Shown here: in pieces, positions 1 to 64,000 of the stretch
How positions within the stretch are numbered: the first letter of the stretch is position 1
How the letters are laid out: each line of letters opens with the position of its first letter
NCBI GenBank assembly: GCA_902728285.1
Contig: CACVBU010001149.1
Span: 887,748-951,747 of the forward strand
DNA: 64,000 nucleotides
Origin: Clytia hemisphaerica
Taxonomy: Eukaryota; Cnidaria; Hydrozoa; Leptothecata; Clytiidae
Direction of reading: 5' to 3'
The notes under the pieces: generated by a model
The model's database searches: none
Told to the model about the DNA's origin: nothing
Seen by the model: the letters and a program-made list of their open reading frames with translations, nothing else
Made by a program: the position numbers and the translations under genes

Positions 1-21
1 ACGTTGTGTGTGCCAGCTGGG
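1..21. repeat. Right end of a 98-bp palindromic MITE
   Basis: The window opens inside a copy of the palindromic family seen complete at 2739, 3705, 3962 and 11679. Only the terminal part is present, ending in GCCAGCTGGG. The rest lies outside the window. Confidence 0.8.
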
Positions 22-568
22 ACCAATCAGCTTTTGGGTCCGTGATGTAATGTAAGAAGACATTGCAATGGTTGCATATCATGATTATTAGGAGGTGATA
101 ATCGAAATTATGTCCCACCCGTAGAAACCATGGTTGCGCCTTCATAGTCACTATATCTTTGGCTATTCCACGTTTAAGATCGTAGCGATGGTCTTAGCTT
201 TTGTCTACTCTTAAGATCTGGGTCAAATCTTCGCTGAAACACAGATCAATTTCAAGTACTTTTATGATATTTTAGCACAATATTAATCAAATTTAAAAGT
301 AATTAACCTAAACGCCCACAGAATCGTTAAAAGCAATAAGCGGATTTTAAATACGTCTGTGTTTTGTTAATTTTTAAAACATTCCTTAATGAGACAGGTC
401 GTTATTCTATTTCAAATGCCTATTAAAAAACAAGTCGATGTCGATCATATCGAAATTACGTGCATAGTAACCTAGGTGGGACCTAAACTTCTATTCAAAG
501 TCTATTCTCGCATTTGTAAATTATTATTTGCTTGATATTGAAAAACGCTGAATCAAATCTTGCAATAC

Positions 569-768
569 ACGGCTTTTTATAAGAACAAACAATATAAGAA
601 CATAAGGCCTCAATTGCCAAAAACTAAGAACAAGTTAAGAACATTGCATAAAGATACTCGTTAAATAGTGAAATTGAAAACATTGTAAGAACATTTTTAG
701 GCTTCAAATTCAGCCAAGCTAAGCTAAATTAAGAACTTCAAAAAAACTTTATGTTCTTATAAAAAACT
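569..768. mobile_element. Foldback MITE with TTTTTATAAGAACA ends
   Basis: The left end reads TTTTTATAAGAACA and the right end TGTTCTTATAAAAA, an inverted pair. The interior is full of AAGAACA/TAAGAAC motifs. A second copy lies at about 13924-14149 in the leader intron of the DAN-family gene. It has no coding capacity, and I could not settle the target duplication. Confidence 0.6.
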
Positions 769-1169
769 CTTTTAGGCCAGGAAACGGGTTTTTTGAACGA
801 GGGTTCTCATTTCTTAAAAGTCAAACATGTCTATTTCCGATATTGAACCAATTTTAGTATTCCAAAATCTCGAAAAGACTTTGTAAGATTTCGAAAGTGC
901 TATTTCCACAATACCGAAATCTCGTGCGCCGCCCCCTCCCTTCGAGTATATTTTTAAAACAGAAAAGAGGCTTATAGCCAGTCAGTTAGTTTTTCTTCAA
1001 ACTTTAATAATGCAAACTATCAATTTAAAAACCTCCGACGTCAAGAACGTTAAAAATATTGAATCGTATGGTCTAAATTTTTTATTGAGAGTAAATAATT
1101 TGCATTGCTTTTGCTAGATCGGCAAACAGCTTCGTGCATGCATAAATTGGTTTTTAAGAAAAATAGTGT

Positions 1170-1435
1170 AGCCATCGCACTGCTTTCATGACAAGATCAT
1201 AGAGCTGTTCTCGTGATGGTGTGATAGGGACTTTTTTCTAGCGTGATTACGTGATTTGGAGAAATAATTTTCGTGAGGTCAAAACGTGATCGTGATTTGA
1301 AAGATTTTTGAGCCGTGATGGGTGATTTGGACTTTTTCAAAGAGATGCGTGATTATCGAATTTTTTTTGCTGATTTTCGTGATCGTAATTGAAGATTGGA
1401 CGATATCGTGATCAGACTTACCGCTGTGGAGGCTT
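1170..1435 (+). repeat. GTGATCGTGA-rich interspersed repeat, copy 1
   Basis: The segment is built from runs of CGTGATCGTGATTT and GTGATTACGTGATTT. The same sequence occurs in reverse complement at about 12955-13190, sharing blocks such as TTTGACCTC(T)GATCACG and the end CTTACGGCT/CCGTAAGTC. Shorter related pieces lie at 18390-18440 and 20031-20110. It is non-coding and its class is unknown. Confidence 0.6.
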
Positions 1436-2738
1436 TTATCACAAAATTTGCTGATTTAAACCAGGTTTTTGATCAACTCCAACCGAACAAAGAGGTTTTG
1501 GAATGGATTACGCATGAAAAAAAATAATCCAAGACAAGTTGTGCAATAAATGATTGAATTTAAATTGTGCACAATTAAACTAAATTTTATCGATTGGCAT
1601 AAAGTTTCAAAAATTCTGGCAACATCTCAAACTTAAAATAAGGTTAAGAATATTCCGACATGTATTGTGGCACACAAAGCTGTTGTAACGTTCATCTAAC
1701 GTTATATGAACATTAGATAAACTAACCAACAAATTAGGCTGACCAGCAGCATAAAAACATTCCCGTACGGAGACCTCATGTTTTTCAAGAAACGAAACTC
1801 CACTGTAAAGATCGAAATTGTTTGGGCAAAATTTTGGAAGATCTGAAATTTTCTATTATGAGTCGATTTTTTTACCAAAATTTACTCAAATTTGACTGAA
1901 TTCCCTCAATGTAAGGATCAAATTTCCACAGCCCAATTTTTGACCACACATACAGTCGTACCTAATATTGCCTAAAAGTTTCGCTTGGGTTTCGCTTGTT
2001 CTTATAAAAACCTACTATCAATGGTTGTAAAACAAAACCCGTCAATCAATTAAACCACTTTTCATATAAAAGCGGTATACTGTTTATGTTTTTCTTTTAA
2101 TAAAACAAAAAACCAAGAAAATTTTCAAAACGGATATTCCTAGGGTGACCACATCACTCAAACAGTTTTTTGTAACAATTTAAGTTTTTGTCTGCAATAA
2201 TCTTTTTTTCTCTCTAATTAATTGCTTTGGAAACTTTCTAAAAACATTCCGTAAAGGTTTTTCTAAGAACATCTGAAATTTTTAAAGCCTTCGATTGTTC
2301 TTAACTTTTCATGTTTTAGGCCTAATTGCTTAACATGTTATTATTTTCATGTTATTGTGAGTATATTTGTCCATTTTCTTAAGAAATTGGGTATTTAGAG
2401 TTCAGAAAGCCTTAAGATATTCTTATGTTGTTCTTAGTATTCTTGAAATCGATGCGGCCTAATGTTCTTATAAAATTTGTATTTTTGTATAAATTTAATC
2501 TTTTAAAAAGAATATATTTGGATAAATTCATTGTATGTAAGTTTTGTCATGTTGAAGATGACACTTTTTTCTTGGACTTTGATACTTATACAACCCTAGC
2601 TATTATACTTTATGCTTGTGAGCCTAGCTGGACTGGATGATGGGGATGATGTTTGTCTTCTTTGAGCGGAGAAAACTTTACAATGAGTATCACAATTTCT
2701 CTCTGAATCTAACCTGTGAGGACCAACTACAATTCACT

Positions 2739-2836
2739 CCCAGCTGACACACAACGTTGTTTCGACGTTCATCTAACGTTAAATGGACGTTGTGAACATT
2801 AAATTGACGTTGAAACAACGTTGTGTGCCAACTGGG
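2739..2836. mobile_element. 98-bp palindromic MITE with 2-bp TSD (CT)
   Basis: It starts CCCAGCTGACACACAACGTT and ends AACGTTGTGTGCCAACTGGG. The two halves are reverse complements over nearly the whole length, so the single strand would fold into one hairpin of about 49 bp. CT flanks both sides. The core is repeated AACGTT. It codes for nothing. Confidence 0.85.
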
Positions 2837-3704
2837 CTGTGATGCTCACGGTAAGAAAATCTTCATTATCTTATAAATTAGATAGAAAGGTAAGGTATTG
2901 ATTGTAATGGTGTGATCCCAGGTGTGATGATACTATCGCCCGTTAAATTCAAAACAAACGCACTAAAATACAGAGGAGTCTCTTTAACTTTCGAATCAAT
3001 GGCTAGATTTCCTCCTTCATTCGAACTATTTTGTTTCCCCTATGCTGTTTATTCCACTTTAAAAAGAAAGGCGTCAACTGACAAAAGGTAATAGCTGATA
3101 CTAAAGTTAGTCCAAACTCTCGCCTAGGTTGACTGCTTAAATAGATTCAGATCAACTTTGTTTAGACTTAATCTAGCTAAGGAATACACAGAGATAGTGT
3201 TCGTCTGTTTGGATAGATATTGCACCATCTCTATTCTCTGATAAGTGTTAATAGGAACTCCGAGCAGCCCTGTCTCAAAGTCATCCGGTGTGAACTTTTC
3301 AGCCAATAAAGAAACACCTATTTTTTTTAACATCCAAAAATTTTGTAGTCATTGGATTTTCTTAACTTTTCACCGTTTTGTCAGTATTTTGTGCGATTTC
3401 TAAAATAAATTTGATATTTTAGAGTGCGGTGCCTTAAAATTTTCTTGGCGTGTTCTTCGTATTCTGGTCATCGAAGCCATACGTAAACGTGTAATGAACA
3501 GTTATATGGAGAAACAGGGAATGGAGAATAATCACTTGATTCTAATGAGGGGATTCTAAATTTATCAATTACAGCTTAAAAACCCAGTAAAGGATTCGAC
3601 AAATTCTCTTTCCTAATAGGAAATTCCATGGTTTTTAATAGCCGATCTGTGTAATAGCCGTGATTTCCCGGCTAATTTTCCAAGAGTGTAGAGTCTGTAA
3701 CACG
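2837..3704. other. Intergenic, no gene called
   Basis: The stretch between two palindromic MITEs is AT-rich. A 69-codon open frame on the minus strand (3333-3124) has fairly normal amino-acid composition, but I recognise no domain and see no splice or start context. I leave it uncalled. Confidence 0.5.
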
Positions 3705-3802
3705 CCCAGCTGGCACACAACGTTGTTTCAACGTTAATCTAACGTTCACAACGTCCATATAACGTTAGATGAACGTTGAAACAACGTTGTGTGCCAGCTG
3801 GG
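3705..3802. mobile_element. 98-bp palindromic MITE with 2-bp TSD (CG)
   Basis: This is the best-preserved copy: CCCAGCTGGCACACAACGTT at the left and its exact reverse complement at the right. CG precedes and follows it. The central part reads CTAACGTTCACAACGTCC then CATATAACGTTAG. Confidence 0.9.
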
Positions 3803-3961
3803 CGGGATTATTTTCTAGATTTCCCAAGTAGACGGTTTTATATCGATTACATAAACAGAAATTGTAAAGGCACATTAATATCACTTACTTTGATAGCTGA
3901 AATTGACATTTATAGTCTGAAAAGTTCAAGATACAAAGTATGAATCTACAGAAAGCATTTT

Positions 3962-4063
3962 CCCGACTGGCCACCACACAACGTTGTTTCAACGTTTTTC
4001 TAACATTCACAACGTCCATATAACATTAGATGAACGTTGAAACAACGTTGTGTGCCAGCTGGG
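3962..4063. mobile_element. Palindromic MITE with 2-bp TSD (TT)
   Basis: Same family, with a mutated left end (CCCGACTGGCCACCACACAA) and an intact right end (GTGCCAGCTGGG). TT flanks both sides. Confidence 0.8.
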
Positions 4064-4349
4064 TTACTTAAACTCTTGTCCCAAATACAAGACGAATCCT
4101 TATTGTCGCTTCTATAAACATTGTAACTTAATTGTGATGTGGAAAGCAGGCGCGCCTTTTGACAAATGCAGATTAAGCAATAGAATTTTTAGAAATCTAT
4201 GCTTGCCTAGAAAGTGAAGGGAAGAAAAATTTAATTTCCTTTGTTGAAAAATGATGCGTTTGCCAATGGAGGGATATATGTTAAATGACGACCTATAAAA
4301 TTAATGAATGAATGCACCTAATCACTATTATTACTAGATTTTTACACCC

Positions 4350-4610
4350 CTGTATCACAGACCCGTTTGGACCCCGAGCCAGTAGAAAATTTGGTAATTT
4401 CTTTCCCCTGTGAAGTGGGAAAATACCCTACAAATTCAACCCACTGGGAAATTGACTTTGATTTCATCCCCATTCGAAATTCAATGTAAAAAATTGCACT
4501 CCAAAACCATCCTCACTGGATTTTTTAACCTTGGAACTATATAATTTTTATCCCCATTGGATTCAAATATAAATTTTTACTCCAACTGTGGTAAAAAGTT
4601 CCACCGTTTC
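4350..4610 (+). repeat. Interspersed repeat R1, copy 1
   Basis: The copy begins near TATCACAGACCC and contains CCCACTGGGAAATTG, TTTGATTTCATCCCCATTCG and GCACTCCAAAACCATCC. Recognisable relatives lie at 5318-5550, 6148-6380 and (reverse) 16899-17027, with weaker ones near 12645 and 13640. It is non-coding. The fixed CACAG start and conserved internal blocks suggest a short transposed element of unknown class. Confidence 0.6.
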
Positions 4611-5014
4611 TATTTAGACAGGAATGTATTTTTCAAGAAACCCTAGTCGATTAAATTCAGTAGATTGTGCCAGATTCTATGAGTCATGTAAATACGTCAA
4701 TTAAATGACGAAAAATTAAGTCTGTTCTTCCTTTAAAAACAATTTCAAAATGAAGACAATTCAAATTGGAGATTAATCACTAATTCGTTTTCTTGTGTGA
4801 AAACCTGAGATCATTGCACATTCTTGCGTCAACATAACAACGAGAATTTAAATGAGCGCGCGGGCGGAAATAAGAACTAAAGCAAACAATCAATTTTCCA
4901 GACGATATTTCCGTCATAAGGAAATTCTATATAAATCACAATCTATCAATCAAATGTGAAACATCTTTTATAAGAAAGAGAATGAGGAATGTCACACTGT
5001 CACATTGTCACACT

Positions 5015-5263
5015 AGCGAGTTTATATATTATGTTATGTTATTATATTATGTATTCGAGATATATCGAGGGAGACGGTATAAAGCAAAGTTGATATGTCT
5101 CCAAAATCACCGTCCGCTTTGCTCGACGACGGTAAAAACACCAAAATACCGTCGTCTGTTTAGGTGAGCAAAGGCGATATAGAGCCATACATAACTATCG
5201 ATTTTATTTTGTATCAATTTCACTTACCGTCTCCCTCGATATCCCCCGATACATAAACTCGGT
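5015..5263. mobile_element. Inverted-repeat element, TIR GAGTTTAT...GACGGTA
   Basis: The left arm carries GAGTTTATATATT then ATATCGAGGGAGACGGTA. The right arm carries TACCGTCTCCCTCGATATC then CCCCGATACATAAACTC. The arms are imperfect reverse complements with a short insertion on the left, and the middle holds ACCGTCGTC-like motifs. It is non-coding and I see no clear TSD. Confidence 0.6.
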
Positions 5264-5317
5264 ACTATATTAAGTTAAACACAAGTGATTAAGAGACAGT
5301 ATTTCTTTTAGAACATC

Positions 5318-5550
5318 CTTATGTCACAGCCCCAGTGGAGCCCCCACTCTTCCAGAGCAATTGACCAAAATCGAGCCAAATAAACATCTTCGGTAGAAAA
5401 ACTAAAATTTTAACCCTATTGGGAAATTGCCATTTCATATTATCCTATTTGAAATTGAATGGAAAAAAGTTACAGCCCAATTTAACCAAACTGGGGTTTT
5501 AAAATTATTCCCAATGGGAAAATATTTCTTGCTCTCATTTCATTATGGGT
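5318..5550 (+). repeat. Interspersed repeat R1, copy 2
   Basis: It begins TATGTCACAGCCCCAGTGGAG and shares the GGGAAATTG and CCAAACTGGGGTTTT-type blocks with copy 1. Diverged and non-coding. Confidence 0.5.
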
Positions 5551-6147
5551 ATCATTCTTACAAAAAATATGTATGCTTTTCAAGGGATTAGTTAAGTGTA
5601 AATAAAGCTTTATTATGGATTATGTAATGCTAAAGTAGATGGAGAGATATTTTTATTGTTGATGATGATGATGATCTGGAATTTTTCCTTTTGAAATTTT
5701 GATTGTTGCATTATGTGATGTTTTTCATTTGTGAGATTGACGTATCAGACATAATGCATGGGGATTGAGACTTTTGAGGACTGGAGAGCTAGGAAGATTT
5801 AGGTTATACACTCTCTTATTTTTAAAAGGATCAAAGAGTCTCTGCTGAATCATTTTTTGGTATTTTGATTTTAAAGCTGTTTTTGTCCTGTTTTTATCTT
5901 ATAAGTTAGAAATGGGGTACATTAGGTTTTATACCCTATTTTTGCACTTTTAATATGCTTAAAATTCAGTTTTAAGATTCGTTGTTCTTATAATGATTTT
6001 ATGGTGATTTTATCCGTTCAGATGCCAAAAAACCTCACAAAATCAAAAAAAAAAGATTTTTGGTCCTGAGAGAAACAATGGGGTTGCATTTAAAGGTAAG
6101 ACAGACAAAGATAGAGAGCACAAATAAGTGAATTAAGCTAAAAACAC
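5551..6147. other. Intergenic, nothing recognised
   Basis: AT-rich with a short GATGATGATGAT run near 5660. I see no coding exon or bounded repeat. Confidence 0.5.
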
Positions 6148-6380
6148 CCTTGTGTCACAGATTTGTTGAGTGGGGCTGGCCCCACTGGAAAATTAAGCAA
6201 AAATTTCGTCCCCGGTGGGAAAATATCCTTAAGAATTTCAGCCCCACTGGGAAATTGGCTTTGATTTCATCCCTATTCGAAATTCCATTTTTAAAAATTG
6301 CACTCCAAAACCATACCCACTAGATTTTTTAACCTTGGAAATTAGAATTTCTATCCCCATTAGGATCTCAATAGGAATAT
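6148..6380 (+). repeat. Interspersed repeat R1, copy 3
   Basis: It begins CTTGTGTCACAGATTTG and contains GCCCCACTGGGAAATTGGC, TTTGATTTCATCCC and CACTCCAAAACCATACCC, closely matching the 4350 copy. Confidence 0.6.
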
Positions 6381-6444
6381 TTGTAAAAAAGCTTGCTTTC
6401 AAAAAAGCAATAATCAAAATTAGATTCTATGACATCCTTTGATA

Positions 6445-6694
6445 CCCGGGGGGATGGGTTACGGGGATGCTCCACTTGTCAGGGTACCTTTTTTAACCTC
6501 CACGAGTCCCAGGTAGGGTCGCAAAAACACCAAAATAGAAAAATCAAACCCTCGTAGGGTGCCTATTTTTGGAAAATTTGGGGAAAAGTAGAAAATTTGA
6601 GAACATTTTGGAATTCGAGTCCCACGTAGGGTCCATTTTTCGAACCTCAGCAGAGCACCCCCGTCGGTCGACAGGGTAGTACCCCCCCCCCGGG
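6445..6694. mobile_element. hAT-type MITE with 8-bp TSD CTTTGATA
   Basis: CTTTGATA at 6437-6444 is repeated exactly at 6695-6702. The bounded 250 bp begin CCCGGGGGG and end CCCCCCCCCCGGG, giving a short G/C inverted terminus. Inside are two related blocks around CCCAGGTAGGGTC and CCCACGTAGGGTC. Eight-base duplications are the signature of the hAT superfamily. It carries no transposase, so it is non-autonomous. Confidence 0.8.
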
Positions 6695-6702
6695 CTTTGA
6701 TA

Positions 6703-8621
6703 TGGCAGATTCCCGTGATCTCTTTTTGCCTAGATGTGTTCAGAATTTCATATGAGCAAATTTAATCCATAGAAGCCTTTAAAAAGAAGGACAAACAACA
6801 TATCGTGATGTTGATTTCCACAAATATATTAGATTATGTTTTTTCAAAAATTGTATTAGCCTAGGGGATTTATAAAGAGACGTCTGACTAGACTCCAATC
6901 TTTAGCTTGTCCTGATTTTTATCGAACTTTAATTGACTTTGTGTTTTTAGATTTGATCAAAATTCTCTTAGTTTTGTCTTTAGATGGTTGTTTAAGATAA
7001 GAATAATAATTTGTTGTTATTTTATAAAGTTAATTCTTATTGGCTGATTGATTCAAATTAACCAATAGGATTCTTTCTTTTTTTTCAAAATTCATGCTAT
7101 AATTTTGATGATGAACGGTGGTAAAAAGTTGACAAAGATTGTCTTATCTCTAATTTTGTGAAAAGTCTCGATTAGAGAAAATCATTGTGAGCTGCATTTT
7201 TGATAAACGGTAACGTCTGCAAATTCTCTGTTCGAAGAAGCTGTAATAATACAAAGACATGCCAATTTTCTTGAGGCCTTTTTTCAATTTTTAGATTGTT
7301 TGAATTATTGAATTTTGTGCTGGCTATTGCTTATTTTGTTTCATAAAATTGTCAAATTACTTGTTTTCCAGATTTCTTAACTTTTATCAATCAGACGTTT
7401 TTATTCGCTCGACTGAGACTAGTGGTGGTCAAAAAGGGACAGCCTAGCAGCAAGTCCGTAAGTCTCTTTCCACCAAAGTGTGTAAGTCTTCCCGCCAACA
7501 CATCGTGACAATTGGATCATCAGAATGGATCATTCGACGAGGTAATTCTAGATTTTTTCATAGCAGATAAACATCCTATTGTGAGCTTTGGTGTTTTGGT
7601 TGTTTTCACAGTTTAATGTTTACCAGTCGAAAGTATGAATCATGTAATACTTAGTAGGATCTCGAAGACTTTGTCTGTATTCCAATAAAAACATTAAAAG
7701 CAAATACATCAGCAAACCCTAAACCGGTGACTAATGGTGTTTGAAATCTCTGAAAGTATTGACATTTAAAACAGTAATTGCTTAGAATGAACTCAAATAT
7801 GTTAGGATAAGAAATTGCCGAATCTTATTTTGGTATGATCTACCTGGTTTCTGGGAATATACTAAATTGGAATGAAGGAGTTAAAAGAGAGACCCCACGC
7901 AGCAATTGAATGATTGTTTATTTCTTTTGGCGTGGTCGTAATTTTCATTTTTTGCATTATTGTGTAACATTTCTTGGCGTGGAGGGTGGTCTTTATTTCG
8001 CAATTTTTTGGACCAAACCAAATTTTGGTGATTGTCGTGATGATATCACAAAAGGAAATTTGCATGATGGCCCAGCGAAGGTACAGCTGGGATGGCCTTA
8101 TTTTAAGTAATGGTGACCATTTTCGGACAAAGTTTAAATTTCATTATAGGGTTCAATTTCTGAGAAACGAACGATTGTTATTTGAAATATTTTTATATTC
8201 TTTTTTATAAGAATGGTGTTTTTCATTTCATGATAGGTATTCATAACTTTTCGGACAAAATTAAACTAAATTTTTTTTACGGTATATTCTTAGGCTAGGA
8301 TCGAACCCAGCCTAAATCTAGCATTTAATACATACCGCAATTTTTTTAATTTAACGCGTACTCTGTTTAACGCGTACCCTATTTTTAGCGAAATATCGTA
8401 ATTAATAATCTTTTTCTAATTTTTAACGCGTAACCGAAATTTTAACTAATTAATTTTTTTCTAATCCTCATGCTTGGCCAAGCCTTTAACATGAAAATTT
8501 TGACAAGAAAATTTCGACTCTGACAAAATTATCTTTCTTATAAAATGATAAGTTCAAAAGCTTTGACATCCACCAATCACAATTACAAAAAAAACGGATC
8601 TTCATCATTCATTCTCCTCTG
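6703..8621. other. Intergenic, possible orphan 5' exon
   Basis: Mostly AT-rich with no confirmed gene. Around 7430-7542 a GC-richer segment ends in an ATG (7524), five codons and a consensus-like donor GAG/GTAATT. It could be the first exon of an unseen gene, but nothing downstream confirms it. The two overlapping open frames near 7910-8210 look random. Confidence 0.35.
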
Positions 8622-8629
8622 GTACAACC

Positions 8630-8863
8630 CATAGATTTATAAAGCCCGACGGGCTAGATGGCGTACTTTTGCTGAAAAGTGTGCCATAGTTCATAGTTAG
8701 GTAGGAAATCCTACCTAGGTCACGTGACCTTACAATAGAATTTCACCACTTGACCAATCAGAAGCTTCGCGGGTTTTCGAAAACAATAGCAACAATATTT
8801 TTTCCGGTATTCACTTTTTTTACCTGCGATGACATCTAGCCCTTTGGGCTTTATAAATCTATG
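8630..8863. mobile_element. hAT-type MITE with 8-bp TSD GTACAACC
   Basis: GTACAACC at 8622-8629 is repeated at 8864-8871. The element begins CATAGATTTATAAAGCCC and ends GGGCTTTATAAATCTATG, perfect inverted termini. The interior has GGTAGGAAATCCTACC, an inner palindrome. A relative lies at about 11967-12336. An open frame on the minus strand through it is incidental. Confidence 0.88.
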
Positions 8864-8871
8864 GTACAACC

Positions 8872-10119
8872 CTGACTCAAATAAAGATTTTTCTACCTCC
8901 AATCATGAATATATTCATATACTCAAATTTAGTAAATTTAGCGCACCCAGTTTAATTTCCCTCTAATTATTACTACGTATTTGGCACGCCTGAATTTCGT
9001 AATCTATTCTTCTCACGCGTAGTGGCCAAAATAATTATTCATTTCCATGCATTTAAATTAGAAAATTTACGGTACCTCGATCATGAGCCGCCATTTTGCT
9101 AACTTGGCTAGTGACGGTTGAAACTTAGAAAGTATAAATCTGTAACCATTGATTTGTATACACCTTTTCAACTATTGTAGCGCGGGCAGGCGCGTGCTAT
9201 TCTATTATTTCATAAAATTTAAATATTTAAACTCGATCCAATCATTTTTACACTTTTTTCTATTGTCTTTAGGTGCAAAAAAAAAAGACTAGAACGGTTT
9301 TAGGGTGGTAAAACGGACAAAAATACCCGGGCTGTAATTGACGGTTACGGCCGAAAAGGTGTATTCTGACAGTTTTCTGATGCTTCGGGATGAGCTGAAG
9401 TTTTTATAAGATACTTCACTAATTGGTAATTTGAACTAATAGAGATGACGCGTTCTTTAGAAAAAGCAATAGAATCCTTTGTCTCGAGATTCAACGACCC
9501 ACCGAATCATCGAAAACTTTGTAAAAACTCCAGCTTGACACTATGAAGCAGATCTTTTTTATCCGCTGATCACCACCACCAGGCATATTTTTCAGACGAA
9601 TTGATCATTGTTGATGTTATGATGAATGCATTATATTATCAATATTTGGATTAGCGGATGATTTAATATAGACATTACGTTTAAGCAAGTTCTTTTTACA
9701 ACAAAGAGGTATTAAATGAAACGTGTGATAAATCATCACACCTACTACACGCTTTTTTATAAGAATCTATCAAACAATTCATGATATTCGTGACATAATG
9801 TTTTCTACAGAAATACCCCGGCTTTAGCCAGTGGTGGCAAATTTAAACTAGACAAAAGTTGCATAAAATTTGCCACTACTGACTAAAACCGGGGTCTTTC
9901 CGCAGAAAACATTACGTCATAACTATCATGAATACAAACATCTGAAATAAACCTTCATGATTGATTGATGCCAAATAGCTCTTGTTATTTGCTTAGCATC
10001 TTTTCAGTTAATTTAAACCAAAGAGATTCATGTCCGAAACCGCAGTCACTTGTAACTAAAAGATTTCGGTGATTTGCAAATTTCTACACGTTCAGAATTT
10101 GGAAAAGTAGAAAATGGTT
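8872..10119. other. Intergenic, no gene
   Basis: AT-rich. Around 9815-9925 two blocks, CCCCGGCTTTAGCCAGTGG and CCACTACTGACTAAAACCGGGG, face each other with matching ATTCATGATATTCGTGAC-like flanks, indicating another small inverted-repeat element. No coding exon is recognised. Confidence 0.5.
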
Positions 10120-10121
10120 TA

Positions 10122-10393
10122 CTCTCGGGTACCTAATAGCCGGGGGGTTTGGAATAAGCAGGGGGTTGGAAAAAATCTCAAAATTTAATAAGCGGGGGGG
10201 TTGGAATAAAAATGTCCTGGGTGGAAAATGTTCGAAAAGGAGGCTGATACAGCAGAATTAGGGCAAAAGAGGGAACTTCTAAAAATTTTTTCCCAAAAAT
10301 CAATAAGCGGGGGGGTTGGAATAAGAATGTCCTGGGTGGAAAATTTTCGAAAAATTAATTAGCGGGCCCCCCCGGCTATTAGGTACCCGAGAG
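10122..10393. mobile_element. Tc1/mariner-type MITE with TA TSD, TIR CTCTCGGGTACC
   Basis: TA flanks an element that begins CTCTCGGGTACCTAATAGCC and ends in its reverse complement. The interior has repeated GGGGGGTTGGAATAA blocks. Copies lie at 37334-37486 (TA on both sides), 35022-35237 (right end mutated) and 30843 onward (right end lost). TA duplication with short inverted repeats is typical of Tc1/mariner-derived MITEs. Confidence 0.85.
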
Positions 10394-10395
10394 TA

Positions 10396-11462
10396 TTCGT
10401 TTATTTATTAGATGAACGGGATCACATTTTATTTTCGAAAAGTAGTACATATCTTAGATCTTAAAGACAAGCTATAGGGTATTTTGTTCGTGGAACTTAA
10501 TATTTCTTAATATTCCTATATATTTTGAGCACTCTGGTAGCAGTCTATGCTCGCTTACACGAGCTGTGCACTGATGAGTTCTGGGAAGGATGAAACACGT
10601 GTCTGCGGATAGATGTAAATATTCCTATAAAATAATTTTGGAACCTTAACAATGACTCTCCAAGTATTCAAAAAGTGAAATTTACATTACTCTAAAGAGT
10701 ATTTTGTTTTCTTAAAGCATCCATTTACCATCTCTTTTTATCATCAAATATTTTGTATGATTGTGATCTGATAATAATAAGAAGTGTAGGCGTGTTTATG
10801 TCTGATTGTGGAGAAAGATGCGCGTGTGGCAGTCAACATTAAAGTTATTTTGATGACAAAAATATCTAAGATAAGGAATTTTTGAATTCGAAGACTCAAA
10901 TGTATTGATTATGAGATACGATTTTGAACCATTTATGTAAATTATTGTAAACGGAGGTTTGTTTGGAAATTCTTCAACATTAAAGTTTTGATGACAAAAA
11001 ATCTAAGATAAGAAATTTTTGAATTCGGAGACTCAAATGTATTGATTATGAGATACCTCATACCGTACCTTCCGTACGCGTGGCCCTTAAGGGTTCTTTT
11101 TCTAAGCTTCCTAAAATGTATTTTTAGTAATTTACTCAAATTTGGCTAAATTTCTTCGGCACTGTAAGGGTACACGGGTCGCACGTAGGGTAGTTTTTGA
11201 ATCGACTGCTCCCCCCCCCCCCCACGGGATTGAGCTTGGTCCTCTCAAAAAGGCTCACAATGACCATCACCAAGTAAAACGTGCCTTTTGACACAAAAAA
11301 AAACTTCACATCTCCACTTAGTCCAGGAGCTGGGCCAACTATGACAGTCGAAGAGGCACGTGCAAACATATATCATTATGTAGCACTATGTCTAAAGTTT
11401 TCGAATTTACTTGTTTGATGTCCGAAATTTTCTTTTAGGTGTCTATTTGTTTACTTCAAATA
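10396..11462. other. Intergenic with a direct duplication
   Basis: No gene is seen. A block of about 80 bp at 10850-10925 (TTTTGATGACAAAAATATC..., ending TTATGAGATACG) is repeated directly at about 10985-11057, a local duplication. A poly-C tract lies at 11211-11223. Confidence 0.5.
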
Positions 11463-11552
11463 CTTTATCGGGGAAAATTTTCGTCGGGGGAAATATTCGT
11501 CACTTGTCCAAAGTTTCGTCACTTTTCTCCGACGAAGTTTTCCCCGATAAAG
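11463..11552. mobile_element. 90-bp mariner-type MITE, TA TSD
   Basis: TA on both sides brackets CTTTATCGGGGAAAATTTTC on the left and GAAGTTTTCCCCGATAAAG on the right. It is a small hairpin-forming element with no coding capacity. Confidence 0.75.
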
Positions 11553-11678
11553 TACTTTAATTTCTAATGAAATTCAAAACATGTTGCAATAATTGACGTT
11601 ATTTGGCCATCACGGTCATCATGAGATATATTAATTTGGTTCCCACAATCCTGGTAAATCGTTTAACAGAAATACATT

Positions 11679-11776
11679 CCCAGTTGGCACACAACGTTGT
11701 TTCAACTTTCATCTAACGTTATATGGACGTTGTGAAGGTTAAATAAACGTTGAAACAACGTTGTCTGCCAGCTGGG
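11679..11776. mobile_element. 98-bp palindromic MITE with 2-bp TSD (TT)
   Basis: It begins CCCAGTTGGCACACAACGTT and ends AACGTTGTCTGCCAGCTGGG, with TT on both sides. It is the most distant complete copy of the family, about 8 kb from the 2739-4063 cluster. Confidence 0.85.
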
Positions 11777-11966
11777 TTTCCAACTTATAAAAGAGTCACG
11801 ACCTTGTTTTTTGGAAAGTACTTGTATTGAATTAAAATAAAGGTTTGAATAATGAGTGATTTAAAAGCCGTACACGTTTAGTGTGATATTGATGTCATTG
11901 ATGTTAGAGTTTGATGTTTAACAACGTATGGACGAGGAGTGTCCGGCTATGGTGTGCGAGGCTCAC

Positions 11967-12336
11967 AGATTTCTGTGAAACCCTAGATGGCTAGATGCCG
12001 TGCTTTAAGCTTTTCCAAGCAAAAAAAAAGTGAATATTACAAAAGATATTGCTGCTATTGTTTTCGAAAACCTGCGAAGTATCTGTGAGGCTCACAGATT
12101 TCTGTAAAACCCTAGATAGCTAGATGTCGTGCTTTAAGCTCTTCCAAGCAAAAGAAAGTGAATATCTCAAAAGATATTGCTGCTATTGTTTTCGAAAACC
12201 CGCGAGTATCTTATTGGTCAAGCGCTGAAATTATATTGTAATGTCACGTGGCCTAGGTAGGATTTCCTACCTACCCACGTCACACTTTTCAGCCAAAGCA
12301 CGACATCTAGCCTTTCAGGCTTTATAAATCTATGGC
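11967..12336. mobile_element. hAT-type MITE copy with internal duplication
   Basis: The right end, GGCTTTATAAATCTATG, matches the 8630-8863 element. The left end is diverged (CACAGATTTCTGTGAAACCC). About 115 bp of the left half (GATTTCTGTgAAACCCTAGAT through TTGTTTTCGAAAACC) are present twice, at about 11967-12075 and 12090-12200. Flanking GCGAGGCT and GCGAGGTT may be a decayed 8-bp duplication. Confidence 0.6.
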
Positions 12337-12954
12337 GAGGTTATGGTTTCGACCCCCCTATCTGCTGGGTCATACCAAAGATTCAAATATCGTACTTTAT
12401 GATTCTTTGCTTGATACTTGCAGTAACTACAGAGGATTGTTGATGGAAATCTGAGAAATCCTGGTAGCTGGTTAGCTAAGGAAAATAAGGAAAATAACAG
12501 GTAAACAAATAAGTAATAGGGATTTTTCGGGTTTTCGGGTTGCCCTCGACTGCAAACTCATTAACTTTCTATTCAGGCTTTCTATTTGGATTAGATAAGA
12601 GATGTAGCAGTGATTGCTACCTTATATATGACAGTAAATAAAGGGCAAACACCCCTTTCCCAGAGCTAAAGTGGAGATTTAGAACCCGGTGGGAAATGGT
12701 TTTTGAGTAACCTGAAAATCACTTAGGCATAAAATAATTTTTACTTTGGTGGGAATTCCAGTTGTAGGATCTAAAACTTTGAGGTATTGAGTAGGGAATT
12801 AAATAAATCAGTATTTTATATGTCAAGCTACGATTCTAATTCAAATCTATTTTTATAAGCTTGAAGATGGTAACACCGAAATACATCGCTTGCTTGTTTT
12901 TTAAAATTGAAACTTGAAAAATGGCAAATTATTCAACTATAACATTAATGAGGC
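12337..12954. other. Intergenic, no gene
   Basis: AT-rich, with a weak R1-like piece near 12645-12800 (GTGGGAAATGG, GTGGGAATTCC). No exon is recognised. Confidence 0.5.
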
Positions 12955-13190
12955 CCCCAAGCCGTAAGTCTGATCACGAAATCACGCAATTTTTGTCTTC
13001 AATCACGATCACGCAAATCAACAAACAATTTGGATAATCACGCATTACGGTTCAAAAATCTTTCAAATCACGATCACGTTTTGACCTCTGATCACGCAAT
13101 TACGAAAAAAAGATTTTCAAATCACGTAATCACACTACAAAAAAGTCCCTATCACGCTATCATGAAAACCACTGGCGGCCTCATAAATTC
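12955..13190 (-). repeat. GTGATCGTGA-rich interspersed repeat, copy 2
   Basis: Reverse-complement counterpart of 1170-1435. It reads as repeated AATCACGATCACG and ATCACGCAAT blocks and ends near TATCATGAAAACCACTGG. An open frame across it (13030-13212) is repeat-derived and is not called as a gene. Confidence 0.6.
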
Positions 13191-13432
13191 CAGTTCTTCT
13201 CTAAAAAGTTGAAGGTTATATTATTTGAGAGACTGAAAGCGGGAGACTTTCTCCTGTCACTAAAGTTTCCTTTATTTTTAATCGGCCCCGATTAATAAGA
13301 TAGCATCGTCATTTTCCTTTATTTGAGATTTTAACGTTTAGAGGAATGTAGAAAGGAATTTTGGAGAGACAACGTCATTAAGTAATTATTTCATGTTATT
13401 TTCCTTGATCGGGCGATTTCTTTGACAAGGGG

Positions 13433-13440
13433 TATAAATA
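13433..13440 (+). promoter_or_regulatory. TATA box candidate for the DAN-family gene
   Basis: TATAAATA lies about 820 bp upstream of the DAN-family start codon. About 30 bp downstream begins a short segment ending in a donor-like GGAG/GTATTA at 13510. With a strong acceptor at 14230 just before the coding exon, this suggests a non-coding first exon of roughly 45 nt and a leader intron of roughly 720 bp. This is inference and needs transcript support. Confidence 0.4.
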
Positions 13441-13923
13441 TAAAGCCAAATGAGTTGGCAACGACTTTGTTTTAGTTTACATTGGAATGCTGTCTTGTGT
13501 ATGCTGGAGGTATTACAGTTGAGTCTAACTGAATCACACACGAGGATTTTTGTAAAAAAATTGTAGGTTGTGTGATATTTGAGTTATAGAAAAGAGACTT
13601 GACGGAAGCAAAAAACTTGTTTGAATGATGACACCCCCTTATCACACACCCCGTAGGATTTCTTTAGCCGGTGGAGATGAAAATAACGGACTGAAACTCG
13701 ACGAGGATTGATGTTTCCATAATATATTTATGGCTGGGGATTTCAATTTTTTGATTTCAAGTCAGAAAATTCAGTGGGGATGGAAAAAAAAGAGTTAATA
13801 ATAGGCCAATCACTTTCGCTTTCGACGCGGATAAATTTTTTTTGTTGAATTAACAGTTTGGGTCATCACATCGCCGCATCTCTTATTTTGAGTGTCGTAT
13901 GCTTTGGGATTATCCGTTCCACG

Positions 13924-14149
13924 TTTTTTTATAAGAACAAACTATATAAGAACATAAGGCTTCGATGGCCAGAATTTTAACAACAAGTTAAGAACATTGT
14001 GGACTCAAAAACACCCGTTTTCTTAGGAAAATGGGTAAAAATGATCACTAAATGGTGAAAATAAGAACATTTTAAGAACATTTTTAGGGTTGAAACCCAA
14101 AAAGTTAAGAATATCCCAAGGCTTCAAAAAATTTTGATGTTCTTATAAA
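13924..14149. mobile_element. TATAAGAACA foldback MITE in the leader intron
   Basis: The left end is TTTTTTTATAAGAACA and the right end TGTTCTTATAAAAC, with many AAGAACA motifs inside. It is a sister of the 569-768 copy. It lies between the putative promoter and the coding exon of the DAN-family gene, about 80 bp before the splice acceptor. Confidence 0.65.
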
Positions 14150-14255
14150 ACGAAACGTGTACCCAAAGTTTTCATTAACTTGGCAATTAAGAATTACTGT
14201 TACTAATATCTTATCATTTCTCTTTTACAGAAATTAAAACAAAAATTTAAAGAAA

Positions 14256-15191
14256 ATGAATTTCAACATTTTGATTCTTCTAAGCTGTTTTCTATTGGCA
14301 GTCAATGGTCAATCGAAACTACGAACGAAACGAGTCGAGCAAGATCATGAACAAAAGGTGACGACTAAAAGACGAACGAAAAGAATTGGCACCGAGACAG
14401 ATTCTCGTGAAAAACGAATTCGAACGAAAAGGATCGGTGTATTAAGTAAGGAAGAAACGAGCGAGAAGAAATTTTCCGACGAAAAATTTCGTGAACTCAT
14501 CTTAAAGCTATTGAAAAAGATTGATGAGAAAACAACGGTACAAAAAGAGAAAGTCGTGCTACAAACGAAACCGACAAACTCTACAAGTTTAAAAACGAAA
14601 ACCGACTCTTCAACGAAAACCAAAATTTCACCATCCGTAGCAATCGAAGATTTTGATACATCTTTTGTTAACAAAGACTCACACAGTAAGAAAGTCAAGA
14701 AACATTCTGGGAGATCAATCAAAGTCTTGCCTTCAAAATCACTGAGTAAAAAACCACAAGAAATTATTTCAAAAGGTATTAAACAATCTCCGAAGCCATC
14801 TTTACCGTTAGATAACGACATCCACAATGCAGCATCTACTTTATACGGATTTTGTCGTGCTCAGAAACTTCGACAAACTTTCTCAGCTAAAGGTTGTGAA
14901 AATGTTACTGTTGAGACAGTAGTGTGTGGAGGGGTTTGTCAAGCCCCTTTGCACACGTTCTACGATATTGAAGACATTGAGAAAGCTTTTGAAACGTGTA
15001 AATATTGCGGACCATTAGAGTACGAAGAAAAACTCATTTTCTTGCAGTGTTATAAAGGGACTGAAAAACGTCGTCGGTGGAAATTAGAGGCCCGCAAAAT
15101 GTACGTCCCTAAAACGTGTGGCTGTATCAAAGAATCGTGTCATAAACTGAATAAAGTTGACTCGGGAGGCCCAGCACCTTGGCAATCTTGA
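14256..15191 (+). CDS. DAN-family secreted cystine-knot protein (gremlin/cerberus-like)
   Basis: A 311-residue secreted protein. Residues 1-18 are a signal peptide (hydrophobic ILILLSCFLLAV, cleavage near NG/Q). Residues 19-190 are Lys/Arg/Ser/Thr-rich and low-complexity, with furin-type sites RTKR at 23-26, 40-43 and 56-59 and REKR at 51-54. Residues 200-295 form a C-terminal cystine-knot domain: CRAQKLRQT...KGC, CGGVC, CKYC and a final CGC. Spacing matches DAN/gremlin/cerberus proteins, which bind and inhibit BMP ligands outside the cell. An NVT glycosylation sequon follows the second knot cysteine. The start is the first ATG after a strong acceptor (CTTTTACAG, ending 14230), so the CDS is one exon. 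A polyadenylation signal AATAAA lies at 15389. BMP antagonism is inferred from the family. The long basic propeptide is unusual. The orthologue class is undecided, so no symbol is given. Confidence 0.88.
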   Translation: MNFNILILLSCFLLAVNGQSKLRTKRVEQDHEQKVTTKRRTKRIGTETDSREKRIRTKRIGVLSKEETSEKKFSDEKFRELILKLLKKIDEKTTVQKEKVVLQTKPTNSTSLKTKTDSSTKTKISPSVAIEDFDTSFVNKDSHSKKVKKHSGRSIKVLPSKSLSKKPQEIISKGIKQSPKPSLPLDNDIHNAASTLYGFCRAQKLRQTFSAKGCENVTVETVVCGGVCQAPLHTFYDIEDIEKAFETCKYCGPLEYEEKLIFLQCYKGTEKRRRWKLEARKMYVPKTCGCIKESCHKLNKVDSGGPAPWQS

Positions 15192-15440
15192 GTAAAAGTT
15201 TGACGGGAAATAGTTTTAAAACCATCACTGGGATGGGCGAAAAGAATACTCATTCGGCACAAAACATTTATTCAACATTCATATAACATTCAAATTAGGA
15301 TGTGTGGGCGCAGTGACAGCTGAGAATCTATTCATTCGACAAAATAGAGCTAAACAATACGTGTTTCTTTCTCATTCTCTTGAGGAGTAATAAAACAATG
15401 AATTCAATAGAAAAGATCTTATTCACAAATTATTCTATAT

Positions 15441-15625
15441 AGTTAACTCTCTCTCTAATTCGAACTTTGGCTATTCGAATGGTTCTGTAATTCGAACTAA
15501 AATATTGGTCCTTTAATTGGAAAATCGTTCAAAATACTTTCTCTATAGTTCGAATCTTTCTCTATTTTGAGATTTGAGTTTTTTATCCTTGTCTCATGGA
15601 GATCGAATTAGAGAGTTTCATTAGT
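15441..15625. mobile_element. Inverted-repeat element, TIR ACTCTCTCTAATTCGAA
   Basis: The left end AACTCTCTCTCTAATTCGAA and the right end TCGAATTAGAGAGTTT face each other. The interior has several TTCGAA/ATTCGAAC motifs. It lies about 250 bp downstream of the DAN-family stop and has no coding capacity. Confidence 0.6.
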
Positions 15626-17490
15626 ATATGGACGCCCTGTATTGTGGGATGTTCAGCACCAGTTTAAAGACGTGTTTCTTTACTATTCGAACTCCCGATA
15701 CGTGATAAATTAAAATTCCTTAAGAGGAATAAGCCTGATTCTAACAAACTGATATTATGAAATATTGAGTCATTTTTGACAGTTCAACTCATGTATTGTG
15801 AAAGTTATGGAATAATGTAATGATTGAACGAAAGATAAAAAGATTGACAATTAATTGCAATGTACAAAGAAAATTTTGTCGATATTTTTTTTGGTAGAAT
15901 AGGAGATATTTGTAATTGTAATTGTATATAGAATATTCTTTGACAGCGTCAATGTCTGTCAATAATTACGTAGTTTCTAAAGTGAAAAAAAAAACAATTT
16001 AAAGATTTAAAAGACCGTTTAGATAACAGATAACAAAAATGTTTGGCCTTTTCACTACAATGGTGGTCAGAAAACAATTTCTGGGTATTTTACCCGGGGA
16101 GGGGGATACTAGGATTGGCGGATGAGGGGTATGTGTGGACACCTCCAAAAACCGACCCTTAGAGAGACTGATTTTTCTTCAATTTAAAAAAAAGTGGTAA
16201 TCCTGTTGCGTTGTAGACAGTCTTTTGAAATTCAAATCCTTAATTTCTTTATATTTTTTAGTACAAGCCTTGTTGTAGTTTGCTCGAAATTTTATTCTCT
16301 ATTCGATGGTATCAATCATTTCCGTTGGATTCAACTTTAAAAAATCTTTAATTTAATATGCTTGTAATGTCAGCTTTATTCGCGAGTCCCTCTCTCAAAA
16401 AGTTTTCATCTCCCAATTAATGTCAATTACAAAGTGAAAACCCCCATGAACCCATGAAATGTTACAAACAATCAAAGTCCACGAAAGTCTTCGAAAGTGC
16501 TGACAATTTGTACTAGTAATCGTCAGTAAATAATCATTAGTAAATCATAGTTTCTTTTTGTAAACATTCGAAAACCTCCTTTTTTTCTTTTGTTTAAAAA
16601 GAAAACATTGCAGTGTAATTTCTTTGTTTTCAATTAAAAGAAGCTATTGTAACGTAAAATTTCTTTGTCCTTTTTTATATTGAAGAAAAAAAATTATCTT
16701 TGTTTTTTATTATATAGTAAAAAAAGTCTCTGACTGGGACTTGGGAGAGAAAAGAATAAGGGGACAAAAGTGTTCCCCCGCCGAAGAGTGCAAAAAGTGG
16801 TAATAGTGCAATTAACGATTAATCGCACTCCTCTAAACCAATCAGATTCGAGTAATTTTGCACGGCTGACGATTACTATCAAAATTAATTAAATTTCCCA
16901 GCTCAAAGATGGTTTTCAAATGGGGATGAAATCAAAGTCAATTTACCAGTGAGGCTAAAATTTTAGGGACCAAATTTAGACTAAATTCTCCAGTGGCGGG
17001 AAGCTACCACCTGGTTTGTAACAGTCAGTAAAGTAAACAATGCGCTCAAGTAAAAAAAAAGGATTTCCAAAGTAGAATTTAGATTCCAATGAGAAAGTCT
17101 CTTACAATCCGTTAAGTTTAAATCACGTGCGTTCCCACGATTTTTTCTATTAGTCTGTGGGAAAGTTTTTAATCCAATTTCATTTTTGATATCAAAAAGT
17201 CTGATATTTCAATTCGATAAAACAAAAACTGATAACCAGAAAAGTACTATTTTGAGATAAAGTAATTCATTTTCTTTAGCAATGGAATGTGCTGCGGTTT
17301 TCTAATTTGATCGGCTAAAACAATTGTATTTAAGAAATAGATTATGATAGGGCATGTCAGTTTTCATTCAATTTTTTACTGGAATAATATATCCTTTGAT
17401 AACCTCCCTGAATCTTTCGCCAAATAAAATCACATCGTAATTCATACAAGTTGATCCCACCAAAGATTTTTAATAAGAAATGAAATTTGA
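15626..17490. other. Intergenic, repeats only
   Basis: AT-rich, no gene recognised. It contains a reverse-oriented R1 repeat at about 16899-17027 (TGGGGATGAAATCAAAGTC, ...CCAGTGGCGGGAAG). At 16082-16180 is a TACCCGGGGAGGGG...TTAGAGAGAC segment related to 36205-36400 and 29040-29110. Confidence 0.5.
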
Positions 17491-17494
17491 AACA

Positions 17495-17570
17495 CAAATG
17501 TTTTGTTAAAACGTATTTAAAGTTTATTTAACGTTTTGGCCTCATCCAGGTGCCATCATCAGTGAAATTC
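17495..17570 (-). mobile_element. Penelope-like terminus with degenerate hammerhead-like core
   Basis: On the minus strand the sequence reads CTGATGA, then TGGC, an 11-nt loop, GCCA, then AAACGTT. This is the layout of a hammerhead ribozyme core (CUGAUGA, stem II, GAAAC), with the expected G after stem II replaced by A. Penelope-like elements carry hammerhead motifs in their terminal repeats, followed by an ACGTT(T) context like this. Only the terminus is here; no coding part is adjacent. Confidence 0.45.
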
Positions 17571-19004
17571 ATTTTTGACATTCCAGTAAGTAAAAATGTT
17601 TAGAACTAACACCACTTCACTTTAAGTGAGCTCTTCTTTTCTGTCATGTAAAAACCACTCTTGAGGAATATACTCTGATTAAGCTGACATGGTTTCCACA
17701 TTAGTAGCAAAAACAGTGCATATTTCTGATTGGACTTGGCTACAATCAACGTCAAAATTTATTGATAAGTTTGGGTATATTAACTTTAAAGCTAATAAAG
17801 ACTTTAAAGCTCGGATTTGAATGACAGGTTCAGCTATTCCATTTTATTTCATTGGATGTTTCGATTGGGCTCCTGCATAAAACATTGAATATGGGGATAT
17901 AACATTTTTGTTAAATTTAACCCCCCTCCCGGACTTTGTGAATTTTGATCACCCACACCCCACCCGGACAATGGCTCTCACCCCCCCCCCCCTCGGTGAG
18001 TTGGCCCCCCGGACAATCAAAAGCACCTTAATCAGAGTTAGTTTGCCCCTAGAACAAGAAAAACTTTGCAGATTTTTCACTACCCCCAGACGAAATATCC
18101 AATATATCCACCACCCCCTCCCTCCACCCGACATACAAATATTTTCTGGAAACGCCTATTGTAGAGGAGTTTAGTTGCTTCCAGGCTGTATTTTTACCCT
18201 TTTCGGTATTTGGAAACTAACAGACTAAGATAGATCCCTAGAATTAAGTCGAATTTCAAAACTCGAAATTGAGACTCTAAATTCCAGAAGCAAGTTTTGG
18301 TTTGTGGCTTTTTTAAATTTTTCAGGGATCAAACCCTGACTAGATAACTGGCGCAATCACTCAACTCCCTATGAAAGACGTCCCCAAGTGGACCCAAAAT
18401 TCACGCCTCAAAAATTAGATTCTCACGATCACGCCATTTTTTTCGAATTCACACCACAAAATTTCATTTCGGAAGAAGTCGAATAAAATTTTTACAAATG
18501 ACAGGCTACTCATCCTCAGGCAACAAAAAGCAAAAACATCCCCAGATATTCACCCAAGGAGAAAATGTGCCGAATTTCAGCCGAATCAGATAATAATTTT
18601 GAGGTCTCCAGACTGACCCAAAATTTTACCCTCGTTTTGGCGAAAAACACGTCCCCAGGCCAAAAAAATTTAAATTTTCAAAAAATGATAAAAATCCTCC
18701 CAAATATTCACCTAAAGAACACATCTCACCATTTTTAAAGTCTCCAGATTGATTTGAGTGAAGCTTTCGAATAAATAAATACCGTATTTTCTCAAATAAG
18801 CGCTGCGGCACTTTTCAAAAAAAAATTTATGGGTGCGGTGCTTATCGCTTATCAAAGGGTGGCGCTCTTTTCAAAATTAGAAAGAACTCAAGCTTGAAAC
18901 AAGTAACCTCAATTTTACTATACCATAGTTTTAGTTTTGTAGCTTTTTTATAGGTATGTATGCTATGCTTTAGTTCCCTATAAAGTCTTTACTACAAGTT
19001 CAAA
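17571..19004. other. Intergenic, C-rich and AT-rich repeats
   Basis: No gene. A C-rich segment at 17918-18130 has several CCCGGAC/CCCCGGACAAT blocks. At 18781-18860, TATTTTCTCAAATAAGCGC and the following GGGTGCGGTGCTTATCGC look like one end of another repeat family. GTTCAAA at 18998-19004 is one half of the next element's duplication. Confidence 0.5.
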
Positions 19005-19719
19005 CATGGAGGTAATAAGAAATAGATGGAGAATAAATGACTTTTATTTCATTGTACCTAATCATCGGAAGCAAACGGCTCCCTGGTTGCAATGGGAAAA
19101 AAGTGATTAATTTTGTGTGCACTCATGGGAATATTTGATTTCATAAAAAACTGAATAAAAAGGTGTTGGATTTTTAACAGCTCTATTGTGAGATAATAGC
19201 TTTGTTGATCAAAATGAGAAAAAGCTTGCCGGAACAAGCACAAAATCCTATATTTTTAAGGGCCCCCTCTCATAAAATCATCGATAGATTTAAAAAAAAT
19301 CTATATTACGATTAGGTAACCTTTAAATTAATCATCCATCAGAATTTGAAAGCCCCCTCCCTTTTAGACGTAAAGATTTCTAATGAAGAAATTTTCAAGG
19401 AAAATGTGCTGAAACTCTCAAAATTAGCAATATGTTTGCCCAAAAATACATCGATATAAAATCATAGAACTATTGTAACCTTACTATTAGAAAATTATTT
19501 TTGTATCGCGTTTGAACAAGAACTTTTAGCATAAAATGTTTATTTCAATCAGGATAACATTCTCACTTCTGTTCTTATAAACTTACATTTCGGATTTTTT
19601 TGCTTCCAATGATAGTAAATCAAAGAAAACCGATTTGAATGAAAATATAAAAGAATTTAACGATAACTTAGGCCATTACCGAGTCATTTATTCTCCATCT
19701 ATTTCTTATTACCTCCATG
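19005..19719. mobile_element. 715-bp inverted-repeat element, 7-bp TSD GTTCAAA
   Basis: GTTCAAA at 18998-19004 recurs at 19720-19726. The element begins CATGGAGGTAATAAGAAATA and ends in the reverse complement. The inverted repeats are about 37 bp and nearly perfect, extending through AGATGGAGAATAAATGACT. No transposase frame is inside. A 7- or 8-base duplication suggests hAT-like, but the eighth base does not match. Confidence 0.75.
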
Positions 19720-19726
19720 GTTCAAA

Positions 19727-20209
19727 AGAGTAAAGCTTCTATCGAAACATTGAGCTAGTAGAAGTAAGCCTAAAAAATTATAATAATAAGTCCTGCTAAT
19801 TGGGTGCGCCCTTTAGAGGGTAGCATTCTTTTTTCAACTTTCTTAACTTTGCGAAAATGTGAGGCTTAGCTACCCGGTGATACGGGCCCTATCTTACGTA
19901 GTGATATTCAATCCCAAGAATCTCTAGTAAATAGGACTTAAAAGGAAGGGCTGCAATGTACCTTTCTCTTTTGTCTGTAAGCTTAAAAGCTAAAGGAGGT
20001 CGCCGACACCGACAGAGAAAATTTCTGATTGTGGTTTTCACGATCCTACTGATTTGCAAAATTCAAGCCATCACGCTTTAAAATTCCCGATTTCACGATC
20101 ACGACGGTATTTAAATTCAGAAACAGGTTCCAGGGCTAGAATGGCTGATCATGAAATGTGGAGGGAGGGCGATACTGTTTGTTTCCGCAATACGATATCT
20201 GGTCCTACG
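19727..20209. other. Intergenic, no gene
   Basis: It contains a short piece of the GTGATCGTGA repeat (about 20031-20110). An open frame at 20054-20266 runs from this repeat into the minisatellite and is not credible as a gene. Confidence 0.5.
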
Positions 20210-20929
20210 ATGCTTCCAGTGTATAGTTTCAGTATTTTTAATGCTATGAATGCTTCCAGGCGATAGTTTCAATATTTTTAATGCTATGAATGCTTCCAGG
20301 CGATAGTTTCAGTATTTTTAATGCTATGAATGCTTCCAGGTGATAATTTCAATATTTTTAATGCTATGAATGCTTCCAGGCGATAGTTTCAATATTTTTA
20401 ATGCTATGAATGCTTCCAGGCGATAGTTTCAGTATTTTTAATGCTATGAATGCTTCCAGGCGATAGTTTCAATATTTTTAATGCTATGAATGCTTCCAGG
20501 CGATAGTTTCAGTATTTTTAATGCTATGAATGCTTCCAGGTGATAGTTTCAATATTTTTAATGCTATGAATGCTTCCAGGCGATAGTTTCAATATTTTTA
20601 ATACAATGAATGCTTCCAGGCGATAGTTTCAGTATTTTTAATGCTATGAATGCTTCCAGGCGATGGTTTCAATATTTTTAATGCTATGAATGCTTCAAGG
20701 CGATAGTTTCAATATTTTTAATACTATGAATGCTTCCAGGCGATAGTTTCAATATTTTTAATACTATGAATGCTTTCAGGCGATAGTTTCAATATTTTTA
20801 ATGATATGAATGCTTCCAGGCGATAGTTTCAATATTTTTAATGCTATGAATGCTTCCAGGTGATAATTTCAGCTATTTTTAATGCTATGAATGCTTCCAG
20901 GCGATAGTTTCAGTTTTTTTAATGCTATG
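20210..20929 (+). repeat. 40-bp minisatellite, 18 units
   Basis: The unit is CGATAGTTTCAATATTTTTA followed by ATGCTATGAATGCTTCCAGG. Eighteen head-to-tail copies fill 720 bp with few substitutions (for example AATATT/AGTATT and CGATAG/TGATAA). There are no unique spacers, so it is not CRISPR-like. The array stops inside a unit exactly where the retroelement's TGTAAC begins, so the retroelement probably inserted into the array. Confidence 0.92.
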
Positions 20930-21004
20930 TGTAACATCCAACTTTGTTATCTTTCATTTTAGACTATATCTCAAATATATATTAGAAACATAATAAACAT
21001 TACA
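20930..21004 (+). mobile_element. Candidate short 5' LTR of a Ty3-like element
   Basis: The 75 bp start TGTAACATCC and end AACATTACA, the TG...CA arrangement of LTRs with a short TGTAA/TTACA inverted end. They are followed immediately by a TGGCGACGAAGTG primer-binding-like site. The matching 3' LTR is not in the window, so the boundary and the short length are inferred. Confidence 0.45.
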
Positions 21005-21005
21005 C

Positions 21006-21021
21006 TGGCGACGAAGTGCCA
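21006..21021 (+). promoter_or_regulatory. Primer binding site candidate
   Basis: TGGCGACGAAGTGCCA directly follows the candidate LTR. A TGGCGAC... tRNA-complementary start just after the 5' LTR is usual in animal Ty3-type elements. Confidence 0.5.
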
Positions 21022-21493
21022 CAGATACATGATACATGCAATATATTGAATGATACCTGAAAAAAATTGATACTTAGACACAGAAACTTGGTTACCACAC
21101 ATCATTGGTTTCCAACAGACACATTTATGGTCTGATCCAAACATCAGAAATCAAACTCCACGAGTTAATTCCTCAGCTTCACACAAACGATTTGTGGTTC
21201 AAACTGGAAACAACCATCCACTCAATCAACTGTTCAAGACTCAAGATCCAAGACAAAAGAATTTGAGACAGCCAACCGTCTCACCAAGCGAAGTCACACC
21301 GGGTTAGCCCCGGACCGTGCAGGTGAGACCTTTCCTTTGTTTTACTTTCTCTGACGTCCCACCTACGTTTGTCGTCTGGCGAAAAACAGACCTGTTCAAG
21401 GACGAAAAACTGGTTCTCACCAAGCTCTTTTCACACCGGGTTTGTCCCTGACATCATAGGTGAGACCGTTCTTTTCTTTATCTCAATACGATC
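21022..21493 (+). other. Retroelement leader
   Basis: Untranslated leader between the primer site and gag. A motif of the form TTCACACCGGGTTTGTCCC...AGGTGAGACC occurs twice (about 21293-21330 and 21430-21466), a direct duplication that may be structural or a packaging-type signal. The function is inference. Confidence 0.4.
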
Positions 21494-22980
21494 ATGAACT
21501 TCAGTGCCGAAAAATTTAATCAACTTCTGACAACACTGTCAGGAGGGAACGTCAACGAAGCAGTCAGTGCTCCGCGCAATGATCCAGCAGCTCTAGCTCC
21601 AATCCGACAATGTGCACTGGGAACTGACAAAATGAAGAAACTAAACATCTTCGACGAATTGTTGGAAGATGCTGACAACAGAATGTCATATATTGGCGAC
21701 ACAGAAAAGATAATAGTGCTTAAAACATGGGGTGGACCAGAAATTGTTGAACTCATTCGCCTTGAAAAGTCCCCTCTCAACGCCAGGGCGCAAACCCCCC
21801 AACAAGGAGAAGCAGAGCAAGAACAAACGTACAAAGACCTGATTGACAAGCTGCGACTTTACTTGTCGAAAATGGTCAACAGGACTATGGCAATGCACCA
21901 ACTCCTCAGCACACAACAAGGAAGTAGGAGCTGGAGCGAGTTTATCAGAGACCTCGAAAGAAAAGCTAAAACACTGAATTTCGCGAAGAAACCATACACA
22001 ACGGAAGAAGCCATAAAAGACGCAGCAATCTTCGGGATGAATGACGCATCACCCAGAGAGAAAGCCTTGGCAGAAGATCCAGACCTAGAAAAACTATCAA
22101 GATGGGGCCAGGCCAACGAAACAGGCAAAGAAGATGCACGAAACCTACACAAAGAGATAATCAAAAGAGTCAAGCCAGAGTCAGTCAACGAAAATATGAC
22201 TGTAGACGACATTGAGGAGATGATGCAGACACTCCAGATCATGAAGCTAAAGAAAGCAGGACGATACAGCAACAGAAACAAGAAACAACAGTGCAACAGA
22301 TGCAACTCAGAACACCAACCTGAGCGCTGCCAAGCCAATGGGAAGTCCTGTTTTGTATGCCAAGGAAAAAACCATTTTGCAAAGACACCTGCTTGCCCCA
22401 AGACAATCAAGAGGGTCAGCACAGAGAGAAAAAGAAGCCAGGTACAAGAGAAGAAAACACATACAGCAACAACCAAGGAGTCAGCCACCAACAACAAGGT
22501 CTCCACCAGAACACCAAACAAGTGGGTGGACGTGAATATTGGAGGGATCATGTACGCTGACTCCGCAACACTACTCCCCCTTGATGGGGGAGCTAGAAGA
22601 GTCAGACCTCAACTTCAGACCATGGGGTGGAAACAACCTCGATGTGAAGGGGATAGTCAACACAACAATACACAACAGCAAAGGAGCCCATGTGTACAGC
22701 AAAGTCTATGTCATCGATGGTTTCCGACCAGAACCTCTCCTCGGAGACACAGATGCAGAGAAGCTTGGCACCATCACTTTCAACAAAGACAGTAGAGAAC
22801 CAACAGGGACACCTATCAGACGAATCCCAGACAAGATAAGACGAAACCTTGAAGTAGATGTTGAAACACACCCATCAAACACCACAGCCGTTCCACAAGA
22901 GCAAGTTAAAGCGCAGACACTCGTCGAAAAGTTCAGAGGTTGGGTGTCTAAAGATCGAACCCATACACCTCGAGTACGCC
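21494..22980 (+). pseudogene. Ty3-like Gag and protease region, frameshifted
   Basis: The first frame (from ATG 21494) encodes a retroelement Gag: a helical N-terminal capsid-like region of about 250 residues, a basic stretch, then two zinc knuckles (CNRCNSEHQPERC and CFVCQGKNHFAKTPAC) near residues 275-310. It runs into an aspartic-protease start with YADSAT, where the catalytic Asp sits. The protease continues in the +1 frame (22539 onward, ELEESDLNF... to VIDGFRPEPLLG). The shift is at the CCCCC run near 22575, inside the protease domain, so it looks like a one-base lesion rather than programmed frameshifting. Coding stops at the boundary of the 18-kb insertion. A reverse-transcriptase-proximal continuation is at 40911-41075. 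Confidence 0.75.
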
Positions 22981-23384
22981 TGTAAAAACTCAAAAATTAA
23001 ATGAGTAAATTATTACTTGATTCATTTTCAAAATAAGAAATAAATGACTAATATCAAGAATTACACTCAGTTGTCCCAAATAATTCAGAATAGTACTGAA
23101 TTATTTACTTGGATTCAGAAAAGTTCATAGATAATTTCCTTTCTTGTAGAAAATTTTACTTCAATTGTCTTTCACGTAATTCTAGCACTAAAATAGCTCA
23201 AAAACAAAATAAAATTGAAAATTGACCCAATTTTGAAGCCTAAATAACGACGATTGGGGGATATCTCTGATGCTTTTAACACAGAAAGGGGCCTAACGCC
23301 CCCTCATATCTTAGGATTGGGAAGTGCTATGAACTTGAAATTTTGACCATAATTAGAGATAAGATAAAAAATAAAATTTTGTTC

Positions 23385-23420
23385 ATTTTGACGTTTCGAT
23401 ACTACTCTTTGTATCATGAT
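23385..23420 (-). ncRNA. Hammerhead-like remnant of a Penelope-like element
   Basis: The minus strand reads GTGATCAT, GATAC, an 8-nt loop, GTATC, then GAAACGTC. Stem II (GATAC/GTATC) and the GAAAC-GTC segment fit a hammerhead core. The conserved CUGAUGA is here GUGAUCA, a C3G plus G8C exchange that would keep the known C3-G8 pair. It sits just downstream of the Penelope coding fragment, where these elements carry hammerheads. Confidence 0.35.
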
Positions 23421-23546
23421 CACAAATACACTAGCTAACAAGCAAACGTGTTTAAAAAATCAAAATTTCTAAAATTTCAAAATCACATCTAGTAATTAGA
23501 GGTCATAAAATTTTTTTTACATAATTGAACGCATACATATAATTAA

Positions 23547-23885
23547 TCAAAAAAGCTCTAGAGGATAGGAAGATACCGTTTTATTTAAATCAGGTTTCAA
23601 ATCCCTAATGATTAATGATTCTTTTATTTATAAAGCTCTTCATCAGTTTTTCCTCTTTCATAAACTTTCATGTTCTCAAGGGACACATCGTGCCCAGTTC
23701 TAAAAAGGTGTCTTGTTACAGCAGTTGGTTTCTCAGCATTCCGATGTTCCTTGTACCGTGTCGCAATGTGCCGTTTTGTTTTCCCAATGTAGTAAGACTC
23801 GCAATCTGTACAGTGCACTCCGTACACAACAAATGAACGTAACCTTAGAGGTATTTTATCTTTGAAAGTAAACAGATTTGAGAGT
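23547..23885 (-). pseudogene. Penelope-like element fragment with GIY-YIG endonuclease
   Basis: The minus strand encodes the end of a Penelope-like polyprotein: a short linker (FKDKIPLRLRS), then a GIY-YIG nuclease start (VYGVHCTDCESYYIGKTKRH with R and E residues following). GIY-YIG endonucleases at the C terminus are diagnostic of Penelope-like retroelements. A one-base loss near 23622 (after EELYK) shifts the frame; the last part (SLIIRDLKP...) continues in another frame to a stop at 23547. The reverse transcriptase is absent, so this is a truncated dead copy nested in the left part of the 18-kb element. Confidence 0.75.
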
Positions 23886-24489
23886 CGTGAGACTGGTGGA
23901 GGTGAAAAAAGGTACCCTTACTAGCGGCACATCCCCGTACCCCTTTTTGCCCAAGTACCCCTCCTACAGTTAAGAACAGAAGAGTATGTATGCTTTATTT
24001 TATCAATGATAATCAATGTTAGATGTTAGATGGACAATCTTAATCTATCAATATCTACCACTGGTCCACATAAAAATTCAGAGAATATTTGGATAAAAAG
24101 GGCTAAAATGCCCATTTTGGGCCGGTCTGCAAAATACACACGGGTAACAGGTGGCAAAATTAATTGATGCACACTTGCAAAGTGTGCAAAGTCTTTCAAA
24201 AGTTATCAAAAATTTTCGTCCAAAGGGAGGGGTACAAGATGAAATAATATGGCAAAAATGCTAATAACTAGAAAATTAGAAAACTCAGAAAGATGGAATC
24301 AGACAGTGAATACAATGAAATTCTTGTAAAAGCTACCCAAATTTTGGAAGATCTGGCGAAAGGTATCTATATCAACTAAATTTATTTTAGTAATTCGAAA
24401 ATCGATTTTTCTAATTTTAGGGTTGGTCAGGGCCATAAAAAACTTATGAAAATGGTCGTACCTTAAACCCTTAAATAATAAAAAAATAT

Positions 24490-27400
24490 CTAGTTTCGTA
24501 AAGGATATCTTTGATCTAAAAAGCAATTGATAATGTCACCCAAAAAATACTTTGTTTGAATGAAAAAATAGTCAGTATGTTTTTTTAAATGAAAAACATT
24601 ATAGTCCACCAAGGATTCATACGGAACTATCGATGTTTCGTCTTCCTCTTCAACTTGATATGCCTGAAATTCTTCATCAAAGCATATTGTTTCAAAGTTT
24701 TGAATTTTAAAATATAGGTATCCATGTATTATACATATTTGAACAATTTTCCCAAACGTAGGTAACTTATTTATTCGGTTAACGTTCACTGCTAAGAAGG
24801 CTTCTCTACAATACTTTGTTCCAAACCGTACTACCCAGTTTGCCTTAAAAGCCGCATTATTGAATTCGATGCCAGGTAATAGATTTCGCTCATTAAACCT
24901 GTTTCTCAAGTTGACCTTTTCATTAGGAGAAAGTGGCTTCACCACCCCATTTAATTCTTCCTTGTTAAATAAGGGATGTGAAACGCCCTCAGAGTTATCC
25001 CCATAATTAGCTGTATCAAGGTATTGATGGCGGTTTGCTAAGGAGAGTGGAAGGTTTTTAAAATTTTGACATTTTGCCAATGATTTGCCAAGTATTTGTG
25101 TGCAGCCTCAAAACTGTAGCATGAATATCTAATAGGAGGACCAAGTTCATTTATTGAATTGGCAAAATGGAGCATGTAGTTGTGCTTCGGTAAAACATTG
25201 TCATCGGGAAAAAGGCGTTTGAACTCTTTCAGATGGTTTGGTACTCTTTTTTTTAGCAGTTTAATCGTTTCGTCTCCAATAACCGGAGAAATCAATATTT
25301 GACAGATTTCAATCAAGTCTATAATGAGCTTAACATACTCATTTTCGAACTCCACCAGAGAGTTAATAACAAATGGAAATGTCCTTAAAAAGACACGAGC
25401 TTGATCTGCTTCAAATTTCAGCTTATATCCTTCATTTTCAAATACACTTTCTCTTATCGGTGGAGGTTTCGAAGATAACTCAGAATAACCATAGGGATGA
25501 TTAGCAATAGATCCGTTGACACGATCTAATGAAGTTACTTTGAGAGAATATATAAGCTTCTTTAGGACAAGTCGCAGCTCGTACTGCACAGTTCCCTCAA
25601 AGAGAATATGCATGATATCCTGTGGGAGTTGCGTAATTATATCGAAATTTGGCAGTCTGCACAATGGACTTCTTTGGTTTATACCATACGTTATTTTCAA
25701 GTTATGTTGCAAATTTCCTGTTGCATTTTCAATTTCTGTACATTGTTCATCATAAATTTCTTTAGTTCGCTGTTTGATTTTATCTAAATCAAAAACTGTT
25801 TGCAGTGTTTCAAAATCACAGAGACAGTGTCGACATTTTATAAATGCACCACCAACACCTTCTTTGAAGCCACCCCACAGATGTTGGCCAAGAGTATCAC
25901 CTAAGAAAACAACTACTTTTCCAAAAACAGTTTGTTCCTCATTATTCAAGCTCATAACATGACCATGGTAAAGCAATATCAAATCATCAATTATGGGTGA
26001 TAAAATCTTACCAACGCCATACTTTTTCACATGTGATGCTGGAGCAATGGCCAGTAATTGGACTGCACATACTCTGGAACGGTATTTGGGTGAAGTATTA
26101 GCCACACAATAATAATACATATCAATTTTGTATTTGGTAGCAGCACTACCAAGCGGATTGCAAATTTCCAGCTCATCATGAAATAACATAATAGCAAGTG
26201 CAGTAGGATGATCTTTGAAATATTGATCTTTTGTATACACCGAACCGTCGAAAATGTCATAAAAATAGCCGTTTCCAGTGAAACGAGGTCGTCTCAGAAT
26301 AAGAGAAGCTATTCTGGTATTATTCAGCATTTGCTCGAGTGTTTCTAAAATTGGTATATACATATACGTTTCATTCTTTTCTGATAATACCAATTCCTTC
26401 TTTTTACGTTTCCTCTTTAAGATTGATCCAAGAACTATCTCAATAGGTTTGACATGGGAAAAAGTTGATTTAATGAAAGATTTTAGCTGAGCTTCAGTTG
26501 AAAGTCCTTCAAAAATGTTACCGCCATCCTGAAATATCTCATCTACTTTTGCAAGGTCTTCTTGTTCTGTGACACCAAGTTCTTGAATCAGCTTGGCTTT
26601 TAAAATGTCGCAATGTTGAGAAACCAGACATGAAACGTTGTCCTTGATTTTTTCCGTTGTAGCCTGAAAGAAAAGCAAAAATAAAAACATTTTAACATAA
26701 GCTTTTTGTAAGAGCTCCCTGGACTGTCAAGGGTGCTATGCAGCCAGTCTTTATTCCGCCAGCCTTCCCGCCACTCCCGTCATGTTGTGTAATGAGAAAA
26801 AAGGAGTATTGTCCATATAAAGAGTCACTAAGTAAGCTATCAACAGATTAAAGATTCAAAAGGTGGGCGGTTTTGTGTTTCAAATAAACATAGCTGCGCT
26901 GAAAATAACTAAGGCATCAAGCTAAGGCCTGAAATATTATTAACCTCCCAGTTATAGGGGGATAATGTCATTTGCCGCCCGCTTTGAACAAGATTGAAGC
27001 CATTGCATTGAAAGGGAAAGACTTGACTGACGTTAAATCTTCTACCCTTTTGCGACCCTTTCACTTTTAGTGACCTAAGCCTTTACTTAAGATTTTTATC
27101 AAACTAATAATGGATAATAATGATAATAATAATAATAGTAATAGCGTTAAGTTTTCATTCTTTGTTGTTACGGTATTCATTCTTCCCTTCTGATAAGTTA
27201 TGATCCCTTAGTATCATTGTGTGTCCCTCTGCTGAGATCTCAATGATATCCCCCATAATCTGCAAACTAGGGACAGGCCCAAATCAAACTGTGTGAAAAG
27301 AAAATAACAGCAAGACCTCAAACTGAACGCTATTGTTATGTTATCTGAACCTTTCATATTATTATACATACCTGTGACAATTTCTTCCGTTCTTTAGATT

Positions 27401-28295
27401 TCAATAAAAACATTGCAGCACATTTTTTCAGGTTTAGTTGAGAGTTCTGAAAAATTAAAAAACAAAGAAAATGTTTTTATATATACTTTGAGATATTATG
27501 AATTTGACCGACATTGAAATTCAGCATCATAAAAAAACTTACTTGTGATCAAGAATGGAATTAATTTTTGAAAAATAAGGCATTAGGCTTTTCAGACAAT
27601 GTATATATAATCTCAATGTTGGTCACATTTAATGGGGGCAATTTTCCGGGGGGGGGGGGTGTTTTCCGGGGGGCTATTTTCCTAGAGCCTAAATCGAGGC
27701 TTTCACCATATGAATCAGTAAAACTTGCGTTTTGAAAATAACATAGTTAAACATATATACAGTTTACATAGTCCAAATCTTTCCTGGATATTTCTAAATA
27801 AATAATGCCTTCTTTCAAGTACAGAGCCTTACTTACTTCAATCAGGTTATCATCATTGTTATCAACTTCTTGTTGTTGCTCTTGTTCGTCATCTTCTGAA
27901 TCTGACACATCTGATGACGAAGACGATGACTCCGCTGCTAATGGTATTGCATCATCACCTTCATGTTGATCTACTTCATATTGAACATGTTCAATTCCAT
28001 CTGGCACAGCCTCTTCCTCTTCATTCAATTGGATTTCACCGTTAGGTTGTTGACGCCCCTGAATTGCGTAAGGCTGCTGGTGGTAAACCTCTTTGTGTTT
28101 TCTTGTTATGTGTTTGTATAAAGAGTTATAAAGCGAGAAGGTGGCAACACATCCATCCACATTACATTTAACGTTGAAAGAGGATTGATTTGCATGGACG
28201 GAGCGATAATGATCAAGGAGAAGACGGACAGAAAGAGCTTGAAAATAATTGCACAAAAGACATCTAAATATCGGTGGATGTCCCTGATTCATCAT
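24490..28295 (-). pseudogene. C2H2 and CACTA-like transposase gene, three exons, frameshifted
   Basis: Exons are 28295-27837, 27446-27372 and 26663-24490, all joined in phase 0 by GT-AG introns. Exon 1 (ATG 28295) encodes two C2H2-type fingers (CLLCNYF...DHYRSVH and CNVDGCVATF...HITRKH) and an acidic Ser/Glu stretch. Exon 2 encodes NSQLNLKKCAAMFLLKSKER. Exon 3 encodes a large domain with FLGDTLGQHLWGG, CRHCLC, LPQDIMHILFEG and PKHNYMLHFANSINELGPP followed by FEAAHKY. I know this architecture from multicopy proteins of fish and cnidarians that resemble CACTA-type transposases. One base is missing near 25083 (minus strand, between KYLAN and LAKCQN), so the last approximately 195 codons are in another frame. 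Otherwise the frame is open for about 900 codons. Likely the transposase of the 18-kb element. Confidence 0.65.
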
Positions 28296-28649
28296 CCATG
28301 TTTAAAAAATCTGAATTCTACTGTTCTGTTCAGTTCAACTCAGGATGCCTTCTCCTGTCGCCTGTTCACATCTTCTACCAGGCACGATTCTACCACGTCT
28401 ACGTCTACCATTTTTGAATATTCTTATCTCGTTTTATTTAGCTCAATAAGCGGGCATTTTAAGTTTTGAATTCCATTTCAATTTTCCGAAGTATAACAGC
28501 GCGCGGTATATTTTATACCCAGCATTCTTTGCGGTTTACCATCGCAGGACTGCATTAAGATACCCTCACACGACGAACGAGAGCGCCATCACGCATGCAT
28601 CAGATTCTCAGATTGAAATTTGATTTCGAAAGTACTTAAATTTCTAAGA
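28296..28649. promoter_or_regulatory. Divergent intergenic region between the two element genes
   Basis: The 354 bp separate the start codons of the minus-strand transposase-like gene and the plus-strand partner gene, so both promoters should lie here. A TATATTTTATACC segment is at 28507-28520, about 130 bp before the plus-strand start. No other motif is certain. Confidence 0.4.
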
Positions 28650-29188
28650 ATGGCATCAGAGAGAAAATTGATTAGAGAGATAATGAAAGTCCAGCCAGAA
28701 ATTGCTGAGCATTTTATAGGTATGTACCTCCTTTTTTGTTTGTTTTGGCTTATTTTGGAGTGGAAAACTAATATGATACTGGATAAATTCCTTACTTTTA
28801 TCTCAGCACCCGTCTCCTCAATCTCTTGAATACAATACATAATGGAGGGTTGCCTTTTATTTTGCTGTAATAAGGATTTTTCACGCTGTGGTAATGAAGA
28901 AAGGCCCCCAATATCTCTGTCATAGTTCTTTATAGAGGTGAGGATAATATGTAATATATTGGCCCTAGTCCGTGGGGGGGGGGGGGGGGGGGGGGTACTT
29001 AAGAAAAAATGGGTGCTGAGTATCTGCGGACTTTAAGGGTCGGTTTTTTGACCTTCCAAAGTCTCTCTGAGGGTTACAAAAATCAGAAAATTTCAAAGTA
29101 TATAGTCTCTCTGGGGAGTTGCCAGAAGTCCGACACTTTCTAGTCCGACAGCAAAAAAGTTCGACAGTGCAATTGACGTCAGGCGTTA

Positions 29189-29651
29189 GGCCTGGGTCAC
29201 ATATAAGTTGTGTTCGCGTCATTTCCAGCCCCAAAATGTGAGTCGGTCGGTCAGTCGGCACCTTAAATCGTCGGAAAAATGTGCTCTGAATATAGGCGGT
29301 GGGGCGGTGTTAAAATCGTCGGAAAACTGCGCTCTGAATACAGGTTTTTTCAGGCGGCAAGAATCATCGAGCACGCACGCTGCAATATGATTACTTTGGA
29401 TATCGCGAGCACGCACAAAGCAGTTGGGTAGCTCTTTTTAATGCAAAAAATCTTTGAAAAATTGCGGATAGAAATCTTAAAAACACTCAATGATCAAAAC
29501 GCTGGCTACGCTGAATCTACAAAATTCTTTTAATAAAATCGCTAAAAAATCCGACAAATTTACCGACTTTCCGACTGAAAAGGGTCGGATTTTTAAGATA
29601 AAAAGTGAGTCGGTCGGCTGACGTGAACACAACTTATTTGTGACCGCGGCC
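29189..29651. mobile_element. PIF/Harbinger-type MITE with TTA TSD
   Basis: TTA flanks both sides (29186-29188 and 29652-29654). The element begins GGCCTGGGTCACATATAAGT and ends ACTTATTTGTGACCGCGGCC. The three-base TTA duplication is the PIF/Harbinger hallmark. It sits inside another inverted-repeat element whose halves are at 29168-29188 and 29652-29965. Confidence 0.82.
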
Positions 29652-29965
29652 TTAGTATAAGTGTAGTGAAAACTTTAGTGAACGAAGGTTATACTTACAC
29701 CTGACATTCTGGCTACGTTTCGCGTTGCCCGACCGACTCTTTAATATCAAGTAAGGCGTAAATCACAAATAAGTTATGTTTGCGTCGTCCGACCGACTTG
29801 CTTTCCATCTTAAAAACCCGTCCCTTTTCAGTAAGAAAGCTGGAAATTTATCGGATTTTTTAATATTTTTCAAAGCATTTTGTACATTCATCGTAGCCAG
29901 AGTGTCAGACGTGAAGTTTAACCTCCGTTTTCACTACACTTATACTAACACCTGATTGCAAACAG
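29652..29965. repeat. Inverted-repeat element interrupted by the TTA MITE
   Basis: TTAGTATAAGTGTAGTGAAA at 29652 faces TTTTCACTACACTTATACTAA ending at 29955, with GGCTACG blocks inward on both sides. CTAACACCTGATTGCAA at the right end mirrors TTGACGTCAGGCGTTAG just left of the MITE at 29173-29189, showing that the older element spanned both. Confidence 0.6.
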
Positions 29966-30203
29966 ATTTTCGTTGCGGCTCGTTTAACTGCATCCAATCA
30001 GGCTAGCATGTTTTTACTTAGCTTGTTTGCAACTAAACTAATAGTATACATAAACTTTTTTATAATACTATCAGCTTAGAAACTTGGCTACATTCATCGT
30101 TAGTCGGCGATTTGATCATCTGTCTTAAAAGAAGCTTTCCGTCCGCAATTATCAAAGTTTTTTTGCGTTAAAAAGCGCTATGCGACTGTTTTTGCAACCG
30201 CAA

Positions 30204-31631
30204 TGTACCTTAAGTGTATTAATTTTGGCGTGTACTTAATTTGGCGGTTGGCCAAAAGACAAATTTTGGCGGTGTGGGGATTTAATTTGGTGGATGGGAA
30301 AATTTTAGGCAGTCGTAAATCAAAAATTTTAATGGTTTTAACTTTGGCGGGTATTTAATTTGGTGGACGCTCAGTTTTTAAAATTTTGGCGGGTCAGGGG
30401 GGGGGGGGTCAAGCAGTTACTCCGGAACACTATGAGTACAAACTGATTTTTGATACTTTTGAAAAGGGACCACCACCACTTGCCCTTAGTACACATGGTA
30501 CTAACTGATTTTGAGGTAGAATTTCAATACACCACCCCCAAAATAACCCAAAACGCATTTTTGGCCAATGCGTTTTTCAAAATTGGCCTTTGAGGAAACT
30601 TTTCAACATCTTTGTATTGATGCTGAAATTTATATGTTCGAAATTAAACATATTTCAGGAAAAAAATGCGAAATTTTGGAAGTATTTTTTATTTTCTAAG
30701 ATCGAAATTTTTTTTTTTGAAATCTTTTTTCCAAAAAAGCTGGATTTTTGGCAGTTAGTACACAAAATTTGTTGTAAATCGGCTAGCATACCACCTGTTT
30801 CAGGGGGGTCAAGCAGTTAGTACATGACACCCATGACACTTACTCTCGGGTACCTAATAGACGGGGGGGGGTTGGAAAAAATCTCAAAACTTACTGGGTG
30901 GAAAAATTTAGAAAAGTAGGCTAATACAGAAGAATCAGGGCAAAAGAAGGAACTTTCAAAAATATTTTCCCAAAAATTACTAAGTACTAAGTGCAAAAAC
31001 AGGTGGTATGCTTGACGATTAACAGCAAATTTTGTGTACTAACTGCCAAAAATTAAGCTTTTTTGCAATAATAATTGGGACTTTGGGTAAAATATTTTAA
31101 TTTTCTTTTTTTTCAAAAATCAAAAAAAAATTTCAGTCTTAATAAAAAAATAATTTGAAAATTTGAAAAAAAAACTTCCAAAATTTGACATTTTTTTGCT
31201 CTAAAATAGAGCAAGAGATTTCTAACATAATTTCAACATAAAAAATGTTGAAAAGTTTCCCCGAAGACAAATTTTGAAAAACGCATTGACCAAAAATGCG
31301 ATTTTGGGTTATTTTGGGGGTGGTGTATATATTGAGCAAGGTCAAAAAAAGTTAGTACACTGTGTACTACGTGAGAATTGGTGGTGGTGGGGTACAAATC
31401 TTCCCAAAAATCAGTTAGTACTCATAGTGTTCTGGAGTAACTGCTTGACCCCCCTGCCTGTTTCTGCATTTTGCCAATTTTGAAAATGGATCACCACCGT
31501 ACTAAGTGTCATGGGTGTTAGGTACTAACTGCTTGACCCCCCTGGGCGGGTATTTAATTTGCTGGATTTTACCAAAAACCGCCAAATCCGCCAAATTTAA
31601 TCCCCGCCAAAATTAATACACTTCAGGTACA
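30204..31631. mobile_element. Nested inverted-repeat elements in intron 1 of the partner gene
   Basis: The outer ends are TGTACCTTAAGTGTATTAAT and, facing it, ATTAATACACTTCAGGTACA, followed inward by TTTGGCGG motifs. Inside, at about 30390-31460, a second pair reads GGGGTCAAGCAGTTACTCC...CACTATGAGTAC and its reverse complement. A CTCTCGGGTACC MITE lacking its right end (30843 onward) sits within that. No coding capacity is credible. Confidence 0.6.
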
Positions 31632-33278
31632 ACAAAGGTCATGATGCAGCTAGCGTGCTTGATATTGTTGCCGTGCAAACAAACTTTTGTTCAGAGCGCA
31701 TTTTTCCAATGATTCTAGTGCCGTTTTCTGACGTTTCTTGGAATTTCATCCTCCAATTCTTTCGCTTTCAGACATTGGTAGGACCCCTGAGGACACCCAG
31801 ATTTTTCCATCCTTAAAAGATTTTGTTAAAATTTGTTTTGTTTTTGTTACATTTCAGAGAATGGTAAAATGGATAAAGATATCTTATCATGGAACTACAA
31901 GACCTTCAAAGAGTTTCTAAAAGATTTTCCAGCACTTTCAAGGAGTGATGCATGGAACGTTGTAGAGGTAGGTCTTGCATAATGTGATAAGCAGATTAAA
32001 ATTAAATTTTGATCATGTTGATCAAGCCTGTGCATTGTAGTTACCTTAAGGGCAGTTATTTTTGCAGGTTTCAATTTTCTGGTACACTCTTTTTATAAGC
32101 AACCCTAATTTTCAGTTCAGGGCTGGATTTGCTAAGCAATTTTTTGAAATCCAGGGTTAAAATTGCTTATAAGGTTACTTTTGAATGTTAAGCTTTAATG
32201 GTCCATTTTTGGGCTATTTTCGACTGTTTGTTCTGAGAAAAAGGTTGCTGTGAGGATTTCAGGGCTAAGGGTTGCTAAGCAAGTTGTTGCTTAATTTTTC
32301 GGCAATTCTGAGGGCAGATTCAAGAAAATATGTTATCAAAATTCCTGGTAATGGTCTTCAAGATTTGAAAAAGTCAAACCTTTAGGGAGGTAGTTTTTGT
32401 GGGAACCAATTTTTTTGCAGTTGAGTTATACATTCAAAAGAACTTTGTGTAATTTTTTAATGGTATAAGTTGGGCATTAATTTCTCCTGGTGTTTCTCTT
32501 TGATTTATGTGTGTTTGGGATGTTTTTTCTTTGCCTAAATTCCTTTTTATTTCAAACTGAACAAACAAAGTCTTGACAGTAGTTTACTCATTTATTTCAG
32601 GAATGGGAGCTTTACTGTGACACTCCACCCCTTTCTCCCAGTGGAAAGGGAAAGGAAAATGTACCTTTGCTTAAAACAGGCAAAGATTTATTGTGTGAAG
32701 AGCCTAAGAATTCCCGTAGAAACAAAGAAGGTTCATTACATGAAGAACTGAAGAAATCGTGTGATGAGCCATTGTGTGACGAGCCATTGTGTGAGGAGCC
32801 ATTGTGCGAGGAGCCATCGTTTGAGGAGCCAAAGACTATTAAAGAACAGTTTTCAAAAAGGAAATATTAAAAAGTTATCGGAATTCTCTTGCATAGAAAT
32901 GGCCACCAGTGCCAATCAGCCCAGTTTTTTGGTTATTCAACCTCCAAGATTCGTAATCTACAAAGATGTAGAATTGACAAATACGGAAAACGCTGGTGGG
33001 CTAAATAAGAGTCAATCCGAAAGGCTGATACGGACTACAGTTACCACCATGCAAGCTGAATTAACGAGATCACATCGGTTACGCACCCCATCTGAAGAAG
33101 AGCTAACTGAAATGGCCAAAGCCTTAGTCATTCAATACCCATCAATGCGAGATGATTTGCAATCCCATGTAAGTTAAAACATTTTGCAACAAGAGATAAT
33201 GTTAGATAAAAAAAGTTGATTGTTGTTATTCCTCTGAGAGAAATGAATGTTTGCTCTTACTATATTCTGAACACTTAA

Positions 33279-33560
33279 CCCTATTCGAGCTAAGGGGGGT
33301 GTTTTGCACCACCCTGGTAGTTTATTGCCAATAACTTTGAAAATTCTCAACAGAATGTTCTGATTTTTTCAGACTTTAAATATTATTTCATAAGACACAA
33401 AAATCCAAAATTTTATGATTATCCGTCCACTAGTTCAGGTTTTATGACTTTTTACTGAAAATGCGTATTAAAACCTACTAAAATCCCTTTAAAATCAAAA
33501 TTCTTTAAAAGTTGATAACTTTTGAAGTCATTATCATTTTAATAATGACTTCAAATTTTA
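33279..33560 (+). repeat. Left part of a TTAA/CCCTATT MITE
   Basis: TTAA then CCCTATTCGAGCTAAGG matches the left ends of the complete TTAA elements at 39266 and 50768. The interior is related, but no right terminus is found before exon 4 of the partner gene at 33630. Truncated copy. Confidence 0.55.
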
Positions 33561-34254
33561 ACTGGTATTAAATATCTGTAGACTTTTTCAAAAAAAATTG
33601 AAACAATGATTTCTTATTTGTTTTTTCAGGAGACTTGCCTTGAGCGACTTCAAAAAAGGGTATACAATGATCCTAACTGCAAAGGTAAATTTTATTTTCA
33701 TCACCATGAAGCTAATGCAAAGTTTAACAACTTTTTATCAGGCAATAAAGGAGAATGAGCCGGCTTCACATACTCTTGAAGAGGTGCATTTGAGTCTCAG
33801 TACGCATTCAAGTATTGCTTAAAATGGATCATGAGCCAAGCAAGAAAGTATTTAGGATTTTGACCCAGTCCAAGACGGCAAAATTAGAAAATTAGAAAGA
33901 TGGGTTCAAAGAACTTGGCTAAGGCGTTAACCCCCCTTTCTAGATGAACCTCCCCCTTTTTGAAATCTTCCCCCTTTTTACAATAAAGTCCTTATAAGCT
34001 TCTTTCGTTAAACTCATGTCATTTTCAATGAATTTCTTTTGCTTTGTAGCAATCAGTGAGGCTGAGAATGAAGAGAAAAAGCGAAGGAAAGAGAGGGTGC
34101 TATCTAGCCTCAAGCCACCAAAAAAGAAGAAGAAAAAGTCCCTTACTTTTGCAGATGAAAATGGTAATCTTTTATTTAACTCTATAACATCCCTTTTATT
34201 TAACAAGTTACCTTTAGGGACGAGATTTTTGTGCAATTTTATTTTGGCAATTTA

Positions 34255-34490
34255 TTAAAATTTCTAAATTTGGTGAGAATTTATTTTGGCGAACGTCCCA
34301 TTTTTTGGTGAATATTTTGGCGGGAAAAGGGTGAAAAAAGGGTTTTTAGGAGAAATAGAGGATAGTTTGAAAGAAAATTAAATTTGGCGAGAATTAATTT
34401 TGGCGAATAGCCTATAAATCTAGATTTAGCGGGAAGAAATTTTGGCGAAATTTTTAGGCAATTCTTCAAAATTACTTCTCACCAAAAATT
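34255..34490. repeat. TTTGGCGA-rich repeat
   Basis: Several AATTTATTTTGGCGAA and AATTTTGGCG blocks in intron 5 of the partner gene. Similar motifs occur at 30220-30395, 31600 and 62130-62400 (TTTTAGCGA). Probably remnants of one repeat family. Confidence 0.45.
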
Positions 34491-35021
34491 TTTTCTCTTA
34501 AGGTAGTTTAAATTTTCTCTAGACAAGACCTAAATTTCTGAAAAAATTTGGTAATTTATTGACTGTCAGCAAATCTTACTTTAAAGAAATATTCTTTGAT
34601 CTTCTGAAAGAGTCAGTTTGAAGAGCAGGACAGGTCCAATAGTGTGAAACTTGGATTTCTTTTTTAGATGTGTCTCGTTATGTGAAATGAGTAAGATCCC
34701 AAAACTTTTCATGGGATCCTTCTCCCCTCCAGGATAATGGGTGGAAGAATCACGTTTTTAGCCAAGGGGGACTGATTTTTTACACTTGATGGGGGACAAA
34801 AGGAAATGGGGTTTTAAGGAGAATTTCTTACAAATGTATTTTCCTTTCGTATGAATTTATCACTTCTCATTCATTTTGAAGTGAATTGATAACTTTGTGA
34901 GTCTTTCAGAAGGGGGACCAGGAATCAAAGAGTGATGGAGGAAGAAAGCCAGATGAGGGGGAGTATTGAACACCAGATGGGGACCAAAAATCTGCAGAAC
35001 ACAGTGCTTTTTGTACCTATA

Positions 35022-35237
35022 CTCTCGGGTACTTAATAGTTGGGGGTTGGAAAAAATCTCAAAACTTAATAAGCATAAAAATGTTCTGGGTGAGAAACTT
35101 ATGAAAAGGAGGCTAACAGAAGAATCAGGGCAAAAAAGGAACTTTCAAAAACATTTTCCTAAAAAGTTTGGTCCTAAAAAGGTGGAAAATTTTTGAAAAA
35201 TTAATTAGCGGGGGGATGGCTATTAGGGAACCAGAGA
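35022..35237. mobile_element. CTCTCGGGTACC mariner-type MITE, diverged copy
   Basis: It begins after TA with CTCTCGGGTACTTAATAG and ends in a mutated GGCTATTAGGGAACCAGAG. Interior blocks match the 10122 copy. It lies in intron 5 of the partner gene. Confidence 0.65.
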
Positions 35238-37333
35238 ACATATGAACTCCAGGGAAAACAAGGTGAAAATTAAGCTTCAAAAGTTTAGACTTGTTCCATA
35301 CTGTGCGTGCCTTGTCATAAAAACATACTCATCGTTGAAACTTTTTTTCAGCTGCCAACTGTGGTTTGATCAAAAATTCTTCTTTGGCTCAAGATAATGG
35401 CTCAACAAAATATTCAACTGGAACATGTGTCTCTCTTTCATCTGGAGACACTGAGACCTCCATTGTCGTCTCTGTTTCATCTGGTGATCATCCTAAAACT
35501 TCCACCGTTGCCGTATCATCTGGTCACTCTGCAACTGCAAGTGTTTTCTCTGTTTCATCTGGTGATCGTCCTTCAACTTCCACCGTTGCCGTATCATCTG
35601 GTCACTCTGCAACTGCAAGTGTTCTCTCTGTTTCATCTGGTGATCGTCCTTCAACTTCAAGTGTTGCCTCTGTATCATCTGGTCACTCTGAAACTTCAAA
35701 TGTCGTCTCTGTTTCATCTGGTGATCGTCCAACAACCTCCAATGTATTTGAATCAAAAAATGATGATGATGTTGTTGATCCAACTTTGAAAAGATTCAAG
35801 TCACTTCTGGACAAAGAATTTTCAAAGGCTCGGATCAACTATTCCTCAGTTGATTATTATCTTAATAAAACTTTCAGCCTTAGACGAGAGTTTTTAAAGG
35901 CTTTGAATAAGAAGTAGAATTGTGATGTTGTCAAAAAATTTTTTGCGGAATACCCCTCATTAAAAGAACCAAACCTGGTATACTATTTCTCTTATTGTTA
36001 TTTTGTTTTAAAAAAATCTCTTGAATTTTGTATGTCAATTTTGTTTCAGGGTTTAATGGTTACTCACTCCAGTAACCCTTTTAAACCAACTCTAAAAACC
36101 TGGAAAATATTGGTTGTTAAAAAAAATTCAGGGAAAATAAGGGAACTATCAGGCAATTTTGATGTTTAGATTTCTTTACGTCTGACATACCTATGTTTCG
36201 AGATTTTTACCCGGGGGTACTAGGGTTCCTACCATTAGAGAGACTTTCTACAATTTTTTCCAGCAAAGTTAAAAAATTTTCCTAAAACTTGTGAATTTTC
36301 TGACCCCTAGAGAGCCTATTATTTAATTCTCTGATTTTTGTAACCCATAGAGAGACTTTGGAACGTGGAAAAACTGACCCTTATCGTCCGCACATACCCA
36401 GCAACCCATGGAGATAACAAATTTTATAGTTCTTCCGTTGGGGAACTAATTTTCGCTGGAACTAATATTTTTGCGGTTTTTCCAAATTTCTTTCATTTTC
36501 CCAGGGATTTTTCAAATTTTTTGATAAAATTGGCAAAAATTGTTTTCTGAGGGCTCAAATTGACTCTTTGTGGAACAACACTTTCATAGTTAAAAAGGGT
36601 CCACACGATTGCCTTTGGGAGCAGGGAAAAACGCGAGTTTTAGGTGGGATTGAGGATTCAAGATATTCGGTGGGGGTTTTAGATTGTGCTGTGACCTCAT
36701 TTTTTTGGTGGGACCTGGACCCCCCTTGCACACTATGGCTTTAAGTTCAATGGATCGAACCCCTCTGCACACTATGCGTTAAAATTGATCAATATAGCAA
36801 CTATTTTAAGTTTCAGAACCTGCACAATTTCAATGGTCATTTGCAAATTCAATCTTTTATTTTCTCTCTTTGTAGATGGTTAATGAAATCAGAAGGATTC
36901 TTCGAAAAGAACCTCTGGACAACCATTATGACTATGCCACCCAATGTGTGTCTAGACTTCAATATCATTTGGAGAAACTAATTTTCTTCGGTGTATCAAG
37001 GGTTGGAAAACCACCAATATCAAATGAATTAGGTATGTCAAGCTTTCAAGTTTTAATTTTTGGTGGGGGTTTGAGATTTTGGAATTGCAGGAAGCAATTA
37101 CTTCCAGAAAATGTTTGTATACCCTGACTTTGGGTGCCAAGTCAGGTCTTGTTTGCAGCACATCCAGTTATAGTCAATTTGACTTTTGATCATGAATATA
37201 GGTGGACCTAAAGGGGTCAGTAAAAATGGACAATCAGATTTTTTTGCTTTGCTCGATTCACTTTGAATATCAAAATCCATGATGGCAGAACAAGGCTCGA
37301 AACTCGGGTAGCCAAAAATCTTCAAAATTTGTA

Positions 37334-37486
37334 CTCTCGGGTACCTAATGAACGGGGGTCTGGAATAAGCGGGGTGGGTGGAAAAAATCTCAAAATCTAA
37401 TAAGCGGGGGGCTTGGAATAAAAATGTCCTGGGTGGAAAATTTTCGAAAAAATAATTAGCGGGGGGGCTTAATAGGTACCCGAGAG
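37334..37486. mobile_element. CTCTCGGGTACC mariner-type MITE with TA TSD
   Basis: 153 bp between TA dinucleotides, beginning CTCTCGGGTACCTAATGAAC and ending AATAGGTACCCGAGAG. It lies in intron 7 of the partner gene. Confidence 0.82.
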
Positions 37487-38387
37487 TACCGGGTTAAATT
37501 CTCCATCAGTAATTTGTGGTGTCTGGTGTCAGCTAATGCTTGTCTGGGGACTTAAACTTGTTGTCCAGGGGGCCAAAAGACACTTTGTCCTGGGGTAAAT
37601 CACTGAAAATTGTTATGTCCTCCACCCTCAGTTTGCATTGTCTTTTACTTTTAGGAGAGAAGCTGTGCTACTTAATGGAAAATATTGACCAAATATTTAA
37701 CAAGAAAAAGAGCGGGAAAAATCTTTTTATAGAAATCGATGTAAGTGTTAAAAATCACTTTAACTCAGAAAACTGTATTTTGAAATATCTAGTTTTTTAA
37801 TATTAAAATATTGGAATGTTGGTTTCAAAGTCTCAAGATAAATGAATTTGGTAACAGAGTTAGATCATGATTGTGTGCTTTTGTAAAGGAATACACGAGT
37901 AAAATATTATTAAATAGAAATATGCTTCCACAATTGCCTCCTCCTATACAAATTGTCTTGATATTTTAGGACATGATCAATAACTGGAAAAAATCAAAAA
38001 TATCAATTAATTGAAAATTTTTCTTTTTATACAGGACAATGAAGATCCAGAGATAGCAAGATCCAAAATTCGCTCAAGTTGCCCTGTCCTTATGGTTGAA
38101 AAGAGAAGTAAAGCAACACTAATCATCAACAAATCGGCCATTTTTGTGTCAGTGAATTTAGACTTGGCTATTGTTGCTTTCCTTGGATCATATTACATCC
38201 TTAATAGGGATTACCCTCAGGAACTAGAAGTGGTACTAACCTTGTTTCAAATTTTGATATTCGAGGACTATTCGGCACCAGCGCGGTGCCTAAAACAAGC
38301 CAACACGATTCTTACCAAGTATAATGCTTTTCTTGGACATTAACTTAATGTTTATCGTTTATTTTTGCTTCCTTTTAATTGGCTATG

Positions 38388-39085
38388 TGTTCTCGTGTGT
38401 ACAAGTTTGTTAAAAGCAAACGGACCTTTGATTTATGATATCCTGACCCCTCAAGGGTCAAGAAAAACATGGGTTACAAATATTTCACCCTGTCCCTGTG
38501 TCGCATGACATTGGTTACCATGGCATCAAAAATTTGTTTTCATATTATCAATAGAAGGTCAAACATGACTTCATTAGTGATAAAATATTTTTTTGTTCTT
38601 CATAAAGAAGACCTTCCAAGGAACAAAAAATATCATCACGAAAAAGCCTGAAATTTAGTTTGAAAAAGTTATTCAGACATTATTTATCTTAGCACCTACA
38701 TGCTAAAACCAGAAAAATAGAGATTTATAAATTTTGACCCTCGTTTTCAAACTTTTTGGTAATAATATTTTTTCTTCCTTGAAAGGTCCTCTTTCCGAAG
38801 AACAAAATTTGTCATATTTTGACCTTCTTTAGTTAATATCTTGAGATTGATTTTCTGTTTTAATTTTTGACCTTTCACTCAGGTCTTCAAGTTTTGATCG
38901 AATTGTATTTTTTTTTCAATTTTAAGACCAAATATTTGTTGTTGCCATGGTGACCGATCACGTCACGTCATGTGACCCAGGGGAGGGGAAAACTTTGTAA
39001 CCCATGTTTTTTTTACCCTTGAGGGGCCAGGATACCTTATCCGTTTGCTTTAAACAAGTTTCTGCACACGAAAAAACCATTTTGA
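38388..39085. mobile_element. Long inverted-repeat element downstream of the partner gene
   Basis: The left arm (CTCGTGTGTACAAGTTTGTT, AAAGCAAACGG, TATCCTGACCCCTCAAGGGT, ACATGGGTTACAAA) faces the right arm (TTTGTAACCCATGT, ACCCTTGAGGGGCCAGGATA, CCGTTTGCTTTAAAC, TTTCTGCACACG). The arms are about 90 bp. CATGGTGACCGATCACGTCACG lies just inside the right arm. Non-coding. Confidence 0.65.
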
Positions 39086-39265
39086 TACATAAGACTCATC
39101 CACTCATTCTCAAAATGTTCGTAGTAAAGATAACGTCACGACTATCAAGAATTTTATTGTACATTACGTTTTATCTTTTATCGGCGATCCAAAAAATACC
39201 AGCAGTCGCAAGTACAAAGCAGAAATATTCTGCTCCTAATTTTTTGCATGTTTTCCTCGCCTTAA

Positions 39266-39823
39266 CCCTATTCGTACTAGGCTTTTCGGGGTGGTTCAAA
39301 ACTAGGGGGGGGCTTTTTTTGTACCCCTCATAACTTTTGATCTAGTCGCTCTTTTTACATGAAATTTGGCACGCATGATCTTTGTAATATAAAGAATATA
39401 TAAAATTAAAAAAAAATTTGATGACGTCATCAATCATGCTTAAGTGAGCAAAAACCTGAAATTTCATTGTTTTCCGAGAAAAACCATAAAAAATGAGGCA
39501 AGCTTTTAGAAAAAAATTTGCTGAGTCAAAAATGTCTTTTTTATTCTAAATATTCAAAAAATTACGGTTTAAACGATATATTTGACATAAAAAATATTTT
39601 TGTACTGAAAATGTGTCAATTTTTATGACACCTCGTTGTCAGAAATGTCATCATGCTCAAGGTGTGAAAATTTTTAGGTGTCAAAAAATTTTTTATGTTG
39701 AAACTTAATAAAAGTTAGGAATTTACAGAAAATTTCATGGGTATAGCATCATTTTTCCAGAAGCTATAAACAAAAGTTTTCGGTTGGAACAGAAAAAGCC
39801 CCCCCCCCCTAGTACGAATAGGG
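39266..39823. mobile_element. TTAA-flanked MITE (piggyBac or Kolobok type), 558 bp
   Basis: TTAA at 39262-39265 and 39824-39827 flank CCCTATTCGTACTAGG and its reverse complement CCTAGTACGAATAGGG. TTAA targets are typical of piggyBac and Kolobok. The element contains TGATGACGTCATCA, a perfect CRE palindrome. A second complete copy is at 50768-51523. Confidence 0.82.
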
Positions 39824-40281
39824 TTAAGGCTCTGAAAATATTATGAAAATAAATCTCGGAACTTGTAAAATATTTCTTGTATTGTACTCGCAACTGTCTG
39901 ACTTAGATATTACCATTTTATCATATATTAGTCACATTTTTGTTTTAAGTCGTTTGAAAGACTGGTTTTTCATTATGTCTCTAAGGAGTTTTTTAACAGT
40001 TTGATATTTTGTTTACATTGTTTTCTTTTGTTTGTATTGTTTTATTTTGTCAAGTAGCTTTTCAGGTCAAGTGTATAAATTTTAACCTTGTACCAGAATT
40101 TGCTAATATCTGGTTCATCTTCTGATGAAAAATTACGATCACAATTAGGAAAAATTTGGATGATGCTTACTTAACTGATGAGCCTTTTAGCCATTGTAGC
40201 CTTATCAGCTCGGTTGCTCAACAAAACAATGTGCACGCATTTTATTTTTTAACAAACTTATTTTAACAACAGACAACATTT

Positions 40282-40402
40282 TTAACTATAGGATCACATA
40301 TTTTTAACCTTAGGATCACATATTTTTAACCATAGGATCGCATATTTTTAACCACATATATACATATTTTTAACCATAAAGGATTACATATTTTTAACCA
40401 AA
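40282..40402 (+). repeat. Short tandem repeat of ACATATTTTTAACCATAGGATC
   Basis: Five imperfect units of about 22-26 bp, each containing CATATTTTTAACC(A/T)TAGGATC(A/G). Non-coding. Confidence 0.75.
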
Positions 40403-40910
40403 AGCGAAACTACATGCCGCTACTAGGATGATTATTCGAAGACTAAATTAATCAACCATTGTGCGTCCTCTGGGATTGCTCCTCCATCCCCCTCCCAAAA
40501 AACGAGAATTTTATTTGCCTTAAATATATTAATTTGTATTCTGTATTAACCGTATTCTGTTCAAAACCAAAAGTATGGAAAAGTTTATGCTAATTAAATT
40601 TGTAAATTTTAATAGCAAAATTTCTCCAGCTAATGGAAGGGTGAGACGTCCCATGGTGGTATTTTTATACTTTTTATTTTTCCAAACATTTATTATCTTT
40701 TATTGTTGTAAATAGTCAGACTTTCAGCAGAAAAGAAAAAAAAAACAAATGAAACATAACTTAAATTAAGTAATTTAATACTTGATTTTTTCTAGTAAAA
40801 TAAAACTGAAACTAAGTAAATTATCCTAAATATACGGACAAAATGAATTAAGTAAAATATTACTACTTACAATTTTTTTTTTACTGAAAACAAAAACTGG
40901 GTTTTTACAG

Positions 40911-41075
40911 TGAAAGACTTCAAGCCAAAACAACAACCTTTCAGAAACATCCCATTTCACTACCAAGAAGATGTGAGCAAGCTACTCCAGTTCCTTCGGG
41001 AACAGGGTGTCATAACAGATGTCGATCCAAGCAACAGCTACGACTGCGTAATGAACGTGGTCATCACAGACAAGA
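40911..41075 (+). pseudogene. Ty3-like pol fragment, right half
   Basis: Encodes the linker and reverse-transcriptase start of a Ty3-type pol: KDFKPKQQPFRNIPFHY, then LREQGVITDVDPSNSYDC, and VITDKKN. Coding breaks off at AAGAAAAA near 41075. Together with 21494-22980 it forms two pieces of one pol region. If the 18-kb insertion were absent the two would meet in the same frame (ending RVR on the left, resuming KDFK on the right). It is truncated before the catalytic YxDD motif, so it is dead. Confidence 0.7.
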
Positions 41076-41357
41076 AAAATTTTATACTTAAATGATCTTC
41101 CAAAAATCTGATAGCTCTGAAATTTTGAAAGTTTTTTGGAATCAACTTGCAATTTTGTTTATGTTGACAAAATTCCATATGGTCAGTTTATTGCCCCATT
41201 AAAACCTCTTACTAAGTTACTTTTTGAAAAATAAACAAACTATTATGGTACTTTTAAAAAGGAGTTTCACATGTTTCAGACTTTACTCTCGAATTAGTAA
41301 GTGATTAAAAGAAGTTTTACTTTCTTGTTTTATCCAGTTTTATCCCTTTTTATTTAG

Positions 41358-41912
41358 GTATCAACAGAAAACATCTACCTATTTTGCAAGGACGATTTTG
41401 TTGAAATGGGCTTAGCCTTAGCCCATGCATATCAAATTTTGGAAAGATTCTCCAACCGTAGCAAAAAAATGCACGATTTTGTAAAAAGTGCCATATCCAG
41501 TCTAAAGACAAAACAAAAAACTCAAAGCAATTTTACTATTTCTGTGAATTGGTTTAATTATGTTGATGCGAAAGGGAAGTTCTGCCAGGTGCGAGACAGC
41601 AGAAGCTCATCCTCCAAATTTGAGAAGACTGCCACATTAGCTGAAATTCTTTCAAAAATTGAAATCTATTTTTTTCCTGACGGGGAGAGTATTAAAGGCC
41701 AGCTCCAGCATTTCAATACGACTCTTTGGAACAATAAAACAGGTGAAATTACAAATCTTCAACGAACAATTTTGGATTTCAAGAAAGCAAATGAAATGAA
41801 GGATTTGAAATTTACCCTCAGAACTAAAAAAAGGTCAAGGTTCGAAATTCTACAAGGTTATGCCAATAGCAACACTAGAGAAGAAATCACAGACTCTGAC
41901 TCTGATAATTAA
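41358..41912 (+). CDS. Unrecognised terminal exon, 184 codons
   Basis: A clean open frame follows an acceptor-like TTTTTATTTAG and ends at 41912 (TAA), 14 bp before the next transposon's inverted repeat. The product is Lys/Ser-rich with mixed helix and loop and an acidic DSDSDN end. I see VSTENIYLFCKDDFVEMG at the start, ILSKIEIYFFPDGESIKG in the middle and RTILDFKKANEMKDLKFTLR near the end. I recognise no domain. An internal ATG at 41406 is available. Composition and frame length argue for real coding, possibly the last exon of a host or transposon gene whose upstream exons are hidden by the insertions. Confidence 0.4.
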   Translation, partial: VSTENIYLFCKDDFVEMGLALAHAYQILERFSNRSKKMHDFVKSAISSLKTKQKTQSNFTISVNWFNYVDAKGKFCQVRDSRSSSSKFEKTATLAEILSKIEIYFFPDGESIKGQLQHFNTTLWNNKTGEITNLQRTILDFKKANEMKDLKFTLRTKKRSRFEILQGYANSNTREEITDSDSDN

Positions 41913-42107
41913 ATATCTAATTGCGCAATTCTTGATATTCATGACGTAATCTTTTTCGCCGATTTTCATAATCCGCCATTATGGGTGGCATAAATCAGAA
42001 CAAGTCGCTGAAATCAAGCTAAGTTCTTGGCTGAGCTTCTTGTGTTTCTTGATCCTGTACTGTTTCTTTGGTGCTTTTTTGATTCATTCCTGCTTCATTT
42101 TACAAGG

Positions 42108-43740
42108 ATGGTGAAGGCATGCAGTGTGGTAAATTGTTCAAACAGATACATTTCAAAAAAGATTGCTGAGAGTGGTGTAAAAAAGAAATACAAAGCGTAC
42201 AAAAGCATTCCTTTCCATTCTCTCCCTGTTGAAGAAGATAGACGTGTAAAATGAATTGCTTTCATTAACAGAAAGCCAGAACTCTTCCAAAAAGAGTTTA
42301 TGTTTGTGGTGATCATTTCGAACTGGGGAAGAAAAGTAATGGCAAAACACATACTGATTATATACCAACTATTGCTGCTAAAACTAAGGAGAAAAAGTCA
42401 TTCGAATCAACAACACAATCTTCATCTTCTTCTACATCGCCTAGAGTGTCTGAAGCTAAGCTGAAAACACCCAGTAGAAGTCCTTCTAAACTTCACTCAG
42501 CTTCGTCCTCATTGAAACGAACAATGAGGCACAAAAAGATACTGATGGCTCGATTGAATAACCCAACGCCAAGATCCAAGCCAAAACTCGAAGATACGTT
42601 ACCTGTAATTGATAACGATGATAACGAAAATCAAGACAATGACACTGCTGCTTTGAAAGAGAAGATAAAAAATTTAGAGGAAATAATTTTGAATAAAGAT
42701 AAAGAACTCTCCTCATCCAAGCGGAAAATAAATTTATTAAAGCATAGTAACCGTCACCTGAAAAATAGAGTTGAGAAGCTTATCAAGTATAACAATATTA
42801 CTAATCTCAAACTAATTGAAACACGAAAAACTATACGAGAACATGTTTTTTTAGTAAACAATGACACAGACAAGATGAAATTCTACACAGATCTTCCATC
42901 TTTTGAAATTTTTGATGAAATCTTTAACTTTGTTAAAGATCATGTGGATCGAGATGAGAATTCGATTAAATTAACACACAAACAAGAATTCATAATTGTT
43001 TTAATGAGGCTTAGACTGGGCCTTTTGGAGCAAGATCTGGCGTACAGATTTGGAGTTTCCCAACCTACTATTTCGAGGATAATCAACCGCTGGATTGGAG
43101 TGATGGCTACCAGGCTTGAATTTCTTATCCACTGGCCTGAAAGAGAGCAACTTAGAAAAACAATGCCATGCCTGGATGTTTTTTGGATAACTTTGAAAAA
43201 TGTGCTGTTATTTTGGACTGTTTTGAGATTTTTATCGAGAAGCCTACAGATTTAACTGCTAGGGCCCAAACCTGGTCCCAATACAAGCATCATAACACTG
43301 TAAAGGTTGAGTATGACCCCACAAGGGAAAATTTCATTCATTTCCCAACCGTGGGGTGGACGAGCCTCAGATGTTCATGTCACTGAAAATTCAGGTCTTT
43401 TGAAAAATCTTGTTCCAGGAAATGTGTGATGGCCGACCGTGGGTTTACCATAAGTGATTCAGTTGGACTTCATTGTGCTACATTAAAAATTCCTGAGTTT
43501 ACGAAAGGAAAGTCTCAACTGGAAAAAGTTTCTCTAGACGAAACGCGTGATCTGGCTTCCGTTAGAATTCATGTAGAACGAATAATTGGACTGTTACGAA
43601 ATAAATATACTTTGTTACAAAAGATTGCCCCTATCAAGATGTTAATGTTAAAAGCTGATGGGACATGTATACTATCAGAAATTCTAATAGTTCGTTCAGC
43701 GCTCAGTAATTTAAATGGTCCTGTGGTACCCTTGGATTGA
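42108..43740 (+). pseudogene. THAP and DDE-4 transposase, decayed
   Basis: From ATG 42108 a THAP zinc-finger domain begins (CSVVNCSNRY, later IPFHSLP). A TGA at 42252 falls where THAP domains have their conserved Trp, and the CxxH half (VCGDHF) follows in another frame. Then come a Ser-rich linker, a coiled-coil segment (about 42640-42790), an HTH domain (LAYRFGVSQPTISRIINRW) and a DDE-4 catalytic domain with candidate acids in ILDCFEIF, MADRGF and RIHVERIIGLLR. Further shifts occur near 43165, near 43310 and around 43425. At least four lesions make it inactive. THAP-HTH-DDE transposases bind their element ends and cut and paste DNA. Confidence 0.75.
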
Positions 43741-43820
43741 TAAATCTATTGATCATTATTTTTTTTGAAAATAATTTTTCAAAAGTATTCTTCAAAAAAT
43801 AGAACAAATATTTTTTAACA

Positions 43821-45688
43821 TTATATAACAATAGTTACTATTTTTTTATTAGTTTTTGGCTTATTTTTTGCTTTCCGACAGCAATATGGGCAAAACCATT
43901 TCTTCTTTGTGAATTTTTCGATACCCAAGCAAGAAATATGATACTGCTTCACGACACAAGATTTGTCGGCACAAGTAATAAGTTCTGAGTCAATAGTCTG
44001 TTCACAAGTACAAACATTTTCAGCACTGTTTTCTTTGTTTTTGATTTCCGGAAGTGGAATGCGACATTTTGAATACCAGTGCCCAATAAGTTCAGGTAAA
44101 ATTGCATAAACGAAGAATTTTTTGGCAATATCAACTTTTTCAACAAGAAAGTCATAGTCGATTTCAATGACTTCAACAAGACAATGTTTATAACCAAAAA
44201 CCATGAAATTAAACGATTAGCCATGAGTATTTGCAATTGTACCTGATAATAATACGTGTGATCTCGCTTTAGGTAATATTTTTCATCAGATTCATTGAAC
44301 ATCATACAGTATTTTGTATCAGTTTTTGCTAGATCTGTAGGAGATTTTTCTTTACATTTGATAGGGCATTTTATTTCAATAACATAGCTTTCTTTACAAC
44401 ATGAGCAATCCAGTAATCCATCTGGTGAAGCACCGAGAAATGGAAATTCACTACTTCTAATTAATCCAGATTCTGTAATCTTTGCGTCTCTATGCTCATG
44501 GTTAAGATAAACTTCCAGATAGGAGAGGGCAACTTTTTCATTATCACAGCCATAAGTTGTTGCATTGCTTGTGAATTTATGCATTTGCAGATAACAAATT
44601 TGCATGATTAGGCTTTTCGATGGCTGTGATACATCTGAATGACAGGCTTGTCTAAATTTACTTACAGTAATGACACCAGCACGTGTTTCGAACCAAAGGA
44701 TTGATTTAGCCTGTTCTCTAGTGTGTTGTTCAATAAGGTTTACATCTTCTTCGGTGATGCTCAAAGATATATACTTTGTAACTGATTCTTGGATTAGCTT
44801 ATGATATTTAAAATTATTTTCATCATTGTATTTCTTATCATAGAATTTGTTAAACAGAACCCTTTTTATCTTTGATTTTACCGATATACATTTGTCATTA
44901 TATGGAGGTATGAGTCTCAAAATAGCAATGCTTTGCCCTGTTTCGGCAATATTTTTAAAAAAAGAGTCTTTCTCTTCCATTGTTGGTTTTGAAGCCTGAT
45001 GCTTGGGATACTTTGGAGGTGGGGGCTTGTTTTCGTTGTTCTGGGAAAAGTCAGTTTCAAAAAATTTCCTCTTAGGATCTTTAAAGTTAATCTCTCTCAA
45101 CGTAGCAAATGGTACTTCTGTAGCACTAGGGGGCAACCATCCGTTTGTGTTTGATGTACACGAATCTAAGCCTGTACGAGTTATTTTGTTGTGTTCTGAA
45201 GTCAGATATAAATACCACATTATTGCTCCAACATGTGAACAAACTTCCCCGAGACCAGCCATGCAATTACAGTGGGCATTAATGATTGCACAGTCTGCTT
45301 TAATTGAAACCCAAGAATGCAGTGCAGTTTGAGTGAATTGACTCTGCCCATGCCTCACTCGACCATCCACTAGGAAATTATGGTCAGGTAGTGTCTTTAC
45401 TCGGACGTTATGTACTAGACCACTCACAACATACAAATAGCCATTTAAAGATTTGTAAGCCTTCAGGGAACCTGAAGTGTATTGTGCTGGAAATTGTATT
45501 AGGTAGTTGAATATATCAGGATAAGTTAGATCTGGCCAAAGTAAGGTATTTTTAGTCCGATCAAACTCGTCATTTTTCAGCGTGAAAGGGTCGTCAAGCA
45601 TCTTTATTTCAAGCAATTTCTGCTCGTATCTTCTCTTGGGAATAGGCTTGAGGTCATGATAGTAATCTGATCTCATATAATTGCTCAT
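43821..45688 (-). pseudogene. SWIM, YqaJ nuclease and PHD-finger protein, one frameshift
   Basis: From ATG 45688 the protein has an N-terminal region (MSNYMRSDYYHDLK), a SWIM zinc-binding motif (CNCMAGLGEVCSH, near residue 148), and a YqaJ/lambda-exonuclease-like domain with FLGASPDGLLD and YVIEIKCPIK, where D...ExK are the catalytic residues, followed by YYYQVQLQ. Near 44205 the frame shifts: the last part (VEVIEIDYDFLVEKV..., then a PHD finger with CTCEQ, CAD, HISC and WFCPYC) is read in the other frame to a stop at 43821. YqaJ nucleases process DNA ends in phage recombination. Here the protein is the second product of the transposon and its role there is inferred. Confidence 0.75.
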
Positions 45689-46157
45689 TTCTCAGAAATA
45701 TGGGCTTCATTCTGTATTTGTGAGAAGTCACAGCACTTTTCTCGCCTGTACTTTCATTTGTTTACGTTTTATGCCACCAATAATGGCGGATGTAGAAAGT
45801 TGCGTAATCGCGCAAAGTGAAACATTACGTCATGAATATTAAGAATTGAAAATTTTCTGATAGAAGATAAACTTATCAAAATAATCATACTAGTAGATGA
45901 GATAAATGACCTTTTTGAGGTTTTTTATGTGGCTAAGTTAATTTAGTCTTAGACCCTCAAATGTGACGAAGTTGGATTCTTGAAAAAAAAATTTGGGTTG
46001 GTTAAATCATGAACTTCTAACGACTGGACGGAGAACTCATTGTTTCAAAAACAAAGCGCGGCTTTTTCCTTTTTGCAGAGAGCGCGTTGCCGCCAAAAAT
46101 TTGAATTTTGGTGATTTTCAACGTCGTTTCAGCGTCGAAAGTTTTTTTCCCGACATG

Positions 46158-46822
46158 GCTTGCATAACAACCAAAGAAGCTGATATATCTTTCTTCGTGC
46201 TTATGCTATCACTATGTGGTTTTGATTGGTGAATTTGAATATGATTCATGTAACAACATCCAAAAGGAATCAATCTCAAACTTTACATTCATCGAGACAA
46301 ATCATCCAACACTTGCACCTTTCAAAATCCGACAGGCTTTTATTTTGAATTTGTTGTCGTCAGAGATGGACCTGGATCTTGGCTTATTTTGAATGAATGG
46401 GAATGAATGGTCAACTGGTGATAGATAAAGGGTTTCTTGAAAGAATCAAATGGGATTCACACCCATTCATGGCCTAGAAGCCCCATTCATTTGATTTGAA
46501 AATCATGCTGAAATGACGTCGTTGCTAAGCTGTTTTTGCCTCATTCACCTCCGCTGGTGCCTGGCAGAAACCAAAGTTTGGAACTTCTTGAAAAATTTAA
46601 TTTCAAAATTGCTTGAATCATGTTCAAATCTAAACCAGAAACTTGATATAAAGAAGGAATACAGAAAATTGATGGGTGCAGAAAGACTAAGAGATCTTGG
46701 ATGTTTTGAGTGGCATCCACTTGGACTTTTTGTTTTGAGCGCTGAGGAGGATAATATGCAAACACGAAGTCTGGATGACAAGAGACAAACCCCTTGCTTC
46801 ACTTTAAAGTTTAAACAGTTTT
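46158..46822 (+). other. Possible coding exons, unrecognised
   Basis: An ATG at 46158 opens 25 codons (MACITTKEADISFF...GFDW) ending at a TTGATTG/GTGAAT donor-like site. A second open stretch at 46550-46822 (VWNFLKNLISKLLES..., RLRDLGCFEWHPLG) follows a GCAG acceptor-like site. Composition is protein-like but I recognise no family. Exon linkage is unproven. Confidence 0.3.
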
Positions 46823-47403
46823 AGAACTATTTACAGCACTCATCATCCATCCCACCACTGCATCCATTCTTTTGATCTGGGCTCATGCATTTTGCACTGG
46901 CAAGTTGGCGGAGTTGATAAAAAAGTAAGTAATTTTTAACCTGTTTGTTTATCTCTTTGATCTCTGAACTGTCTGACTGTATACTGGGTATAGTGTACAG
47001 TAGGGGTTATTAAACATGATGCTAATTTTGCAGAATTGACGTGTTGGTTTGGTACTACAAAGGTTTGACGAGTTTCTTTTTGCGCTGTGGAAATTCAAAG
47101 CTGGAAGATAATAAATAATGTCAAAAATGCTGCTAGCATCGTACTTTGCTGGGGTTCTAAAGTTTAGAAATTCTATATACAGTATATAGTTCTGAAATAT
47201 CCCTTACTAGCATCATTCCATCCCACACAAATTTTATTAGAATATTAACTGAATTGGCAAAACGCCTGCATTCCAGCCTACAAATTATGCAATAAATTTA
47301 TTGATGTGTCCCTGATAAATCTGTTACACTGTTATCAAATAAAAATTAATGTCATAATACTGTTGTCAAACTAAAAATAATGAATTTTTGTTTTATTTTA
47401 CAG

Positions 47404-47626
47404 GATGGCTATAAAAAGATCGGAAACAGATTGGACGCAAAATTGTCAAGCTTTAACAACTACGGACTACAAACGTAAACCATGCTGGAGATAACATTTT
47501 AAGAGATTCAACCATTTGAATCAATCGGCAAATGGATTTAATCCAAATGTATTTGCAGTATTTGGAAAATTCGTTGTTGAACCCGTTGTAAACTATGATG
47601 ACATTTTAAAAATATTAACATTCTAA
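47404..47626 (+). pseudogene. Unrecognised exon with in-frame stop
   Basis: After acceptor TTTATTTTACAG, ATG 47405 opens a frame (MAIKRSETDWTQNC...) that has one TAA at 47492-47494, then continues coding-like (FNHLNQSANGFNPNVF, FVVEPVVNYDDILK) to TAA 47626. The single stop within an otherwise protein-like 73-codon frame suggests a decayed last exon. No family is recognised. Confidence 0.35.
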
Positions 47627-48497
47627 TGTCATTTTTTAAAGTTTAAATGGATGCAATCTATACTATAAAGTTGAGATTTACAGCATTTGCATCTCATGCC
47701 CTTATAAGAGACACATGAACCGTCACAGTAAACATCAATATTTGACAACAAAAGACTAATCTGGGGTGGACAAATGATGTGTGGTTATTTTTCTGGTATT
47801 TGTGGTATACATTGATGGATTTCTGATGGAATTACAGTAATTTTTTACATTTTGTTTTCAAATTTTCTGCTATTTAGAATGAATTTGCACAATGTATTAA
47901 CTGATTCCCTGACTGATACAAGAAATTATGATTTTATCAGACCTTATATTGATTTCTTAAAATTGACTTCAATTTTTTGAAGATTGTTTTCAAATGAGCA
48001 TTTTGCAGCTTGGATATTTTGCACTTAGACCTCAATTTGAAAATCATTGAATGTTTTTGTATCTTCAGTATTTTTGTCTGATTTCATTCATACTCTGACT
48101 AGGGAGAGACAAGCATTTTGGTTAAAATATTCTATAGGAACACCTATATTAAAATGATTATTATTGTCTTGGAAAATTGTATAATTTTTAAATTATATTT
48201 TTGTGCCAGTTAACAAGGGTCCTGGTAAATATATTTCATCTAAAGAAAAATTGAAACAAGTTTAATGTCTGGTCTGATTTCGGGATTTCTCTTTCATACC
48301 CAAACTTTTGCATCCAAAATTTCATTTATTTCTGGCCAGTTTTTGTGTCACTCCTTTTTTCTACCCAAATTATGAAAAGTTATTAATTTTGCTCCCTTAT
48401 ATACATAAAATCAGTAGAAATATTGCAAATTGCCAATTTTATATTAGGTGTACTTACTTCTACGAGGTCTATCTGGGTGTAATGATAAATCTAAGAT

Positions 48498-49217
48498 NNN
48501 NNNNNNNNNNNNNNNNNNNNNNNNNNNNNNNNNNNNNNNNNNNNNNNNNNNNNNNNNNNNNNNNNNNNNNNNNNNNNNNNNNNNNNNNNNNNNNNNNNNN
48601 NNNNNNNNNNNNNNNNNNNNNNNNNNNNNNNNNNNNNNNNNNNNNNNNNNNNNNNNNNNNNNNNNNNNNNNNNNNNNNNNNNNNNNNNNNNNNNNNNNNN
48701 NNNNNNNNNNNNNNNNNNNNNNNNNNNNNNNNNNNNNNNNNNNNNNNNNNNNNNNNNNNNNNNNNNNNNNNNNNNNNNNNNNNNNNNNNNNNNNNNNNNN
48801 NNNNNNNNNNNNNNNNNNNNNNNNNNNNNNNNNNNNNNNNNNNNNNNNNNNNNNNNNNNNNNNNNNNNNNNNNNNNNNNNNNNNNNNNNNNNNNNNNNNN
48901 NNNNNNNNNNNNNNNNNNNNNNNNNNNNNNNNNNNNNNNNNNNNNNNNNNNNNNNNNNNNNNNNNNNNNNNNNNNNNNNNNNNNNNNNNNNNNNNNNNNN
49001 NNNNNNNNNNNNNNNNNNNNNNNNNNNNNNNNNNNNNNNNNNNNNNNNNNNNNNNNNNNNNNNNNNNNNNNNNNNNNNNNNNNNNNNNNNNNNNNNNNNN
49101 NNNNNNNNNNNNNNNNNNNNNNNNNNNNNNNNNNNNNNNNNNNNNNNNNNNNNNNNNNNNNNNNNNNNNNNNNNNNNNNNNNNNNNNNNNNNNNNNNNNN
49201 NNNNNNNNNNNNNNNNN
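48498..49217. other. Assembly gap, 720 N
   Basis: A run of N of exactly 720. Any open frame across it is meaningless. Confidence 1.
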
Positions 49218-50767
49218 AAACTTTCTTAAAAGCTTTGCTTTTTATTAGAATTTGACCAGTTGATTAACGACATTGATTTAGATCAATCCAGCTGGGGAGT
49301 AACGTCAAACATCATATAACGTATGATTTATCGTAAATACATGTAATTCATTTCTTGACATCAGTGTCTCTCATCTGCTCCTCATACAATACATACAAAT
49401 CTCGTTCAATGAATAAATGTTAGTCGTGGATATAACCATTTTCTATTGTTGACACCACAGAATGAGAATCCTAAAAATGTAAAAAAATGTACTTTCTTTA
49501 AAAAAAGCAATTTTGACAAGGTATAAAAAAGGTATAGCTATATTTAATTTTCTATACATTTGAGTGAAGGACAGTGAAGGTAGTAGGGTAGTAGTTCTTC
49601 GAAAGCACATTTGCTAAATTGTTTCCTGTACTATCAGTAATGTATAAGAGGGAAGATTTGTGAAAATCAAAAAAAATTTAATAATTTTAGTTAGAGAGTC
49701 AGTATGAAGAAACCTCATCAGCCTGTCAGCATTCTCATTCCAACAACATACTTTTCCCTCTCATTTCATAGAAAAAAGAAATCAATATCCAACTCCTACC
49801 TTTATATTTGGATGTGAATCTGTATTTAAAAGATTTCCAATAGATATTGTCAAGATTGGGAGAGTGCTTTCGAAAAAGATTGTTTTTTGCCCGACATTCA
49901 TAAAAATCACAACAACTGGGTTATCGAGACCTCGACTTTTTCTGACGCAATATCACGTGAACAGAACGTCATCATTCTTATCATCATATTTATTTGAAAC
50001 AATGAAAACTACGCGCATATATGAGGAGCTCTCCGTCCAGTCGTTAGAAGTTCATGGTTTTAGTCAGAAAGTTGTTGTAATACAATTTTTTGCTCAGAGT
50101 TTCATGCTCTATCAGATAGTACCAATCATTTTCGTTTATTTTGACTTTTGAAAATAAACTATTTCTATACCCCTCATTTTCCCTTGCCTATGGTGTCACT
50201 ATTTTGGTCATAAAAAGTTTTCTCGGGCCTGATCCGCGTCCTCCCTCTCAAAATATCTTGTAATACACTGTTCTTTTGAATAGACTAAAAATGGCTAGGT
50301 TGTAGAAAAGATCTCACGGGACCCAAGGCTTGGCCTCCTTTTATTAAGCTTTTTTTCTAAAATTTTCACAGCTTATTCCATACATGAATGGAACTATTTT
50401 CAAAAGAGATTGGTTTTCAGAAACTTGATTAAGAGGTTGTTAGATAAAAATTGTCATTTTGAAATTTTCTAAATTTTCACTTTGGACTTTGCAATATCGA
50501 AAATCATGAAATATTTCATAAGAATCATAAATTTTATATCCATCGGGTCGTAAATTTAAGGGTAAACACAAATATGTTCATAGCCCCCCCCCAATTACCA
50601 CTGGGTATAATAATTTGATTTTAACTACACCTACGTTTTGGGCCCCAAACCTGTGTTTTTGACAACCAGGTGTATACTGTAAAAATTTTATCAAGCATAT
50701 CTATGTCCAAAACCCTCTAAATCACATTCCCAAACTACATGGTCAAAATTTTGTATTCATAACTTAA

Positions 50768-51523
50768 CCCTATTGGCCCCAAGCTTTTTTGACTTTGGTA
50801 TCCCCAGAGGGGGGGGGTAGAATCTACCACCCTCGATTATTTTTGATCTAGAAGAGCTATGGTCATGAAATTTGGTACAGATGTTCTCCATCATTAAACA
50901 AATTTCCAGGAAGAAAAAAAAAATTGATTACGTCATTCAAAAACCGATGACGTCATCACAAAATTTCCACCTGTTGGAAAAAAGCCCAAATATATGGTTT
51001 ACAAAAATGGCTATTACAATCGAACCAAAAAAGATAATTAGATTCTGTTTAAAGATTCAGAAAGATAAGAGGTTGTTCCTTAACATCATTGCCGGTTTTG
51101 AAATTTCAATAAAGACTTTCTCTTAAAATCTATGCTGAAGATGAGTAAAATTTTCAAAATTTGATGACGTCATAAATGATTATGTCATCATTTTCAAATT
51201 TTTTTTTCAGCTTTTCAAATTTATATTGTCAATGCCTATCACGTGTTAAAATTTGAAAATGATTGAATAAATAGTTCAGAAGTTATCAGTACTTTTAAAT
51301 TTTGAGTTTTAAGCGATTTTAGCTGGGTTTTATGTCATGTTTCACAATAAAGTCATAAAACCTGATCTGAACAACCTATGACCCTAAAATTTTGCACAAG
51401 TACTTTTAATTAGATTTTGTCAAAAGTCAGAAAGTTTCAAGTCGTTTGAAAAATTTTTCTCAGAGATATTCAAAAAAGAACTCCAGCGTGGTAGATTCTA
51501 CCCCCCCCCTGGGGCTAATAGGG
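50768..51523. mobile_element. TTAA-flanked MITE, 756 bp
   Basis: TTAA at 50764-50767 and 51524-51527 flank CCCTATTGGCCCCAAGC and its partner TGGGGCTAATAGGG. It shares CCCTATT ends and internal CGATGACGTCATCA / TTTGATGACGTCATAA sites with the 39266 copy. The interior open frame (50872-51126) is not credible. Confidence 0.82.
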
Positions 51524-51527
51524 TTAA

Positions 51528-53421
51528 AGATATCTCGAGAAAATGCTAAAAAAAAGCCACTAGAAAAAAGCCACCTATCTTAGCGATTGAAAAATATTGT
51601 TGAAATTGAAAATTTTGAAAAAGAACTTCCGGGAAATAAAGTAGAGATGTTAAAGTTTTTCATGCAGCAAAAATTTTTGTAAAACCTCTTTTCCTCTAGA
51701 TTTGAGAGAAATTTTAAATTTGATCGACGTTTTGGGGCCACATACTGTAATGACTCCACACGATAGCCCGATAGTAGTTCAATTTCTTTGTGTTTAATTT
51801 TTATCTTACAGTGTTTCTTGAAACTAAGTGTCCGCGCGATAAGCCTTAAAGTACACATAAAAACACTAGGTTACAAAGTCTAAGAATATCAAATAACCTA
51901 GAGATTGTGTATTTACTTTCTGGCACTGGTATAGAAAAATCAATATATACAAATCAAGCGCTAAAAAGTTGATCTAACAGTTTACTATAAGGCTATTGTG
52001 TGGAGTCATTACGTAATGTTTTCGTCGCCAATATAACTAGGTTTAAATGGTATCCTAATTAGCAAAACGTCTATTGCATTCAATTGATCGATTATTCAAC
52101 GATTGGCTCTAAGATGATCTACAGATCGATTGTTTAACGGTTGCAAGTTCAATTCATATTTCGATCAATATTAATATTCAAGATTTTAGAATAGGATCAA
52201 TCACCGTTAAATTATCGATTGGAAAATGTATCAATTGTGCGAGTCTGGTTTATAAGAAATGGAAATCAATAAATATTGGTCAACCTGCTCGAAATTCTCA
52301 AAATTGTTAACTCCACGTTTCAATGAAATTTTCTCGAGTTCTACCGACTGTCCCAGAAAAAAGTCCCCCTCTTTGAAGTGAATCTTCTCGAGTTCTATGA
52401 ACTTTGAAAGCATCATGCATTGGAAAAAGGATTGATAAAATTAAATTTTGAGGGGGCATTTGTTAAATTTAGTCAACTAGATAAAAAGTTATGGTCTAAA
52501 TGCTAAAAAATTACTTTTCAAAAAAATGCGAAAAATTAGGGTTCTAAGAGTCACTTTTTCGCCTTGTCTCTCTAAGGGTAACTTTATTCTCTGTTAGGGC
52601 CGGTTTTCGCAGCTCCGGTTTTACATACTTTTGACATTCTTCAACCCTAGTACTTCCTGGTTGTTTAATTTGATTATTTCATCGATGAATAATCAAACAC
52701 TATACCAAATCGTCTTGTTTATTATTGAAATAAGTATCTTGTTCTTTTTAATAGAATTGAGCAACAAAGTTGACCAGCTATCAATGGAATCAAAATCTGT
52801 AAAGGGTAAAGTTTTAGTTATGATTCTCATTTTTACTATCCATACCGGTAAACCTTTACGAATTCAATCAATCAATCCATTCAAAAAGAAATGACCTTCT
52901 TTGTTGGATATAACTTTAGGGAGGTCCTATAAATTAACCATGTTAAGTTAGTCCGTCCGTCTGTTATAAGCTTTTCTCGGGATGAGCTCATTAGATTTTT
53001 CTGATTTTTCGCACAATGATTTGAAATGGTAATTCCCAAAATTTGGCGGAGCCCGAATTTCGAAAAAGAATTCTCCCAGTTGCCAGATCCTGAAGTGTCA
53101 CGGAAAAAAAATTGTCAGAATTTTCTCGACAATTTATTATTAGTTTTTTCTATTTTTTGTACATAGATGCGTATTAATACTGCTATCAATGTGTCTTACT
53201 TACTTGATAATTTCTTTATCATGGAGATGCCCAAAGCTTAGCATCGTTGGGTTTCCTAAGAAATCATCTTTAATCCCGTAAGGAACTCCTTAAAAATTGC
53301 TGCAACAGCCAAAAACCGGCGTAAAGCGGGTTTCCTTCACTATTTCGAGAATATCAGGTATACAGAGTGTCACTTGTTGCTCTTTTGAACCTTAAAAAAT
53401 ATTTATTTGCATTCCTTCCAG
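51528..53421. other. Region upstream of the NB-ARC exon; no further exon confirmed
   Basis: AT-rich. An open frame at 52631-52894 has a hydrophobic stretch (LYQIVLFIIEISILFFLIEL) that could be a membrane segment, but it lacks splice context and similarity. The NB-ARC gene must have at least one upstream exon (acceptor at 53421); I could not identify it. Confidence 0.4.
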
Positions 53422-53913
53422 ACCTAACAAGGACACATTGGAACTTGCCAGAGCCTGTTTCCATCTTCTTTGGACGAGAAAATTTGATTAAATCCATTCA
53501 CTTGAAACTTCAACAAAATCAAGCAGTTGCTTTGAGTGAAATAGGAGGTGTGGGGAAAACACAAACCGCTGCAAAGTTCGTTCAAATACACAAGGATGAA
53601 TATCAGAAGATATTTTGGATTTCTGCTGTCAGCCTCAAGAAATCTTTGAGCGAGATTTTGTGTGCAATTGGTTGTAAACAACTAATACCTGATGAACCTT
53701 CGATGGAAACTCTTGCTTTCATTTTCCTCTCTAAGATTTTTGAAGGCTCCAAAAAATCGCTGATTGTATTGGATGACGTCACTGAGGTCACAAAAGACGT
53801 CACTTCATTCATTCGACATGTGAGAGAAAAAATCAGCTTATTGTTGATATCTCAAAGAAGGGATTGGAAAGATTATGGTTTGATTCAAATTGCTGTTCCA
53901 TGTTTCCAAGAAC
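53422..53913 (+). pseudogene. NB-ARC/TPR gene, 5' part (interrupted)
   Basis: The exon begins after acceptor CATTCCTTCCAG (phase 1) and encodes the start of an NB-ARC ATPase: a FFGRENLI entry motif, P-loop GGVGKTQT at 53544-53564, the IFWISA strand, Walker B LIVLDDV at 53760-53780, and a LLLISQRR sensor-type strand. NB-ARC proteins are nucleotide-dependent switches in innate-immune and apoptosis pathways; cnidarians have many. The frame is cut at 53913 by the palindromic element. A TAG just inside the element (53916) would end translation. The sequence resumes in frame at 60408. Confidence 0.82.
53908..53913 (+). repeat. Target-site duplication AAGAAC (left)
   Basis: AAGAAC directly before the element's AGTAGTGTAAAT end. 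The same six bases follow the right end at 60402-60407. Confidence 0.92.
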
Positions 53914-53949
53914 AGTAGTGTAAATATGATAGTTCTACTCCAGCATGCT

Positions 53950-54262
53950 CAAAGTGAGTGACTCAATGTGTGAAAAACGACTCAATGTGTGAAAAATGAC
54001 TCAATGTGTGAAAAACGACTCAATGTGTGAAAAACGACTCAATGTGTGAAAAACAACTCAATGTGTGAAAAACGACTCAATGTGTGAAAAACGACTCAAT
54101 GTGTGAAAAATGACTCAATGTGTGAAAAACGACTCAATGTGTGAAAAACGACTCAATGTGTGAAAAACAACTCAATGTGTGAAAAACGACTCAATGTGTG
54201 AAAAACGACTCAATGTGTGAAAAACAACTCAATGTGTGAAAAACGACTCAATGTGTGAAAAA
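53950..54262 (+). repeat. 19-bp tandem repeat in left terminus
   Basis: About 16 units of CGACTCAATGTGTGAAAAA. Single-base variants such as TGACTC and CAACTC alternate. A few more units occur near 54420-54450. Confidence 0.9.
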
Positions 54263-54608
54263 TAATGCTGAAAATGTGTCTTATTGCTGATTAATGATTT
54301 CGTATAAAAGCTTTAATCGAAGGTGAATGTTCATAGTGTCAACATCAAAGGAAAGCAGAGAGCAATGTGTGAGAAAATAATGCTGAAAATGTGTGAAATC
54401 AAATATTCCAAACAAGACAAGTGTGAAAAACGACTCAATGTGTGAAAAATAATGCTGAAAAAATGTGCTCCCACAAACCTAATTAAAGCTATGGGTAAAT
54501 ATTCTGTCCGTTTGAGTTTGCTCTAAGATCTGGAATACTTGGTTCACTACTAGAGGATTTCTTTACTCCCTTGGATTTATATTTTTTACGCTATCTCTCT
54601 GTTAAACA

Positions 54609-55199
54609 ATGGCAACACCAAATCAAAAAAGAAGTTTCTCCTGTTCAGATGCTCCAAAGAAGAAACGGTGTTTCAAGAGCAGAATTTCAAGGTGGAAGAA
54701 TGACCGAACCTTAAATTTCAATGTCGAAAACTACTTTGATCAAGAAGAGGAATTCTTTATCGTAACTCAAAAACTTAGTGGGCAACATACCAACTCGATC
54801 ATTTTCTCTCCTGGCAAAGCTGATCTTCTCATCGCTAATGTCACTGGTTATCTTTTGGAATGGAAACGAAAGAAGTTCAAAAATGAAATGCAAAACGTGT
54901 TTTTTTAAGATCATGCGAGAAAAAGTCTTGCAAGTGCGGCGAGAAATGTGTGCGAAGGATGTTTGGAGGACTATCCAAGTCAACTTCATCACTACTGTCT
55001 CACAACGGAGACTAAGCAATTTGTAGAAGATGCATTTTCGAATCTCCTTAAAGTGGTCGATGAAGAGGAAGCCAACGAAATTTGCAACAAGACGCTACAG
55101 ATGAATGGTGAAATCAAATATTCCAAACAAGAACTCTTAGTTGATGAACAATGGGTCAGAAATTTGAAACAATTAATTTTAAAATATTTAAATTGTTAA
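54609..55199 (+). pseudogene. Cys/His-rich basic protein, left-arm copy, frameshifted
   Basis: Left-arm counterpart of the intact gene at 59741-59133. The start (MATPNQKRSFSCSD) and basic KKKRCFKSR region are intact. A T run at 54900-54906 has seven T where the right arm has six, shifting the frame after residue 98. The remainder (CEGCLEDYPSQLHHYCL onward) lies in another frame to 55199. Confidence 0.75.
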
Positions 55200-55212
55200 A
55201 TTATTTTATTAC

Positions 55213-55704
55213 TCATAATATACCGTTACATGAAATTAGAAAAGAAATAAATAAAGCTATAAATGAAATAATCAAATTGTTGTCTTTACGTCTGTATTGA
55301 TGTCTTATAGAAAAATGAATGTCGTCAATATAATAAATCAGCGTGTTAAGATAATCCACGTGTTCGATTTTCTTTTGTTGGGTACAGTTCTTTACACCTT
55401 TTGCTTTCTTTGATTGAATTGAGACCAGTCTCTTTTTATCTTTGTAGTGAGCGTGATGGTACATTGAGTACATCTTCGCTTTTAACTTGATAATAATACT
55501 CTCATTCAGCAAAGCCTTAAAAGTAACTCACTTTTTTTAGTCTTACTTACATTAAGGCAGTTGAGCTTGACGAAAGCCTCAAATAACTTCAATAAAATAC
55601 CTTGAAGACTTTCAAAAAGCGAACGTTCCCAAATTCATTCTTTACAATTAAAAATAAGACGTCATTGTTTTCTTTAATCACAATTACTGATGCCTTGGTC
55701 ATTT
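55213..55704 (-). pseudogene. Small spliced membrane protein, left-arm copy, frameshifted
   Basis: Counterpart of 58649-59138. Exon 1 on minus starts at ATG 55704 but has two extra bases (TGTGTG where the right arm has TGCA) near 55680, breaking the frame before the donor at 55601. Exon 2 (55515-55213) is intact and ends in a hydrophobic FIALFISFLISC segment. Confidence 0.65.
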
Positions 55705-55982
55705 TGTTATTACAATACTCCATTTCATTTATATTTATACATTTCTTCTAGCTTTTGTTAGTGCTAACATAACATCCTTGACCTGTTACTTTTATTCTTA
55801 AACAACGTAGCTGAAACTTAAAGCATCATATATATTATCATGATGTTTCAGTAACCCTACCTTACGCTAAATGATTGACCCAAAGAATAAAAGAAATAAA
55901 ATACAAGTATAATCTAATCAGAGAGCAATATATTCAGAGCTTTAATGAAAATACAAGTGTCCATTACAGAGATCGATTCGTT

Positions 55983-56423
55983 TCATTCTTTCATTTCATC
56001 ATTTGAAAATTGAATTATTTGTCGATGAATCAAAAACCGACGTTTTTCAATGGCAAAATCCAATGCTTCCTCAAAGTCCATATCTTCTTCGTCTCTAACT
56101 CTTCGCAAAGTTTGCATGATGGCTTTATGAGTTATATTATTTTTCATTGCCCGGAGAAAAAGGATCTTGTATTTATAAATTTCATTAATTGATAAACCAG
56201 TCTCTTCGCATTCGTTGAACATAGTCTCCCAGATATTTATCGTTTCTTCATCACCTTGAGATTGTTCACTGTCACCAGAATCTTCATCATTGGACATTGA
56301 CTCACTGTCTGGATAATCCTCATCTTCTTCCTCTTCAGATTCTTCAGGGTGGGCTTTTGCAACATGGCGATTGTAGTTGCTTTTTGTGGAAAAGGTCTTT
56401 TCGCAATCGTCACATTCATACAT
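55983..56423 (-). CDS. Single C2H2-finger acidic protein, left-arm copy
   Basis: 146 residues. Residues 1-25 are one C2H2 finger (YECDDCEKTF...NRHVAKAH). Residues 26-65 are a strongly acidic Glu/Asp/Ser stretch. The C-terminal 75 residues are helical and charged (INEIYKYKILFLRAMKNN, RRVRDEEDMDFEEALDFAI). The protein is identical to the right-arm copy. The start is the ATG before TATGAATGTGAC. A single finger plus an acidic domain suggests a DNA-bound regulator of the element. No family is recognised beyond the finger. Confidence 0.75.
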   Translation of the reverse strand: MYECDDCEKTFSTKSNYNRHVAKAHPEESEEEEDEDYPDSESMSNDEDSGDSEQSQGDEETINIWETMFNECEETGLSINEIYKYKILFLRAMKNNITHKAIMQTLRRVRDEEDMDFEEALDFAIEKRRFLIHRQIIQFSNDEMKE

Positions 56424-56639
56424 CGTCGCCCTTGGTTTTAAACATTATGAAGAAATAGAATCTTTTCTTGCCAATTTATAGGTCAAATGCAAGAGGAATC
56501 CGATAAAGGGTTTCTCTTTAGGATCTTGAATTCTTCTTCTTCAATTGAATACGCTCATGTCTTTTTTTTTCTTTTCTTTACAATCGATTTTGGGACTAAG
56601 CTAGCTTGATCGTATTCTACATTTCCTAGTCTATTTTAT

Positions 56640-57095
56640 TAATTATTTTGGGACTATTACCTAATTTTTGTTTGGGATTACCTAATCCCTATTAAAGATT
56701 ACCTAATCCCTCTTTGGGATTACCTAATCTAAGGCAATCCTTTTTGAGATCACCTAATCCATGTTTAAGATTACCTAATCTTTAATTGGGATTATACTGA
56801 ATCCATGTTAATATGTTTTGGAGATCACCTAATCCCTCTTTAAGATTACCTAATCCTTCACTTAATCTCTCTTTGGGATTACCTAATCTCTGTTTGGGTT
56901 TACCTAATTCAAGCTAATCCTTATCTCAGATCACCTAACCCCTATTATATTATAAGATTTCCTAATCCCTCTTTGTAATTACCTGATTCAAGTAAATCTT
57001 TTAGAAATCACCCAATCCCTTTATTACTAGATTACCTAATCCCTCTTTGGGACCAACTAATCCTCATTTGAGATTATATGATCCCTTGGATTTTT
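56640..57095 (+). promoter_or_regulatory. Array of GATTACCTAATC-like sites, left arm
   Basis: About 17 copies of GATTACCTAATC or close variants (GATCACCTAATCC, GATTTCCTAATCC) every 20-40 bp, separated by CCCTCTTTGGG-like spacers. The site is an inverted repeat GATTA-CC-TAATC. It lies between the C2H2 gene's upstream side and the palindrome centre. Either a regulatory or replication site cluster, or decayed tandem repeats. Confidence 0.6.
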
Positions 57096-57120
57096 TCTTC
57101 CAATTCACATCATTAACTGA

Positions 57121-57224
57121 AATCGCTGGGCGGGGAACGCCGTCGGCGTTCCTTTTTAACAAAAAGGAAAAACTTTGGTAAGTGCTGGTACAGGGAACGC
57201 CGGAGGCGTTCCCCGCCCAGCGAT
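57121..57224. repeat. Palindrome centre with G/C hairpins
   Basis: Each arm's inner end holds an 8-bp hairpin GGAACGCC-n3-GGCGTTCC (57134-57152 and 57193-57211) preceded by CGCTGGGCGG. The 40 bp between them (TTTTTAACAAAAAGG ... GTGCTGGTACA) are the only non-duplicated bases of the element. Confidence 0.85.
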
Positions 57225-57249
57225 TTCAGTTAATGATGTGAATTGGAAG

Positions 57250-57700
57250 AAAAAATCCAAGGGATTATATAATCTCAAATGAGGATTAGTTGGTCCCAAA
57301 GAGGGATTAGGTAATCTAGTAATAAAGGGATTGGGTGATTTCTAAAAGATTTACTTGAATCAGGTAATTACAAAGAGGGATTAGGAAATCTTATAATATA
57401 ATAGGGGTTAGGTGATCTGAGATAAGGATTAGCTTGAATTAGGTAAACCCAAACAGAGATTAGGTAATCCCAAAGAGAGATTAAGTGAAGGATTAGGTAA
57501 TCTTAAAGAGGGATTAGGTGATCTCCAAAACATATTAACATGGATTCAGTATAATCCCAATTAAAGATTAGGTAATCTTAAACATGGATTAGGTGATCTC
57601 AAAAAGGATTGCCTTAGATTAGGTAATCCCAAAGAGGGATTAGGTAATCTTTAATAGGGATTAGGTAATCCCAAACAAAAATTAGGTAATAGTCCCAAAA
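57250..57700 (-). promoter_or_regulatory. Array of GATTACCTAATC-like sites, right arm
   Basis: Mirror image of the left array, reading GATTAGGTAATC on plus. It lies about 230 bp upstream of the right-arm C2H2 gene. Confidence 0.6.
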
Positions 57701-57927
57701 TAATTAATAAAATAGACTAGGAAATGTAGAATACGATCAAGCTAGCTTAGTCCCAAAATCGATTGTAAAATAAAGAAAAAAAAAAGACATGAGCGTATTC
57801 AATTGAAGATTTAAGAAGAATTCAAGATCCTAAAGAGAAACCCTTTATCGGATTCCTCTTGCATTTGACCTATAAATTGGCAAGAAAAGATTCTATTTCT
57901 TCATAATGTTTAAAACCAAGGGTGACG

Positions 57928-58368
57928 ATGTATGAATGTGACGATTGCGAAAAGACCTTTTCCACAAAAAGCAACTACAATCGCCATGTTGCAAAAGCCC
58001 ACCCTGAAGAATCTGAAGAGGAAGAAGATGAGGATTATCCAGACAGTGAGTCAATGTCCAATGATGAAGATTCTGGTGACAGTGAACAATCTCAAGGTGA
58101 TGAAGAAACGATAAATATCTGGGAGACTATGTTCAACGAATGCGAAGAGACTGGTTTATCAATTAATGAAATTTATAAATACAAGATCCTTTTTCTCCGG
58201 GCAATGAAAAATAATATAACTCATAAAGCCATCATGCAAACTTTGCGAAGAGTTAGAGACGAAGAAGATATGGACTTTGAGGAAGCATTGGATTTTGCCA
58301 TTGAAAAACGTCGGTTTTTGATTCATCGACAAATAATTCAATTTTCAAATGATGAAATGAAAGAATGA
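57928..58368 (+). CDS. Single C2H2-finger acidic protein, right-arm copy
   Basis: Identical protein to the left-arm copy (146 residues: one C2H2 finger, an acidic middle, a charged helical C terminus). Start ATG 57928, shortly downstream of the right-arm site array; stop 58368. Being identical in both arms while neighbouring genes have drifted is compatible with a young duplication or with selection. Function is unknown; DNA binding is inferred from the finger. Confidence 0.75.
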   Translation: MYECDDCEKTFSTKSNYNRHVAKAHPEESEEEEDEDYPDSESMSNDEDSGDSEQSQGDEETINIWETMFNECEETGLSINEIYKYKILFLRAMKNNITHKAIMQTLRRVRDEEDMDFEEALDFAIEKRRFLIHRQIIQFSNDEMKE

Positions 58369-58648
58369 AACGAATCGATCTCTGTAATGGACACTTGTAT
58401 TTTCATTAAAGCTCTGAATATATTGCTCTCTGATTAGATTATACTTGTATTTTATTTCTTTTATTCTTTGGGTCAATCATTTAGCGTAAGGTAGGGTTAC
58501 TGAAACATCATGATAATATATATGATGCTTTAAGTTTCAGCTACGTTGTTTAAGAATAAAAGTAACAGGTCAAGGATGTTATGTTAGCACTAACAAAAGC
58601 TAGAAGAAATGTATAAATATAAATGAAATGGAGTATTGTAATAACAAA

Positions 58649-59138
58649 ATGACCAAGGCATCAGTAATTGCAATTAAAGAAAACAATGACGTCTTATTTT
58701 TAATTGTAAAGAATGAATTTGGGAACGTTCGCTTTTTGAAAGTCTTCAAGGTATTTTATTGAAGTTATTTGAGGCTTTCGTCAAGCTCAACTGCCTTAAT
58801 GTAAGTAAGACTAAAAAAAGTGAGTTACTTTTAAGGCTTTGCTGAATGAGAGTATTATTATCAAGTTAAAAGCGAAGATGTACTCAATGTACCATCACGC
58901 TCACTACAAAGATAAAAAGAGACTGGTCTCAATTCAATCAAAGAAAGCAAAAGGTGTAAAGAACTGTACCCAGCAAAAGAAAATCGAACACGTGGATTAT
59001 CTTAACACGCTGATTTATTATATTGATGACATTCATTTTTCTATAAGACATCAATACAGACGTAAAGACAACAATTTGATTATTTCATTTATAGCTTTAT
59101 TTATTTCTTTTCTAATTTTATGTAACGGTATATTATGA
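58649..59138 (+). CDS. Small spliced protein with C-terminal membrane segment, right arm
   Basis: Exon 1 58649-58750 (MTKASVIAIKENND..., ending FLKVFK) is joined in phase 0 to exon 2 58836-59138 (ALLNESIIIKLKAKMYSMYHH...). The 85-bp intron is GT...AG (GTATTT to TTTTAAG). The product is 134 residues: N-terminal beta-rich stretch, a basic middle (HYKDKKRLVSIQSKKAKG) and a C-terminal hydrophobic segment (LIISFIALFISFLILC) near residues 116-131. I do not recognise the family. The splice is inferred from the absence of a start before LLNES and the good sites. The left-arm copy is frameshifted. Confidence 0.55.
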
Positions 59139-59741
59139 GTAATAAAATAATTTAACAATTTTAAATATTTTTAAAATTAATTGTTTCAAATTTCTGACCC
59201 ATTGTTCATCAACTAAGAGTTCTTGTTTGGAATATTTGATTTCACCATTCATCTGTAGCGTCTTGTTGCAAATTTCGTTGGCTTCCTCTTCATCGACCAC
59301 TTTAAGGAGATTCGAAAATGCATCTTCTACAAATTGCTTAGTCTCCGTTGTGAGACAGTAGTGATGAAGTTGACTTGGATAGTCCTCCAAACATCCTTCG
59401 CACATTTCTCGCCGCACTTGCAAGACTTTTTCTCGCATGATCTTAAAAAACACGTTTTGCATTTCATTTTTGAACTTCTTTCGTTTCCATTCCAAAAGAT
59501 AACCAGTGACATTAGCGATGAGAAGATCAGCTTTGCCAGGAGAGAAAATGATCGAGTTGGTATGTTGCCCACTAAGTTTTTGAGTTACGATAAAGAATTC
59601 CTCTTCTTGATCAAAGTAGTTTTCGACATTGAAATTTAAGGTTCGGTCATTCTTCCACCTTGAAATTCTGCTCTTGAAACACCGTTTCTTCTTTGGAGCA
59701 TCTGAACAGGAGAAACTTCTTTTTTGATTTGGTATTGCCAT
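59133..59741 (-). CDS. Cys/His-rich basic protein, right arm, intact
   Basis: 202 residues on minus, start ATG 59741. The N terminus is basic (KRSFSC, KKKRCFKSRISRWK), nuclear-localisation-like. The middle has KLSGQHTNSIIFSPGKADLL and an amphipathic basic helix. Residues around 112-130 hold a Cys/His cluster, CEGCLEDYPSQLHHYCL, a probable zinc site (C-x2-C...H-x2-C). The C terminus is acidic then basic. I recall a similar C-x-G-C...PSQ..H..C pattern from uncharacterised proteins of mobile DNA in animals, but cannot name the family. The left copy has a one-base T insertion; this one is open. Confidence 0.65.
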   Translation of the reverse strand: MAIPNQKRSFSCSDAPKKKRCFKSRISRWKNDRTLNFNVENYFDQEEEFFIVTQKLSGQHTNSIIFSPGKADLLIANVTGYLLEWKRKKFKNEMQNVFFKIMREKVLQVRREMCEGCLEDYPSQLHHYCLTTETKQFVEDAFSNLLKVVDEEEANEICNKTLQMNGEIKYSKQELLVDEQWVRNLKQLILKIFKIVKLFYYS

Positions 59742-60084
59742 TGTTTAACAGAGAGATAGCGTAAAAAATATAAATCCAAGGGAGTAAAGAAATCCTCTAG
59801 TAGTGAACCAAGTATTCCAGATCTTAGAGCAAACTCAAACGGACAGAATATTTACCCATAGCTTTAATTAGGTTTGTGGGAGCACATTTTTTCAGCATTA
59901 TTTTTCACACATTGAGTCGTTTTTCACACTTGTCTTGTTTGGAATATTTGATTTCACACATTTTCAGCATTATTTTCTCACACATTGCTCTCTGCTTTCC
60001 TTTGATGTTGACACTATGAACATTCACCTTCGATTAAAGCTTTTATACGAAATCATTAATCAGCAATAAGACACATTTTCAGCA

Positions 60085-60356
60085 TTGATTTTTCACACAT
60101 TGAGTCGTTTTTCACACATTGAGTTGTTTTTCACACATTGAGTCGTTTTTCACACATTGAGTCGTTTTTCACACATTGAGTTGTTTTTCACACATTGAGT
60201 CGTTTTTCACACATTGAGTCGTTTTTCACACATTGAGTTCGTTTTTTCACACATTGAGTCGTTTTTCACACATTGAGTCGTTTTTCACACATTGAGTCGT
60301 TTTTCACACATTGAGTCATTTTTCACACATTGAGTCGTTTTTCACACATTGAGTCA
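60085..60356 (-). repeat. 19-bp tandem repeat in right terminus
   Basis: About 14 units of TTTTTCACACATTGAGTCG, the reverse complement of the left array. The unit count and variants differ from the left (for example GAGTTCGTTTTTTC near 60236). Confidence 0.9.
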
Positions 60357-60401
60357 CTCACTTTGAGCATGCTGGAGTAGAACTATCATATTTACACTAC
60401 T

Positions 60402-60407
60402 AAGAAC
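60402..60407 (+). repeat. Target-site duplication AAGAAC (right)
   Basis: Exact repeat of 53908-53913 directly after the element's right end ATTTACACTACT. Confidence 0.92.
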
Positions 60408-62092
60408 AAGAATCCATTGGCTTCTTACAGAATGAACTTTCTTCAGCCAGCCAACATGATCTCTCCATTTTAGCGAATCGTTTACAATCATTACCTTTAG
60501 CCCTTCACCAAGCCATTTGTTACATCAAAAAACATAAAGTTCCTCTACACAAATACATCGAACAATTTGAAGCATGCAGAAAAAGTGTTTTGGGAATGAA
60601 AATCAATTCCTTTACTGAATATGACAAAACATTGTTGACAGTTTGGGATATGGCTTTTTCGAAGATTTGGGTCGAATCAAAGAATGCTCTTTTGATCTTG
60701 GGAATGATGGCTTTCATGGACAATCGAAAAATCAACAAAAAGACGTTCTTTTATTTTGATAAAGTTGACGAATTTGAATTAAATGAAATCATCTCACTGC
60801 TTGGTCAGTATTCATTGGTCAACGAGCGGAATGGATGTTTAGAAATTCACAGTCTTGTGCAAAAAGTTATCCGCTATCGTATTGAACAAGAACAGTTTGT
60901 TGAGGATGAAAGTCCGTTGACACTGCTTGAAGATGTTCTTTTGAAAATTGAGGCCTCTGTTGAAAATTTGGTTATAAATGATGACCAGGAGGATTTATGG
61001 TACATTCATGTTTTTTGTTTGATCATGAGTGGTGCACTCAATGCTATCAACTTTGATGCTTCCCTTGTGTTAGATATAGCCACAGGCAGAATGAAGATGG
61101 AAAACTTATACCTACTTGCTGAACTTTTTGTTAAAGTTGTGTTAAAACAATATAGGTTGTCTCGAGATGTGAAAACTTTTGATATGCTGTTGTGTTGTCA
61201 TCGTCATTTCATATATGCGTCAAGTCAATTAGGTTTACTTAATGTGAATGAGATTTTTTCTTTTGAAAAAGAGTTTTCGGCAGAGCTTGAAGAACATTCT
61301 GTAGAAGTTTACCAGTGGAAGCTAAAGCAAGCTGAGTTATATAATATACATGGAAGAGTGTCGTTATTCAGTGATGTCGTTCAAAATTTATTCAATGAAC
61401 TGGTCAAGAAGAAAGGATTTGATAATGTTAAATTAAGATTGGCGAGGCTTCTTTCTGTTAATGATGTTGAATTTTTGTTGAATTCCGTTGACACAAATAA
61501 TCTCAGTGACACGGACTTTCTGATGTATTATAATGCAAAATGTTCTTTATACATCAACAAGGGTTGCTTTGATTTGGCCGAACAAGTCATGAAGAATTGG
61601 AAAGAACACATACACAGACAACCTTTTTCTCGATCGTCTCATTTTAACTTTACACAAAAGCGTTGCTTTTTACTTTACAAGAAAGGAAATTACAACGAAG
61701 CACTACTTACATGCGATGAACTTAAACGAGACATTGTTTTTACTGATGCAGATGTTCTCATTTGGGAAGCCTTGATTTTGATCAAATTAGGAAAGTTCAA
61801 CGAGGCAGAAGTGTTATTTGATCACTTTAATCAACGCAATAATAATGGATTAATCATTAGAATCAGTTCATACCTGAAATTTCGAAAGCACGACTTTGAG
61901 GCAGTAGAAAATCTCCTCACAAATGTGGAAGATGAGGATTTGTCAAATATTTTGTTTTTGGTAAAGGAATATGCGAAACTGCATCGACAATTCGAAAATA
62001 ATAAATCGAGAGAAATGGTTGAACGATGCTTGCAAATGAAAAAAATTGTAAATGAATTATTTCAAGTAGAATTGGATTCGATTGATCTTTGA
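60408..62092 (+). pseudogene. NB-ARC/TPR gene, 3' part (interrupted)
   Basis: Counting from the last host base before the element, the frame resumes here without a break and stays open to TGA 62092 (about 560 codons). It begins with the rest of the NB-ARC: SLPLALHQA, the GLPL-type motif, at 60488-60514. A winged-helix region follows (AFSKIWVESKNALLILGMMAF, HSLVQKVIRY), then a long helical region with TPR-like pairs (YNAKCSLYINKGCFDLAEQV, RCFLLYKKGNYNEALLTC, ILIKLGKFNEAEVLFDHF). An in-frame ATG at 60590 could allow an N-truncated product, but without the P-loop it would not bind nucleotide. The whole gene is probably null only because of the insertion. Confidence 0.82.
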
Positions 62093-63102
62093 AATCCTAT
62101 TATATGGAATTATACTTTAATCGTAAAAATTTTGGTGAGACTAATTTTAGGAGAGATCTTGATTTTTGGGATTTATTTTAGTGAATCACGATTTCAGAAA
62201 ATTTCGTCTGGATAAATTTTAGCGAATGCTTGTATTACATTATTGACTGGATTGGTTTTCTAGCATTTCTTTGCACTAAAACCCTTCCTATTGATAAAAA
62301 TGTATAAAGGCAGTATAACCACAAATTTGGCGCGGATAAATTTTAGCGATCCGTCGATTCAGCGTGTTTTAACGAGATTTATTTTAGCGAAAATAGGGAA
62401 AACTCGCTAAAACGTGCAGGCTAAACTGATAAGTTTTTCAAGTGACTGCAATGTAATTTTTGCATTGACTTGGCCTGTAAAATCAGAAGTAGTGTATGTC
62501 TTTTTAATTATGAAAATATTTGAGGGGGTGGTTTCAGGGGGCACCGGATTCCGCCATTCGGTAAATTTTTTGTTCAATTTCCGTCACTTCGTCAAGATCA
62601 AGACCGAAATTCTGCCCCCGAAAATTTCCTTTGAAATTAATTCTTTTCTCGAGAATTTGTGAATTTTGACTTTTTGGGGGAAATTCCGAACGATTTTTCG
62701 CCAAATTTCCTTTTTTTCGGACCAAAACAATCCAATTTCTCGTCTTGGACAGTAGACCTAAATTCCGCTAATCCGTCTAAATTTCTAAACGTCTTGAATT
62801 TTTGTGTTAAATCAGAGGATTGAATGTTATGAAATAGAACTATGGGCGAAATTTTTGGATGGCAACATTCCAAGGATATTTTGAACAAAGTCGGTTGCTT
62901 GGGAGCAATTTTATTATTGATTTATTTTAGATTGGAAATAAAAATTTTGCATATTGTTTTAAAATAAGATTTAAAATTCACTCTTTTCTTTGTTTCTTAG
63001 CTGAAGCGGCCTAGCATCTCACTGATAATTTTCTTTTAATAAGAATTATTTTGTAAGAACAATGAATCCTCAATGAGGCGATCAAAGATAAGAACATTTC
63101 AA
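62093..63102. other. Intergenic, repeats only
   Basis: Contains TTTTAGCGA/AATTTTGGTGA blocks (62120-62410) and CCGGATTCCGCCATTCGG-like motifs (62540-62580). No exon is recognised. Confidence 0.5.
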
Positions 63103-63301
63103 GAACAGTTATACATACCTTAAATTTCAAATTTATGATTTTGAGGCGATAGAATCACTCCTACAAGACAACGACGCGGGGCATGTTCACCGAGAACTCG
63201 AGAAAAATAAATCGAAAGAATTGGTTTATAAGTGTGTGCAAATGAAAAAATATCTAAATCATCTCTTTGAAGAACGTTTAAAATTAATTGGACTAGCTTA
63301 A
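63103..63301 (+). pseudogene. Duplicated C-terminal fragment of the NB-ARC/TPR protein
   Basis: The frame reads YLKFQIYDFEAIESLL, then NKSKELVYKCVQMKKYL and ends at TAA 63301. The intact neighbour ends YLKFRKHDFEAVENLL, NKSREMVERCLQMKKIV, VELDSIDL. Spacing and stop position agree, so this is a diverged piece of a tandem paralogue. No upstream NB-ARC part is present in the 1 kb between. Confidence 0.7.
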
Positions 63302-64000
63302 GTCAAAGGTTATTTTGATCAATAGGTACAGGGATCTATACGTATGTTCCCCAAAACTCTCGAATAATAAATATTGTAAGATTGAATACTAGTTCATTAA
63401 CCTATGGCTTTACTGATAATGGCCATCTAGTTAACTGTTAGTTTCTGGGTTTGATTTAACTACATTTTTCTTCTCCTATGTTAGATAGTGTAATAACAGC
63501 CTTACGTGTCTGAAGCCTTCTTCTGCAGCGTTTTGATTTTTGCTAGCGATTTTAACCTGACGTATATTTTTTTCCGGGGATGATGTTGATTTGCATCAAC
63601 ATTTTTAACCTAAACAGATTCTATTGGTAATTCTTGCCCCCTGATTCGTGCCCATGACTTTTATAGATTTTAACAACTGACTAACAACTGATTCCTCCAG
63701 ATTGAAATTTGAGTAATCCATCATCTTTCTAAATCTGTAGTATCTTAATAAATTTCAGAAGCGCTATGGAAGGCCATCATTTGAAATTAGACTACAGTAA
63801 GACTTTATTTTGGATTTCTACGACGAATATTTCAAACGATTTTCAAAGATTTTTGAAGGTTTTTTGATTTAAATCTTTTGTGATGGAAACTAGCATAACA
63901 GGGTCATGTTTTCAACTTAAATGTTTTAAATATATTGTTACATGTAATTTCTTCGATGTAATGAATAAGTGACAAGTCGTTTGTGACGACGGCCTAGGAC
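63302..64000. other. Intergenic, nothing recognised
   Basis: AT-rich, no exon, no bounded repeat seen. Confidence 0.5.

Follow-up and report, generated by a model that had tools for sequence, protein, structure and literature searches.

A family of gene-carrying palindromes with Polinton-type ends and foldback architecture in the genome of Clytia hemisphaerica

The palindrome at positions 53914-60401 of the window (the whole 64,000-nucleotide stretch of Clytia hemisphaerica DNA analysed here) is one member of a multi-copy family, designated A, in the same assembly. The reading that we prefer, at a probability of roughly 0.67, is a non-autonomous foldback-type Polinton family that is mobilised in trans and whose arms are matched via a hairpin intermediate. 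On comparison of its copies' sequences, the palindrome is the inherited (ancestral) architecture of this propagating family; within each copy the two halves appear to be replaced jointly, a hint that the DNA passes through a folded-back state at about the time of insertion.

Self-alignment resolves the window element into two ~3.2-kb inverted arms (left, 53914-57153, + strand; right, 57194-60401, - strand) flanking a 40-nt asymmetric centre (57154-57193), bearing out the arms, centre and exact coordinates of the initial annotation. Aligned with each other, the arms agree at 3195 positions and are separated by 16 substitutions and 11 indels. The longest indels fall in the outer tandem arrays (two, each of 18 bp) and inside the centre (two, of 9-10 bp); in the arm body, 9 of the 2198 positions compared differ. 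A 3.2-kb near-identical inverted repeat cannot be of chance origin. The termini, AGTAGTGTAAATATG on the left and ...CATATTTACACTACT on the right, have the form AGTAG...CTACT and are bounded by the annotated 6-bp target-site duplication (TSD) AAGAAC, at 53908-53913 and 60402-60407. The outer 19-bp tandem arrays (~16 units at 53960-54262, + strand, in the left arm; ~14 units at 60089-60355, - strand, in the right), the three ORFs of each arm and the inner GATTACCTAATC array are likewise as first described; the inner array, of the form GATTACCTAATCC, spans 56656-57050 (+) and 57304-57690 (-). Long inverted repeats with internal repetition account for most of the element, which is the foldback shape. 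The centre is flanked exactly by 19-bp mini-palindromes, GGAACGCCGtCGGCGTTCC at 57134-57152 and its counterpart at 57194-57212, placing a short inverted repeat at the fold point, and the 131 bases around the centre fold at z = -14 relative to shuffles. At the left mini-palindrome the resemblance to other elements' long inverted repeats also breaks off.

Outside the element lie the two parts of a host NB-ARC/TPR frame interrupted by the insertion (5' part, 53325-53913; 3' part, 60408-62092; both + strand); joined through a single AAGAAC they form one open frame of 757 aa. A preference for inserting into NLR genes was considered and rejected: at 8 other empty sites tested, the frame open across the site is at most 98 aa, so the NB-ARC gene looks like an incidental target of this copy.

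ORF1 is open in the right arm (59133-59741, - strand, 202 aa) and interrupted in the left (54609-55199, + strand, pieces of 99 and 83 aa). ORF3 encodes a C2H2 zinc-finger protein of 146 aa (57928-58368, + strand, right arm; 55983-56423, - strand, left arm). ORF2 (58839-59138, + strand, right; 55213-55512, - strand, left) is probably the truncated 3' end of a Polinton-type PolB gene: it aligns with the last, C-terminal PolB piece of a PolB-bearing relative, L059, in which an ORF1 homologue (~61% identical) adjoins the PolB pieces. Two pieces of L059 lying further upstream match DNA_pol_B_2 weakly, below the Pfam cut-off; the piece that aligns with ORF2 has no Pfam or PDB match of its own. The PolB identity of ORF2 derives from this comparison within the host genome and not from viral contigs. 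IMG/VR scans with ORF1, ORF2 and ORF3 found no relatives; viral contigs searched with a DNA pattern for the C-terminal motif of ORF2 yielded 9 loci, and on inspection none of them was a Polinton-type PolB. Searches with ORF1 against PHROGs, NCBIfam and PDB, and with ORF2 against PHROGs and PDB, returned nothing useful. The initial statement that hallmark Polinton genes are absent holds for integrase, ATPase and a complete PolB and needs amending for the PolB stub: among the element's ORFs there is no protein-primed PolB gene beyond that C-terminal remnant, no rve integrase with chromodomain, and no match to a transposase of the P or Mutator superfamily, and the three arm ORFs have no Pfam match to an A32-like ATPase, protease or capsid protein. 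Across copies, dN/dS is 0.22 for ORF1, 0.15 for ORF3 and 0.75 for ORF2 (pairs with dS of 0.01-1; pairs outside that range, frameshifted arms and arms with an in-frame stop excluded; one C771 arm counted twice for ORF1 and ORF2 through the overlap of L042 and L043). By this measure purifying selection acts on ORF1 and on ORF3, the zinc-finger gene, and the PolB stub evolves almost freely.

The family survey took in 19 regions. Among them, L043 is the other side of L042, L054 and L055 together are one element, and L056 and L057 showed no inverted arms. The full centre is present at 12 of the 18 loci examined, with an identity of 92-100% to the centre of the window element across 110 nt that include its borders. 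That 12 family-A centres are one sequence implies that the palindrome predates the spread of the copies. A count of palindromic copies with different 6-bp duplications, proposed in the initial annotation as a check, succeeds: perfect duplications, differing between loci, bound 10 of the 12 two-ended family-A loci (the TSDs of C453 and C295 do not match), and the termini in the two-ended copies read are AGTAG...CTACT. The notion of a one-off integrated snap-back (defective) Polinton genome accommodates the palindrome, the Polinton-type ends, the PolB stub and the mini-palindrome at the fold; it is contradicted by a centre common to loci with different TSDs and by the purifying selection that the copies show for ORF1 and ORF3, and we reject it as highly improbable. 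The annotated snap-back accordingly fails as a single defective product, given 12 complete centres of one sequence; as the way in which each family was founded it stays plausible. A false inverted duplication made in assembly might be suspected from the near-identity of the arms and from the C453 and C884 regions, which contain N and mixed or truncated arms; against such an artefact, flanks differ, TSDs are perfect at those 10 loci, differences occur in one arm only and there are two families, leaving it a negligible chance.

All 9 loci fetched for the second family, B, are palindromic, and the one copy read has the TSD GGACGA. The family-B centre is unrelated to that of family A, and the mini-palindrome motif is lacking in all 8 family-B centres searched for it. 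One locus, C460, is a hybrid: its interiors are of family A, each of its arms has the end and array of family B, and its TSD is TGAAGG. Since the B-type ends are on both arms, the recombined end came to lie on both, and each extends exactly up to the TSD.

Matching of the arms is seen copy by copy. Thirteen two-armed copies (arms with fewer than 300 aligned bases dropped) have within-copy arm divergences of 0.00-1.67%, six of them 0.00-0.19%, against 1.3-3.6% to the nearest other copy outside a young subgroup. In that subgroup (C294, C128, C771, C884, C453 and C926) between-copy distances, 0.18-0.5%, are as small as those within copies, so its members say little about arm matching. In 11 of 12 copies the arms of the same copy are sisters, the exception being C884 (arms under 1200 bases dropped, hence C592 not judged; L043 dropped for its overlap with L042). 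Private substitutions common to both arms number 104, against 105 in one arm only, and at just 6 of 122 arm-difference positions do two copies both differ. Together with the common centre, sister arms and shared private substitutions indicate that the palindrome is ancestral and yet its arms were re-matched copy by copy, in an LTR-like manner. The small margin between within-copy and nearest-other divergence in older copies (C659, 1.35 versus 1.57%; C295, 1.44 versus 1.59%; C592, 1.67 versus 2.02%; C296, 1.45 versus 2.83%) counts against arm matching.

Two other routes to matched arms bear on these figures. An ordinary foldback transposon, its arms equalised by gene conversion in the chromosome once it has inserted and with neither a fold-back nor an extrachromosomal step, is possible, though unlikely. 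It draws on the long, internally repetitive terminal inverted repeats of foldback elements in other superfamilies and on the homogenisation of Tetris repeats that PMC4079207 discusses; it sits poorly with an arm divergence that ranges from 0 to 1.67% with all of the one-arm private changes left unerased, and with the two recombined ends of C460 running precisely to the TSD. Alternatively, every copy might be fresh, its two arms remade at each insertion by dimer formation through the hairpin of a single-arm, hairpin-ended source. The six least diverged copies and the single centre sequence would suit that proposal, which we consider improbable: no such source was seen among the loci examined in the assembly, and inheritance explains a conserved asymmetric 40-nt centre equally well.

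The connection with Polintons made in the initial annotation is supported. Polintons (Mavericks) are characterised by 6-bp TSDs and AG...CT termini; to these common features are added the PolB 3' stub, an ORF1 that family A has in common with larger elements bearing PolB, and the presence in the same genome of a Polinton that encodes integrase-chromodomain and ATPase. This element, C224, encodes rve plus chromodomain and an A32-like ATPase, with a PolB match on the same contig, and starts with AGTAGTAGG, followed by a tandem array and an ORF1-like gene. C224 is a candidate for the larger element, sharing the end and carrying PolB and integrase, for which the initial annotation proposed a search; its end is similar to that of the window element at that beginning only (one end of C224 read). 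A relative at C285 has the 6-bp duplication GTTTGC. ORF3 with the inner array also occurs in other elements, which have one ORF3 apiece and in which this segment lies within the long inverted repeats; where ORF3 is paired, 36 pairs are inverted and divergent, 1 is convergent and none is tandem. The single-ORF3 elements (C144, C649, C798 and others) were considered as transposons ending at the mini-palindrome and rejected, as their inverted repeats run further out (3 read). On the preferred reading each family-A arm is a mosaic in which the terminus, 19-bp array, ORF1 and PolB 3' stub of a Polinton end are joined to a segment with ORF3 and the inner array. A more elaborate proposal, which we regard as unlikely, takes the palindromes to be integrated dimers of a Polinton satellite replicon: a ~3.2-kb duplex, hairpin-closed at the 40-nt centre and open at its AGTAG end, would be copied through the hairpin by a borrowed protein-primed PolB and the resulting palindromic dimer inserted by a borrowed integrase, with ORF1 and ORF3 as the replicon's own replication or maintenance genes and ORF3 perhaps binding the inner array.

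Our preferred reading, the trans-mobilised foldback-type Polinton family, suggests the following course. A founding fold-back at the mini-palindrome, which we infer from the centre alone, would have generated the family-A palindrome a single time and that of family B in a separate event; a snap-back origin is plausible for each founding event because the family-A fold point lies exactly at the 19-bp mini-palindrome. Full Polintons would have supplied the PolB and integrase that spread the copies by way of their AGTAG ends, a helper role suggested by sequence. In each cycle, passing through a presumed protein-primed extrachromosomal stage, the displaced single strand would fold into one long hairpin, comparable to the panhandle that adenovirus forms through its short ITRs; the hairpin would then be copied, or its mismatches repaired, leaving the arms identical before insertion. 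Thereafter the arms would drift apart, so that arm-arm divergence would date the insertion. Gene conversion between arms after insertion could also cause the matching. What per-copy arm matching suggests is a repair step, or copying from a shared template, shortly before or after insertion, wherever the DNA was at that point; to call it "direct evidence" of an extrachromosomal stage, as the earlier phrase had it, claims too much.

To our knowledge, direct evidence that would show whether the Polintons of animals continue to replicate as free linear DNA is scarce; arm divergence set against insertion age would make the question testable. Long palindromes are usually held to be unstable, yet near-perfect, gene-carrying palindromes of ~6 kb persist at 13 family-A and 9 family-B loci. 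In LTR retrotransposons the two repeats are identical at insertion and later diverge, dating it; re-matched arms would be a comparable genomic record of a copying step. The likeness is an analogy only, family-A arms being inverted, not direct, and made without reverse transcription. Defective snap-back genomes exist for adenovirus-type replicons; family A differs from these and from the adenovirus panhandle in being integrated, inherited and multi-copy. In the panhandle, complementary ends of the displaced strand anneal and serve as template (PMC9863843), whereas the palindromic strand of family A would fold completely. With Polintons, including the adintovirus type, family A shares 6-bp duplications, AG...CT ends, ORF1 and the PolB C-terminus; it differs in its missing integrase, ATPase and complete PolB, in an inverted repeat that is the whole element, and in size (~6 kb versus 15-30 kb; PMC8504770). 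Foldback elements (Drosophila FB, Galileo, Tetris) likewise have very long, internally repetitive inverted repeats, a small middle and non-autonomous members. Where assigned to a superfamily they are mostly Mutator, with Galileo in P, and long inverted repeats recur in foldback elements of other superfamilies (PMC4079207, PMC2775673); foldback is described as a shape arising in different lineages (PMC4079207). Family A stands apart from them in its Polinton-type ends and genes and in carrying, on both arms, genes under selection, and through it the foldback shape would gain a Polinton origin.

In the 417-Mb Clytia hemisphaerica assembly of 951 contigs (G000), the window spans C793:887748-951747. 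Its self-comparison locates at 53914-60401 a pair of ~3.2-kb inverted arms separated by a 40-nt centre and bordered on both sides by AAGAAC, just as the initial annotation had described the palindrome, its junction and its duplications. The arms differ at 9 of 2,198 positions of the 2.2-kb body (the arm part used for comparisons). The element interrupts a host frame with an NB-ARC match on the left (22.8 bits, slightly below the Pfam cut-off of 23.5) and TPR-type matches on the right (likewise below Pfam cut-offs). Joining the flanks with a single AAGAAC generates one open frame of 757 aa; thus, either the insertion is recent or this host gene copy is dispensable. Elsewhere, the window holds an 18-copy tandem array of a 40-bp unit (20210-20929) and a 720-base N run (48498-49217), possibly an assembly gap.

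The terminal 687 bases of the element have 56 genome matches, many of them inverted pairs. A subterminal 21-mer occurs 31 times in the assembly (≤2 mismatches), at what we count as 13 loci with two facing ends and 5 single ends. One two-ended locus, C285, is non-palindromic and ~15.8 kb long; 10 of the other 12 have perfect, mutually different 6-bp target-site duplications (AAGAAC, TCCCTC, GTAGTC, ATCAAA, AAAATC, GTGAGT, TATAGT, ATGACA, TAAGCA and TGAAGG), the exceptions being C453 and C295. The integrated palindrome with a 6-bp duplication therefore stands, but not as a single event: it belongs to a multi-copy family (family A), whose 110-nt centre is full-length, at 92-100% identity to the window's, at 12 of 18 loci in a set of 20 sequences (the window, C294, C128, C771, C108, C592, C769, C460, C295, C926, C824 and C884), partial in C296 and C453, and without alignment in C659, C285, C338 and C773. 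Some copies are damaged: C453 consists of one complete arm, a short fragment of the other and an N run; in C926 the second arm is mostly missing; the right arm of C771 is interrupted by an additional ~5-kb insertion, itself inverted and internally repetitive (L043:1899-6974). The C285 element (L054/L055, G000:C285:930872-946639) has the same type of ends, the duplication GTTTGC, and NACHT and HEPN_DZIP3 frames that are possibly immune-gene cargo, or host DNA trapped between two ends.

If the palindrome were inherited and each arm evolved on its own, one would expect left arms from different copies to resemble each other as closely as the left and right arms of a single copy do. Outside the young subgroup (C294, C128, C771, C884, C453, C926), the arms of one copy are closer. 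Within-copy divergence is 0.00-1.67% (13 copies) and the nearest other copy lies at 1.3-3.6% (young subgroup excluded), the margin being small in three older copies (C659, C295, C592). Arms are sisters in 11 of the 12 copies in a tree (supports 0.94-1.00), the exception being C884, which has a truncated arm and an N. Across 13 copies, 104 substitutions private to one copy are present in both its arms and 105 are private to a single arm. C460 has a family-A interior with the terminal sequence and array of a second family, B, on both arms, which are identical at 2157/2157 body positions. We conclude from these comparisons that the two arms of a copy were made alike at the time of insertion or just ahead of it, and that they have diverged since then. 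Gene conversion after insertion may also match arms, but it would need to halt precisely at the C460 element borders and to have failed in older copies.

Each arm encodes ORF1, ORF2 and a C2H2 zinc-finger protein, ORF3. ORF2 aligns over 53 residues with the last piece of L059 (contig C792), a relative that bears PolB; this piece is a 221-aa frame that itself has no Pfam or PDB match. Two pieces upstream of it match DNA_pol_B_2 weakly and in the expected order (E 0.004 and 0.008, both below cut-off), and adjoining these pieces is an ORF1 homologue of about 61% identity; on the outer side of this homologue, a 355-aa frame (L059:4872-5936) encodes a HECT ubiquitin-ligase domain. The stretch common to ORF2 and L059 resembles the C-terminus of Polinton polymerases. 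Since the match ends about 55 residues short of the L059 frame's end and ORF2 is nearly unconstrained (dN/dS 0.75 over 45 pairs from 14 intact arms), ORF2 is taken for a PolB remnant, and the earlier statement that hallmark Polinton genes are absent would not hold for PolB. Constraint is seen in ORF1 (0.22 over 73 pairs from 15 intact arms, one of them the L059 homologue) and in ORF3 (0.15 over 108 pairs from 16 intact arms, one of them of family B). All pairs are restricted to dS 0.01-1, which favours lower ratios. Arms were dropped as frameshifted (12, 9 and 9 for ORF1, ORF2 and ORF3) or for an in-frame stop (1, 4 and 1). Single comparisons between more distant sequences agree with constraint: ORF1 of the window versus L059 (dN 0.20, dS 1.74) and ORF3 of the window versus family B (dN 0.09, dS 0.73).

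Inward of window position ~55575, the arm is a module common to single-ORF3 elements, which in one of these, C144, stops before the inner array. The sequence from the inner array through a 19-bp palindrome at 57134-57152 lies inverted at both sides of several such elements (40 of 113 candidates scored). In the three that were read (C144, C649, C798) the inverted repeats extend outward past the 19-bp palindrome, exactly where family A changes to its 40-nt centre; this places the family-A fold at that palindrome.

Family B is represented by C594, read over 6 kb, with 2814-nt arms at 99.3% identity, the duplication GGACGA, outer arrays of a different unit, an inner array of the family-A motif, a decayed ORF1, an ORF3 that shares 81% identity with that of the window and has an intact frame in one arm, and a ~366-nt spacer without notable similarity to the family-A centre. 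All 8 further family-B centres examined are palindromic (arm identity 94.7-100%) and devoid of the GGAACGCC motif; 5 match the C594 spacer throughout, C236 does so partly, and C38 and C717 are shorter or rearranged. Genome-wide, with 150 of 197 candidates scored, 131 ORF3 matches reduce to 104 genes after merging. At least 36 pairs are inverted and divergent at a spacing of up to 6 kb, one pair is convergent, none is tandem, and 32 genes are unpaired (the convergent two included). Sequence confirms inverted arms at 21 of the 36 (12 family A, 9 family B); at the other 15 they are inferred from gene orientation. Two of these 15, with 63-66% identity to the window protein (G000:C273:1624730-1629113 and C674:302000-306534) look like a third palindromic family.

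Possible helpers of these families are elements on C835, C8, C65, C224 and C635, where DNA_pol_B_2 matches lie 10.8-12.3 kb from long ORF1-like frames (just over cut-off in the first four, under it in C635; a control search gave a below-cut-off match in E. coli). C224 has, on separate pieces, an rve integrase with chromodomain and an A32-like ATPase, and on a further piece AGTAGTAGG, then a 27-bp array, then an ORF1-like gene; judged by its integrase, ATPase and PolB-type genes, this element is a Polinton.

In adenovirus-type replication, as described in PMC9863843, complementary ends of a displaced single strand anneal to a panhandle, the next template. Short palindromes such as the 19-bp one are sites at which a strand may fold back and self-prime, and the founding palindrome of family A would have arisen there in this way. 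If the family were copied adenovirus-style, the strand displaced in each cycle would pair with itself from end to end, and the arms would be made alike when it is repaired or copied, which would account for the LTR-like behaviour without a special enzyme. We rate as new the combination of a Polinton-derived element, a foldback shape and duplicated genes under selection; in the open-licence PMC literature searched, including PMC6431247, PMC8504770 and PMC11071296, Polintons of palindromic or foldback form were not found described. Arm matching does not prove that the element passes through a free linear form, and to call the palindrome direct evidence for an extrachromosomal stage would be too strong; foldback elements of other superfamilies have long inverted repeats as well (PMC2775673, PMC4079207).
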